From Morinoia aosen (taxonomy: Eukaryota > Arthropoda > Malacostraca > Amphipoda > Talitridae): a DNA stretch of 64,000 nt. The notes under the pieces were generated by a model, which was given only the letters and a program-made list of their open reading frames with translations, had not been told where the DNA came from and made no database searches. Location: positions 34,838,183 through 34,902,182 of the forward strand of contig CM059560.1 in assembly GCA_030386875.1 (NCBI GenBank), in the 5' to 3' direction. The translations under genes were made by a program, and so were the position numbers. This document shows, piece after piece, positions 1 through 64,000 of this stretch. Position 1 is the stretch's first letter. Every line of letters starts with the position of its first letter.

Positions 1-607
1 TGCAGCACTCATACAGCGAGTGTCCCTGAAGTACAAGTGGGTTGCAGTTTTACGCGTACAATTTACACGGAAATAATTCCTGCACTCCGCCAATGCCAAT
101 ATATTTAAGCAATTACAACCAGCATTATTTCTTTCTCATGGCCTGAGAAATTCTACTGCTAAAGAAGAAATTTGGGAGCCATGTTAGTGAGAGGTGGAGC
201 CAGTCTGCAGTGGGTGCGGGAGTTTCGGTAATGCTTTGCCATGCATGCTCTTAGCCGAGTTGCTATAAGCAAACTGAACAAATGAAACCTCATTCAAAGA
301 ATTTTAAATGAATAATACCGTTTGATATATTATTACGCTGCTTAGCTAGTTGATTTACAAAAAAGGAAAAGAAACTACTTATGAAATCCCAGCAACGGTC
401 GTAGCTGGAAGTTCCTTTCTCGCCGAGCGCAGGAGACCGGCGCTGAAGAGTCTTCTGATGTACAAGAAAAGATATCCGAATAATTTATTGATCACAAAAG
501 AATGCCTCGCATACGTAAATTTATTCATGAAAGCTTGGAGACAACTGAGGCAAGCGTATTTTCTATTAACATATCCCGAAAAAGCTTTATTTTGATGCAG
601 TAAACAT
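1..607. other. Non-coding AT-rich stretch
   Basis: No recognisable gene, RNA gene or repeat was seen. The short open frames show no family resemblance and no splice-site context. Confidence 0.4.
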
Positions 608-683
608 GCCTTTGTAGCTTAATGGAAAGCTGCCTTGTGGCGGGAACGCAAAGAAGGCAAGTCCCAAGTTCAAGAGAAAGGGC
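608..683 (+). repeat. tRNA-like sequence, possible SINE head or tRNA pseudogene
   Basis: An A-box-like TAGCTTAATGG (615-625) is followed by a B-box-like AGTTCAAGAG (667-676) at tRNA-like spacing. The 5' GCCTTTG can pair with a 3' AAAGGGC in six of seven positions, and GCTT/AAGC could form a D stem. The anticodon-arm equivalent GCCTT/AAGGC encloses an overlong 17-nt loop, and no good T stem forms. This fits a decayed tRNA or a tRNA-derived SINE head better than a working tRNA gene. Confidence 0.3.
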
Positions 684-2054
684 TTTACGATTCAGCCAAC
701 GATTTTTATCTTTTAATTTACTACCTGAAGGATGCAAGGCGGAGTTTCAAATAAATTTTAAGCTTCGTGAGCACATTTTTGATTTCGTCAAAGGCACAAG
801 TGGGTTAGATGAGAGAGTCTTCAGTTTCCTCCGGGTTCGGTGGTGTAGAAAATCGAGTTCCTCTAACGTAAACTTCTTCCATTTATAAATAAATTCACAA
901 CCATTTACCTCATTGAGTTGTGTTGGTGATGTATTGCGAATGACAGATATAATCTTTGAGTATCTACGTACAGTCTTTATGAAGGTGACTAGAAGTATTT
1001 TTTGAAATTTTTCACTAGAAATTGATTTTGGGCGTTGCTACCATCGTAAAAGCAGCACGACTTAGCTGATGAAGATCATATGCTGACCTGAACTCTGCAT
1101 GCAAATGTGGTAATTAGTCGCTCCGTTTTCATGAGTGAACCCATTCGTCCATCAGTGCTTAAGACATTGTAAAACATCTTCGAGGAAAACATTTCCTTGT
1201 TCTCATGCTTTCGGTATTTTTCAATTGGTTCTATCCAAAACACAAAACTCTGATAAACAACTCCAACATTCACATGTTTAATTCATTGAATATGTTTTCA
1301 TACAGTGGTAAAATAATGACGGCACATTTTGTAGGTCGATGTTTGACACACTCCGCGCGACCGCGCGTTTTTGTTTGCGACTTGCCGTCGCCGAGACTTG
1401 CGAAGATCTTGCCCCTCGTAGTGGGAAGATCTCTTGCTCGTGAAGTATCAGCCACCGGAAGTTTTAGTGATATCTACGATGAAGAAATTTATTTTATCGC
1501 TGCGTGCCCACGATGGTTCGAGTCAGTCGTGATTAACGTAATATCCGAGTTATTGAACTAAAGTCGTGGCGATTCTCAATGAAAATGGCGTTATAACTGC
1601 TTAGGTTTATGAAGCAAAATTATTTCATCAAATGAAAATAAACAAATAGTGATCAATGAGTTCAAGCAGTCGAGGATTCAATCTCAACAACGTGCTACTC
1701 ACAGCCTCATTATTTGAGAGATTCAGAGAATAATTTAGGAGCCTTGCCTTGCTGAATTGCAGAAGGCTGGACACGCTCGCCATTTGTTAGTCAACAGTAG
1801 CTTCAGCGTCTCGCGAATTGTGAACCACGATGAATGAAAGATGTCTGAGCACTCCTATGGACACCCAAAATAAGACCTTGTTTCCTGCACTGAATTTCCT
1901 AACTAACTGAAATGTCTTCTTCATTCTGATTAGGCCGAGAAATGTTATCAGAAACTTATCAAGAATTCTCAAAAAATTTACAACAAATGATCCGTGGAGT
2001 AACGTTTTTGGCTTTGCAGTTGATTTTCAAGCAACCTGCTATTGTTCTTTTTTG
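684..2054. other. Non-coding stretch
   Basis: Nothing recognisable on either strand. The longest open frame (1205-1561, +) has no family resemblance and is of a length expected by chance in this much sequence. Confidence 0.35.
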
Positions 2055-2282
2055 CTCCTGTGTGTGGGGTTCTGCAATAAGTTGTACACCTCGCATTTAA
2101 ATTATCAATCTACGGAATCATATCACAGTGAACTTAGTAGATACTCTATCTACTCAAAATTAAAGAGGCTTGCTGAAGTAGGGTCCGAGTCACGACAAAA
2201 CTCGCTAATACGATTCAGGTTTTGTCAGCAACTCGCTACTGAAAATTACGACAGCATCTATCACTGCTGAGCCTTTGACACT
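2055..2282 (+). repeat. Direct repeat copy D1 of a ~230-bp unit
   Basis: This segment is nearly identical to 3447-3678 in the same orientation. Both copies start CTCCTGTGTGTGGGGTTCTG and end GAGCCTTTGACACT. Differences are scattered substitutions plus a 3-4 bp insertion near the middle of the second copy. No transposase, tRNA promoter or poly-A tail was recognised, so the repeat family is unknown. The open frames inside both copies are parallel products of the duplication. Confidence 0.85.
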
Positions 2283-2416
2283 CAAACGCCCATTTTACCT
2301 GCCTAACTTCCCTAGATGAATTTCGCCGTGGGGAGGTTCCTTCACTACAGTTTCTATAAAATTACCCTACATAGACGAGCTCCTAAGGAAGACTCAGCTT
2401 TTTTCGAGCCGCGAGG

Positions 2417-3986
2417 AGAGGCGAGTTATGCAAGTAGAAGATGTTACTCGGCCTGCACAGCACCCTCGGCTGCATGATGGTGCACTGAGCGGCTGACGCA
2501 AAAGTCCTCGGCTTCATGAACCGGCACCTGTGATTTACAGACCCACAGTCTGTAATGTGTATGTATTTAAATTGTCGCGATGATTGATATTTATAAATGA
2601 ATTATATCTACACAGAATTTAATTAAAGCGTCTGCAAGAAATTCGGTGTAGAATGAAAATAACCCTATTTATGTTTCATAGCCCTTCTTTTGTTGGATGG
2701 AAAAGATTACTTCAAAGCTTTCTTAGAGTGCTGTATTTTAACATGCAATTCCAATGTTCTTACCTGCTGTGTTATCAAAACAAAGCACTTGTGTTTCTAG
2801 TTAACGTTTGATCTACTACACATCTGCTGTACAACTGAAATGTTCTTAGAGTACTAACGAAACTCCATTAATGTACAAAAAACTTTTAGTCAAAAGATCA
2901 CTTCGCGTTGACATGAACACCTGGGCACGTCAAAGCTGGTAAGTTGCCGGGATAAAAATATTGCACTCAGAATGCAATAAATAGAGAACAATGCAAGCCA
3001 TTGGTAGAATTCCACTCTCACACCACGTGGGGGCAGTGTGGTCATGATGCGGCTGCTGTGATGCTGGACGCGGCCTGCAGTCCATCGCAGCGACGCGGCC
3101 CTCGCAACGCCATAGAGTGGTCTAATTCGTGACGAGAGATTTAATTTCACATAAATGTTAGCTTCTTACGAAGATGCTATTAGTCAAAGAAAAATCTCCG
3201 CGAACGTAGTGCGGACAATGTTCATAGAATAACACAATAGAAAGTATATTACCTTATTTCTGCAAAAACAAAATAGCTTTTACGGCACCAACAGAAGACC
3301 ATAATCTAATGATTCCTAATTGATATTCAATATGTTTAAAAAATTTATCGGGGGGCTTCCTGATTTGGAGTAAAAAGGAGAAAACTAAAAATACCGCATA
3401 AAACATTTAGTCGAATAAAAAATTGCAAGTAAAACAATAAAATTACCTCCTGTGTGTGGGGTTCTGCAATAAGTTGTACACCTCGCATTGAAATTATCAA
3501 TTTACGGAATCATCGTTATCACAGTGAACTTAGTAGTTACTCTATCTACTCAAAATTAAAGAGGCTTGCTTTAGTAGGGTCCGAGTCACGACAAAACTCG
3601 ATAATACGATTCAGGTTTTGTCAGCAACTCGCTATTGAAAATTACGACAGCATCTATCACTGCTGAGCCTTTGACACTAAGAAAGCTTTGAAGTAATCTT
3701 TTCCATCCAACAAAAGAAGGGCTATGAAACATAAATAGGGTTATTTTCATTCTACACCGAATTTCTTGCAGACGCTTTAATTAAATTCTGTGTAGATATA
3801 ATTCATTCATAAATATCAATCTTCGCGACAATTTAAATACATACACATTACAGACTGTGGGTCTGTAAATCACAGGTGCCAGTTCATGAAGCCGAGGACT
3901 TTTGCGTCAGCCGCTCAGTGCACCATCATGCAGCCGAGGGTGCTGTGCAGGCCGAGTAACATCTTCTACTTGCATAACTCGCCTCT
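2417..3986. repeat. Large inverted repeat, ~310-bp arms with ~950-bp spacer
   Basis: The left arm (2417-2726) is the near-perfect reverse complement of the right arm (3678-3986); I saw only a few mismatches over about 310 bp. The spacer (2727-3677) contains no recognisable gene. It ends with direct repeat copy D2, which abuts the right arm. The near identity of the arms suggests a recent insertion or an ongoing gene-conversion palindrome. It may be a non-autonomous foldback DNA element, but no target-site duplication was identified. Confidence 0.85.
3447..3678 (+). repeat. Direct repeat copy D2
   Basis: Second copy of the unit at 2055-2282, same orientation. Its last bases (TTTGACACT) run straight into the right arm of the large inverted repeat. 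In the first copy the corresponding end is followed by unrelated sequence, so D2 sits at a rearrangement or insertion boundary. Confidence 0.85.
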
Positions 3987-6225
3987 GTTTCGGGCATTCG
4001 CTCATCTCCAGCAAAAACAAATTTACTTGAAAAACTTGAAATGAATTAGAAAGTTCATGAATGCAAAAACAAACAAACAAACAAACAACTAACCTTAAAA
4101 AACTACCTGTTAACTATTGACAATGGAAAAGAACTAAGTTGGTTGTTTAAAATCGGCTTTTTTTAAATGAATGGAGATTCTAAAATCCTTAGATCGGAGG
4201 CAAATTTTGATCTAGTGAGAATTTTAAAATTACTGAAGTCAAACGGGCTATCACAATGCACTGAATGATCCACAATAGCTGAATGTGGAGGACTAGATAA
4301 AATATTTCCTGTGCGGTAACTTCTTTAAAGAGTTAACGCACATAATATGATATGAGGATATTTGGAGACCCATTGAATTGATTCATTGATTTGGAGACCC
4401 AGACATTGAAAATGGTAATGGTAATTTGAAATCGAAATTCATACAATGATCGAGGCTGTTTTTGATGTGTGAAAATTGATCTAAGATGTCTGCGAGGGAC
4501 ATTTCAAGTTCTCTTCCATACGCGGAGCTTAGCTTCTCAAGTTTCCCATACAGCAACACGATGTCCCCTGTGAGCGTACTCTCTTCGAACACGTTCAGAA
4601 GAAAACTTTTATTCACCCACGCGAGTCATTTCTTTTTCTTGGACGTTTGTGAAATACAGGCCGTTTGAAAGCGACCACTTTCAAGACAATTTTCGGTAGT
4701 TCCAAGTTTATGGAACCGATACAGTGTGTGATAAACCGTTGATTTTAACTCCTTCAGCAGTATCATAATGTGTGAATTTGTTTAACCTTGAGAAGTACCT
4801 CAGCAGTAATTGCACGTTTATCGCTCATTTTACTAAATTTACTATGAAGTAGTAAAATACTTCTGAGAATAAAGATGATTAAATATTTTTTATTATATTT
4901 TAAATCTTTAAATGTATAAGGAAGCGATTTTAATAAGTTTCAAGTAGTACCTTGGCACGAGAACGTAATCTTCATTCTCTAGTGGTAGTGGTCGATGCTA
5001 GTTGGAAAGATGCGTTTGGTACAGGACGTGGTGGGAAGAGAAGGGCTGTAAGGAGATAGATGGCGGGGGTAAAGGAGAAGGCAGGACAGAAAGATGCTCG
5101 CTTGCCTAAATGATATAGCTAGGTTTTCGAGGGTCACCTCGGAAATTATGAGTCGCACCGCAAGTTAGAATCTGTCAGAGGTCAGGGTGGGTGAAGAAGT
5201 TCTTATTTTCGTCTATTACCTCTTTTTGTTCACATGTGTAAAGGTGAAGTGTGAGTAGGCTGCCAGAGGAGGCGATTTAGTAATTTTTAGTGGGAGTGGT
5301 GGTTACCTCGAGGTGGGTGTTACGTGTATTTAGAGCTCCGTCGAGACCATTCACTTTGAGTTTGGGATTTTGACAATTTTGATGTGATTTTTGGGGTTTG
5401 AAGAGTGGATATGCGAGGTGTAGGAAAACTATTAGGTGCATATGTCTCATGTTATTCCAAATCCTTTTGCGTGACAGTGAAGCACGAGTACAGTGTCAAG
5501 TGTGTGGTTTTATAGGTCCCAGGAGTGCAAGTCTTGCCATTCAGCGTTGGTAACATATTTTAACAGCATGGTTCTACACTTTTTGAAGCGATAATATTAT
5601 TGTTATTTGCTTTCAAGTTATTCAAAACTTAAATTAGAGCTTCATAACTGAAGTGTCTACGGTTTAGTCATGTCTTAACCAGTTGCGGTCACATTTTGGC
5701 TAATTGTCACACATATTCCAGCAATCTAAAGGCTAATTACCACCAGTTTCAATCTAAATTTGCTTAGCTCCCACTCTGAAACACAGAAGTGATGGAAGCT
5801 AGACTGACCGTCATCAAAGCGTTTGTCTTCCTGAGAGTAGGAACGTCTGCCCCCGCCCCCATCTTCTCCAGAACAATCACTCTGGCGCTGCCATTACACG
5901 CTTGCTGCTTATTACCTAATGACGCCTCTCTGTTCTCGAAGTCGCCGTGCGTTCCTTCGTTCCCGCCCTAATTAGACTCAAGGGCGCCTTCATCTCGCCC
6001 TAATCAAATGTTCCTTAATCTGGCTTCTAAATGACCATCATCGAGTACCGAAATTTTCGAATAAAGGGGGCCTGCGAATAGAAGGGCAAAAAATTTAGGA
6101 CTTTGTCTTAAGTTGAACACAAAGTGATCCGTTCTCTGTACTTTCAATATAAAATAATAGAACGTTGCTTAGGACGAAGCGTCTCTGGAAGATCGTTACC
6201 CCTTGCTGTCTCCCGACGTTTCACT
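3987..6225. other. Non-coding stretch with AAAC microsatellite
   Basis: A short (AAAC)n run lies at 4065-4088. The + strand is G-rich and C-poor around 4980-5420 and pyrimidine-rich around 5800-6000. A 77-codon open frame on the - strand (4383-4616) has protein-like composition but no recognised family and no clear splice sites. Confidence 0.35.
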
Positions 6226-6440
6226 GGATCGTACCGTTCTGCTGGACCCCGTATCTCTCTGCTGCACAGCACTGCTCTGCTGGACTGTACTGCTTTGCTG
6301 GACCGTGCAGCTCTGCTGGATCGTACCGCTCTGCTGGACCGTGCACCTCTGCTGGAAAGAACTGCTCTTTTAGAGTTCAGTGCTTTGCTGGACTGCAACG
6401 TTATGCTAGGCTGGAACACTCTGCTGAACTGCTCCATACT
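6226..6440. repeat. 18-bp minisatellite (about 12 units)
   Basis: Tandem units of the type GCTGGACCGTGCAGCTCT repeat every 18 bp with substitutions. Because the period is a multiple of three, frames stay open on both strands; the + strand frame reads as ALLDRT hexapeptides. This reflects repeat structure and is not evidence of a gene. Confidence 0.85.
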
Positions 6441-6616
6441 TCAGTACGTTTCTACAGCTGGACTTAGAACTTCTGGACTTGGAGTTGAGTGGTTCGCCAA
6501 AGTATATATACAAAATTCATAAGAGTAGATGAAATATTTTTTTTGAGACATACCACCACAGCACTTAGCATGAGTACGAGAATTTGAATATCTGAAATGA
6601 AAAATATATCCATATA

Positions 6617-6850
6617 ATGGTTGCTGCCGCCATAGCCATGTGGTATAGGTTCTGCCGCCGTGCGGCAAGGACCCGGGATCGAGTCTCAGCGCTGGCAGTG
6701 GCGATTTTCTCTGTTGGGTATAGGAGAAAAATTCCAAGCACAATACCCCACTCCACCCAGGTGTCTGAAATGGGTACCGGTCTCGACCGGGGGAAAGCGT
6801 TATGGCGTCCTGGCGTTAGTTATAAGGCATTTGAAAATCCAATGTAAAAG
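6617..6850 (+). mobile_element. tRNA-derived SINE
   Basis: The head carries an RNA polymerase III A box TAGCCATGTGG (6633-6643) and a B box GGGATCGAGTCTC (6674-6686) about 40 bp apart, the tRNA arrangement. A tRNA-unrelated body follows, to about 6850. No convincing target-site duplication was seen, so the 3' end is approximate. It belongs to the same general class as the - strand SINE at 39920-40230 but is not obviously the same family. Confidence 0.65.
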
Positions 6851-9217
6851 GTGATATATGTATCAGGCTTGATTGGAAATAAAGCATCCGTAGATGCCTT
6901 CATTATTATTTGCTTTCCAGATGTACTTAGGATTTCGATTCCTCGTTGAAGTGTTTGATGCCACACTAGGTATGCTTTTAGATTTTCTGTGTAGATATTT
7001 TCGATTTTTTATTTTCTGATTACGCTTTAATTTTCGAAAACGCCTTGATGAATTTTGCATTCCTGTTCGTGACGCGATTTTAAGGCAAATTATCTTTTGT
7101 TTACGGTTTACTAATGTGTCTTTGGATGCAACTCTATCCAAATGCAGGATTTTAAACTTAAGCAGCGACATTTTGATATCTATACCCTAATTAACTGTAA
7201 TTCATTTACCCCTTTTTTACCCATGATGAGTATTTTGGGTTTCAATTCTTTAGGCAGTTTCGATAAAAAGTGAACAAATGAGGTGTAGGAACAAGCAGCA
7301 ACTCAGACGGTTTCTACGGTGGCTTCATGAGCCCAAGTTACTCTTCATGGAGGGCAGGGTAGAGAGAATGAGCGTATAAGGTAGCATCAATCAGTTTTGT
7401 TTGTGATATTTTTTCTCTCACTGCTTGTTTCCTCTCAGCTCATGTTTCTGATGCTCTTTATTGATAAGTAGCATAAGAAAGACTAATTATTCATGAAGTC
7501 ACGGCAGCCTGCATCTCTCACTCAGTGGTTTGGTCAGTCTAAGGAAATTCACTCTGGAAATGTTTCCGACAGCAGTTCCAGAAGCTCGGTGACCCTCGTC
7601 AGTGACCAAAAATTTATATATGTATGAGCAAAAACTGTTATTTTTAAAAATTAATTGAGCTTCATCAAAGAAGTCTGCAAATGCAACTTCTGTGTCGGAG
7701 CGACCGCTTACCAAGTCCGGCGTAAACGTGCTACGTTGCTTATGAGACGTCGCTGCATATTTGTGCTATTTATGGCACAGTTTGTGAAGGATGTCGAGGC
7801 ATCAGAGAGCGTACTTCCCTTTTATGTCCTTCCTTGGTACCGACACTACACTGATTTGCGGATCAAATGGTTGTGTTCTGTAGAAAGCATACAACAGCGT
7901 GTGCTACACTTTTCAACAACTGGGTTTTATTTTTGAAGCATGACCTCCGGGAGAGCTGTACTGCACGATCAAAGTCCGATTTGCGCTGATAAGATTTTGC
8001 TAGTAAGACTTCTCAATGGTTAGATGAGTGCACGTCGGTATCATTCATTTATCTTAAAAAAGCCTCTGTCAAGCACCGGTAACTCTCTCTCTCTCTCGCT
8101 CGTTGGCTTGTGCTCTGAACATTTTGACCAAGAACATTTAACTTCATTTTATAGATCGAACTTTTTCAAAAACTGGAATCCTCGCCAGCCTGAAAACGTG
8201 CCAGACAATTGGATGAACGAAGACGAGGGTTTTCGAGTCGTGAAATTCATTTCAGTGCTATCGAGCTACAAATGCAATAGATGTCAACGCACTCGTGTGA
8301 GTTAGTGTCCCTACTGTAGTTATTCAGATACATCACTTTTCAAAAGTATTTATTATTAAATTCGCGTTTTCAGTTTCAGCAAATTGCACACGTTCCGCGT
8401 TTCAGGCATTCTTCTTATTTGATGAAATGAAGAGAATGTCTATTTAGGATCAAGTCGGCTCGTCTGTATATATATATATATACGGTCACCGTCACGAACG
8501 CGGAAAGACTATAAGAGTATCGGCGTTCGTCCTTCAGCATTATCTTTAGGCGATCATCAAAGGCTGTTTTGAGGCTCACATCAATGGTGTTTTGATGGTT
8601 AATTCAGCAATGAGTGAGCTGCTGCGGACGTGCATGCGCTTTTATTTCAATCCAGGTCTTATTTTTCCGTTTGGCAGCTCGCAGAAATCCTCGCGGATTT
8701 CAAAGTGGAGGATGAATTAGAATGTTTGATTGCGGTGAGTTTCAATATCGGTGTTCGGACGAAGGCATTTTAGTAAGGGTCGCAGAAACATCACGTAAAG
8801 ACTTTCCCCTAAATTGGAAGCGCAAACAGAAATAGAATTTTCTACTGACACGTTTGCACACAAATGACTAAATACACATCAAATAAATTTATGCCATAAA
8901 ATTCAATGAACTCAATCCTACAAGCTCAATAACATCGGCGCCAAAGAGAATTCATAGACCATGGAAAATTCAATAATATTGTCAAACTTGGATGTTTTGA
9001 ATCAAATTTAATAAAGCAGAACCGAAAACAAATGACCCGTAAACCGTAAAACTGTTAGAATTTTACGTATTTTAGGAAGGAGCTTATAGTGATCTAATAT
9101 TGACCTGACCACATTTTCAGCGCGAAGATTTAAGAACAGACGCAGCTAGCAAAATATTGTTTCAGCTCCGGTTGTACGCTGTGCTACAGTTCGCAGTGCT
9201 GTTCTTCTACGACATAC
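6851..9217. other. Non-coding stretch
   Basis: No gene recognised. There is a short (TA)n run around 8466-8482. Just after it the complementary octamers ACGAACGC and GCGTTCGT (about 8494-8530) could form a hairpin. The open frame at 8024-8305 has no supported family. Confidence 0.35.
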
Positions 9218-9460
9218 TTCAAGATCACGGAACTTTGAGTCCAAAGCTGAGATGAGAGGAGCTTGGTGATGTTTAAAAATACAACATGTCTCTGAACTTT
9301 GAAATCTGAACACAATCACCCTCACGAGCACGTAAGCTCAATCAATACGCCTCTGCTCTTGTCAAACAAACCTCAAGATCATTGAATTCTGCACTAAAAA
9401 CTGAGGAGAAGAGAGCTCTGTGATGCTCAATTTAATGTATAATATGTCTCTGAGCTTTGG
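9218..9460 (+). repeat. Diverged ~152-bp tandem duplication
   Basis: Segments starting at about 9218 and 9371 share an ordered series of matching blocks, including TCAAGATCA, GAGGAG..GAGCT, GTGATG and ATGTCTCTGA. They differ by many substitutions and small indels, so this looks like an old duplication. Function unknown. Confidence 0.6.
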
Positions 9461-10220
9461 CGACACGCTCGAATGTAATCATTCTCATCGCTTAATTTTT
9501 GTATGCCAAATGGACGTGGGCTTTTTAAATTCGTCCGCGCTAGATCTTATCGAATGTGTCTTTGAAGTGTAATTATATTGATTGCGAGAAAAAGTTTCTT
9601 TCAACATTTCAAACGAGCGCTGCTCATAAAGCTGTTTTTAGAAAAATCTCTCATGGTAGGATTTGTTGTTTCTCTCAGCTGATCTTTTAAGCCCGTTGCA
9701 AAATCGTCGGCTGTCGCAAATTTCTTCGATAAATGTTTCTCTGTACGTCAAACTATTTCATTTTCAATTTGATCCTCACATTTAATATTTTTTCAGTTTT
9801 ACATTTGTAATTTTTATTTAATTATCCTATAGGGTATTGTAAAGGGCTCACACGAGTGCTCAATTTCTCTCATCCACAACGCGATCAAGTTGCTGGTCAA
9901 ACAAGCGCAGCACTGTTCGCATAGCTGGTTTTGTGCAGTCAACTCTCTCTTTTTAAGCTGTTCAATAGGTCATTTATTAAATATTGTGACTCAGCCTATG
10001 GAGTATAAAGTTTTGATTTAGATCATTGCATTTAAATTCGACCATCTTAATTGATACGTATCATTTTGCGTACGTAGAAGGGTGAGGTCATTTTGCTTAG
10101 AAAGTTGACCCAGTTCAACTAAAGAACAAGCATTCAAGCGGCCCATCAAAAATCGTTAGTTTAATCACTAACCAGTCAGCTGTCACTCCTGAGTCGAGAT
10201 GATTGCGTGTGAACGCAAAA
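9461..10220. other. Non-coding stretch upstream of the large satellite
   Basis: AT-rich sequence with no recognised gene or repeat. Confidence 0.35.
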
Positions 10221-13200
10221 AGTCACTTTTCATCTCTGCGTGTTTTGTGTAATGCGTCACTTTTCATCTCTGCGTGTTGTGTGTAATGCGTCACTTTTCA
10301 TATCAGCGTGTTGTATGTAATGCGTCACTTTTCATCTCTGCGTGTTGTGTGTAATGCGTCACTTTTCATCTCTGCGTGTTGTATGTAATGTGTCACTTTT
10401 CATTTCTGCGTGTTGTGTGTAATGCGTCACTTTTCATCTCTGCGTGTTGTGTGTAATGCGTAAACTTTTCATCTCTGCGTGTTGTGTGTAATGTGTCACT
10501 TTTCATTTCTGCGTGTTGTGTGTAATGCGTAAACTTTTCATCTCTGCGTGTTGTGTGTAATGCGTCACTTTTCATTTCTGCGTGTTGTGTGCAATGCGTA
10601 AACTTTTCATCTCTGCGTGTTGTGTGTAATGTGTCACTTTTCATCTCTGCGTGTTGCGTGTAATGCGTCACTTTTCATCTCTGCGTGTTGTGTGTAATGC
10701 GTCACTTTTCATTTCTGCGTGTTGTGTGTAATGCGTCACTTTTCATTTCTGCGTGTTGTGTGTAATGCGTCACTTTTCATTTCTGCGTGTTGTGTGTAAT
10801 GCGTCACTTTTCATCTCTGCGTGTTGTGTGTAATGCGTCACTTTTCATTTCTGCGTGTTGTGTGTAATGAGTCACTTTTCATTTCTGCGTGTTGTGTGTA
10901 ATGCGTCACTTTTCATCTCTGCGTTGTGTGTAATGCGTCACTTTTCATCTCTGCGTGTTGTGTGTATTGCGTCACTTTTTATCTCTGCGTGTTGTGTGTA
11001 ATGCGTCACTTTTCATTTCTGCGTGTTGTGTGTAATGCGTCACTTTTTATCTCTGCGTGTTGTGTGTAATGCGTCACTTTTCATCTCTGCGTGTTGTGTG
11101 TAATGCGTCACTTTTCATCTCTGCGTGTTGTGTGTAATGCGTCACTTTTCATCTCTGCGTGTTGTGTGTAATGCGTCACTTTTCATCTCTGCGTGTTGTG
11201 TGTAATGCGTCACTTTTCATCTCTGCGTGTTGTGTGTAATGCGTCACTTTTCATCTCTGCGTGTTGTGTGTAATGCGTCACTTTTCATCTCTGCGTGTTG
11301 TGTGTAATGCGTCACTTTTCATTTCTGCGTGTTGTGCGTAATGCGTCACTTTTTATCTCTGCGTGTTGTGTGTAATGCGTCACTTTTCATCTCTGCGTGT
11401 TGTGTGTAATGCGTCACTTTTCATCTCTGCGTGTTGTGTGTAATGCGTCACTTTTCATCTCTGCGTGTTGTGTGTAATGCGTCACTTTTCATCTCTGCGT
11501 GTTGTGTGTAATGCGTCACTTTTCATTTCTGCGTATTGTGTGTTATGCGTCACTTTTCATTTCTGCGTTGTGTGTGAAGCGTCACATTTCATTTCTGCGT
11601 GTTGTGTGCAATGCGTCACTTTTCATTTCTGCGTGTTGTGTGTATTGCGTCACTTTTCATTTCTGCGTTGTGTGTAATGCGTCACTTTTCATTTCTGCGT
11701 TGTGTGTAATGCGTCACTTTTCATTTCTGCGTGTTGTGTGTAATGCGTCACTTTTCATTTCTGCGTGTTGTGTGTAATGCGTCACATTTCATTTCTGCGT
11801 TGTGTGTAATGCGTCACTTTTCATTTCTGCGTTGTGTGTAATGCGTCACTTTTCATTTCTGCGTTGTGTGTAATGCGTCACTTTTCATTTCTGCGTGTTG
11901 TGTGTATTGCGTCACTTTTCATTTCTGCGTTGTGTGTAATGCGTCACTTTTCATTTCTGCGTGTTGTGTGTAATGCGTCACTTTTCATTTCTGCGTGTTG
12001 TGTGTAATGCGTCACTTTTCATTTCTGCGTTGTGTGTAATGCGTCACTTTTCATTTCTGCGTTGTGTGTAATGCGTCACTTTTCATTTCTGCGTTGTGTG
12101 TAATGCGTCACTTTTCATTTCTGCGTTGTGTGTAATGCGTCACTTTTCATTTCTGCGTGTTGTGTGTAATGCGTCACTTTTCATTTCTGCGTGTTGTGTG
12201 TAATGCGTCACTTTTCATTTCTGCGTTGTGTGTATTGCGTCACTTTTCATTTCTGCGTTGTGTGTAATGCGTCACTTTTCATTTCTGCGTTGTGTGTAAT
12301 GCGTCACTTTTCATTTCTGCGTGTTGTGTGTAATGCGTCACTTTTCATTTCTGCGTGTTGTGTGTAATGCGTCACTTTTCATTTCTGCGTTGTGTGTAAT
12401 GCGTCACTTTTCATTTCTGCGTGTTGTGTGTAATGCGTCACTTTTCATTTCTGCGTGTTGTGTGTAATGCGTCACTTTTCATTTCTGCGTGTTGTGTGTA
12501 ATGCGTCACTTTTCATTTCTGCGTGTTGTGTGTAATGCGTCACTTTTCATTTCTGCGTGTTGTGTGTAATGCGTCACTTTTCATTTCTGCGTTTTGTGTG
12601 TAATGCGTCACTTTTCATTTCTGCGTGTTGTGTGTAATGCGTCACTTTTCATCTCTGCGTTGTGTGTAATGCGTCACTTTTCAATTCTGCGTGTTGTGTG
12701 TAATGCATCACTTTTCATCTCTGCGTTGTGTGTAATACGTCACTTTTCATTTCTGCGTGTTGTGTGTAATGCGTCACTTTTCATCTCTGCGTGTTGCGTG
12801 TAATACGTCACTTTTCATTTCTGCGTGTTGTGTGTAATGCGTCACTTTTCATCTCTGCGTTGTGTGTAATGCGTCACTTTTCAATTCTGCGTGTTGTGTG
12901 TAATGCGTCACTTTTCATCTCTGCGTTGTGTGTAATGCGTCACTTTTCATTTCTGCGTGTTGTGTGTAATGCGTCACTTTTCATCTCTGCGTTGTGTGTA
13001 ATGCGTCACTTTTCAATTCTGCGTGTTGTGTGTAATGCGTCACTTTTCATTTCTGCGTTGTGTGTAATGCGTCACTTTTCAATTCTGCGTGTTGTGTGTA
13101 ATGCGTCACTTTTCATTTCTGCGTTGTGTGTAATGCGTCACTTTTCATTTCTGCGTTGTGTGTAATGCGTCACTTTTCATCTTTGCGTGTTGTGTGTAAT

Positions 13201-13656
13201 GCGTCACTTTTCATTTCTGCGTGTTGTGTGTAATGCGTCACTTTTCATCTCTGCGTTGTGTGTAATGCGTCACTTTTCAATTCTGCGTGTTGTGTGTAAT
13301 GCATCACTTTTCATCTCTGCGTTGTGTGTAATGCGTCACTTTTCATCTCTGCGTTGTGTGTAATGCGTCACTTTTCATTTCTGCGTTGTGTGTAATGCGT
13401 CACTTTTCATTTCTGCGTTGTGTGTAATGCATCACTTTTCATTTCTGCGTTGTGTGTAATGCGTCACTTTTCATTTCTGCGTTGTGTGTAATGCGTCACT
13501 TTTCATTTCTGCGTTGTGTGTAATGCGTCACTTTTCATTTCTGCGTTGTGTGTAATGCATCACTTTTCATCTCTGCGTTGTGTGTAATGCGTCACTTTTC
13601 ATCTCTGCGTTGTGTGTAATGCGTCACTTTTCATCTCTGCGTGTTGTGTGTAATGC
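10221..13656. repeat. Satellite array, 34-bp unit with 32- and 35-bp variants
   Basis: About 3.4 kb of head-to-tail units, roughly 100 copies, with core GTCACTTTTCATYTCTGCG followed by a (TG)TTGTGTGTAATGC segment. The main unit is 34 bp. A variant lacking one GT dinucleotide is 32 bp, and a variant with GCGTAAAC in place of GCGTCAC is 35 bp. Variants are spatially ordered. 34-bp CATCTCTG units dominate at the left, with 35-bp variants interspersed at 10450-10620. CATTTCTG units follow, and 32-bp units become dominant toward the right. Alternation of 32- and 34-bp units with a CAATTCTG subtype at 12650-13320 gives higher-order repeats. Open frames of up to 124 codons are artefacts of the stop-poor unit. 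Confidence 0.97.
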
Positions 13657-15613
13657 AAAAAATGAAACTGAAATGTCTTAATCCAAAGTTATTTACATTT
13701 AAAGTTTGGTTTACTTTCTTATGGTCCATACGTTATAGTAGGTAGGTACTACGAGCACAAGTTATACCAGAATAACGGGGTGAATGGAAGCAGAAATATG
13801 GTTATTCACGAGTCGCTGTTACGCAGCATTATTTTCAATTTAAGTCTACGGATAAAGCTCTCAAGATTCAACTACCTTTATTTTAGCAATGTTTTGAGAT
13901 GAAGCTTAATAATTACAACTAGCTTCAATTTTTTATTCAATATTTATAGATGATGAACCAGGTAATGGATTGGAGAGAAATTTTTTCTATCAAAAAGTAT
14001 TAGTACATATTACTTTTGTTCATTAAACAGCATTGAGATTCACAAGCAGCAGATACATACATTGAAATATGGCACAGTATGTTAAAGTTATGCTTGGAAC
14101 TTTGAATACTTTCAAAACGCCAATACACTACAACATATAAAACTCCAAATGTATTTTTTTCCTCGAGATGCTCTTAATCACGAAACACCTGAAACCCGGG
14201 ATAGATTCTAATTTGTACCCCATTGTGCCGTTGCAAGGTTTTGTTGATATAATTTATTAAACTGATCAAATCAAGTTTTTTCTGAGTTTTGAACTTTTGA
14301 TATGCCTCTGGATTTTGATGCATTGAAAAGTATATGGAGGCCTGTGCACAGTGAGCGTGTATCTCGTACGAGAGATTAGGACAGCTTGGTTCCATAACGC
14401 TTGTCCGTCAGCAACCTCTTGCCCTCAGTAAAATGAACAGTTACGCTCCAGAAGCAAAAGAGGTGCTAGTAATTTGCTTGTAATGAGGTGCTAGTATTTT
14501 GGTCATTGTGTAAGAAATACTCTTTAAATTACATGAGCATCATTATGAATATGTATTCGTGCATCACCTCGTCCGGTTTCGCTGATCACCCTCTTGTTAA
14601 ATTCGGCTTTCACTGCGGCACAGCGTCGTGACGCCATCTCTCTACAAAGCTGCTTTTGCATTTATGTTGAAGGCGCTTTCATTATCTTCTACGTACTGCT
14701 CTTGAGTCAAATTATCTCGCACTATATCATTAATCCCGACGCTTCATTTTCTTATATTTAACCCCTAACATGACTTTCGTTTACTGCTTATAGTTTGTCT
14801 ATCAATTCATAATCTTTTTCTCTAGAAATATTGATAATCAATTGGTTGTAATGCATTTCATGAGTCAACTTTTTTAAAAAGAAACAGTTTTTCTTATTTT
14901 CATTTTGCTCACGTGTTCGACAGACATGTCTCACACCACCATCGGTTGTGGCCGAGAACACAGCACCAGTACCACCGGCACGCAATGCTGCTGCTTGTAC
15001 TTGCCGTACCTGTACCGGCGATTTGATCTCGTTCCTAAGCAGCTGCGCTTCCAAGTATTTTACTAGAATTGTTTTAGTTACAACGGAAATTTGACATGAA
15101 CGCAACTTCAGAAGAAAAGCGGAGAAATTAGCCCCACATGGGCAGTAAAATTTACAGCGCGCACACAGTGCATTTGCGAGGTGGTGACACAGAAACACAG
15201 ATTACTCAGGTGTTCAGCAGTAAAGTTGTACAAGAGACTATTTTATGAAAATGATTACTTATTTGAAACAAACCCATATTTTGCCAGTACGTTGAGGCTA
15301 TGTTTATGGTAAGAGCTGAATTGTAAGACTCTTAACAAAAGAGTATGATACCTGTTTCAACTAATAAATAATGAATGATTTTTTGTTACACATAATAGAT
15401 TAAAGACTCTTCTCAACAAAACTATCCTCAAACCGCAGAAAGGTTAATAAATTCGGGGTTTAAATTTAAATTCTCCTGTGTTACAAAACCTCACATGAGA
15501 AAATCATCACGTATGCTAGTTTCACCTATGATATCGGGTATGTTTTTGTTAAATGTTTTGTAAAAAATCCTCAATACTGTTTTCTAATGAAAAATCTTCA
15601 ACACTGTTACAAA
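13657..15613. other. Non-coding stretch
   Basis: No supported gene. A 136-codon - strand open frame (14788-15198) includes a GC-richer segment (about 14930-15050) with exon-like composition and a possible donor CGTGAGC at its end. No family resemblance was found, so it is not called as a gene. Confidence 0.3.
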
Positions 15614-15615
15614 TA

Positions 15616-16140
15616 CAGGGTGTTCCAAAAGTGCGCACCATACAGATTTTTCAAAAATACATATGTATATTAATTTTATAGAACATAATCATAACAGATG
15701 CTTCAATTGTCCACCTTCTACATTGACGCATGCATATATTGCCTTTATAAAACTTTCTTTTACTCTTTTGAGGATTTCAGAGTTGTTCCTTTCGCCCTCA
15801 GGTGTTTTCGCAGTTTTCAAATCATCAAGAGTGTGCGGACGATTCTGGTACACAACAGATTTGAGATGTCCCCAAAGGAAACAGTCAAGGGGGGATAGAT
15901 CTGATGATCGGGGTGGCCACTCCTTGGGACTTCTTCGCCCAATCAACGGTGGTTTCCGCTCAAGATGATTATGGTTGAATTCTTGAGCTACAGAGCGATA
16001 TGTTTCCTCATCTTTTCCAAACATAAAAACTCACACAATTTCTTGTACTGTTAGTTTCCCACCCATATCAGATCTAACCTGAAACGTAAAAAAATAAATG
16101 CAAAGTATTGTATGGTACGCGACTTTTGGGACACCCTTTT
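15616..16140. mobile_element. Non-autonomous Tc1/mariner-type element, internally deleted
   Basis: The terminal inverted repeats are readable: the left end begins CAGGGTGTTCCAAAAGTGCG and the right end, reverse-complemented, carries AGGGTGTCCCAAAAGTCGCG; both continue into ACCATACA. The dinucleotide TA flanks each side (15614-15615 and 16141-16142), matching the TA target duplication of the Tc1/mariner superfamily. The ~525 bp interior holds an internally deleted transposase gene on the - strand. It probably moved using a transposase supplied by a full-length relative. Confidence 0.88.
15689..16066 (-). pseudogene. Deleted transposase (N-terminal HTH fused to C-terminal DDE part)
   Basis: The - strand frame starts at ATG 16066 and reads MGGKLTVQEIV, a TGA stop (16033-16031), then VFMFGKDEETYRSVAQEFN. 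This is the start of the helix-turn-helix segment typical of the DUF4817-type insect transposases. After about 35 residues it jumps to WPPRSSDLSPLDCFLWGHLK, the conserved C-terminal DDE block (around the last catalytic Asp), and ends KHLL followed by a stop. The catalytic centre between these parts is missing, which removes most of the usual ~350 residues, so the product cannot be active. Only one premature stop interrupts the retained parts. Confidence 0.82.
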
Positions 16141-18604
16141 TAAATGATGTGTAAATCCACCATCTCCTCAATCAAATAAACGAAACATAATTGTTCATCA
16201 CTGTCATCTGGAGTCATTGGTTGATGTCATTGATTCATGTATGGCCTGACGGCTCTACGTCCCAACTCACGCTCGCAGGACTGACACAAGTCACGTCTGC
16301 CTCCTTCAGGTCATAAAGATCGAGCAAAAAAGTAAAGCTATCGTTATATTTGACTCAATCGCAGCTCATTTCCGTAGATGGTGTCGCCTTGAAGAGCAAA
16401 GTTGCCGGCGTTTATTGCCGCGATAAATCGCCCAAATTTTCTAGCTGAGTGTCTCGGCGTGGGTAAAAAATGCAGAAGAATAATTCGATGCTCGTTTGTG
16501 TGTAGCGCCGAGTTGAATGTCACGGGTTGTCACGTCTGTGTGGACTGTGAAGGATGATATACATACATGTACATATGTACATATGCATGCATATATACAG
16601 TGTATGCATTGTATATGTATTAGGGTGCAATTAAAACATACGTTATAGACTTGGTTGAGTTCATTTCTACAGCGGCGCAGCTTATAGAACTCTCTAAAAC
16701 AGAGTTCTATAAGCAGAGCTTGGAGAGATTGCTGGGGGACTCAGTTAACTTTTACTCGAGCAAAATTGAAAATTTTTCTCCTTCAGTAAAGATTGCGCAT
16801 TTCTTTCATTTTTATCGATGAAGATATTTACTGATTTTTACACCATCTGCTTTGATAGCTGCATTTACACACTTAATTTCACATTAACATGACCGATCGA
16901 CCGTGCTCGTCCAGTGGGACTGACGTGGAAAAAAGACGTCCTCGGCTGGGAAAATCTTGCTTCACATGCACCCTACCACGTTGCAAAAAATAGAAAGATG
17001 TTTCTAAGGTTTCTTCCCCCGCACTGAGAAAGGTTGGAGTTGCTGTGCGAGGCGAGAAGTTGTCAGTGCGTCAATAAGTCATTAGCTCAAGGCATGAAAA
17101 GCTTTGGCCCTCCACCTCGTGGTCGCTGCTCGCCGTTGTGAAGTCCGAGAATTCGCCGTTGTGACTCAGAGTTGCGCGTTGCAGCCCTTCCAGTTTTCTA
17201 CCTTGGAATCGTTTTGGCTGCAACGAAACTTAGGCGAGGACACGACATTGGACTCGGAGCTGAGGCAGTAAAGTTATTCAAAAGAGCATTTCAGTATAAA
17301 TTGCAATTAATTTGTAATATTTACTCATAAATTATTTTTCCTTCAGTTAACACATCGTATTTGTTTCGTGTTCATCGATAATGATATTTAATGATTCTTA
17401 CACCACCTCTTCCACCGGGAAAAACCTCTATTTGAATACATATTAACATGAGCAATCGAGCTCTCAGTGTTAGCTATAAAAACTCGTGTTAAACGTTTCC
17501 TTGAATTTATTTTCGTATCCTGACTAAGAACTTCGAGCTCTCATTCCCCACAGTTCCCTAGCAGAGTTTCGCTTTTGAAGTCATCATTTTCAGTGAAAGC
17601 GCTCAATTGAGTCTTCAGTGTGGTTTTTCTGGTATCAGTTTACTTCGAAACAAAAATTATTCAGTAGAATCAAGGGTTGAACTCACAATTTCGATGCGTT
17701 AGGGAGTTCCAGTTACTATGAGAGACAAAGCAGATCAAGCTAAGTTTTATTTAACTTTTATGCGTGGAACATTATTATTTTTATGTTATTTCTACTTACT
17801 AAAAATTTGACAAGCACATTTTGCAAACAGTCATAGAAAAATTTGGCAAAATCAGAACACGATTTTTTGTAGCTATAGGTGTGTTTTTCTAAATATTCCC
17901 TGGAGCATCCCACAGAGTTCACAAAATATTTTTCCTCATAGTTTTCTTTTGGTAATATGTCAGTGATATATTTTCTGCAGGTTCATCTTTGTAATATTTA
18001 TTGGTCAATATGTCCGGGTGTGCTTCCCACTCTTTTTTACCTATGTTGTTTAGTAGCGATGTTCTCTTAAAAAAACTTGTACATCAGCCTTATTCAATAC
18101 ATGCAGCGTAAATTAGCTTTAGTCTGTAAATATTGCGTCGTCTACCATCAGTATCGATAGCGAGATCCTAACTGAGTGACTGTATGTATGTAACTGTTCA
18201 CCTACAGTGCACCAGTATCGGAATATTCAAGTGAAATGAGGATGGTATTATAGTGTTTGTCGTAAAACGTTCGATTATTTTTACTGTTAATCCCGCATAT
18301 TTTTGTAACCTCAGTGCATTCGCTAAAGTCTGCAGGTTAATTCAGTATTTCCCTTTAAATTTTAGGCAAATTTAGCTTTTCCTGTTAATTTGTGAGTCAA
18401 TTCATTTTTTCTCTAATTTCCTTTAGCCTGTCTGTCAATTTAGCATTTTAGTGCTCTATTCGCCTCCTTATTAATTCAGAGCTCCACACTAACCCGTTCA
18501 TCAAATTAAAGTTCTTCGTTATCCTGCTCATTAATTCAGAGTTCCCCCACTAACCTGTTCATTGATTTTGTTTCTTCACTAATTTGTGTATGAGTTCAGA
18601 TTTG
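16141..18604. other. Non-coding stretch with diverged repeats and a hairpin
   Basis: A 13-bp perfect inverted repeat (CTTATAGAACTCT / AGAGTTCTATAAG) lies at 16681-16713. Segments at about 16760-16915 and 17325-17470 share ordered blocks (CTTCAGT, ATCGAT, GATATTTA, TTACACCA, ATTAACATGA), indicating an old duplication. The sequence from 18420 onward becomes repetitive as it approaches the 57-bp array. If the first beat-like exon is further upstream, all of this is intron. Confidence 0.45.
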
Positions 18605-18930
18605 ACCTGCTGACCCGCTCACGAGCCCACTGACCCACTCACAGGCCCATTGTACCTATTGACCCGCTCACGAGCCCACTGACCCACTGACCCACTCACA
18701 AGCCCATTGTACCTACTGACCCGCTCACGAGCCCACTGATCCACTGACCCACTCACAAGCCCATTGTACATACTGACCCGCTCACGAGCCCACTGACCCA
18801 CTGACCAACTCACAAGCCCATTGTACCTACTGACCCGCTCACGAGCCCACTGACCCACTGACCCACTCACAAGCCCATTGTACCTACTGACCCGCTCACG
18901 AGCCTACTGACCCACTGACCCACTGACCAG
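18605..18930. repeat. 57-bp minisatellite abutting the first Ig exon
   Basis: About five to six units of 57 bp built from CCCGCTCACGAGCCCACTGA, further CCACTGACC blocks and CAAGCCCATTGTACCTACTGA. The period is 19 codons, so an open - strand frame runs through it. The array stops about 20 bp before the acceptor AG at 18949-18950. It therefore supplies the sequence where the branch point and upstream part of the polypyrimidine tract should be. Confidence 0.9.
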
Positions 18931-18950
18931 CTCGTGGAGTGTGCTCGCAG

Positions 18951-19153
18951 GCCGGGCGCTCAACATCACGGCGTTCGAGGTGCCGGAGTGGGTGGAAGCG
19001 GGCGCGAGCGCCTCGCTGCGGTGCTCCTGGACGCCCCACACCAGCAGCATCTGGGCGCTGCGGTGGTACCAGGGTCTCAGGGAGATCTACCGCTGGACGC
19101 CCAGCAAGCGCAACCCCATGCAGATCTTCCATCACCCCAACCTCACTGTCAAT
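18951..19153 (+). CDS. beat: beat-like gene, Ig domain 1 exon (first half)
   Basis: This is the first recognisable coding exon of a beaten path family gene. Beat proteins are immunoglobulin-domain ligands that regulate axon fasciculation and target recognition. The frame reads RALNITAFEVPEWVEAG, then ASLRC with the first Ig cysteine, then ALRWYQGLREIYRWTP. The last segment is the Beat signature, matching the usual SVKWYKGRREFYRYTP, and NPMQIF follows. Acceptor GTGCTCGCAG|G gives phase 1 entry; donor AAT|GTGAGT leaves phase 0. The exon is far more GC-rich than its surroundings. It contains an N-linked glycosylation motif NLT before the end and NIT near the start. The signal peptide exon must lie upstream and was not found. 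The exon tail is duplicated in tandem downstream. Confidence 0.92.
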
Positions 19154-19560
19154 GTGAGTTGCAGCCCCATGCAGATAGTCCTTATCTCCTATCTCGATGT
19201 CAGCGTGAGTTACAATTCCAAGTAGATATTCCACTAACCCCAACCTCGATGTCAACTTGAGTTGCAACCCTATGTAAATATTTTTTATCTCCTATCTCAA
19301 TGTCAGAGTGAGTTGCAACCCTATGCAGGTATTCCGCTAACCCCAGTCTCGATGTCAGCGTGTGTTACATCCATACGTAGATGTTCCACCAACCCCAACC
19401 CCGATGTCAGCGTGAGCTGCGGCCCCATGCAGATATTCCCTATCCCCAACCTCACGGTCAGCATGAATTACAACCCCATGTAGATATTCCACCAACCCCA
19501 ACCCTTACGTCAGAGTGAGTTACAACCCCATGCAGATATTTCACAACTCACACCTCACCG
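19111..19560 (+). repeat. 51-52 bp tandem repeat made from the exon 3' end plus splice donor
   Basis: The last 43 bp of the exon (CAACCCCATGCAG ... CTCACTGTCAAT) and the first intron bases (GTGAGTTG) recur about eight times with a 51-52 bp step. Donor-equivalent sites fall at 19154 (GTGAGT, the presumed real one), 19205 (GTGAGT), 19257 (TTGAGT), 19308 (GTGAGT), 19360 (GTGTGT), 19412 (GTGAGC), 19463 (ATGAAT) and 19515 (GTGAGT). The first repeat step is 51 bp, so splicing at 19205 would insert 17 residues in frame. A TAG in the next copy (around 19222) ends the open frame. Confidence 0.9.
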
Positions 19561-22500
19561 TCACTGATAGGGGTTGAGAGCTCATACATGTGTGTTTATT
19601 ATGGTAAGGTCTAGCGTAAGTTGATGTTTCATCAAGATGTTTTACGGCTCTGTGTTTTTTAATAGGAAATAGTGCTTAATTCTGTATTGGTTACGCAGAG
19701 CGCTGGTATAGTTTTGTCCTGTTGTTTATTCTGGCGCAGTTTTGTGCATTTCTCAAGCTTTGTACGTTAAGTACCCATATGTTTGAAATATTCATGGAGC
19801 AAATATTTATTTTGTTTATTTATTTTTATACAATTTGATTCATATTCAGAGCACAGACGTTTAGGTACTGACTCTGATTTTTTAAATATCTAATTTTAAA
19901 TTGAATACCACCAAAACACGCGGGTAACACGAAACATACTCTTTTTATTCAATAACATAGAAACGAAGGTAGTGCATGTTTTCGACAGCAAAATAATGTG
20001 CATCACTTTCTGCAATGATGCTTGTCCATGACAGCGCTGCTAGTTTCCTACTTTTTAATGCCGTCTAAAGAATGTTATCTTTTTTACACAAACTTTGTCC
20101 CATGGCGTCCGATTTAACAGAAACTTGAATTGGCACCGTAATATGAGTAGAAATCTGGTGCTTACTTCCTCAGTTGATTTCATTTCTCAAGAATGATATC
20201 CCGTTAATTAAAACTTTATTCAATGAGAGTAACAATGTTGCTCCTACCGGGAAGGACTTTCTTCTTACACATCAGGAGACACATTCGGCCTCAAATTATA
20301 TGATGTTGTGTTCTCAGCTGGGACCAGATTCTTCCTGAGTTAGGAAACTTGAATAATCTCAGTGTTATCTCACAGAACTCTACGGAAAGAACCTCTACTA
20401 ATTCAAACTCTGAGGTCCATCAATTTCTTTCATTAGATCGGGTTAATTTCATTCCCTGAAGCTGGCTCGTCCTGCTTCACTCTAGCAGGACGTAGAAACG
20501 TACAATCGTCAACCTTTGCAGAGCGGGGAATAGCTACATTTAAATATAGGATAACAGAATGGCTTCATTTGAGTGTACCAGCTTAGAAAGATATGAAACA
20601 AACGTGTAGTTAACTCGTATTCCAATGTTGAGATAACCAACTTTGATCAAAGTTTTTAATAGAAGGTTAACAGCAGCGACTGTAATCTTCCCCATGATTC
20701 ACATGGAGGAGAACACCCCTCCAACAAGCCGCTCCTATGATCTTTTAAGAAGCTTGGTGCCTGTACCTGAGCAACTTTGCTCCTTTGTCTCCGGCTGCTG
20801 TTTTAAAAATTCTATCGGGCCCAGGAACAATCTCATGAATAAAATAATTTCATTGAGAATTTTGGAGGTTTTTAACTGAGCTTCCACGAGACCGTTGCTG
20901 GCGAGCGCCTCAAAGACTCGCTGCAAAGTAATTGCCTGTGAGCCTCCGTCTCGAAGGCCTGGGTTTGGAGAGGGTGCCAAGCTCTAACAACTCGATACAG
21001 GTGGAGTGTACGTTTTATTGTGACTATAGTATTTTCCAAGCCCCTCAAAAGCCCGCTGATATTTTTTTCTAATTTTTAGTCTTTTTTCATTGTTGCTGTG
21101 AGACAAGTGCAGTAGCTTTGTTGCAGTGCGTTGGAATTTTTGAGTGCACATCGAGCTCACAACCTTTTTTTCGGTGGCTGTGCTTTTGTTAGCACTGGAG
21201 GTGTAACGCGGAGATGGCACTGGTGCTAGGGTGACCATGCCTTCATCAGCATGGTAATTAGTGCATGACGATGAGGGATGAGGTTGCTGGGGTGACTATT
21301 GTCACCAATTGCAAAGAAATTTGTTCACGCGGTCGTATGGTATGAGTTTCGAGCCATCTTCAACTGAGGTATTTAGCACTGCGCTTGATGATACGTTTTG
21401 TGGTACTGATTCTCCTGCTGTAGAGCCGAGTAGCGTAGTAATACAGTGTTCTTATCTTCTGGTAGTTAGTGCGCTATTAAAGTTGTTTTAATAACCGCAT
21501 TTATTTTCACAAATCCTGGTGCTTTATCTCCGAAGACGCTACGTTGGCGATTCATCAGTGCGTTTAAAATTCATAGACTAATATTTTTTATAGCAGAATG
21601 TACACAAGAGAGCAACATTTCAGCGACTTTAATACAGCTCGCTCCGCTGGTAAAGGAATGCGCAAGCATCTCGATGAGACAAAATGGTAAATTGTGAATA
21701 AAAAATTAAAGACAAAGACACTCATTCGAAGAGGTCAGTTGAATGGTAAGCTGTCTGCCTCTACGAAAAAAAGAGAAAGGAATGAAAGATGCGGCCAACC
21801 TAACAACAAATCTAAGCCCACAACAAACTCCTGCTACAAGTGTTGCAAATTCTGCGGTTGAGAGCTTGAGTGACCACTGCTGAGCGCAAAGTCCCCAACA
21901 TACTCTGGAGAGGACGGACACCATCAACTCTAGTGTGCTCTCTGAGTATAGCTTATGAATCGCATAAATCCCCTAGGAGAGCCAAGTCTTCAAAATTCTC
22001 TTATGAACAAACCCACACAGCGCACTCCCAAGGGTAACAATTACCTACTAATGTGTTTATTTTATTATCTTATGAAAATTTATTGAACAGTGCTGTCATA
22101 GTTTAATATGAGCAAGTTGGGTGGAAGGCATTGATGGACAATTTTCAGCCCTAATTTCTGATGTGTTCATCATACCAGAGTACATCACATGCAAGTAAGG
22201 TGCTAAAGGTGCTGGTATATATAGCAAGCTAACACTATGCTTAAAGTCTATTGATGTGATTATCACCATAAGTGTTATAAATTCAGTGAGGTAGAGTCAT
22301 CGTTAGTTTCCTAATATATCCTCTGCACTATTCTATTATATCTTTATTCTTCATATACCTTAGTTGTGTTGACAGTACCACACTTACGTTGTTTTGATGT
22401 TAGTGTCGTATTAGCGTTGCCTAACCCAAAAAACGAAGAAAACCAAATACTGATTGCATTCCAAGCGTATTTCTCATTTTTAATTTAGGTTTCATTTGTG

Positions 22501-22811
22501 TGGCCATTTCGCAGATATATGAGCTCAGTGCTCTATTTCATGGCTTTTAATAGCGCACATATATTACTCGCAGGTTTTTATGCCAGTGCAATTTTGCGCG
22601 CCTCGATTAACAAAGCAGGAATATTGCATGAGGGATGCTAGGGAGCTCTAGAATGGATCCCGGGAGCTTCATTTCTAGAGCACGTGACCGGCTTACTACA
22701 GCAAATGTGCACAAAACTCCACGGACTTTAGGTTCTCTTTTTCGTTGTTCTTCTTGGGAGGTGCGCTGTTTTTGCGCGGAGAGTTAATTTCTCGCTTAGC
22801 TTTGCTGTTTT
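19561..22811. other. beat-like intron, no recognised features
   Basis: Part of the ~5.8 kb intron between the two Ig1 exons. Low-GC sequence with no recognised gene or repeat; open frames are short and unlike known families. Confidence 0.5.
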
Positions 22812-23042
22812 GGACATATAGGTGCCGATGTTGGTATTGCAGGATGCTGATTCTAGGACATCTAGGTACCGATGTTGGGGAGTGCAAGATGCTGATGCTA
22901 GGACATCTATGCGGCGATATTGGGGATTGCAGGATGTTGATTCTAGGACATCTAGGGCGTCGACGATGGCTAAGTAAGGTGCAAATGATGAGATATCTAG
23001 GTGCCAATATTGAGGTTGCTGGGTGCTGATGCTCAGATATTT
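22812..23042. repeat. 45-bp minisatellite in beat-like intron
   Basis: About five units, with GATGCTGATTCTAGGACATC recurring at 22843, 22888 and 22933 and more diverged copies at the ends. The 15-codon period explains the overlapping open frames on both strands. Confidence 0.85.
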
Positions 23043-23386
23043 AGACACGGATATTACTATGTGTAGTAATTTAGTAATTATATCTAATTCACAGATGAGG
23101 GAATTAGTATTCTGGTGCTAGGATACATTGCACAAGAATTTAGTTTACTGGATTTTGCTTACACTTTTTGCTGCATATATGGCAGTCTAATCTACGCAGA
23201 TAGTAAGCTCAATTGATACATACTTCGAACTAAATTATGTGGAATGCATATAATTGCTTCCCCGGCCCACGTCAGCTTGTGGCGCAGCAAGCAATGTGTT
23301 CCAGCGCACCATGGTACAGGGTGTGGAAGAGTGCCTGCTGCACGTGTGCTTTTGCAATTAATTCACTAAAACGTTGCCATACACAA

Positions 23387-23425
23387 TTAATTGTTATATT
23401 GCTGGCTTAGCAATATAACAATTAG
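23387..23425. repeat. Perfect short inverted repeat (hairpin)
   Basis: AATTGTTATATTGCT and its exact reverse complement AGCAATATAACAATT are separated by five bases, giving a stem of at least 15 bp in the intron. Possible roles are a relic palindrome or a structured RNA element; no evidence favours either. Confidence 0.8.
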
Positions 23426-23804
23426 TTATAGCTCACTGTCGTTTATTACGATAACTTTATTCATACTCAATTTAATTAATTGGATTATTTTCCAGTATTA
23501 CTTTTGATTTACTGTGAGTGATTCAGTGTTGGGTTTAGTGACCTACTTAGTTGTTTCTGAGAACTTTTTCCACAAACCTTGACTCTCTCGACCATGTGCG
23601 TTGTGTAGCTAGTGCGTTAAGTGACGCCTCTAACTGCGCGCGCGGGCTCCGGTCCTGAGCTTATTGGACGCTTTTATCATGAGAAGTTGTAGCAACGCGT
23701 AAATCTAATACCTTTTGAATTAAAACTTTGATATAATAGGCTTGAATGCGGAAAAAATGAGAGGTTTCTTACCACGTACACTTTATCCCAACCTCTTACT
23801 TAAG

Positions 23805-24064
23805 AGCTCCATCCGATTCGACTTAGTTTTAGTTTTTAAAACTTTTAAAACATAGCAGCCTTCAATTGAAATCTTTCTGTTTTTTATTTACCTTCATCTC
23901 ACTCTGCTCCATCCGATTCTACTTAGTTATCTACTATCATATCTACTAATTTTGTGCAATATCATGTTTTAAAAACTAAGTAGAATCGGAGGGACCGGAG
24001 TGAGATGAAGGTAAATAAAAATCAGAAAGACTTCAATTGAGGGCTGCTATGTTTTAAAAGTTTT
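23805..24064. mobile_element. Foldback / MITE-like hairpin element
   Basis: Arms of about 92 bp (roughly 23833-23929 and 23970-24064) are near reverse complements. Both contain ACATAGCAGCC, CTTCAATTGA, TTATTTACCTTCATCTCACT and CCGATTCTACTTAGTT in mirrored order. A further partial copy of CTCCATCCGATTC.ACTTAGTT lies at about 23811. There is almost no spacer, as in palindromic MITEs. No coding capacity. Confidence 0.75.
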
Positions 24065-24969
24065 GTCAGTAGATAATGGGCGTTATTTCTGGCATGGACG
24101 TTATTTTCATTGCAGGAAATTCCGTCCTTGCTGAAGTCGTTTAAGGGGTAGAGGTATCTTAAGGTTTCGTTTAGTTGAACTCTCAGTCTTCTTCCAGCGC
24201 ACAGAACGAGAGAAAATGATGAAAGAACATATCATGCAACATGTACAACTCAGCCACCAACACAAATCTGAAGGCAGTATATGCACTAGCAGGAAGTATG
24301 TGTAGGTTAGCTGGGAAACAATACTGATAGAAAGCAGGTTTAAATAGTCTAGGATTCAAATAGGATTCAAAGTAACTTTTGGTGGAAATCTCCCGGATGT
24401 CCTTAACATTCGCATCACATGCACGCAGAGCACCTTTGCAAAAATCCTGCGATACGATTACTTACGTACTTTTTATTTCTGTTTCAGGTGCAAGTTTTCT
24501 TTTATGCTATTTAATTTTCTTATATTCAATGTCTCTGCTTGTGATTTAACTCACTTAACTTTTATCTGTATAAGAAAACACCGACATCAAAACAAAATTG
24601 ATATATCCTAGGCAGTCAAAGAGTGAGTACATTTTTTGTGGGACACTACATCTACTTTTTAGCACGTTCACCGCGCATTGGGCCTTATGTGTATTAAAAG
24701 GTAAATTGCTCATTCACGCACCGGTATCAATGAATGACATTCAATTAATCGCTTTCGGAACCTTTTTAACAAAACAACCGTTGTCAACCGAGGTGAAACG
24801 TCATCGTGCAATTGTATTTTTCACTTTCTTAGGAAGGATATAAATGTACATATTAAAGCAGTAAAATCGATTTCCCAAAGCTGCAACCCACAATCTAACC
24901 AAACGAACCGTTAACAACCGCGGAAACGTGTCGAACGAACGTCATGCCGTGCTCTGTGCCTCCCTCCAG
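24065..24969. other. beat-like intron 3' end
   Basis: No feature except the polypyrimidine tract GTGCTCTGTGCCTCCCTCCAG that ends at the acceptor 24968-24969. Confidence 0.5.
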
Positions 24970-25105
24970 CCCCTGAAGTCGTCCCGAGGTGAGGTGCAGA
25001 TCACAGACGTGCGGCACGGCGCGGCGGGTCTCTTCCGCTGCGAGGTCTCCGCTGAGGCGCCGGCCTTCAGGACCGTCTATGAGGAGAAGGAGCTCAAAGT
25101 CATCA
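24970..25105 (+). CDS. beat: beat-like gene, Ig domain 1 exon (second half)
   Basis: Encodes PLKSSRGEVQITDV, then AAGLFRCEVSAEAPAFRTV, then EEKELKVI. The GLFRCEVS.EAP.F.TV segment is the hallmark of the Beat first Ig domain: the second cysteine is in FRC and the SAEAP loop follows. Acceptor CCTCCCTCCAG|C enters in phase 0, matching the preceding donor. Donor ATCA|GTGAGT leaves phase 1. GC-rich relative to its surroundings. Unlike its neighbours it has no tandem repeat at either boundary. Together with the exon at 18951 it completes Ig1. Confidence 0.92.
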
Positions 25106-26579
25106 GTGAGTCATAGGGCAGGGGTCACTGGTGTGCTGCGTCTCCTGAGTCTCAAGTGGCGTCATGTGTTGTGTTTAGTGGCGTTATCATGCTTTTCTTT
25201 TCCTGATTGTTTAGGAGTATATGTTCATTGAATAGTTGTCTGTACGCAAATGTAAAACTACATTTCAGGACGTACTTTAGAGTCGTCAAAGGTACGATCT
25301 CGTCGAAGTGTTTGGGTCTTAGCTTCTTTATTGATAAATAAAATTTGAAGAAAATATCTAATGAGCCCCAGCTTTATGTACGCTACGTGAGGTGGAATTA
25401 CACCTTGGCATTATTGAACGCCCAAATCATCAGTAGACTTTTGATCGAACTTAAACAGGAGAAAAGAATGGATGTGATGTAGTTAAGAGTATCAGGAGCT
25501 ACATTGCCACAGAAGCAGAAACTCGCATTGACACAGTTTAGTTCACTGATCGTATTGTAGAAGTATTTTAGCAGTTATCGTCTATTGTATTCGGAAGCCA
25601 AATCGTCGCTCACGCTAATCTGTTCGTGAATTAATACATTGTGTTGCTCAATTATATTTCTCGACGAAAGGAGCATCGTCTCTGGGTTTACGACGCCGAC
25701 CTCAGCACGCTTTATTTCTTGATTTATTCGCCAGCTGCCTCTCACTGACTGGCGTAAGTGGCGATGCTGCTCGTTTAGGCGAACATCTTGTTTTCCTTTG
25801 CTCGATATCCTCCTGAGTAGAAGAATTTATCGGGACGTCCAGTTCGAGCGTCTCTTTTCTGCTTATTGGCCCCTTTCAGTTTATATTTAACTCAGATATT
25901 TGAGTGATCACCTATGCACGTCACGTTTCTTTTAAAACTGGGAGAGACTGCATTGCCAGATTCTCACAGAGAGTTTCATATACTTCATATCTACTAATTT
26001 TATCAGACTGTTTCTGGCATGCCAGTTTTGATTGCATGATCGCGATGCATTTTTCTCGTCAGCCACGCTGGGTATCGCTGACCTCGTCAGTCATGTTGGT
26101 CAGACAGCTACTTCCAAAATACATAAAAGCAAAGTTTACAACTCTACTTCAGGTTTAATGGTACAATTTAGGTTCATTTAGGTTCAATTATGGCTTTTGG
26201 TCAGGCCGAATTCTAAGAAAGATCTTTTTTCGATGACAGCTCTCTATTTTGGGCACTAATTGCATGACGGTATTTCTAGGTAGAATTTTTTTAATGTTTT
26301 GCCTTTTCAGATGAAAACCATTAATTTGTGTGTAGGAAACGGGTATCACAGGCCATCATACAACATCTGCAGGCATCAACATTAGGTGACGTTACTTCTT
26401 TTCTATTCAGGGGACATACAACCATCGCACATGTTGGTTTATCTGACAAAATCTATTTTCCCGGGCGACGTTATTCAGACGCTGTTAACTTCCTCTGAAT
26501 TTTTTCAGCTATCTTTCCAATCAACCATTCTCCATCTCTTTTATCAATCTTTTTGAGCTATTCACCATCTTTTCTGATC
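25106..26579. other. beat-like intron, no recognised features
   Basis: First part of the ~1.8 kb intron between Ig1 and Ig2. No gene or clear repeat seen until the pyrimidine-rich repeats near 26580. Confidence 0.5.
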
Positions 26580-26880
26580 TACTTTATCTCCTCCCCATCT
26601 CTTCAGCAGCACTATTTCACATCTGTTCGCTAGCATTTCCCCAGCTCTTTACAAGCTGTTCTAAAGCGCTTTTTCAGCTCTTTGCAAATGCTCTCCAGTG
26701 TTTCACCAGCTGTTCCCTAGGGCTTCCCAGCTCATTAGCAGCTGTCTCCCAGCTCTTTACCAGATGTTCTCCAGCGCTTTCCCAGTTCTACATAAGCTGT
26801 TTTACAGGGCTTCCCAGCTCTTTCCCAGCAGTCTGCCAGTTCTCTACCAGCCGTCCCTTACATTCCCCAGCGCCTAAAAT
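26580..26880 (+). repeat. Diverged ~29-bp pyrimidine-rich repeats with acceptor-like CAG ends
   Basis: Imperfect units built from CAGCTCTTTNCCAG, CAGCTGTTCTCC and CAGCGCTTTCCCAG recur. Longer matches such as GCTGTT...GGGCTTCCCAGCTC are spaced 87 bp apart (26709 and 26796), three times 29. Each unit has a pyrimidine run ending in CAG, resembling the real acceptor GTCCCCAG|CGCTTCCG of the exon at 26909. This may be an expansion of acceptor-derived sequence; the divergence makes the origin uncertain. Confidence 0.6.
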
Positions 26881-26908
26881 AAAATTATGATTTACTGCCC
26901 GTCCCCAG

Positions 26909-27042
26909 CGCTTCCGAGATCGGGTCCCCAGATCGAGGGTGTCCAGCCCCAGTACAGGGAGGGTGACTGGGTCGACGTCACCTGCACTGCTGGGCCTGGA
27001 CGGCCTGCCCCGCTGCTGGACATGCTGGTCAACGGGAGGCAG
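26909..27042 (+). CDS. beat: beat-like gene, Ig domain 2 exon (first half)
   Basis: Encodes LPRSGPQIEGVQPQYREGDW, then VDVTCTAGPGRPAPLLDMLVNGRQ. In Beat proteins Ig1 is followed by a LPxxGPxI linker, then YxxGDxxxVxCTS and LTWYING-type segments, and this exon follows that order. The acceptor CCCGTCCCCAG|C completes the split codon from the previous exon (phase 1). The weak donor GGCAG|GTCAGC leaves phase 0. The Trp normally found in the Ig c-strand is replaced by Met (LDMLVNG). The donor lies in the first unit of a 21-bp tandem repeat, so the exon end is less certain than its start. Confidence 0.85.
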
Positions 27043-27180
27043 GTCAGCATTAACGGGCAGCAGGCCAGCATTAACGGGCAGCAGGTCAGCATTAACGGGC
27101 AACAGTTCAACATTAACAGGCAGCAGGTCAGCATTAACGGGCAGCAGGTCAGCATTAACTGTCGGCGAGTTAACACTAGA
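27031..27180 (+). repeat. 21-bp tandem repeat containing the exon's splice donor
   Basis: Seven units of the form AACGGGCAGCAGGTCAGCATT start at 27031, 27052, 27073, 27094, 27115, 27136 and 27157. The first contains the exon end AACGGGAGGCAG and donor GTCAGC. CAG|GTCAGC recurs at 27085, 27127 and 27148; the copy at 27064 is CAG|GCCAGC. The 7-codon period leaves the frame open through every unit (NGQQVSI heptapeptides), so any of these donors would extend the protein in frame. Confidence 0.92.
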
Positions 27181-27489
27181 ATTAACGAGTTAACACTAGC
27201 ATTAACGTGTAAAAAGTTAGCACAAACTTTACAAAAATATTCAAATCAAATTCTGCGAAGATAAAATAAAAGTGAGCATACCATGAGAAAGACGATTTCA
27301 ATCATGTGTCTAGCATGGGAACCATAGTGCAAATTTTCGAATTAATAACACGCATGACTAAGATCAATCCCTAAATTATTAATCTAATTCACAAAGCTCG
27401 ATCAATCGAACACGAGCCCGAATGTATCCCGTTCTCGCGCGATAAATTGGCTCATGATAACCGATGTTTACATTGCCCCACCACCGCAG
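27181..27489. other. Short beat-like intron
   Basis: Remainder of the ~450 bp intron inside Ig2. It starts with decayed AGTTAACACTAG-type repeat remnants and ends in the tract TTGCCCCACCACCGCAG. Confidence 0.55.
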
Positions 27490-27754
27490 CCCGACCACTT
27501 GGAGCCGCAGTCGGTGCAGCGAGTGGCGGCGGCCGACAGCCTGTCCATCTCGAGACTCCATCTCCGCTTCGTGCTGCGCCACTTCCACTTGACGGAGGCG
27601 AGTGGCGACGTGGCGAGGGTGCGCTGTGTATCCAGGATACCGGGCATCAATTACGAGGAGTCCAGTGAGGCCATTCTGAGCGCCAAGCCGCGGTACCTCG
27701 CCGCCGGCATGGACGGCAGAACGGCCGGAGCCGCGGCGCGCCTCCTCCCTCCAG
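27490..27754 (+). CDS. beat: beat-like gene, Ig domain 2 exon (second half) and linker
   Basis: Encodes HLEPQSVQRVAAADSLSIS, then RLHLRFVLRHFHLTEASGD, then VARVRCVSRIPGINYEESSE. Beat family Ig2 domains have LxLxFxxxxxHFxxGxxxLxCxAxI ... YxxSSE here, so the match is specific, and the second Ig2 cysteine is in VRC. The rest is a GC-rich Ala/Arg/Gly linker ending LLPPG. Acceptor CCACCACCGCAG|C enters in phase 0, consistent with the preceding donor; donor CTCCAG|GTACGG leaves phase 1. Confidence 0.9.
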
Positions 27755-27807
27755 GTACGGCTCGGCCCATGTGTATATCCACACGCAATAAAAATCACAA
27801 TCATAAA

Positions 27808-27902
27808 GACCTTACAAAAAATGAAAACAAAAACCTGAATGGCCTTACAAAAAGAAGTGAAAACAAAAACTTCAAAGACCTAACAAAAAGAAGTGAAAAC
27901 GA
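27808..27902. repeat. Three ~33-36 bp tandem units after the exon
   Basis: GACCTTACAAAAA, GGCCTTACAAAAAGAAGTG and GACCTAACAAAAAGAAGTG start at 27808, 27841 and 27877, each followed by AAAACAAAAAC-type sequence. Located about 55 bp after the donor. Confidence 0.75.
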
Positions 27903-30900
27903 TGCACAGATGTTTTTCATTTTTTGCATGTTTTGGGTATCCGCGCACCTCCTCCTTTCAGGCACATCACGGCAGGGTCGATATGAATGCTCACACGTAA
28001 AATAATAAAAAGATGCCCCGAAGACCCTAACTAGAGAACTGAAGGACACTAAATGGACGTTTCTGTATGTGTTTTGTTTGTAGTTTTTGACATTTTTTTT
28101 CAGTGCAAGAAATCTGGAGTTCGTGGACTTCTGCGATGTTTGTAAATGAGCTTTTGAGTTTGAGAGGATCAACTAAAAAACTAATTATTTATATACTAAA
28201 TGTTAATAATTACAGGAAAATCCACACAATAAACGTTAAATTTTGATTATGTCGATGTATTTAAGGGAAGGTTTATAATTTTTATCATATCCTGATAGGG
28301 GATCCATATTCAAAAAGGTTTACTTGTCATAATTCATGATGATGTGTCTTTCGTTATCCAAATGAGAACAGTTTTAAGTTAGAACAATAATTAATTCGTT
28401 AAAGCTGTTTTCAAACGAACAGTTTAAATGGTTATTTTTTTTCTGAAACCCGTTTTGTTTAATGATAATATTGTGGGGAATTTTAATCATTATAAATGCA
28501 TTGTAATTTGTAAAGTTCCTGGTATTGTATGATGTTCAGGTAACCAGTTCACAGAACGTAACTGGGGACAAACACACGAACCAATAAACAATAATTATTT
28601 TATAGAAGGACAACTTTAGACCCACTCTTCTAGTTGCATATATTCACAGTAAACACGAGTGTGTAACGTGTTCAGTGTACGAGTATACTGTGCAGTTCTT
28701 ATCCCACACATGTACGGGCTGTGCGCCCTGGCAGTCTGTGGGCTGCAGGTTTTTTGACGTTTTACTCTGCTTTGTCGGCTATGCACTTATTGAATGTTCG
28801 TTGTGGTCTTTTAGGCATGAATATATTTTAGAACCTATGAATTGATAAACCCTATTTTTTATTGATATAAAGGGGTCATGTAGAGGCAGCTCGATAATAA
28901 AGGTATAGTGTTTTACCATTCAGTTTAAGAAATACAGAGATTTTGTCTACTTGGCGTGAGTATTCATTGTCCTTCATTATATAATGTGCGCTAAGAAAAG
29001 TGGTTAATTTAAAAATGTTGTAGTTTGTAAAATATTAGTGCTAAAAGACTGATATAGGTTTCATTGAAAAAAGCAAGGCTTAAAGTGTTATTTCATTTCG
29101 TTAATTTTGTCTATTTGGCATGTCAAGAGGACAGAAACAAGAATTAATTTGGTAAGAGTTTAATTAACGGTGATGAAACGAAATCAGTGAGGAAATTGTC
29201 TGTTGAGACACAGATAAAGAAAACTACTGTGTTCATTTCATTCTCAAATAAGAATTTTATTTCAAACCATATAAAATGCAATGTCATCAAGAAATCTCAC
29301 CGCCGGATAAAGATCAGAGGTTATTATTTTAGGGCTGAATAGAAAACACAAGCGCTGATGAAATATTGGTGGATTACATCATTTCTAGTGATGAATATCA
29401 TATTTATTTCTTATCACATTTATAACATAAAATTTAAAATACTGCTCTTTTAAATGAAATCTATTTCAGCCTTTTACACTAATATTTTACAAACTAATAC
29501 ATTTTTAAATCGGCTTCTTTTTTAGCGGATGCCCTGAACTACAGAAATTTTCTCAACTTGTAGATCTTCAAAGCGAAAAAAATGGACATTCATGTTATCA
29601 GTGAAACAATGCTGAAGAGATTATATTCAAACAAAAGCTTCATATTTTTTTCCCCTTAACATGTCTTTTAAAAGTTTTACACAAATTTTCCCGAACCAAT
29701 TACCAACAAATTTTCCATAAGCTGGCGTTAATTTCCATTAAAGAGTACCAACTATTCTCACAAACTAACGCTAGTTTCCCATCTGAACTTTCTTCGTTAT
29801 CCCTAATCAACTGGTACCAAATTTCCCATAAACTGATGTCCAGATACCGCCCAGCTCAAGTACCAAATGGTAAGCGTTAAGGCCCGAACGTACGCACGTA
29901 CGTACGTGAGCGTGCATGCGTAGTTATTAAGTGTATGTGACTGGAGTTATTAAGGTATTAAGTGCAAGTTCAGGGTAAGTGACTGGAAACATTGATGCGA
30001 ATGGGCCAATTTCATCGAGATATTTAAGTAATGAAAAACTGTACTGTGAAATTTAGGCCTATTTTTTCCGACAAATTAAAATATTTATTTTTTCCAAACT
30101 TCAAAATTGACGTTTCCCAAAGCTAAGTATTTATAAAGTTTGCCTCCATTTTCTGATCGTGAAGACAATAGATGTTCCGAAGCCGCTGCTTGCGGCATCT
30201 CGTTAACTAAATTAAAATGAAAGGATTAAGTTTATAGATACTTGGAATCTCATCTCACTAACTGCCCAGGGTTTTTTGTAGTTCATTTTATTGATTTTTG
30301 CATCGTATTTGAGGCTATTATTTATGAAGGGCTAAATCTTATAAAATTAAAAGTTGTCTGGTAAAACAAATGCAGCAAAACAACACGAAAAAATTAAAGT
30401 GGGTCTCTAATCCGTGTCGAATAGAGACTCAAATAATTCGTGCAAAAACATATTTTTTCTGATTTATTGACATCGGTGACCAAAAAGTCGATTCAGTATA
30501 GTTTGGATATTCGCAAAAGTGTAGTTTTCTCCCTCATACTTCATCAATAAGGCAATGCATTAGCAAAAGCTTGAAATACTTGTACGGGATTGAGACAAAT
30601 TCATCGGAGGTTCATTTCGCGTCGGCTTCAAGCCTTCAACACATCTTCCTGCTCTCTCCTCCCTTAGTCCGTCCTGCAGCTCAAATGTCAAGGCGGGCGA
30701 AGGTCGATTGATGCCGTCCGTGTAAGCCGGGGAGTTTCGATGGTAATAGTTGAAACTTGTAAAGTCAGTGTGGCAGAAGCAAATTATCTTCTCCAGGCGC
30801 GACAGTGACCGTCGAAGTGCATCTCATCGACTCCCTAAAATGAGAACGATAATCATTAACTCACATTGAGGGAATTTGGTCGAGTTCAACTGTTTCAAGA

Positions 30901-32625
30901 TCAAATTAATTCATAGCAGCTGTCTAAAGTAGAACAGGGCAAATTTTAGCTATCTATTCCTCAGAAATGTATTTAGAAACAAACGAACAATAGATTAGAT
31001 AGTAATTTTGCAGTCGGAGAGAATTTAGATGTGTGAGAGTTTTTGCGATTACCATTACATTTTTAAGTCGCAGATGCAATTTGTGCGGTACACAGGTAAA
31101 ATTAAAATAAAATAACTATTTTCCAAATTTATCGGATGTGTTTTGTTTGTACGCTTCTAGAAACCTAATGCAAGTCACGTGAGAATGAACTGGTGTGCTC
31201 CACTATTGTATTCGAAGAGTTAGTTTCTTCTATCTGTTTTTCGGTGAGCTATACCGACACACTAGAGTAGTTACGCCTGTCGTGTGTTATGTTTGTGGTG
31301 AGTTATATTGCAACTCTCTTCCAAAAACGAAATTAATCGCCCATCGCAAAACTTGCTGTTCAAAAAATAACTTGAGAAATTACCCCTGCAAAATCGCATT
31401 CAAAAGCCTGTCGATTTCCCTTGTCCAAGCTGCTTCCTAGTTGGCCATTGGTAGAAATCAAACACAAATCCATTACGTGGGTCACACGCATCATTTCGTA
31501 TACGGCTGGAATTACGGAGAGAAACTCCCTGTGCCAACGACGTTGGAACGAGTGTTTCAGAGCAGAATCTTGGCCGATTTTCACCCGTCCCGCTCCAACC
31601 AAGAACAGCCACTTGGCCTCTAACATGTCTTCATGGAGAGCAAATGGCGAAGTTCAGCGGCTTTGGCACGGGCATAAGTCTGGCATTTCTTTTATTGACT
31701 CTCTGGAAGGCAAGTCATAACCCTCATGGCCCTAATAACGATCTAATACTCGGATCAATTTTCGGTGTCATAAAGTGCGGATGGAGAGATTTGCTCGGTG
31801 CCTTCGGCTCGCTCATTGTGCACGGCGCAGAGTGATGGAGGTTCTAACGCTTAATGACGGCTTGATGGAGCGTCGCCCGTGTGATTGCCACCGCTTCATG
31901 GAACATTTCTTATAAATAATATATACTGCATCAACTCCTGATAGGCTGCAGAAAACACTGTTATTTCTGCCAATTTTTGGCGCCGAGTTGTCCAGAACTT
32001 GGTTCTTAGTTTATTAGGGCAAGTGGTAACTAGCAGGTTCAGGGCAGTGACTTATATCGTATTTAATCACTATTGTTTTATTTCATTGCAGAGGAATCGA
32101 TTGACTATAGCGTAGTTCTTTCCCGTATTCGAATTGACGTATTCTTTTAATTTAATTTAAAGAGTCATAAACGAAGTGTGATGCCGTTGCAACTGCAAAT
32201 GCACGGAGTAATCATGCACAGTCATCGCAGTTAACGAAGAGCGGGTAGTGCAGTCTCACAGTGTGATATTAGGGACTATGTTCTGTTCTCAACACTGAAA
32301 TTTTAACAAGCTGAAAAATTCATTAAGAAACGATAACAACACTTCCATAAAAAACTCATTTTCGTTATAGTAGGATATGATCATGCATCAACATTGAATA
32401 CCGTTTCAGATTATGTGCAAAAATGATTGATTATATGTGCAACATAAAATCCTTGTAAACTGCTACGAAGCTTCACTCGTGAAGTAACGGTGATCTTTAA
32501 TTTGCTCTCAGTGCCCCAGTATTACGATACCCATGTTTGAATATCAACTGAGGATTCATAATGTTAAGATATTTTAAAAACAATGTAATACCATTGATGG
32601 ATAAACTTTATTGGAAATAAACTGT
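27903..32625. other. Large beat-like intron, no recognised features
   Basis: Most of the ~4.9 kb last intron. AT-rich. A short CGTA-rich palindromic run lies near 29886-29925. Open frames around 31200-31840 have no recognised family. An AATAAA at 32616-32621 lies just before the last exon. Confidence 0.45.
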
Positions 32626-32655
32626 TTTTCTTTCTTTCTTTTCTTTCTTTTTCAG
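32626..32655 (+). promoter_or_regulatory. TTTC-microsatellite polypyrimidine tract and acceptor
   Basis: Repeated TTTCTTTC blocks end in TTTTTCAG at 32655 and directly form the splice acceptor tract of the last coding exon. Length variation here would alter tract strength. Confidence 0.8.
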
Positions 32656-32756
32656 AAGTACTCCAGCTTCTCGCCCCCAGCCTCATCCTCGCAGCAGCAG
32701 CAGCATCGGGGTGGCGCTGGTGGAGCGCCGTGCCGTGTGGGGTGCAGCTCTTCTAG
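32656..32756 (+). CDS. beat: beat-like gene, last exon: hydrophobic C-terminal tail
   Basis: Entering in phase 1, the frame reads EVLQLLAPSLILAAAAAS, then GWRWWSAVPCGVQLF and TAG at 32754-32756. A short hydrophobic stretch at the extreme C terminus is common in Beat proteins. It can act as a membrane anchor or GPI-attachment signal, placing the Ig domains outside the cell. The strong acceptor TTTCTTTTTCAG and the phase match to the donor at 27754 support the call. No family-specific motif exists in such tails, so certainty is lower than for the Ig exons. Other frames across this segment are open but do not match the incoming phase. Confidence 0.75.
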
Positions 32757-33778
32757 CGAGGATCGCAGGTCCCCGAGATGGAGAGAAGAAAAACATCAAC
32801 TTCAAGTGTCCAAGAAATGATCAGAGCTGCGTGTTGATTTCTCGGCAACATTGGCTTACTAAAATCATTCTTAACCCAAGAAAACAAAAACGGGAAGATC
32901 TTCAATGTTAACTTAATTCATTGTTAACCCACGCCACAATTCTCGGTATTCGTTTTTTAGTTACTCACACAGTATTGTCTCTGGGAACTTCGTATGAGGA
33001 GAAATATGAGCAAAGCAGTGTTATTTTAAAGTAATTTCATACTTTCAATACGTCTGCTTTGTTGCCGCGTTTTTTTGTCAGAAACGAGATAATTAGTTAT
33101 TTTCCCAGGTTTTGTGATGGTGTAACATATCCAACGGGGTTTGTGTTCTAGGGTTAAATGTGATGGACGACTCGAAGTGTGTAGCAGCAGCGCAATGTCT
33201 TCAGTCTTGTACCCCCCAAAAAAACGGTGTTCAGTGTCAGCAGAAAACTGCTTTTAGTTTAAAGGCTCTCCCTAGCGTCATCACTCAGCCATCCTGCCAT
33301 GTGGAGCCTACATCTGCTCACAGCGGCTACCACTTCTTTCTTTTCTTGGTCGAGTGTTTGATTCTTGATCCAGATGTTGCAGACTCGAATTGAAAATTTT
33401 TCCCTCGAAGGATTGTTCAATTTCAATGTTGAATGTATTTCATTGCGTTCATTCATATGTAAAAATAATTCTATAAGTTTACTCATATATGTACATACAT
33501 TCGATTAGATTTGTTCATGACGAAATATATTTGATTTAATTTAAGCTTCGTTGATTTAATCAGAATGAATTGGATTGACAGTTTTCAATTGCCAATGCAA
33601 TGTTTTCTGTACTTTTAGAGAGCGTGTTGTTAGAGAGGATGTTATTACATTGGGTGCGTCCTCTCATACGCTGTCACACGAGCAGCAGCTGTGGAGAGCT
33701 TGTCTTGCGACGTTTTCAGATGCAATCTGACCACCACGGACAAGTGGCGTCTCATGTCCTCATACAGTTGAAATGTCT
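32757..33778 (+). other. Probable 3' untranslated and downstream sequence of beat-like gene
   Basis: No gene recognised. No AATAAA lies shortly after the stop; the first clear one I see is at 34095-34100, so the 3' UTR could be about 1.3 kb, or another signal is used. Confidence 0.35.
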
Positions 33779-33955
33779 TGTGTGTGTGAGTGTGTGTTTG
33801 TGTGTGCACATTCGTGCATTACACCTGCGTACAGCGATACACAGTTGTGGAGCACAAATGTGCACAACCGCGATACGCAAGTGAAATGTATGGCCTTAGG
33901 AATATGCCCGTGCGATACGCAAGTGAAGTGTACAGTGTTAGGAACATGCCCGTGC
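33779..33955. repeat. GT-rich microsatellite and 42-bp duplication
   Basis: A TGTGTGTGAGTGTGTG-type run lies at 33779-33808. A 42-bp unit starting GATACGCAAGTGAA at 33872 repeats at 33914 with few changes. Confidence 0.75.
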
Positions 33956-34789
33956 TCTTCAAGTGCACTGTGTGCAACAGCGCACAAATGCCGCTCACAA
34001 CATAGCTGTGTGCAGGAATGAGACCCGTCAATTTTAATTCAAGCAATTTGCAGCTTCCAAACATGTATTCTCGGTGGTGTCATAATTAATGGCAAATAAA
34101 CAAATTGTTCCATATAGCACTTGAAGCTCTCAGAACGATTCCTCGCGCTGGTTGAACTGTTGCAGTCATACCAGCGAGCAGGCCTCACGAGTCAATAGAC
34201 TTCGGTGGCAAACGTTACAAGGAAGAGCACTGGCAACCGTCGTCTCCTCTGAAGCTATTTCTATAGTGGCTTATGGCATGGAGAATTTCTTACCGAACAT
34301 CGCTTAGATCTAACTCAAAATTATAAAATGTGTATATAAATGTATCGCTTTGTAGATTTTCTTCCATTGGCAGCTATGATAAGTCATGCATATATAATTA
34401 ATAGTCACATAATATTGATTGTAAAAATATATGTACGCGTCCTGGAATGAAATCGAGCGATACATACTGCTGATATCATGTATCATTTGAGGAGTATCAG
34501 TTTTCATGTGTCTCTATGTGTTTTTTATGTCATAGTGCGTAAGTTCTTGCATTAACATGTATACGTGAAATTCCCCCATTATTCAGAAGAGAGAACTTAA
34601 ATGCGACTGGCATACCCACGTACAACAGTACACCTGTCAGCATCTGGGTAGTTTAAGATTTTCAAGATTGTCACGTTTGTGGCTTAGTTGAAACATCTTT
34701 GACGGTTGTCGATGTATTTTCGTAGGAAAATAACGAAAATCTTCGATCGCTTTCTACGTTCTGTGGTCGAGAGAACGTGCTGAGAGTAT

Positions 34790-34975
34790 GTAGCACATGT
34801 GCTGCAATGCGCCCACACGTCACACATGAAACATGCACCACCCTTGACACATGGGGCCCATATTGGACACGTGCCACATATGAGATAAGTGCCACACGTG
34901 GCATGCAGGCCCCATATGACACAAGTGACACAAGCGCCGCACAAGACACGTGGCTCACAAAACACGTGCGACACA
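34790..34975. repeat. Degenerate CACGTG/CACATG-rich repeat
   Basis: Four perfect CACGTG palindromes (34868, 34895, 34947, 34963) and related CACATG/CATATG hexamers occur in under 200 bp within a loose ACACGTGNCACA-type repeat. CACGTG is the E-box bound by bHLH factors, but clustering by simple repeat expansion explains the density equally well. Confidence 0.65.
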
Positions 34976-37469
34976 CACATCACTACGACCCAGCCCCACT
35001 CCCACCCACCAGTGCTCGCGTTTACTGTTCCCAGCAGACGGCTGCGCCACAGACGCAATATAGCGAGAGTGTGCAGGCGTTCTGAAGGCCGGTCCGCACC
35101 TCGCTGGGGTCAGCTAATGTTGGAGTTTTGGGCGCGGCGGTGCATCCAGCGGACATTTGATGTTTCCCAGTCGTATATGAGTGAGCAATGAGGTTAGCAA
35201 TGCATACTTGGGAATTTTCTTGCGTTGTGTTGAAGGGTGCAGTTTTGTTGGGTTTGCTGTGAGTTTTTAGGTTCAGCAAATGTGCTGTGCGCGTATTAAA
35301 GAAATTGGATTTTTTAAACATTGATGCATCGTGCCGGTAGTTTCATCGTAATTCTCCAACTTGTGCGTTATAAATAATAACGCATCACTTTACAATTTAT
35401 TTCAATATTTATACAAAAAACCAGTTGCTTTAACTCAACTGGTCACTATTAAATAGCTGAGCGTTCAAGACTTTTGTTTGTTTCCCAAAACTACGAAATA
35501 AATCTCAATTTCTGCCGGCAGAGTTCAAGCTCTGATGCGTAAATAATCCTTGCCCCATGTAGAATAAATGCGCCTGCAGTAAATCTGCCTGCTGTAAATC
35601 CGCCTGAGTATATGACTTTCCCACGGTGTTTTTGTTAAATTTTTGGGAAATAATTTTGTCTTATTTACTTTTAGCATAAAAAATCGTTATATTGAGCTGG
35701 CTGAATATGTTACTGCTAATTTTTTTCACATTATGATTAACGGCGGCGGAAGAGGAGGTTTTACTTTCTGCGAAGCTCATATCCATTGATTTCATAAGAC
35801 AATGCGATGGAAAATTTTAACGATGTCAAAAAGTGCTAAAATTTTAGCCTTTTCAGAACATCGGTATGGATTGCCTGCTGCTCAACAGCAAAAATATTCC
35901 TCATGAATGTTCAAAACACAAGAACTACTTTTTTCATGAGTTTGATTTGTATACGCGAGTAAAGCTTGTATTTGAGCATTCTTGAGTGAGAAATGTCAGG
36001 GTTTGAGGCCTCGAAACGAGGTTTCAAACTTTGATTTTAACGACTACGCATTCGCTTAATGCTCAAGATGAAATAAAAAAACGTGTTCCGAACTGAATAC
36101 AGCTGCTCGAAAAATTTGTTGCTGTGTTTTGCGAGTTCTACAAACCGCATGAAATTATACCACAGCGACCCGAGAAATATGTTGATAAAAATCGCATGAA
36201 ATTATACTTACTGCACAGTTCCAGTGTGAACATCTATCTCTGACTATCTAGGAATTTACCTTTCACCCTCTGGAGTTTTTGCTTACCGTTTTAATTTTGC
36301 AGCCACTGTCAATAGAGTGACACTGGCATCAGGTTGTCACTGACATCAGAATTAGGATCTACGGCAGCGAACTTAAAGTAAATCCATGAGGTTAAAATTT
36401 AACAAGAAATAATACGTATTTGACCAAAAATTGGAAGAGAATCTTGAAATCTACTTAAACGGTAATAGGTTAAATGCCAAGATTCCGTTCGATACTTTTG
36501 TATGGATTGTAGTTTGGAAGTTTCAATTCCGAACATTAAAATCACAAGTCCGTAAATATCTGGTAAGGAAGTATAGATATTTCAAACAAAAGTTCTCAAG
36601 CTTGGGACGCTCAGTACGTGAACACTGCTGCAAACACGTCATTTTCCATGGCGTATTCCGAGTGAGCTATGGTGACTTGGATCAGGCGTGGTACCAACAC
36701 AACGCATCTGCGCGTGTTGAAACAACGCGACAGTTACTTGAGTTGAGGGCAAGTTCTTATGACGATGTACTGCTTCACATTCCTGAATTTTTGAGGCTCA
36801 TTGTACATAATACAGCGCAGATTTGTGTTCTTAGTCAGCATAAATGAAGCAAAAAGTTATTAGGAAGAAAATTGATGCAGCATGTTACTTTTAAGTTTCA
36901 TGAAGTCTAAATTACGTATTTGTGAACTGTAGTAACCTGAACATCGCTGTAAATGACGCTGTGTGCTGTGGTTTCGTGTCGTCACGCTCATATCCGTCAA
37001 TCACTGTAGTTTTCTTTGTTAATGCTATTTTCATCATTGGAAATATCGATAATATCTTATTGAACTCAATGTTTTCTCGTAAAAAACATCAGTAAAGCTG
37101 CCTGAAATTATGGTGGAGTTTGAATACCCAAACGCTAAGATCTGAGAACCATCGAGTCCTGCTCCAGGAAAAATCAACATTAGTCTTCAATTTTCTATGT
37201 TTTCTCTGGCACCATAATACGCACATTCAGAAGCCTATTCGAAAGAGGAACACTAGTAAAAGGCTCGGAAACCTCAAACGTTTATTTTATCCGCTTGAAA
37301 ACTATGAAAATAGAAAATATTTTGGAAAAGAAATATTTGCTGAATGTCAGCGCTCTCCTCTCCGTGGGCGTGTATGGGCGTCCACACCAATAAAACTTCG
37401 TGATTTCCCAGCACAATAATTGAAAGCAAAGCTCACGAATTATCCGATGCTGGAGTTATGGCTTCTGGT
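34976..37469. other. Non-coding stretch
   Basis: Nothing supported. A 138-codon + open frame (36431-36847) lacks any recognised family, and its length is compatible with chance over this much sequence. Confidence 0.35.
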
Positions 37470-38460
37470 ACACAGTTGTGTGGAGTCCTGCATTTGTGAT
37501 GAACTGTGCAGCGCTCTGCATTTGTGATGAACTGTGCAGAGCTCTGCATTTGTGATGAACTGTACAGTGCTCTGCATTTGTGATGAACTGTGCAGTGCTC
37601 TGCATTTGTGATGAACTGTGCAGTGCTCTGCATTTGTGATGAACTGTGCAGAGCTCTGCATTTGTGATGAACTGTGCAGCGCTGTGCATTTGTGATGATC
37701 TATGCAGTGCTCTGCATTTGTGATGAACTGTGCAGAGCTCTGCATTTGTGATGAACTGTACAGTGCTCTGAATTTGTGATGAACTGTGCAGAGCTCTGCA
37801 TTTGTGATGAACTGTGCAGTGCTCTGCATTTGTGATGAACTGTGCAGAGCTCTGCATTTGTGATGAACTGTGCAGCGCTCTGCATTTGTGATGATCTATG
37901 CAGTGCTCAGCATTTGTGATGAACTGTGCAGAGCTCTGCATTTGTGATGAACTGCACAGTGCTCTGCATTTGTGATGAACTGTGCAGAGCTTTGCATTTG
38001 TGATGAACTGTGCAGAGCTCTGCATTTGTGATGAACTGTGCAGTGCACTGCATTTGTGATGAACTGTGCAGAGCTCTGCATTTGTGATGAACTGTGCAGC
38101 GCTCTGCATTTGTGATGATCTATGCAGTGCTCTGCATTTGTGATGAACTGTGCAGAGCTCTGCATTTGTGATGAACTGTACAGTGCTCTGCATTTGTGAT
38201 GAACTGTGCAGTGCTCTGCATTTGTGATGAACTGTGTGGAGTTCTGTATTTGTGATGCACTGTGCAGAGCTCTGCATTTGTGATGAACTGTGCAGAGCTC
38301 TGCATTTGTGATGAACTGTGTGGAGTTCTGTATTTGTGATGAACTGTGCAACGCTCTGTATTTGTGATGAGCTGTGCAGTTCTCCGTATTTGTGATGAGC
38401 TGTGAAGTGCTTTGCATTTGTGATGAGCTGTGCAGTGCTCCGTACTTGTGATGAGCTGTG
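37470..38460. repeat. 28-bp minisatellite (about 35 units)
   Basis: Unit TCTGCATTTGTGATGAACTG plus TGCAGAGC, 28 bp. The diagnostic variant GATGATCTATG recurs at about 37694, 37890 and 38114, 196 and 224 bp apart (7 and 8 units), showing block duplication. Because 28 is not a multiple of three, the long - strand frames (up to 273 codons) cycle through a 28-residue repeat per three units; they are repeat artefacts. Confidence 0.95.
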
Positions 38461-38617
38461 CTGTACTATGGAGTGCAGCGTGGTGCAGTGCTATGAAGTG
38501 CGTTTCTGCGCTGCGGCACAGCTGTGCGACAGATATTCTTCGTGAACCAATTGTTTGTATTTCGTTTTATACAGGGGCTATATTCCTCTTGAGTCTGCTT
38601 TGGCATTACTGTATGTC

Positions 38618-39775
38618 GTGGCCTCACCACGCAACATGACCGTGCCAGATGTTGTGGCCTCACCACGCAGCATGACCGTGCCAGATGTTGTGGCCTCACC
38701 ACGCAACATGACCGTGCCAGATGTTGTGGCCTCACCACGCAGCATGACCGTGCCAGATGTTGTGGCCTCACCACGCAACATGACCGTGCCAAATGTCGTG
38801 GCATCACCACGCAACATGACCGTGCCAAATGTCGTGGCATCACCACACTATACGACCGTGCCAGATGTTGTGGCCTCACCACGCAACATGACCGTGCCAG
38901 ATGTTGTGGCCTCACCACGCAACATGACCGTGCCAAATGTCGTGGCATCACCACGCAACATGACCGTGCCAAATGTCGTGGCATCACCACACTATACGAC
39001 CGTGCCAGATGTTGTGGCTTCACCACGCAACATGACCGTGCCAGATGTTGTGGCCTCACCACGCAACATGATCGTGCCAAATGTCGTGGCATCACCACGC
39101 AACATGACCGTGCCAACTGTCGTGGCATCACCACACTATACGACCGTGCCAGATGTTGTGGCCTCACCACGCAACATGGCCGTGCCAGATTTTGTGGCCT
39201 CACCACGCAACATGACCGTGCCAAATGTCGTGGCATCACCACACTATACGACCGTGCCAGATGTTGTGGCCTCACCACGCAACATGACCGTGCCAAATGT
39301 CGTGGCATCACCACACTATACGACCGTGCCAGATGTTGTGGCCTAACCACACAACATGACCGTGCCAGATGTTGTGGCCTCACCACACAACATGACCGTG
39401 CCAGATGTTGTAGCCTCACCACACAACATGACCGTGCCAGATGTTGTGGCCTTACCACACAACATGACCGTGCCAGGTGTTGTGGCATCACCACACAACA
39501 TGACCGTGCCAGATGTTGTAGCCTCACCACACAACATGACCGTGCCAGATGTTGTAGCCTCACCACACAACATGACCGTGCCAGATGTTGTAGCCTCACC
39601 ACACAACATGACCGTGCCAGATGTTGTGGCCTCACCACACAACATGACCGTGCCAGATGTTGTGGCCTTACCACACAACATGACCGTGCCAGGTGTTGTG
39701 GCATCACCACACAACATGACGGTGCCAGATGTTGTGGCTTCACCACACAGCATGACCCTGCCAGATGTTGTAGTG
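38618..39775. repeat. 36-bp minisatellite (about 32 units)
   Basis: Unit GTGGCCTCACCACGCAACAT plus GACCGTGCCAGATGTT, exactly 36 bp. The left half (to about 39350) uses CACGCAACATG, with interspersed CACACTATACGACC units forming higher-order blocks. The right half uses CACACAACATG, with a six-unit (216 bp) duplication marked by GTGCCAGGTGTTG at about 39470 and 39686. Being a multiple of three without stops, the array gives long frames on both strands (263 codons +, 449 codons -). Confidence 0.96.
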
Positions 39776-39919
39776 CATCTGTAAATGGAAGTCTGAAATA
39801 TATATTAGAGCTCATTGCGTTTCGTGTTAATTGAACGGAAACGTAAGGCTTAATTTATAGAGTAGAAATGGGCTCCTGAGGATATTTTTTACGGGTGAAC
39901 GTCTGTGATGCGACATGTT

Positions 39920-40230
39920 GGTATGGTATATACCAAGCCTTTTCCTCTTTTCAGTAGAGGGTGACTGAGCATCATTGACATGATACTTTACAGGGAAAGT
40001 ACATGATATGGGTTCCCCAGGCCCCTAGTCACGCCCGAGCTTTTAGGCCTTATTTTCCTCTCGTTTAGTGCTCAGGTAATATTCTTTGAGGGCAGTGACC
40101 ACACTGCAGGCAACGACCCTGATTTGTCGCATCAGCGTTTTTCTCGCCAACTGCCGCGTACAGGGCTCGAACCCGCGCAGGAAGCATGGCACGCAAGCGC
40201 TCTGTACACTCGGCCACTGCAAGGCCAAAT
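39920..40230 (-). mobile_element. tRNA-derived SINE with target-site duplication
   Basis: On the - strand the head has an A box TGGCCGAGTGT (40216-40206) and a B box GGGTTCGAGCCCTG (40174-40161), both close to tRNA consensus. The body extends to about 39920. GACATGTT occurs immediately outside both ends (39912-39919 and 40231-40238), consistent with an L1-type target-site duplication. A second GACATGTTAGGCGTTAT copy at about 40262 shows local duplication next to the insertion, which leaves the exact right boundary slightly uncertain. Confidence 0.72.
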
Positions 40231-40278
40231 GACATGTTAGGCGTTATGATGCGACAAATGCGACATGTTAGGCGTTAT

Positions 40279-41232
40279 TTTTATTTGAAATATGCAACAA
40301 AACGCATGATAAACAAAATATTCTGATCACAAATTTAAATATCTATACTCTAAACATAATATTCATTTTAATATTGAAAATAGTGCATCACTTTGGCGAT
40401 GTTAATCTATCATTCTCAAAGTAACTCTATATTAACGCAGTATTCATGTCAGAGGACCGAACGTATATTTTGCACCTTGTCTCATACCTTAAGAGTCAGA
40501 AACGTAACTTAATTCAAAATAAAATTATTGAATAGAGATAAAATGAGCTTCACTTACCAATTCATGAACTGTTTTTATTTTGTGCAAATACTTTGTATGC
40601 TTCAACGTAGTCAGAGAAGGTCCGTTTAGGAGAATAATAACGAATTTGAACTTATTTCGTTGAATTTATTGATGCACAGTAGCATTTACAGCAAGAATGT
40701 CCGTAAAATTATCTCGGTTATAACTTAAAGTTGGTACTCGTGGATACAGGAAGTTTCTTAAATTTTAAACTCAGCGTCTTTTCCCCACGGACATTTTCAC
40801 AGCCTGAACACGATCACGACGAAAAAAGGCCAGAAAATGAGGAAGGAAGAGGGAAGAACACTTTCTGCAAATATGATCACGACCCTCTTCCGTCGACCTC
40901 TGAAGTGAAGGCTCGAAGATTTCTGGCCAAGTCGATTTGAGTGGAAGTTTAGAGGGTATTCCAAGAGGTCAGGGTGGTGTTACGACGCAGCCCGCCATTA
41001 CAGGCGTAGTTTGAGGTTGCAGTTCCGACTGAACTGCTTTCAAATGATGGAAGCGCCCCGTCCCGATGAGATCAAAAGCTCGTTACCTGCACTAAGTCCT
41101 GGAGGCCGCAGTCCTCCAGTGAGACTCTCTGAACAAAGTTTGGGCCGCGCGATGGCCTCGTCTGTTGCACTTCGCTGGCCCCACGGCACCCGACGCGCGA
41201 TAACGAGCTCTTCCGCAGTCAAAACTCCCTTC
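40279..41232. other. Non-coding stretch
   Basis: No recognised gene or repeat; open frames have no family resemblance. Confidence 0.35.
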
Positions 41233-41600
41233 TCACTCCACAGCTGCGCCTGCTGCTGTGGCGTGCGGTGCTGTGGCATGTGGTGTAGGGGCTTGATGCA
41301 GCCATAGCTGCTCCTGTTGCTGTGGTGTGCAGTGCTGTGGCATGTGGTACAGGGGCTTGATGCAGCCACAGCTGCTCCTGCTGCTGTGACGTACGGTGCT
41401 GTGGCATGTGGTGCACGGGCTTGATGCAGCCACAGCTGCTCCTGCTGCTGTGATGTGCAGTGCTGTGGCGTGTGGTGCAGGGGCTTGATGCAGCCATAGC
41501 TGCTCCTACTGCTGTGGCGTACGGTGCTGTCGGCTGAGCCACCGCAGCTGCTCTTGCTGCTGTGGCATGAAGTGTGGTGGGTTGAATCAGCCACAGCTGC
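41233..41600. repeat. 64-bp minisatellite (about 5 units)
   Basis: GCTGTGGCATGTGGTNCAGG, then GGCTTGATGCAGCCACAGCT, then a GCTCCTGCTGCTG tail. Unit starts are at 41270, 41334, 41398, 41462 and 41526, exactly 64 bp apart, with decayed copies at both edges. GC-rich; the - strand open frames across it are repeat products. Confidence 0.92.
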
Positions 41601-44600
41601 TGCAACAGTGGCATGAAGTGCATTGAAATTAAGCGAACACAATCGCTACTTCAGTAAAGAGGAATGAGTCCGGCACAGTTGATGCACGGAGTGGCATGAA
41701 GTACAGTGTCACAGGCACTTCGGCGAGTGGTATGAAGGTCAATTTCGTCAGTTCATTTAATAGCATAAAAAAATGCAAAGCCACAAGTTCTCTGATTTCG
41801 TCCAGCTACTTGCGCAACATTTCCGGTAGCCTGAGCTGGCGAGCTCGAGGAAGCCTTTGGTGTTGTTTCAGTACCGCGGCTGGAAGGCCTCGCTGCGCCG
41901 CCTGATCCCGGCACGTCTGGCCGGCCTGCTAATCAAGCAATTCACTTGCCTGCCCCTCCAATGCAATGCTAAGTGTCGTTTTAAAAGCTACAGCCGCCAC
42001 GACTTTTTTTGGCTCCTTTTATGACCACCAACTTTTATGGCGCTGCCTTAATTCGCAGTATTAGAGGCGGCCAGCGGTGGCCGAATACAAGCGGCTGCGG
42101 TCGCAAACAAAGCGGTGTGGGTGCCCGCATGGATAAGACGAGGCCGGTGTCAGATGCCCTGCAGACCGCATTAGCTGCTTCATTTTTCAAGACAGATGAT
42201 ACGTTTTAACGCTCTCTTGACACCAAACAGGTAAAAATCGAATGCAGTGCCTTCTTTCGGGGGCTACACACTCGGAATAATGCAGATTAGAATGAAGGTG
42301 GTCTCGCACAGCGTGAAAAATGACAACGTGTTCAAAGTTTGCATCTAAAATTGTGCACACGTTTGTGTTTCGCTGCTTAGAAAAATATCAGTCATTATGT
42401 TTTATTTAGAGAGGCAAAAGCCGTGAATTTTATATTATGTTTAATGAGTATCGTGATATACTAAGTTTTCCTGTTTAAACTCGTTAACGTACGAAAACAG
42501 GTTTTTAAATTTTGAATGGTTGCTTATGTGTCCTGTGAATTAAACTTTTGTTCAATTCACCTCATCGATTGGGTAAATCACACTATAGTTTGGTGTCCTG
42601 CCAGTTCGACATGAAAGACTGACAGACTTTTTGGCAATTTATACAGCTCATCTAATAGTCTTGTGGTATTAACTTTGAAATTTCTCACTGGGTATATACG
42701 ATAGCCAAACAAATTTCATTTTAAACTTCATTTCATCTTAATGTTTACTTATTTTAATTTTTCGTCAATACTGAGCCTATTTTCTTCCGTGGAAACTCGA
42801 GTCCCGGTTATAATGTCGGCGAAAACTCAAATGAATGGTCAGTATTTTAAATACAATATTTGATGAATTGATATACAAAGTAATACCTCAAAAAGAATAA
42901 CGAGATTATTAATTTTAGGTCGTACATCAAAGAAACGGAAACGAATGTTCCTAAATCTCTTATGCTCTCTAGTCGGGCACAATGTTTAGTGAACAACAAT
43001 TAAATAGCCAAAGTTTGACAATTCAATAACCATTTTTAATATTCTTATTTTTCAATAGTTACGATTTTTCTAGTCTAGAAATCAGTTCGCATTGGTAGGT
43101 TGTAAGGACTTGTGGTCACATTATGTAGTTATGAAATCCATTAAGGTTTTCAATCTGTTTGTTTTGAATATCAACGAAATTCCTGCAATCGTAGGGTATT
43201 AGTTTAGTCTTACGGGCAACTTTTAATGACATCGGCCTCGACTGGTAGTCAAAAATAGTGGCCTGTAGTTATTGAAAGTGCCTTGCAATGTTGGCATCAG
43301 TTGTAGTGTTAGTATCATTGCTTGTTAACACAACGATGCGACTACCATTGTGATATAGAAAAATGTCCTTGCGCGCTCACGTCGTCATTGGTTATAACTT
43401 TACAACGGTAGTCGCGTACGTTGGATAGTAAAGCGTCACGGCGGCAGACTCCAAGTATTACATTTTGTTTAAAAAAGAGCTTCCGACTGCCCTGCGTTCG
43501 TCAGAGAAGTACACGCCTGAGTTCCAGTATCAAAGCCCAGTAAGTGTGATCAAATGTGAATTGATGCCGTCACTGTATTGAATACAAAAATTTGAATGAA
43601 CTAATTTATCTTTTGTTTCTTTGATTTAAATATTTGTTTCATAAATTTCTGGAAAATAAGGTCAAACTGGCAAAAATGAATGCTGAATATAACCTATTCA
43701 TTTTTAAAGACCATAATCTAATTACATTGTCTTAGGAACGAAAATAAAAATTAAGGTATTCCCAAGTTTGATCAAGGTACAAAATTTTTATACATCTAAA
43801 TCCTTTTCATTCAAGGGTGATTTCTTAAATTTTCTTCGTTGATGAAAAGCACAGTCTTATGAAAGAACACAGCAAGAAAGAAGAGGCAAACATTTTTGTG
43901 CACTAATTTCAATTTAAGTACAGTCTTTGTCATCCTTTTGGTTTGCTTTTCTAATGCAGACTAATCTTCAGGAAAATATTTTTGACTCGCTTCATGTAGT
44001 GCTTTATCTTCTTCATCTGAAGCAGCCAGATGATTCTAAAATATAACTATTGCTTAAAAATAAAGACAGCACCTCTCCAATCGCTAGTCATCATTAGAGG
44101 ACACGAGGGCAGCAGTTAAAAGTTACCGCTGCTACTGCTGCATCTGCAGGTACAGCTCACAATCTCACCACAGCAACATGAAATGAGGAAAAAGCATTTT
44201 CAGAAAAATTTCTACCAGCGAGCACAAGTGACCTGCTTACTTTAGTTTAATATCGTATGTTAGAAAAATCAGAATAAGAATGAGTTTCGGTTGAAATCAT
44301 GAGTTAAGCGATCAGCTACAATGTCTGGCTATGAAGAATGACTGATTTTTCATTTCCAATAGGAAACATTAGAGCATATTCATTTATTGAAATTATATAG
44401 AAAATAATTTAAATATATTTTTCATCACGCGTATGCTAACATTCATATTATTAATGCTAGAATGTGTTTGAATTAACTAAATGTGATCGAATAAATTTAT
44501 TCAATGAGCCTGCTTTTGGTGGACAGAATTTATTGAACCCTCTTATCGGGCCATTTCAATTTGTGCGTGCATGAGTTCGCTGAGCATCCCAAATGAAAGA

Positions 44601-47600
44601 CATCCGCTAAGTTTTTCTAAAAATGGGATCTAGCGACTAAGCCTGCGGAGTGCTGGATGTAATAGCTTATTCCCAATAACAGCTTTTGTTTGTTCTTCAT
44701 TTATAATCTAATAGTGACAAATATTTCTTTCCAATGGTACTTTACGCTCTTATTTCTCCCAAAAATGAACTTTTTTCTGGGGCTTGCGTTTCGAAGGGGA
44801 AACAGACTCCAAAATTCTGCAATGTTTGCGCCTATCCGTTTTTCAAGACTTGGAGATTTTACTGCAAAACTTAGAGTGGCAAGTGCAGACTGCGGCTCAG
44901 CCTTCAGCGAGGTGCTCAAGCGGTCACGCCACAATTTGCTGTTCAACTTTGCCAATAGTCCAAGTTGCAGTCGAGCCACATTGCCCAAATAAGGCTGTTT
45001 TTAGGTGACTCCTTCCACACTTACACCCACTTGCGACCCAAAAATTGAACTCAAAGTAAGAAGGTTTTTTTGTAGCACTGCCTCACACAAATGGCATTCA
45101 AATTTAAGATTTAAAAAAGAACGATGGCGCGAAAGTTTGGCTTGCTGCTACGTGACCCTCAGACGCGCCGTTGCGACAATCCGGAGACTTGCAATAAATG
45201 TTTATTGCCAGCGAGCTTCACGCAGCAAAATACAGACGCTTAAGTTCCAGAGTTGCTGTAATGATATACAGCCCGTGTGGGACTGAACACCGAATGTATA
45301 GCCGGTACCCCTTCTTTCACTGAAAGAAACTGTCCGAGAGCACACGTACAATGTTATTTTCTGTCTTGGAAGGATATTTTTATCGTCAATTGTCCTCAAA
45401 ACATGCAAAATATTTCCCAATCAGTACCGTTAAGTTGTATTATCAAATAATTACACTGTATATTATTGACGACATGAATATTTATTTAAATAATAAGACA
45501 ATGAGACATTGAATGAAAAATTAATTACTAAGCAAGATAGTAAAATCGCCTCTTTTTTTTACCGTAAACGATAAAGTATAGAAATATTCGAAAACTGATT
45601 TGTTTATTAGGCCTTAGCATGTAGGATTAGTTTTTAATCTTTAAAAACGTTAGGTTGCTTCTGATGTACAAGAGTAGGCATGTCTGACTGTTTTCTTACT
45701 TTCAATCAAATAAAATAAATCTATTCTGTTACTTCTGACCAAAGGTTTTGCTCATCAATTTCAGGCGAAAATTTTTTTAAATTAAGCTTGTATGACGCGA
45801 ACAGATTTGTTTATACATAGCAAAAACTATTATTCATTCAAGATAAAATGATTTGTTTGGTCTACATGCAAACCAATAGTAAAGTTCACTCGCTTCTAGT
45901 TGCACTAAAACGAATAGTTTCATGCCCCCGACGTTGCCTGTCAAAGACAGTAGCATCCCTTATTAAAGCCCTGCTAATGAAAGATCAAGAACCTTAGGTA
46001 AATTTAACTCAGATCATCCCCGTCTAACTTTTCCACAGGAGCGCCTCTGATATTAGCCGCCCGGAGCAGAGACTTTATTTGGGTGGCTAACATTTTGAAT
46101 TCAATGGCGAATAAGATGAAATATGATTAAATTAATAAGTGTATAGATTAAATACACACGATCAGTGACCGCAACTTCTACAGCCTCCCTGCATGAGCCG
46201 AGGAGGTATACATTTAATGCCTGTATTTTTCGAGGCGAGAAGTATTAAAATAAAACATGCTTTCCTCCAATGCAAGTGGCAACAAAAGCTCAATGGAGGT
46301 TCTTTCATCCACTCATAATAAAGCAGCTGAATTAACAAACGAGTAAAGGAACAATCAAAGAAACCACGCACCAAAAAGGACTCAAAAGTGCGCGGCTCAA
46401 GCCTTGAAAACCAAGTGTCAAAAGTTCTACAGAAACGCATTCCTTAAGGCTGGTGTTAAGGAAAATCAGTAAAAATACTCATCCATATGGACGAGTAGGT
46501 GGAAATATTCATGGTGAGTTATTACGGTGATGAGTGAGGGGAGCAAATGACCTGGAGATGCCAGCACACCGCAGCGCTGCGTCAGGCCGCGGCGGGGCTC
46601 CGTGATGGATCACCCACGCCTCCCCGGCTCTCTATCTCCATTCAGGGGAGAGCAAATGCGGGGCTCATTTCTTCCCCATATCTCCTTCTCTGGGTTCGTA
46701 AAAACTCATCTTGCGGCTCCTTTTAAAATAAAGTCTTTTGCTCAATATCCGCAGTCCTGGATACAGAGTCACCGCCGCACGAAGTGGCGTTGTCTGGTCT
46801 TCTGTCTCAAGCCTCGTGTGTTGCTCTGTTCATTCTGGTTCCCCGCTACAGCTGATGTGCGACCATGCGAGTATTGAGGTGCTCTAATTTCCTGATCATC
46901 TACTCATTAATTTATTGTGAGGACAAATTTTTGTGTTTTCATGATATACGTGCCTTTCAAATACCAGTCTTTTATGCGCATTTGTTCTTTCAAATTTTCG
47001 TAAATGCTTCCTTTTACAAACACACCATGTTCTAGCGCTTATGCTGAAAACATTATTTATTACTGTTTTAGAAAAGTTTAGCTGCGCACTTGACCTTAAA
47101 TTTTATATACGACAATTATTCACATTACTCCAATTGAAACTGTTCTCATGGGCGGTACGTGCTTTGTTCATTCTTGGCTAGCATGACCGGTGTTATGGGC
47201 CCCCTTCGTCGAATCCACAGATTTCCCCCAAAGAATATCACGCTCAAAACCGCCGTAAAAACTGCACTCTTAAATTTGAAACTGCTTCTCAATAAATAGT
47301 TATTTTCTACGTGAGGCTTTAAACAAAAACTTAAAATCACAAGACACGATAATGATCATCTTGTATTCTGCGTGAACAGTACGCATTGAATGGCCAAGTG
47401 ATGTTAACCTCAAAAATACGAAACTAATACCTCTCCTTCTTTAATTCACAGTTTTCTGTACCGTACACAAATGTATCAATGATTAATCTGAAGGGAAAAT
47501 GTAAATGCACAAATATAAATGGTCAAGTGATATTGATTCATTTTTATTTTTATTTTACTGCCGGTGAAAACTTAGACATTTCGCACGCGATTTTCTAATG

Positions 47601-48226
47601 ACCACATGTCGGTTATTTTCATTTATTTTACTGTATATCCCTGATGCAAACCTCACTCAACGAACAGCTTTGTGTGGTAAGGAAATACAGGAAATCATTC
47701 GCTCAAAATTAAGGACAATTACAAACTTGAGCAGGACCGTCAAGTAGAAGTTAGACAAAAAGAAGAAAAGACACGCGATTGTTGGCCAGGAAGTTTCGAA
47801 AGGGAGCATTTGAGGTCAATAATTAACATCTATTGATGATTGAAGAGATGTTGATTGAAGTTATTTTTAATACAGGGAGCAATCGAAATGAGAGATTATG
47901 AAAATAAAGCGCTTCTTATCACTTTGAATGTACGGCTTTTTGCAATTTTTATTTCACTAAGTTTTCTCGTGATTTTAAATAAATTCTCACTTCTCCGAAT
48001 CGTTGTCGCATTTCTGGGTACTTGAAAATCTCGACCGCCGCGAAACACTTTCGTGATAGTATCAGTAAACGCATAAGTGTTAAATAACCATTTAATTATC
48101 ATAGAACTCCCCGTCGAGCTAGTGCTAAATGACATGCAGATCTCATATTCTGTCATCTTTTGTTCATTGATAACTAAAGAAATGTGAGTCACAAGACGAA
48201 CCATTATTTTTTTCGACACACCGATG
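41601..48226. other. Long non-coding stretch
   Basis: About 6.6 kb with no supported gene, RNA gene or tandem array. It contains GC-richer patches at 41820-42180, 44770-45250 and 46560-46860 whose open frames match no family I recognise. Confidence 0.35.
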
Positions 48227-48345
48227 AGGTAAGCCCCCATCTCTGCAGCTCTCCACACTACCTGCATTCATGACAAAACCACCGCTCGTTTGATGGCCTG
48301 CAAACACTTTTCACTGGAACAAAGCCCAGGCACCCACTGCCGATC
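48227..48345 (+). repeat. Dispersed diverged repeat, copy 1
   Basis: Shares ordered blocks with 49684-49800 (GAGGTAA..CCCATCT, CACACTAC.TGCA, ACAAAACCA, GCCTGC.AACACTT, CACT.GGA), indicating a shared ancestral sequence about 1.4 kb apart. Family unknown. Confidence 0.6.
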
Positions 48346-48731
48346 TCGAATCACTAATGCCACAGCGCGACACTGCTCATCGTCCTGGCAGCAGGTGACC
48401 CGCAACCTGAGAGACGCAATCGCCTCCCCGCACGCGCCGCCCCCACTTCTTGCCCGGCCACAGCCTGACCGCAAGTATTGTTTTGGGTCCAAAGTAATCC
48501 CAACTTTGGAAGAACCACAAAACGTGACGCCGCCGCTCCCCTTTTTTCCTCCATACAAATTTGAGAACGAATGCTACGTAAACACCCGAGTTCAGCGGTC
48601 AGAAAAACGTGTAGCATCTTGCTTGTCATTCCGGCGTATTTGATTTCAGTAACGTCGGCCTCCTGTGAGCTCCAACCTTGCTGTAGCAGAAAGCTACAGA
48701 GCTGCAGATTCACTTACCTTCATTCTAACGT
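48346..48731. other. Non-coding GC-richer stretch
   Basis: Open frames on both strands, none recognisable. No repeat seen. Confidence 0.3.
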
Positions 48732-48905
48732 CACTATTACAGAGCCTTCGCCCCATTCTTTAACCCTCATTACAGAGCCTTCGCCCCATTCTTTAGCCTT
48801 CATTTCAGAGCCTTCGCCCCATTCTTTAGCCCTCATTTCAGTGCCTTCACCCCATTCTTTTACCTTCATTTCAGTCTTCACCCCTTCACTCAGTTGGGAC
48901 TGAGT
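48732..48905. repeat. 33-bp minisatellite (about 5 units)
   Basis: CCTTCGCCCCATTCTTTARC with CTCATTTCAGAG recurs every 33 bp (TTCGCCCC at 48747, 48780, 48813 and later copies with ACCCC). Several units contain TTTCAG, an acceptor-like string. The 11-codon period gives a repetitive frame on the - strand. Confidence 0.9.
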
Positions 48906-49683
48906 AGTCATTTTAGAGCTTAGCCACAGTTTTTCTCGCTCATTTCAGGGTTTAAGGCCTAAATTTTGCCTTATTTCAGCACCTTAAGCGTGACAATTTG
49001 TTTTACATCAAATATTCATCCTCTATTATTCCTGAATTTAGAGTCTATGCTCGAGTTCATTTATGCGTATTCCAGTTCAACAGACTGATCCTCTTGTTAA
49101 AAACCGAAAATCGTTCATTTTTGCTTGTGATGCTACGTTTGCTCTCCAAAGTAACTTTAGTCTCGTCATATTCGTTTTTGGAGGGTCCTTGCAGGGCGTA
49201 ATCTATATTTCCCAACTTTGCTCAGAAACAACTGAGTAGCTAATGGTCAAGTAATGAACGTAAACTTATTTTACTTTCTGAATTTCAGCGGAACAATACT
49301 TACACTGAAATTGCACGATCTCAGTTTCAGGCATAGCACGCGCCGAAGCTCACGTCCGCAAGTAATGAATTCAAAAGACGCAGGAGTTACACAACGCGCG
49401 CGAATGCTGGCGAAGCCTGAAATGTCGTCCCTTAGGGAAGTGCTCTTGGTCTGTGATATAAATTCAAAGTCTCACCTGGATTTGTGTTTAAGGATAAGTG
49501 CTCTAAAAGATGTATCTTAACGCCGCGTTCTTATTAGCTGCGAACGTCTTCCTGTTGACATCAGTTGAGCTGTCATAATTTATTGCTAGTTTAATACCAT
49601 GCACATGTCATCACTTGAACTTGTAGAACACGCTAGGAAATTTCCGGTATTCTCTTGTGACACTTTGAAATAAGAGTAAACAA
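48906..49683. other. Non-coding stretch
   Basis: Nothing recognised. Confidence 0.35.
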
Positions 49684-49800
49684 TGAGGTAAAATCCCATC
49701 TTTGCCTCATATCACACTACTTGCAGTTATTACAAAACCATTCATCATTTCAAAGCCTGCCAACACTTGTCCTCACTTGGACATGGCAAACATTTCACAG
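49684..49800 (+). repeat. Dispersed diverged repeat, copy 2
   Basis: Counterpart of 48227-48345; same order of matching blocks, more AT-rich. Confidence 0.6.
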
Positions 49801-51639
49801 CTATCAACACGTGGGTCTTGACAAAAATATACTTCTTAAGTGAGTTCCTGAGTAAAAATGTTCAATTTGTGAACGGTAAGCGAATTAGCTGGGTAAATTG
49901 GTGCTTCCAGACTGAAATGCACGAACAAGTTTGTAAAGAATCAAAGCCTAGAACTAGAATACATGTAGAATCTGATGGAGCATATACTATTCTCTATATA
50001 ATGAGCCTCAAGTTAGAACAAAGCGGCTTCGCATCCTAAGCAAGCAATGATAAATCAGAATTTCTGCTATTGTGTGTTTCAGTTCAGTTTTCATATTTTA
50101 TCATGCTGAGTTCCATAAGCCTCTTTATAGATGTAATTATTGGAAGGAAAATACATTTTAAATATAATCATTGAGGTATGCTCTCCAGTGAAGGTAGCTT
50201 AAATTGCTAGGTATTGACGCTCTTCAGTTCACGTGACGCTATTTGTATGAGGAATAATTGGTGAAGAGTTCCGTTACGGTATCCAATAACTCGTCTTACC
50301 CATCAAATATCTGTGTAGAGGTCTGTGTAGGTCTCCTTGCAATAGCCAGTCTGGATTATTAAATACCAATGAAGATAAGACCAGTTAGAGTTTGCAATAC
50401 GTAGGTCTTTTAAATCAGATTTAAATAAAACGATCTGTGTTAGTCTCCAATACGCCGGTCGTGAATATCAAGTATCATCAAATAAATGAGAATGTTTACG
50501 TAATTCTTCTCGTAAATATATTGTTACGAATGGCCGTGGACTTATGCGGCTCTTTATCTTATCATATTAAGATGCCCTCATGTTTTTAGGATGATTTTAC
50601 CCCAATCACGTGCTCATAAGCTTTCACTTGGATCTATGGTCGCCTTAAGCATTTCCACTCTTCTGCTTACAGTTTACAGAGCTACGCTGCAGCAATACAA
50701 ATTTTTGAGGCATAATTTTATCAGTAATTCAGAGCCGCAGGACCGCTTTTATACTCGCTGCAGTCGTAAAAAGCCCCAAATAAAAGTGATGCTGCAAAAA
50801 GCCCTCACCATCAGGGGGTCTAATCTTGCCCGTTGATTGCTGCCCTCAAGCCGCTCTTGCCTTCATTTGCAATGCTGATTTCATTAATAAAATCGATGCT
50901 AATCTTGTTTGTTCGGTAAATACACAATAAAATCTGAAATCAGCAGTCGCCAGGCAGCAAACAAATCAACACAGTCGCACATTTGCTCAGTTAATGTACG
51001 CTTATTTTCATTAGAAATGTCGGAGCCCGGAGCTGGTCACGAGCGTGCAGAGGTGCTGCGCTCTCGCAAGCTCCCGTTAAATATTTATACTTTACCAAAG
51101 TTCAAACGCTTTCCCAATTTCGTGTCATGGATTTGAGCTTTATTTCATCGCAGAGCACGTGTTGTCGTTCACGCCTCAAATAATTGGAGTCACATGATGC
51201 CATATATGAAATGCGTTGAGGATTCCTTAATAAAAATTTATGCTTTTCAGACCTAAGATATGAGAACTAAGGGATAGGAAAAAGAAAACGAGAGACCATG
51301 CTATGTAGAGTGCATGCTATTTTGTATAAATGTTTAGTTTTATATTTATTTGTGTAGTAGGTAAAAAGCTGATTATTGTAGGCTTACCCTGTGAATATGC
51401 GCATAGAAATATTCAAGTATTTTTCTATGGTGGATTTTAAATCACGATCTGTTATTTTACAGGTAGTTAAACTGAAAATTTTTCATTGTTGAGAATAGAA
51501 GATAATTTTATTGGGGACACGTGAGCGCAACAGAAAAAGAAAGAAAGAAAAGAAAAAATGTTTATTTCCAAATTGTCACATGAGATACATGCCAACATAT
51601 TGGCTTTTAAAAGTTTCTTAAATATAGGGCATCCTAAAA
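49801..51639. other. Non-coding stretch
   Basis: Nothing supported. Ends in a short GAAA-rich run around 51530-51560. Confidence 0.35.
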
Positions 51640-52070
51640 CAAATGTTCCATACGAGGAGTACTAATTGACAAACCATCCGAGGTGTACAAGTAGATGAGC
51701 CATACGAGGCATAATAATAGACAAACTATACGAGGTGTACTAATAGACAAACTGTCAGAGGTGTACAAGTAGATAGACCATACGAGGCATATTAATTGAC
51801 AAAATATACGAGGCGTACTAATAGACAGACCATTCGTGGTGTGCTAGTAGTCTAACAAAAGTTCTATACAAGGAGTACTAATTGACAAACCATCCGAGGT
51901 GTACAAATAGATAAGCCATACGAGGCATAATAATAATAGGCAAACTATACGAGGTGTACTAATAGACAAGCTATCAGAGGTGTACAAAATAGATAGACCA
52001 TACGAGGCATATTAATAGACAAAATATACGAGGCGTACTAATAGACAAACCACACGTGGCTTGCCAATAG
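51640..52070. repeat. ~27-bp minisatellite in two ~214-bp higher-order blocks
   Basis: Units of the type ACGAGGTGTACTAATAGACA with AACTAT vary in a fixed order. The whole series starting GTTC.ATAC.AGGAGTACTAATTG appears twice, at about 51647 and 51861, each block ending with a GTGGT/CTTGC..TAGTCTA variant. The array therefore duplicated in blocks and not only unit by unit. Confidence 0.88.
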
Positions 52071-53660
52071 TCTATCTCTGTCAAGGGTAGTTGAATGAGA
52101 AATGAAAAATATGCCCTAAAAAATATGCAAAGCCCTATCACCACCAAAAACATATTTCGTATCTTCTCGATATTCACCACATCATGCGGACATGGGTACA
52201 TGGGATAAAATAGAGATACAGTGTAAGCCGGTTACCACTCATGATTGACAAATATCTACAAAATATTGGTAGAAATGGGTAAACAAACATATATTCAATA
52301 TCAAAATTCATAGCTTGTACAACACACGGACAGAAAGATAATTTTACTACGATTCATATGCTCAAATTGCACTTTATTTCATTAATTATATATGACATTA
52401 ATCCGATTCAGAGCCATCAATAAAAATTTACACTAAAATGCATTTGATGTGCTAGAAAGTTGTTTCATATATTTAAGAAGAGCAAGAATATGGTAATACG
52501 TCAGTATACGTTCAAAGTGACTTCTATCGCTCCAGTGTACAAGATAATTCTTTCCATTTCTCAAAGTATGAAGATTAAAACACAACAATACGACGGTATT
52601 TAGACCGGCGTGAAGACAATTCTGTGGGCGTTTCAAGTGGTTGAGATAAAAACATGAGGACGTAACGATTCCAAAACCAAAAGTCAAATATATTTCGCAG
52701 AATATGTCCCAATAGCGGAGCCGAGCGACGACTGGACCGAAACATGCGCGCTTTCCAGCCCGAGTGCGTCTCTCTGTGGCGCTTGCTTCTGTCCTCACAG
52801 ATGCAAATATTTTTTCTGATATTTTCACGGCAAAGGCAAACAAGCGGAATAAAAACCAAGAGATGAATTTATAATTTAACAGCGTTAAGTCTTTGACTCT
52901 AGTCCTGGACACATAAAGAATAGAATATTTGCAGTATTGAATTTTGCCATGTGAACGCCAGGGACTTTTGTATTCCTGCACCCGCTGCATAAGCAAAAAT
53001 ATATAGATTTTTGAAACAAAGAATAGGAAAATTTTCGAATTGGGAGGATAGATTTTACTTTTGCGTGCACGATTGGAAAACTAAGAGAGTTAGTGACGAT
53101 GTACAAACAAAGTAAGAGCCCGTCTTCCAGCATTATTCCCCAGAACAATCCTCTTCCGTGAGCTGCATGTGTGAGTTTAGAAAATAGGGATTTCCTATTC
53201 GTAGGTCCTCAGGACATTATTTTGCACTTTATCGCCAAATTTGACGTCTTACATGGCATTCCTGTAATCAGAATGGGTAGGACTGTGTTTTTAGAAAGGG
53301 AAAAGACCCAAGCCGTCGCCCAATTACAACAGATAATATCAGTGGTACGGTTGGCCGCAGATCTGCAGGAGGCAAGAGTCACCATCCACAACCTGAAAAG
53401 AAACAACTGTGCTCCTACCCTTACCATAAAATCAAGAAACTGAAGCCTGAAGTTCCCAAAAACACTACTGATTGCTCTAGCAAAGATTCTAAAATATGTA
53501 ATTTGGCAATAGCCATAACAGTTTCTGGCCTCAAGAAAAAAAAACAGCTCTCCTTTGAAACGTTGCCGCAAGGATTCAAAAATACCAAATCGACGTGCCG
53601 ACAAGAAGCCCTGCTCAAGGAAACTATAGGGATACGAAATTTTTGTAGTTCATTAGATTT
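52071..53660. other. Non-coding stretch
   Basis: Open frames on both strands (up to 187 codons at 52433-52996, -) show no recognised family. No repeat seen. Confidence 0.3.
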
Positions 53661-53662
53661 TA

Positions 53663-54256
53663 CGGGGTGTTTTTAAATACGGGACAATGAATTTTTTAAA
53701 TTACTTTCGATACAATGAACGGAATTTTTAAAAACAAAACGGCAGAAGAATCCTGAGATTTATATCTTTTATTTGAACTAATTTTTGAAGATGCCATTCT
53801 TCATGTGGCGTCCACTCAACTGCAAGCAATATTGGGCGCGTGTTCGCATGCTTCTTATTGCAGCACTGGTGAGGGTGCGACCGATCAACCTTATTTCTGA
53901 GATGAAGGCATCCTTGAGTTGAGTCAGATCCATCGGTTTGTCACGATAAACCGTTCTACCCTCTCCTGAAACTTCGCTGGGCTTTGACTATACTCCTTCC
54001 AGTAGAGAAGTATGCAGTGCTAATGAAAGCTAATTTTTCCTTTGTTTAGTTCGTCATCTTGGCTGCAGTTTCAGAGCAGGATGAATTTTCCTGTGTCCTC
54101 TGATTCTCATTTTGAGCTTTGTATCATGAATACGTAAGTACAAAATAAAAGATATAAATCTCAGGATCCTACTACCGTTTTGCTTGCAAAAATTCATTCA
54201 TGGTTTCAAAAGTTATTTAAGCTTTTTCGGGTCCCGTATTTAAAAAAAACACCCTG
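53663..54256. mobile_element. Non-autonomous Tc1/mariner-type element with ~110-bp inverted repeats
   Basis: Left end CGGGGTGTTTTTAAATACGG and right end (reverse complement) CAGGGTGTTTTTTTTAAATA pair, and similarity continues for about 110 bp through AAAACGG.AG.AG.ATCCTGAG and TTTATATCTTTTATTT. TA flanks both ends (53661-53662 and 54257-54258). About 594 bp long, with a transposase C-terminal remnant on the - strand. The terminal sequence differs from the other two elements in the window, so it is a separate family. Confidence 0.88.
53778..53987 (-). pseudogene. Transposase C-terminal fragment
   Basis: A clean - strand frame of about 69 codons reads VYRDKPMDLTQLKDAFISEI, then RLIGRTLTSAAIRSMRTRAQ, then YCLQLSGRHMKNGIF and TAG at 53780-53778. 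The order VYxxKPxxLxxLKDxI ... R ... YCLxLxGxH is the C-terminal end of insect DDE transposases downstream of the last catalytic acid. A stop codon cuts the frame just upstream, and no catalytic region exists in the element, so it is a relic carried inside a non-autonomous element. Confidence 0.72.
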
Positions 54257-54258
54257 TA

Positions 54259-56589
54259 CACAAGATAAAGAAAGTGATCTTCAGAGAAGAAAGCTCGGTC
54301 AGGTCTGTCAGACGGCTCAAAGATCGTTTGTCGCTCCAGTAATTTGTCTTCATACAATCTCGGTTGAACTGCGTAACACCTGCTCGGTGCGTTGATGTGA
54401 GGTGTCTTCATTGGTAACATTGGTAACCCTCCCTGCAACTTGGCTCCCAGCACTTGGAGGTACCTAAATAACGTGTTAGGCATCGGTGGCTTGATTTTTA
54501 AAGTTGTATTCAATGAGTATGAGTTTCTTCATGATATATCAAACAGATTTTGTGCAGAATTATATTCAGAATTATTGAACTATTCTGTCTGTCCTTAGTC
54601 CTCCTAAGTAGGGCAAATGTATTTACCTCAACATTTTTTCCTCCTTTATCTATCAATTCAAAATATTTTCGGTCAACAATCGAAAGCTAAATGAAACACA
54701 ATATGCTCTCACGTACTGGTTTTCTTCATTAATTTTTAATGATATGGAATAATTATGGTATACGCTGTGCATCGCTATAAACGAGCTTGCAAAATGACCT
54801 GTTCGCTGGACAATGTAGAATCTTCAGTGTATTGAATACATTTGATTCTTGAATATATATTTGGGAGTCATTTAAATACAAAGATCTTCATTTTGATTCC
54901 CTAGTTTTCAAAGTTATTTTGATTGTAAAATCCAATGATATTGTCACTGCAAAGTTTTTGTTTTCGATCTGTACGTCAGTTTCCAGTGAATGACCACAGG
55001 CCCACCTAAATAAGGCAGAAATTTGCATCAGAAATACGTACACACAGAGTGGAGTAATATAACCCGTGAATGTGTGAACTACATTACACAAATGAAGAAA
55101 CATTCACCAACTAATCAACGCTTCTACTGAGAAATGATCACGCGCTTCATATGCGCATGATCAAAACAAAGAGAACAATAATTGCGTTTTTAAGTAGCAG
55201 AATTCGAAAGCATACGAGAGTGATATTTGACAGTAGCCACTAGACCTAGAAAACTTGAGGCGTCGTTGCCATGACTACATGAAGATGGATCAGATCAGAG
55301 CGTATTGGCGTTACAATCTTTGCGTCTCTTGAAAAAACTTTTTTTCCGTAGACGAGACGCGAGTTCAAGCTCGACCCACTCTAAGCAAATAAATTTCTAT
55401 ACAAGAGTTTTACAATAAGCAAAAATTAGGATAATGACGCTGTTTGTACATGCCAAAGGCCAAGTCCTCTCAGCCGTGCGGAAAAGTTTCTTTGCTGAGT
55501 ATGAAGTCAGGGGGATGCGGAGGTAGAAGTGGTGAAATGATGCATAGTAAATGTTGTCATAGTAAAATCAATGAAGATAGGGTTGAATTTTAGGAGTATT
55601 CATATTATTAGATGAGAATTCGATTGCACTACGATTACAATTTGTTATACCAAACACGGTATAACGGAAAATTTATTTTAACAAGTCCGAGTTGCCTGTA
55701 TATTCTCATTCTGTGCGCACTATTTCAGCAGCGGATCCCAGCAGAGACTTGAGGGAAAACTAGACGGAAGCTCTTCAGCTCAACAAGGACAACATTCAGC
55801 AACGGAATACCAATTCCAAAGTTCTTACAATAGTCCAACGCTGAGCTGCAAAGAATAAGCAGTGCAATCATCACCCAACTTGGGCAGTTCAAGAACGGAA
55901 GAGCACCACCAGTTCGCTCACGCGGAAACTGAGAAGTAGACTGATTATTTCACTGCCGGTGACAAAACTGGCTGACATTTTGAAAATGAAATTGAACAAC
56001 ATTTCATCGAAGAAAATCGTAACTAAATGAATCTAATAAGGCTGGAATTGAAGGCATCACACAACCTATGCATACTTAAATACTATACGTGTTCATGTCA
56101 AGAGTTCATATCATTCCTTCAGGGAGTGTAATCTTTAGCTAACATCGCATGCGGTGGATCGCTGGAGTTTGCAAGGGATCGTTAGTGTCGCTGGTGATAC
56201 TTCCTCGACAAAAATATGAGGACTTTCAGCGAGACATTCTGAGATAGAGGCTTTTGTCTTCATCTTCTTTCACGCATTACCCCTTCACACTCGTAATTTT
56301 AGGCTCATCACTTTGAACCTCATTGCTCAGGAAATTATAACTTCCAGTTTCAAAGCTTCAGTCTCATATCCTTAAAATCAATCAATTTATGGTCATAAGT
56401 TCACGCCTCAGCCTCGCTGCCTCACGCCTCATACTTCAAGCGCATGACCTTATACTTTACTGATTGAGGCCCACAGCTCTACATTTCATTCTTTATTCTG
56501 TGCCGCGTACCTCGCACCTTCAGGGGCATAGCTTCGCACTTCACGGTTTCCGGCCCTTGGGATAATTGTTTACAGTGAACTGTTTCTGG
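54259..56589. other. Non-coding stretch
   Basis: No recognised feature. From about 56390 the sequence turns into degenerate CTTCA/GCCTCA motifs that merge into the next array. Confidence 0.35.
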
Positions 56590-56935
56590 GCCTTAGCTTC
56601 ATGCTTCACTCTTCAGGCTAGTAGCTTCATGCTTCATTCTTCAGGCTAGTGGCTTCATGCTTCACACTTCAGGCCAGTAGCTTCATGCTTCACTCTTCAG
56701 GCTAGTAGCTTCATGCTTCACACTTCATGCAAGTAGCTTCATGCTTCACTCTTCAAGCTAGTAGCTTCGTGCTTCACTCTTCAGGCCAGTAGCTTCATGC
56801 TTCACTCTTCAGGCTAGTAGCTTCATGCTTCACTCTTCAAGCTAGTAGCTTCATGCTTCATACTTCAGACTCGTAGCTTCACACTTCAGACTCGCAGCTT
56901 CATGCTTCACACTTTAGGCCAGTAGCTTCATGCTC
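56590..56935. repeat. 28-bp minisatellite (about 12 units)
   Basis: Unit GCTTCATGCTTCACTCTTCA plus GGCTAGTA, 28 bp (starts at 56596, 56624 and onward), with ACACTTC and CAAGCTAG variants. Same unit length as the array at 37470-38460 but unrelated in sequence. Confidence 0.92.
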
Positions 56936-58270
56936 CCCAGCCAGAAGGCCATGCCAGCAGCCACGGAAGACAGTTAACGTAACGCTAGCCCTAATCCAAG
57001 TCTGCCGCGACGCTACTGCAATATTTCCGCCGTTTTTTCCCGTACCGATGATTCAGAGGAGCCTGTGCTCGTAAAGGACCAGGCCCAAGCGCACCAAAAT
57101 TCCTATGAAAATTCGAATAAATCCAACGGGTCCGCGTCATATTTTTTAGGTCCGCTGTCTTCAAGAAGAAGAAAATCCTAATGAATCTGACTCTTCATGT
57201 GCTGTTTTTATTTCTATGTCGTGACTTACGCCTTCATGGTTATGCCCTAACGGGGCTGCGACCTTTCAAATTTTAGATGAAATTTTGTCTCTCGTGAAGA
57301 TATAGGAAAAAATATCGAGACTCTAAGGTACGAGAGGAAGTAGCCGTAAAAGCGAAAAAAATGTTCAATTCATAACAAAGAATTATCGAGCCTCATCGCT
57401 ACGCCTCAAGGAGACTGCGTCTGGAGAAATCATAAGCATAATTCGCGTTTTTTTACCATTCCAAGAGGCACGAGTGTCTCACGCACGATCACAGAGCGGA
57501 TACAGAGCTGACTTTCAGCGAAGCTTTGCTCAAGTGAGAGCTAAAAAGAGGGTGAACCACGACCTGGTTTGGCGCCGTGGTGTTCTGGGAGCTAGGCTGC
57601 GGCTCCAGGGAGTGCTAGGAAATGCTAGGGCGCCTCAACCAGCTCCTAGTCGTCATGAACTGCAACTAGTTGTTCCAAATAAGGGGTGAAATGCTTGTTT
57701 ATTACATTCACGTTTCAATTTACCAATCGTTATTTTCTAATTTTGTATTTAATAGTGTGAAATAACCAATTTTCTGACGCGAGGAATAAATTGTTTAGAA
57801 ATAGTTTCTAAACCTGAGGGCTATTCGATACGCACGTTTGTAATTTTAACTTTTGTTTCGATGTGCGAAATCGTCACAAACAATGGCAGACAGATGAAAT
57901 AGCACGGTTCGGTAGACGCAAATCCCATAAGGTATTTTTAGTTGAAGGGTAAAGTCAACGGAATACAGATTTCTTGTAGACTTCATGAAAATAAGCTCTC
58001 TAATAATATTTTGTAATACACAGAACTTATTTACCCAAAGCCGAGTTGAAAAGCCTTTCGTGAGATCTTATATTCTTGTGTAAATCGAGTGTTTCCTAAT
58101 GCCTTCTGGAGGACGTATGAAGAACTACTTCCACTCTCGCAGAAATGTTTCTACGTGCAAGTAGCATCGTCCTGAGGTAATACACCTTGATGTCTACAAA
58201 CGTTTATAGTTAAAAAGAACCTATTGTGAGTTGATTTACTATATGAAAAGCTATACAAACAAGATATACA
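56936..58270. other. Non-coding stretch
   Basis: Nothing recognised. Confidence 0.35.
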
Positions 58271-58310
58271 AGGTAAGATATGTACTGTACAAAAGCTACA
58301 TATCTTACCT
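58271..58310. repeat. Perfect 14-bp inverted repeat (hairpin)
   Basis: AGGTAAGATATGTA at 58271-58284 and its exact reverse complement TACATATCTTACCT at 58297-58310, with a 12-base loop. Confidence 0.85.
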
Positions 58311-59218
58311 CTATTCGATTGATGTTTAAATTGTCCTACAATCCTATTGTTCTCATGCGAAACTAATACTTATTGTACGAATACTCGTATTCTTTGATAT
58401 GCAGTTCTCGCTTTCATTATTACATAATGTGGTGAATTAAATTATCGCGCCAGTTTCTCACGATAAACAATTATATGAAAAGTCTAGGGTACGTTTGAGG
58501 AAAGTGTTTTAGATTGGATAAAGTTGTTTACGAAGAATACGGTGTTATTTAAGAGCACGTACGTACAGTGCTCTAGACTTCATCGAACACAGTTGAGGGG
58601 CAAATACTTGCATCTCAGCCTGTGAATCATAACACTCGTATATTTCTCAGGAAATTGAACTGATTAAATTGTTCATTTTTAATCATTTAAACACCTTTTT
58701 AGACTTGAGAAGCTGGTCCAAGTAAGGTGGAAAACTTGAAAATATAGTCGTGTAGTAGTTTAAAATTTTGCTTCACGTCAAATTGTGTGATTTCAAAACA
58801 TGTGATCAGGTCATGGCATTTGATTACTTTGTGCAGAATGTCATGCTGATGCAAATAGGCCAGTTTACGCAGTCACGCTTGCGTAGGACGTAGATCGTCA
58901 ATTTTGTGCATATTGTTGGGTCGGCCAATGCAGTTTTTGGGTTCCCGGGTGCCGATATTGGGCGTCGTCACGATATAATCAACCCTGAGGTCAAAGGAAC
59001 TCTAGCAGACAGAATCTGTTCTAGGGATCGTGCCTGTGTCTTTTAACGAGGGGTAGTGACACGCAGCTCGCGATGATGGTTTATTGGAGCTGATATGGAG
59101 ATCCAGTAAAGGAGTAGGGTACCGCTCCAGCTCAAGAAAGTACATCCCAACAGTTTAATTTGCGAGACGTGTTAAGTTCGTATAAATTATCAAATTTGAA
59201 CAATTACTCAAATTTATA
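58311..59218. other. Non-coding stretch
   Basis: Nothing recognised. Confidence 0.35.
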
Positions 59219-59860
59219 CTGAGTGACTGGCACCTACAGTAGTTGAACAAACTTTAACTTAAAAGTTGAAGCTGTTATTATAAGCATCTTCTACTCATTA
59301 ACCGTTCGGTAAAAAATACTTTGTTGAAAAATTACAAAAACTTGAAATTTGATAAGTATTGGAGGAAATTCGTACTTTGAGAGTGACAGAGGAATGATAT
59401 GTGGAAGTTAGGGAAGCATTTTTATAATGATAATAAGAAACAGAATAACAGCCTTAATTATTATGACCATAAGAAAGATTCTTAAACTAGGTTAGGCTGG
59501 ACAAAAGGTGTTTGACATGACGTTCATTGTTGCGATGCAGGCGTTCAAACGCTGGTGCATGGATTACCAGACGCGGTCGAAGACATCAGGAGTTGCAAAA
59601 ATCCCTGCAGAGGCTTCATTCTACCGATGAGGTCTTCTTCTGAATGAATTAGTGCTTCGTACACCAAACTCTTCAAATGTCCCCAAAGGTAGAAATCTAG
59701 GGACGAGATATCAGGAGACCCATAGGCAGCCAAGAGAAAATTTCAAGCCTAGTAACTCTTTAACGAAACATTTTCGATCACACTGATATTGAGTAAGAAG
59801 TTTTCATTTCAACAGTCCCAACTATGTTTAAGTTTGTTCAACAAAGTACCGGTCACCCAG
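59219..59860. mobile_element. Non-autonomous Tc1/mariner-type element
   Basis: Left end CTGAGTGACTGGCACC... pairs with the reverse-complemented right end CTGGGTGACCGGTAC..., and both continue into GTTGAACAAACTT about 30 bp in, giving ~45-bp imperfect inverted repeats. TA flanks both ends (59217-59218, 59861-59862). About 642 bp, with a transposase remnant on the - strand. Termini differ from the other two elements. Confidence 0.85.
59545..59733 (-). pseudogene. Transposase C-terminal fragment
   Basis: The - strand frame reads GSPDISSLDFYLWGHLKSLV, then YEALIHSEEDLIGRM. The SPDxSxLDFYLWGHLKxxVY block is the conserved region around the last catalytic Asp of the same insect DDE transposase group found at 15689-16066. 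The rest of the catalytic core is absent, so this is a relic. Confidence 0.75.
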
Positions 59861-59862
59861 TA

Positions 59863-61760
59863 GCGGCTGCCAAGCATTTATAGATCGCCAATTTCGCGGA
59901 TCCCCAGGAGGATTAGCACCCCAAACGATACTGGAGTGCTAATTCTTTAGTTGATAACAAATAGGGTGCGTTTTCTTCTTGGATCACACCATTTTGCATG
60001 GTACGATAATTATTCTACAAAGCTTATTAAAATTATTCTGTTGCCTTTTTCAAGACACAAAACTTTTGCGTTTTTCAATACCCTTATGTTTTTATAAAAA
60101 AATCACTAAGAAAAAAGTCCAGAATTCTTTTCTTTCTTCAGAATTTGTTCAGAATTCGAAAAACTAATGCGTATTCTGAAATTTCGGTGAACATCAAAGT
60201 ACATATCTTAAGAATAAAAATCTTGCATAAAAATTTTACGTCATTTCTTTTTAAATTGACAAGAAAAAATAGACCAAAATTCCTTGTTATTCCTGTTCAA
60301 ACGAATAGTTTTCGATATTTAAACTCATTAAACGCACTTGATAAATTGTACAAAATTATAAAACTCTAAATTTTGTAGTTGTAAAAGTTCTCTTAGAAAA
60401 ATTACAAGGTAGCTTATATAAAATTTGTACGAAATTTCGAAAACAGGTGTTAAATCTGCTGAACGCTCTCGATGCGTCAATTGTCGTGATTTTACTTGGT
60501 TAGTTGTACCTATTAAATAAATTCTTTTGTCCGTGATACTTTTCCAGTTTGTTATTGTGGGTTTGCCAATTTATTTTTCAAGTACTTACTTTCATAAACA
60601 ATGGTGACATGCTCCGCGTATTTTAATAGCAATAAAATATCCCACGAACTGTTTTTCATTTCCTGTTTTCAACACTGCAAAAAAATTTTGGGGCGTTTTT
60701 TTTTTTGCGTTGTAAAGTCAGGATACCACTCCTTAGGCTGCAACTTCAAAGTCACTTGATCATTAGGTGATCCAATTGTATATATTGTACAATGACTGTT
60801 CATGTTAGGCTGGTCTACAGTAGCTTGGAATTTGACGTCCAGTTTACCATGAGGAACATTTGACTTCCAATTTGTCCAGTTTTACAGGCCAGCAACATTC
60901 GACTTCATGACCCATTCTCTAAATTTCCTGGAAATCGTGAACGCTTATTGCCAACATTTATAGACTCTTAATTTTTTAAACTGGGTTGTCAGTGTCCATC
61001 TCCCTAAAGTTTTCACTGTCCCTCTTTAGTAAAGGTCAAAGCCAATTTTTTGTGTACATGTCTGGGTGAACTTGCAAAGATAATCTCGATTAGCTCCAGT
61101 GCTCAGACATTTCATGAGGTCCTGTTCTTGAAAAAGACTTCACGCTCTCACTTCTTCCTAAAGTTCTGCTCGATGTTAGTCATGGAAAAAATCTGCGCGG
61201 AAAAGGAAAAGCCACGAATTTACGCAAGTGTTAATGCAGATCGAGGGAGTGCTCTGAGGGGAGCCAGGCGTGGCCGAGCCTCGGTCACTGCCGAGGGCCA
61301 GGGGAAAAATATTAATTCTTTATGTTCAATTTTCTAGAAGGAAAAAGGGTTTGCAGACGTCGCCCTTGGCACTCAACATGTTCATGAAGTGAAAATTAGA
61401 AGCCATAATGTTATAATATCGAAAAATTATGAAATTCAAATTATAAAGGAATCATTTCCGAGGCAGTGAGACGTTATGAGCGCTTCATTTATGAGCCGAA
61501 AAATTAACGAGCAAAATCAAAAGGAATATTAAATTTACGAAGTCGTTTCACTATATTTAAAGAAAGAGCTATTGTGATGCGCATAACGTTCGTGCGAGAG
61601 TCAAAAAGAGCCATTTTAACAAACCATTTTATTTAACAGGTTTGAACAAAAGTGTGAGACTGCATGATTAAATAGCTACGTAGGAGCAACACAGCGGGCA
61701 GTGCACTGCAGCTGGTCTAGAGCACCAACCTCGTCCGTGCAGTGGCGTTCTTATACGGTG
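59863..61760. other. Non-coding stretch
   Basis: Very AT-rich to about 60700, with a short poly-T at about 60697. No supported gene. Confidence 0.35.
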
Positions 61761-61905
61761 AAGGCCAGAAGTAACTGGCCCTATTCATATGCTAACTGAG
61801 TAAACAGGATACCAAAATAAACCATAAAAATGTTACTCTTTCAAATAAAACAAAGTTTTCCTTTTATTGGCAAATCAAAAGGGTCAGTTACTTCTGGTCT
61901 ACCCT
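61761..61905. mobile_element. Small terminal-inverted-repeat element (MITE-like)
   Basis: GGCCAGAAGTAACTGGCCCT near the left end mirrors AGGGTCAGTTACTTCTGGTC near the right end, with about 100 bp of AT-rich sequence between. Size and structure fit a MITE; target duplication not identified. Confidence 0.6.
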
Positions 61906-63182
61906 GAACTTACAAGCGTCGCCAAAAAATACAAGCTACACACTCAAACTTAGTCATCTTCTGAACTATTGTCTTTCACGCAAATGAATTTCAATCACAG
62001 CCTCAGATATTGTAGGCGCTCGCAGAACATAAAGACGTATACATAAAAATTGCTCGTATCCATCAAAGGCCACACACTCGCGTCTATACGAGTGCATAAA
62101 TGTTTAGTCATGGAGTAGACTTCTAGGCGCACTCGTTAGTAGGCCCACGTAAAATCAAACATGAAATATTTACATAAAAGCGTGTATATATGAATAAAAA
62201 AGTAGGAAGACAACCAGTCTTTTGTAAATTACTAAAACATATCCTCGCACACTTACTTAAAAATCCAAACGTAGAAGCATGAATGCTGATAAATGCGTAT
62301 ACATGTGTGCTCTCATTTCCATTGGAAGATGCAACCTCTGAGACACGTGGGAGTTCTGTAACACATAAAACATGGTATGTACAGAGTAAATCCTTCAGTT
62401 ATCGTAGACCACGCTCTGATGTCGCGTGATGGGCTTTTCTCTAACGAACGGTGATTTAGGAAAAATTCGCACAGAAGAGCTTATTCAGTTCTCTTACTAT
62501 TCTCTGCTACTGCCTGGAAAACTGATTAATCTTGCACACATCATCGGCCCATGTTCACTACTGGCACCCCTCTTTGCTTACATTTGTATTTTTGAGGTGT
62601 TTGAGAAAATGATACTGTAGGGAAATGTCCCATTCGTGAGTGAAGACGACAAATGCTGTGTTTTCTTTTGTATACAGCTATGTCATTAAAAGTTTAAAAG
62701 CCAATTTTAAACATAAAACTTACAGCAAGGAATCAAATTCAGGAATTTAGCAAAAAGATTAGCTTTAAAGCTTCCATTTGAAACCCTCATTAAAATTCCT
62801 TAAGTATGCATCAACTCAGAGAAAAATACTCTAGACTGGAACCCATTGAAGAGCGGGCAGGTGCTCTTTTCCTTACCGAATGCCACACTATCAGCCTGAA
62901 CATCGTAGCGAGTCCGCACCAGCGGAGGCGGACGTCAGGATGTAGTGCACAGCTGCCCGCACCCACCACCATGCCAGGTTGAGCTCTGTGAAGTTCATTG
63001 GAACATACTACCGTAGTTAATCGTGTCTGCCCAGCTACTGATTATGTTTGCTGTTTGTGTTCGTCATGACGAATGGCCCAACCGTGAATCATTACTAGAA
63101 CGTTGATGTGAGTAATTTTGTAGTCGTTGTACATGAGTTCTTTTAAGACGGATAACATTGAGCGAGTCTGTGAGTAAATTGT
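61906..63182. other. Non-coding stretch
   Basis: Nothing recognised. Confidence 0.35.
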
Positions 63183-63345
63183 TTCGTGCATATCTGAATT
63201 GTGCCAATATTGATTTTGCTGTTGTCAACGATTTTTAAAATTTTGTGGCCACATTTGGGTAATTGGAAACATTTTAAGGTTAATATTGATTTTAATGTTG
63301 TCAACTATTTTAGTAATCCTGTTGCCACAATTAGGTAACAAGGTA
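63183..63345 (+). repeat. ~78-bp tandem duplication
   Basis: AATATTGATTTTGCTGTTGTCAAC... at about 63206 recurs as AATATTGATTTTAATGTTGTCAAC at about 63282. Each copy continues with a TTGTGGCCACA.TT.GGTAA / TTGCCACAATTAGGTAA segment. Confidence 0.7.
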
Positions 63346-63410
63346 CATTTGAAGACGTTTTACACGAATGACATTGTGCTCGCAAATGTTTAGTTTTCGA
63401 GATATTTACC

Positions 63411-63973
63411 CCTAAAGTTGGTATATCTGAAGGATATGTCAGTTGTCGATTTTCCACTTTTTGGTGCCTGAACCTAATTAATTGAATCAAAATAAACAAG
63501 TTTTCTTCTATGCACTTTCCGTCTCAAATGAGTATTTTACGATTTATAGCGGTAAATTTAGTTTCGTCTTTGATGACGAATGCGCTCGAATAAACAGCTA
63601 CTCATCGATATTCGAATTTTTGTTGCTTGAATCATGGTAATAACATCGGAATAAACAACTTTTCTTCTATACACTTTTTTCGTCAAATGAGTATTTAACG
63701 AGGTATAGCGGTAGGTTTGGTTTCGTCTTTGATGACGATCGCGCTGGAAGCGAGTGCGCATTGCAGTGTTGCTGTCCGACGTGCTCCTTGAATAACTTGC
63801 CGCTTCAAACACTGGAGTTGCGGTAAGTCATTTACCGCTATAACTAATGAAATACTCATTTGAGACGCAAAGTGCATAGAAGAAAACTTGTTTATTTCGA
63901 TCTAATTAACTATGGTAAGGCATCGAAATTTACAAAATTGATAACTGACATATCCTTCAGATTTACCCTGAAG
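63411..63973. repeat. Inverted repeat with ~145-bp arms plus internal direct copy
   Basis: Left arm (63411-63555) and right arm (63830-63973) are inverted copies sharing ATCTGAAGGATATGTCAGTT, AATAAACAAGTTTTCTTCTA, CTCAAATGAGTATTT and TATAGCGGTAAA. A third, direct copy of the inner part lies at about 63650-63715, and TTTCGTCTTTGATGACGA occurs twice between the arms. Probably a foldback-type element with an internal duplication. Confidence 0.75.
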
Positions 63974-64000
63974 TTATATGAATGTCGTACATGAAATTGA

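Follow-up and report, generated by a model that had tools for sequence, protein, structure and literature searches.

Tandem repeats across two exon-intron borders of a beat-like gene carry copies of its splice donors

Tandem repeats at exon-intron boundaries have been described in human segmental-duplication genes, where they are reported to give alternative splicing, with 27 intron modifications (PMC2812944). In the RdRp gene of potato, a new intron is reported to have arisen when a segment spanning an intron-exon boundary was duplicated in tandem (PMC4974935). The two arrays presented here lie at the ends of two exons of a beat-like gene. Their units fall within the 15–100 bp given for minisatellites (PMC3618361), and both arrays (19111-19570 and 27031-27177) extend across an exon-intron border.

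As in the human genes, minisatellites are placed at exon-intron boundaries, where they are able to change splicing. The human repeats average four copies of a 30-bp unit, whereas the present arrays hold eight units of 51–52 bp and six to seven of 21 bp. According to the same report, transcripts support altered splicing in the human case and repeat number varies between paralogs, whereas our arrays are known from a single DNA sequence (PMC2812944). The likeness to potato RdRp lies in a duplicated segment that crosses an exon-intron border and takes splice signals along. There, the border reported is that of the first intron and second exon, on the acceptor side, and the outcome is a new intron; here it is a donor border, present in many copies within an existing intron (PMC4974935). 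Titles and abstract openings in the open-licence PMC literature yielded no case of an amplified donor in insects. The idea in the original prediction that such repeats are a birth mechanism for spare donors is reasonable, although mechanisms of this kind are already on record. The locus adds to this known kind of boundary repeat, and donor-side repetition occurring twice in one recognition gene is what makes it distinctive.

Exons and family of the gene

The window, i.e. the whole 64,000-nucleotide stretch of DNA that was analysed, contains four exons of the gene:

18951..19153, + strand: exon A, encoding the first half of Ig1 in the beat-like gene and ending GTC AAT/GTGAGT
24970..25105, + strand: exon B, encoding the second half of Ig1 (FRCEVSAEAPAF), with a GTGAGT donor that has no array
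26909..27042, + strand: exon C, encoding the first half of Ig2, with the donor CAG/GTCAGC
27490..27754, + strand: exon D, second half of Ig2, 3' end uncertain

Twelve starts were tried for exon C, four of which stayed open, and only the one at 26909 is preceded by AG. Joined together and counted from 18953, exons A, B, C and D form a single open frame of 245 residues. When this protein was compared with 177635 solved-structure sequences, the only matches at E <= 0.01 were Beaten path Vb and Vc (PDB 9np7, 9nsf). The match to Vc has an E value of 1.7e-17 over query residues 3-210 of 245, and that to Vb one of 4.9e-13 over residues 3-156. Similarity therefore spans both Ig domains, as is expected of the Beaten path (Beat) family. 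Vb and Vc likewise have two Ig domains, and Vc is similar across all four exons, its alignment leaving no extra query residues at either junction. Neither protein is extended by a long insert where the two Ig1 halves join; at the Ig2 junction, only Vc is aligned through.

Taken by itself, exon A matches Vc and Vb weakly (E values of 0.032 and 0.017), behind a top match (E 0.013) to a designed protein that has nanobody-like Ig domains and is unrelated. In Pfam, Ig_3 lies barely over its curated cut-off (30.2 vs 30 bits) and V-set barely under (25.6 vs 26 bits). Judged from its sequence, the gene is beat-like and of the nerve-wiring type; the label 'insect-like' derives from the gene family only. 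Both the beat-like identity and the pairing of exon ends 19153 and 24970 that had been proposed are supported by these comparisons. The proposal had further placed the insert after a 'conserved NPMQIF block'. Here 'conserved' overstates the case, as the Vb and Vc alignments are weak at that stretch.

Beyond 27754, the 3' end is uncertain. The end of exon D (CTCCTCCCTCCAG/GTAC, 27755) resembles an acceptor-looking CTCCTCCTTTCAG/GCAC about 207 bp downstream, at 27943-27965.

Donor arrays at the Ig1 and Ig2 exon ends

The Ig1 array begins within exon A, its first unit consisting of the final 43 bp of the exon together with the donor, and an equivalent arrangement is found at exon C. The repeats and donors are located as follows:

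18626..18931, + strand: 57-bp tandem array in the intron, 5.4 copies, 95% matches
19111..19570, + strand: tandem array of 51–52 bp units, eight full and one partial, from the unit alignment
19154..19159, + strand: donor of copy 1, GTGAGT, an exon end consistent with the family
19205..19210, + strand: donor of copy 2, GTGAGT, adding 17 codons in frame
19223..19225, + strand: TAG in copy 3, a stop in frame with the exon, which makes donors 19308 and 19515 non-productive
19308..19313, + strand: donor of copy 4, GTGAGT, downstream of the TAG
19515..19520, + strand: donor of copy 8, GTGAGT, downstream of the TAG
27031..27177, + strand: second array of exon end plus donor, with six similar 21-bp units followed by a seventh that has diverged

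Tandem Repeats Finder placed the Ig1 array at 19111-19544, with a period of 52, 8.4 copies and 71% matches. The alignment of its eight full units and partial ninth (19111-19570) has a mean column identity of 81%. Both analyses confirm the predicted set of about eight copies of exon end and donor at a period of 51–52 bp. The four intact GTGAGT copies were also found exactly where they had been predicted, and within 19101-19560 the hexamer occurs only at 19154, 19205, 19308 and 19515. At the donor, the other full units read TTGAGT (copy 3), GTGTGT (copy 5), GTGAGC (copy 6) and ATGAAT (copy 7); the GT itself is missing from copies 3 and 7, and the hexamer is altered in copies 5 and 6. The edges of the array are sharp, with an ungapped identity to the consensus of 17% in the 52 bp upstream and 18% in the 51 bp downstream. 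Comparing the edge of exon A with the 600 bp downstream gave a score of 30; in 200 shuffles of those 600 bp, scores averaged 10.6 (s.d. 1.6) and rose no higher than 19. Pairwise, the units including the partial ninth are 60–80% identical, a level of divergence that makes the array look old or fast-decaying, and unhomogenised.

Copy 7 (19420-19470) is open in the exon register and reads GPMQIFPIPNLTVS, near the exon's own NPMQIFHHPNLTVN. Arrays lie on either side of exon A, with 57-bp units upstream and 51–52 bp units downstream. The 57-bp array stops about 20 bp before the exon, and the acceptor itself is not a copy.

In the Ig2 array, the first unit is made up of the last 12 bp of exon C and nine intron bases. 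CAG/GTCAGC is intact in four units (27043, 27085, 27127 and 27148). The other sites read GCCAGC at 27064 and TTCAAC at 27106, leaving units 2 and 4 without GT, and unit 7 has a weak CGA/GTTAAC at 27169. The whole array is in frame and free of stops, and its four good donors would add 0, 14, 28 or 35 residues of the VSINGQQ type. The first six Ig2 units are far more alike than the Ig1 units, and the Ig2 array is probably the younger of the two. Upstream of exon C lies a C/T-rich array with CCAG units (26618-26855). The exon C acceptor (26902-26913) has 11 of 12 bases in common with one stretch of this array, at an irregular spacing.

The window as a whole is dense in repeats. Merging 31 Tandem Repeats Finder rows by hand gave 21 separate arrays, which cover 13.6% of it, or 4.9% when the three arrays over 900 bp are left out. 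Long minisatellites are found at 10222-13656 (34 bp x103), 37488-38461 (28 bp x35) and 38613-39771 (36 bp x32). A score of at least 30 against the downstream 600 bp was reached by 332 of 3167 sampled 50-mers and by 53 of 289 GC-rich ones; at least 19 was reached by 404 (13%) and 68 (24%), respectively. Given this density, two of four donors lying inside arrays is unremarkable. The probability is 0.013 against the arrays under 900 bp (4.9%) and 0.09 against all arrays (13.6%), for a set of four donors that was chosen post hoc, and we do not claim an enrichment of arrays at donors. The exon B donor is at background, its score being reached by 40 of 200 shuffles, and comparison of the four acceptors with shuffles, as a search for acceptor-side arrays, gave z values of only 0.2 to 2.2. 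The resemblance between the exon D donor and 27943-27965 scored 15 (z 8.2, reached by none of 200 shuffles). As a third case of a copied donor it was rejected, since 79 of the 289 GC-rich 50-mers in the window (27%) attain that score. Rfam gave nothing at gathering scores, and Pfam nothing at E <= 0.01 for ten other open frames, out of 91 in all. The frame 15689-16030 (- strand), also without a Pfam match at E <= 0.01, contains SSDLSPLDCFLWGHLKSVVY, which we take to recall transposases of the Tc1/mariner type.

Frames, strength and conservation of the copied donors

Splicing from 19205 would insert 51 nt, i.e. 17 codons (VSCSPMQIVLISYLDVS), in phase 0 and without a stop, between LTVN and PLKSS. 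By sequence, this alternative is just as the original prediction had it. The unit that follows donor 19205 translates as VSYNSK and then meets the TAG at 19223-19225; therefore, 19308 and 19515 would yield premature stops, which agrees with their having been predicted as non-productive. Read alone in the exon register, five of the seven full downstream units (copies 3 to 6 and copy 8) contain a stop. The Ig1 insert carries an extra Cys and a hydrophobic stretch.

Computed pairing with U1 is -5.2 kcal/mol for 19154, -6.2 for 19205, 19308 and 19515 (via a bulge) and -5.4 for 19412. The copied GTGAGT donors thus pair slightly more strongly than the first, and U1 pairing by itself leaves the downstream Ig1 donors possible, as they are not obviously weaker. 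Donor consensus tables favour A at -2. Among the four GTGAGT donors, only that of copy 1 has A at this position, and none has G at -1.

Selection on the copied Ig1 donors was not supported. Across the eight full units, the donor columns agree with the consensus at 90% and the remaining columns at 83%. Among 47 six-column windows, the donor window ranks fourth, tied with six others, and ninth when the exon copy is left out; the top-ranked window overlaps it by five columns. The open frame of copy 2 needs no selection either, as this unit was open in 51% of 20,000 shuffles. The view of the copies as used alternative donors or as adaptive length variation is consequently unsupported, with donor columns little better kept than others and an open copy 2 expected about half the time.

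Among the three forms scored against Beaten path Vc, the form without inserts fits best with 66.9 bits, followed by the form with the Ig1 insert with 63.4 and the Ig2 +14 form with 57.6. Against Vb, the Ig2 +14 form scores slightly above the plain form (54.1 vs 52.3 bits). Protein-level constraint on the Ig2 units was not supported either: relative to the unit consensus, four nonsynonymous and one synonymous codons were counted in units 2-6, and five and one in unit 7. These are raw counts, and two of the four nonsynonymous changes in units 2-6 strike the donor GT.

Proposed origin and use of the copied donors

We hypothesise that minisatellites were seeded across the exon-intron borders and have since been ageing, largely neutrally, with the first donor mainly used and the later copies acting as decoys or minor alternatives; we regard this as likely. 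At Ig1, a segment over the border of exon A and its intron, made up of the donor with 43 bp of exon before it and a few bases after it, would have been duplicated in tandem, after which slippage or unequal exchange would have brought the number of units to about eight. Of these, the most upstream one would have been kept as the exon end because it is coding, while the other units turned into intron. The spliceosome would mainly pick 19154, giving a family-typical Ig1. The downstream donors would be decaying duplicates, of which 19205 may yield a minor isoform that is 17 residues longer; products from 19308 or 19515 would bear a premature stop. The same process would have recurred, probably more recently, at the Ig2 donor 27043.

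Largely neutral repeats of this kind are supported by the broken downstream Ig1 units, donor columns that are not clearly better kept, the sharp array edges and the Vc match with copy 1 as exon end, and also by the mostly nonsynonymous Ig2 changes and the loss of GT from Ig2 units 2 and 4. The U1 pairing, the fourth rank of the donor window among 47 and the gain against Vb for Ig2 +14 count against them. In reporters in a human cell line, the first of two consensus donors is reported to be mostly used (PMC6783452). This preference, although from another organism, would fit continued use of 19154. The same report describes earlier evidence on competing donors as conflicting, which counts against the neutral explanation (PMC6783452).

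The copies could instead be productive donors, giving Beat isoforms with recognition loops of variable length (Ig1 +17; Ig2 +14, +28 or +35). Both arrays do offer in-frame, stop-free alternatives with donor hexamers identical to the first, both inserts sit between conserved parts of an Ig domain in the Vc alignment, and the Ig2 +14 form has its slight advantage against Vb. However, an open copy 2 is expected by chance (51%), the Ig2 unit differences are mainly nonsynonymous, the Ig1 insert brings in an extra Cys and a hydrophobic stretch, and the Vc score falls with either insert; we consider productive use unlikely. A bolder form of the idea is that both Ig exons whose ends fall within a domain finish in a donor repeat able to expand. 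The arrays would then be two independent 'length dials', Ig1 with +17 and Ig2 with +14, +28 or +35, by which a neuronal recognition protein varies its loop length through donor choice, new choices being born by repeat expansion. This we hold to be very unlikely.

Donors 19308 and 19515 might also serve as a dosage switch, being used in some conditions to produce premature-stop transcripts destined for nonsense-mediated decay. Two GTGAGT donors past the TAG, with computed U1 pairing at least equal to that of the first, are what such a switch would use; yet the donors are without clear special conservation and the reporters are described as preferring the first donor (PMC6783452), making a switch highly improbable. 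Finally, the order of events may have been reversed, with an intron array existing first and its first unit recruited as exon end, so that the exon grew into the repeat. Copy 1 is 71–78% identical to each other unit, the same as these are among themselves, and hence the comparison of units is compatible with either direction. What speaks against it is that, with copy 1 as exon end, the alignment to Beaten path Vc has gaps of 3 and 1 close to the junction, leaving Ig1 some four residues short and no extension visible; we judge an array-first origin very improbable. Seeding across the borders, followed by largely neutral ageing, remains our preferred explanation.

The gene offers a clear natural example, present twice, of how a repeat that expands over an exon border supplies spare donors in finished form; a decayed array and a more uniform, in-frame one stand side by side. 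If a downstream donor is used, the locus would give a direct view of how alternative donors and length variants of a recognition domain arise. If none is used, it would provide a natural test of how cells choose the first among many near-identical donors.
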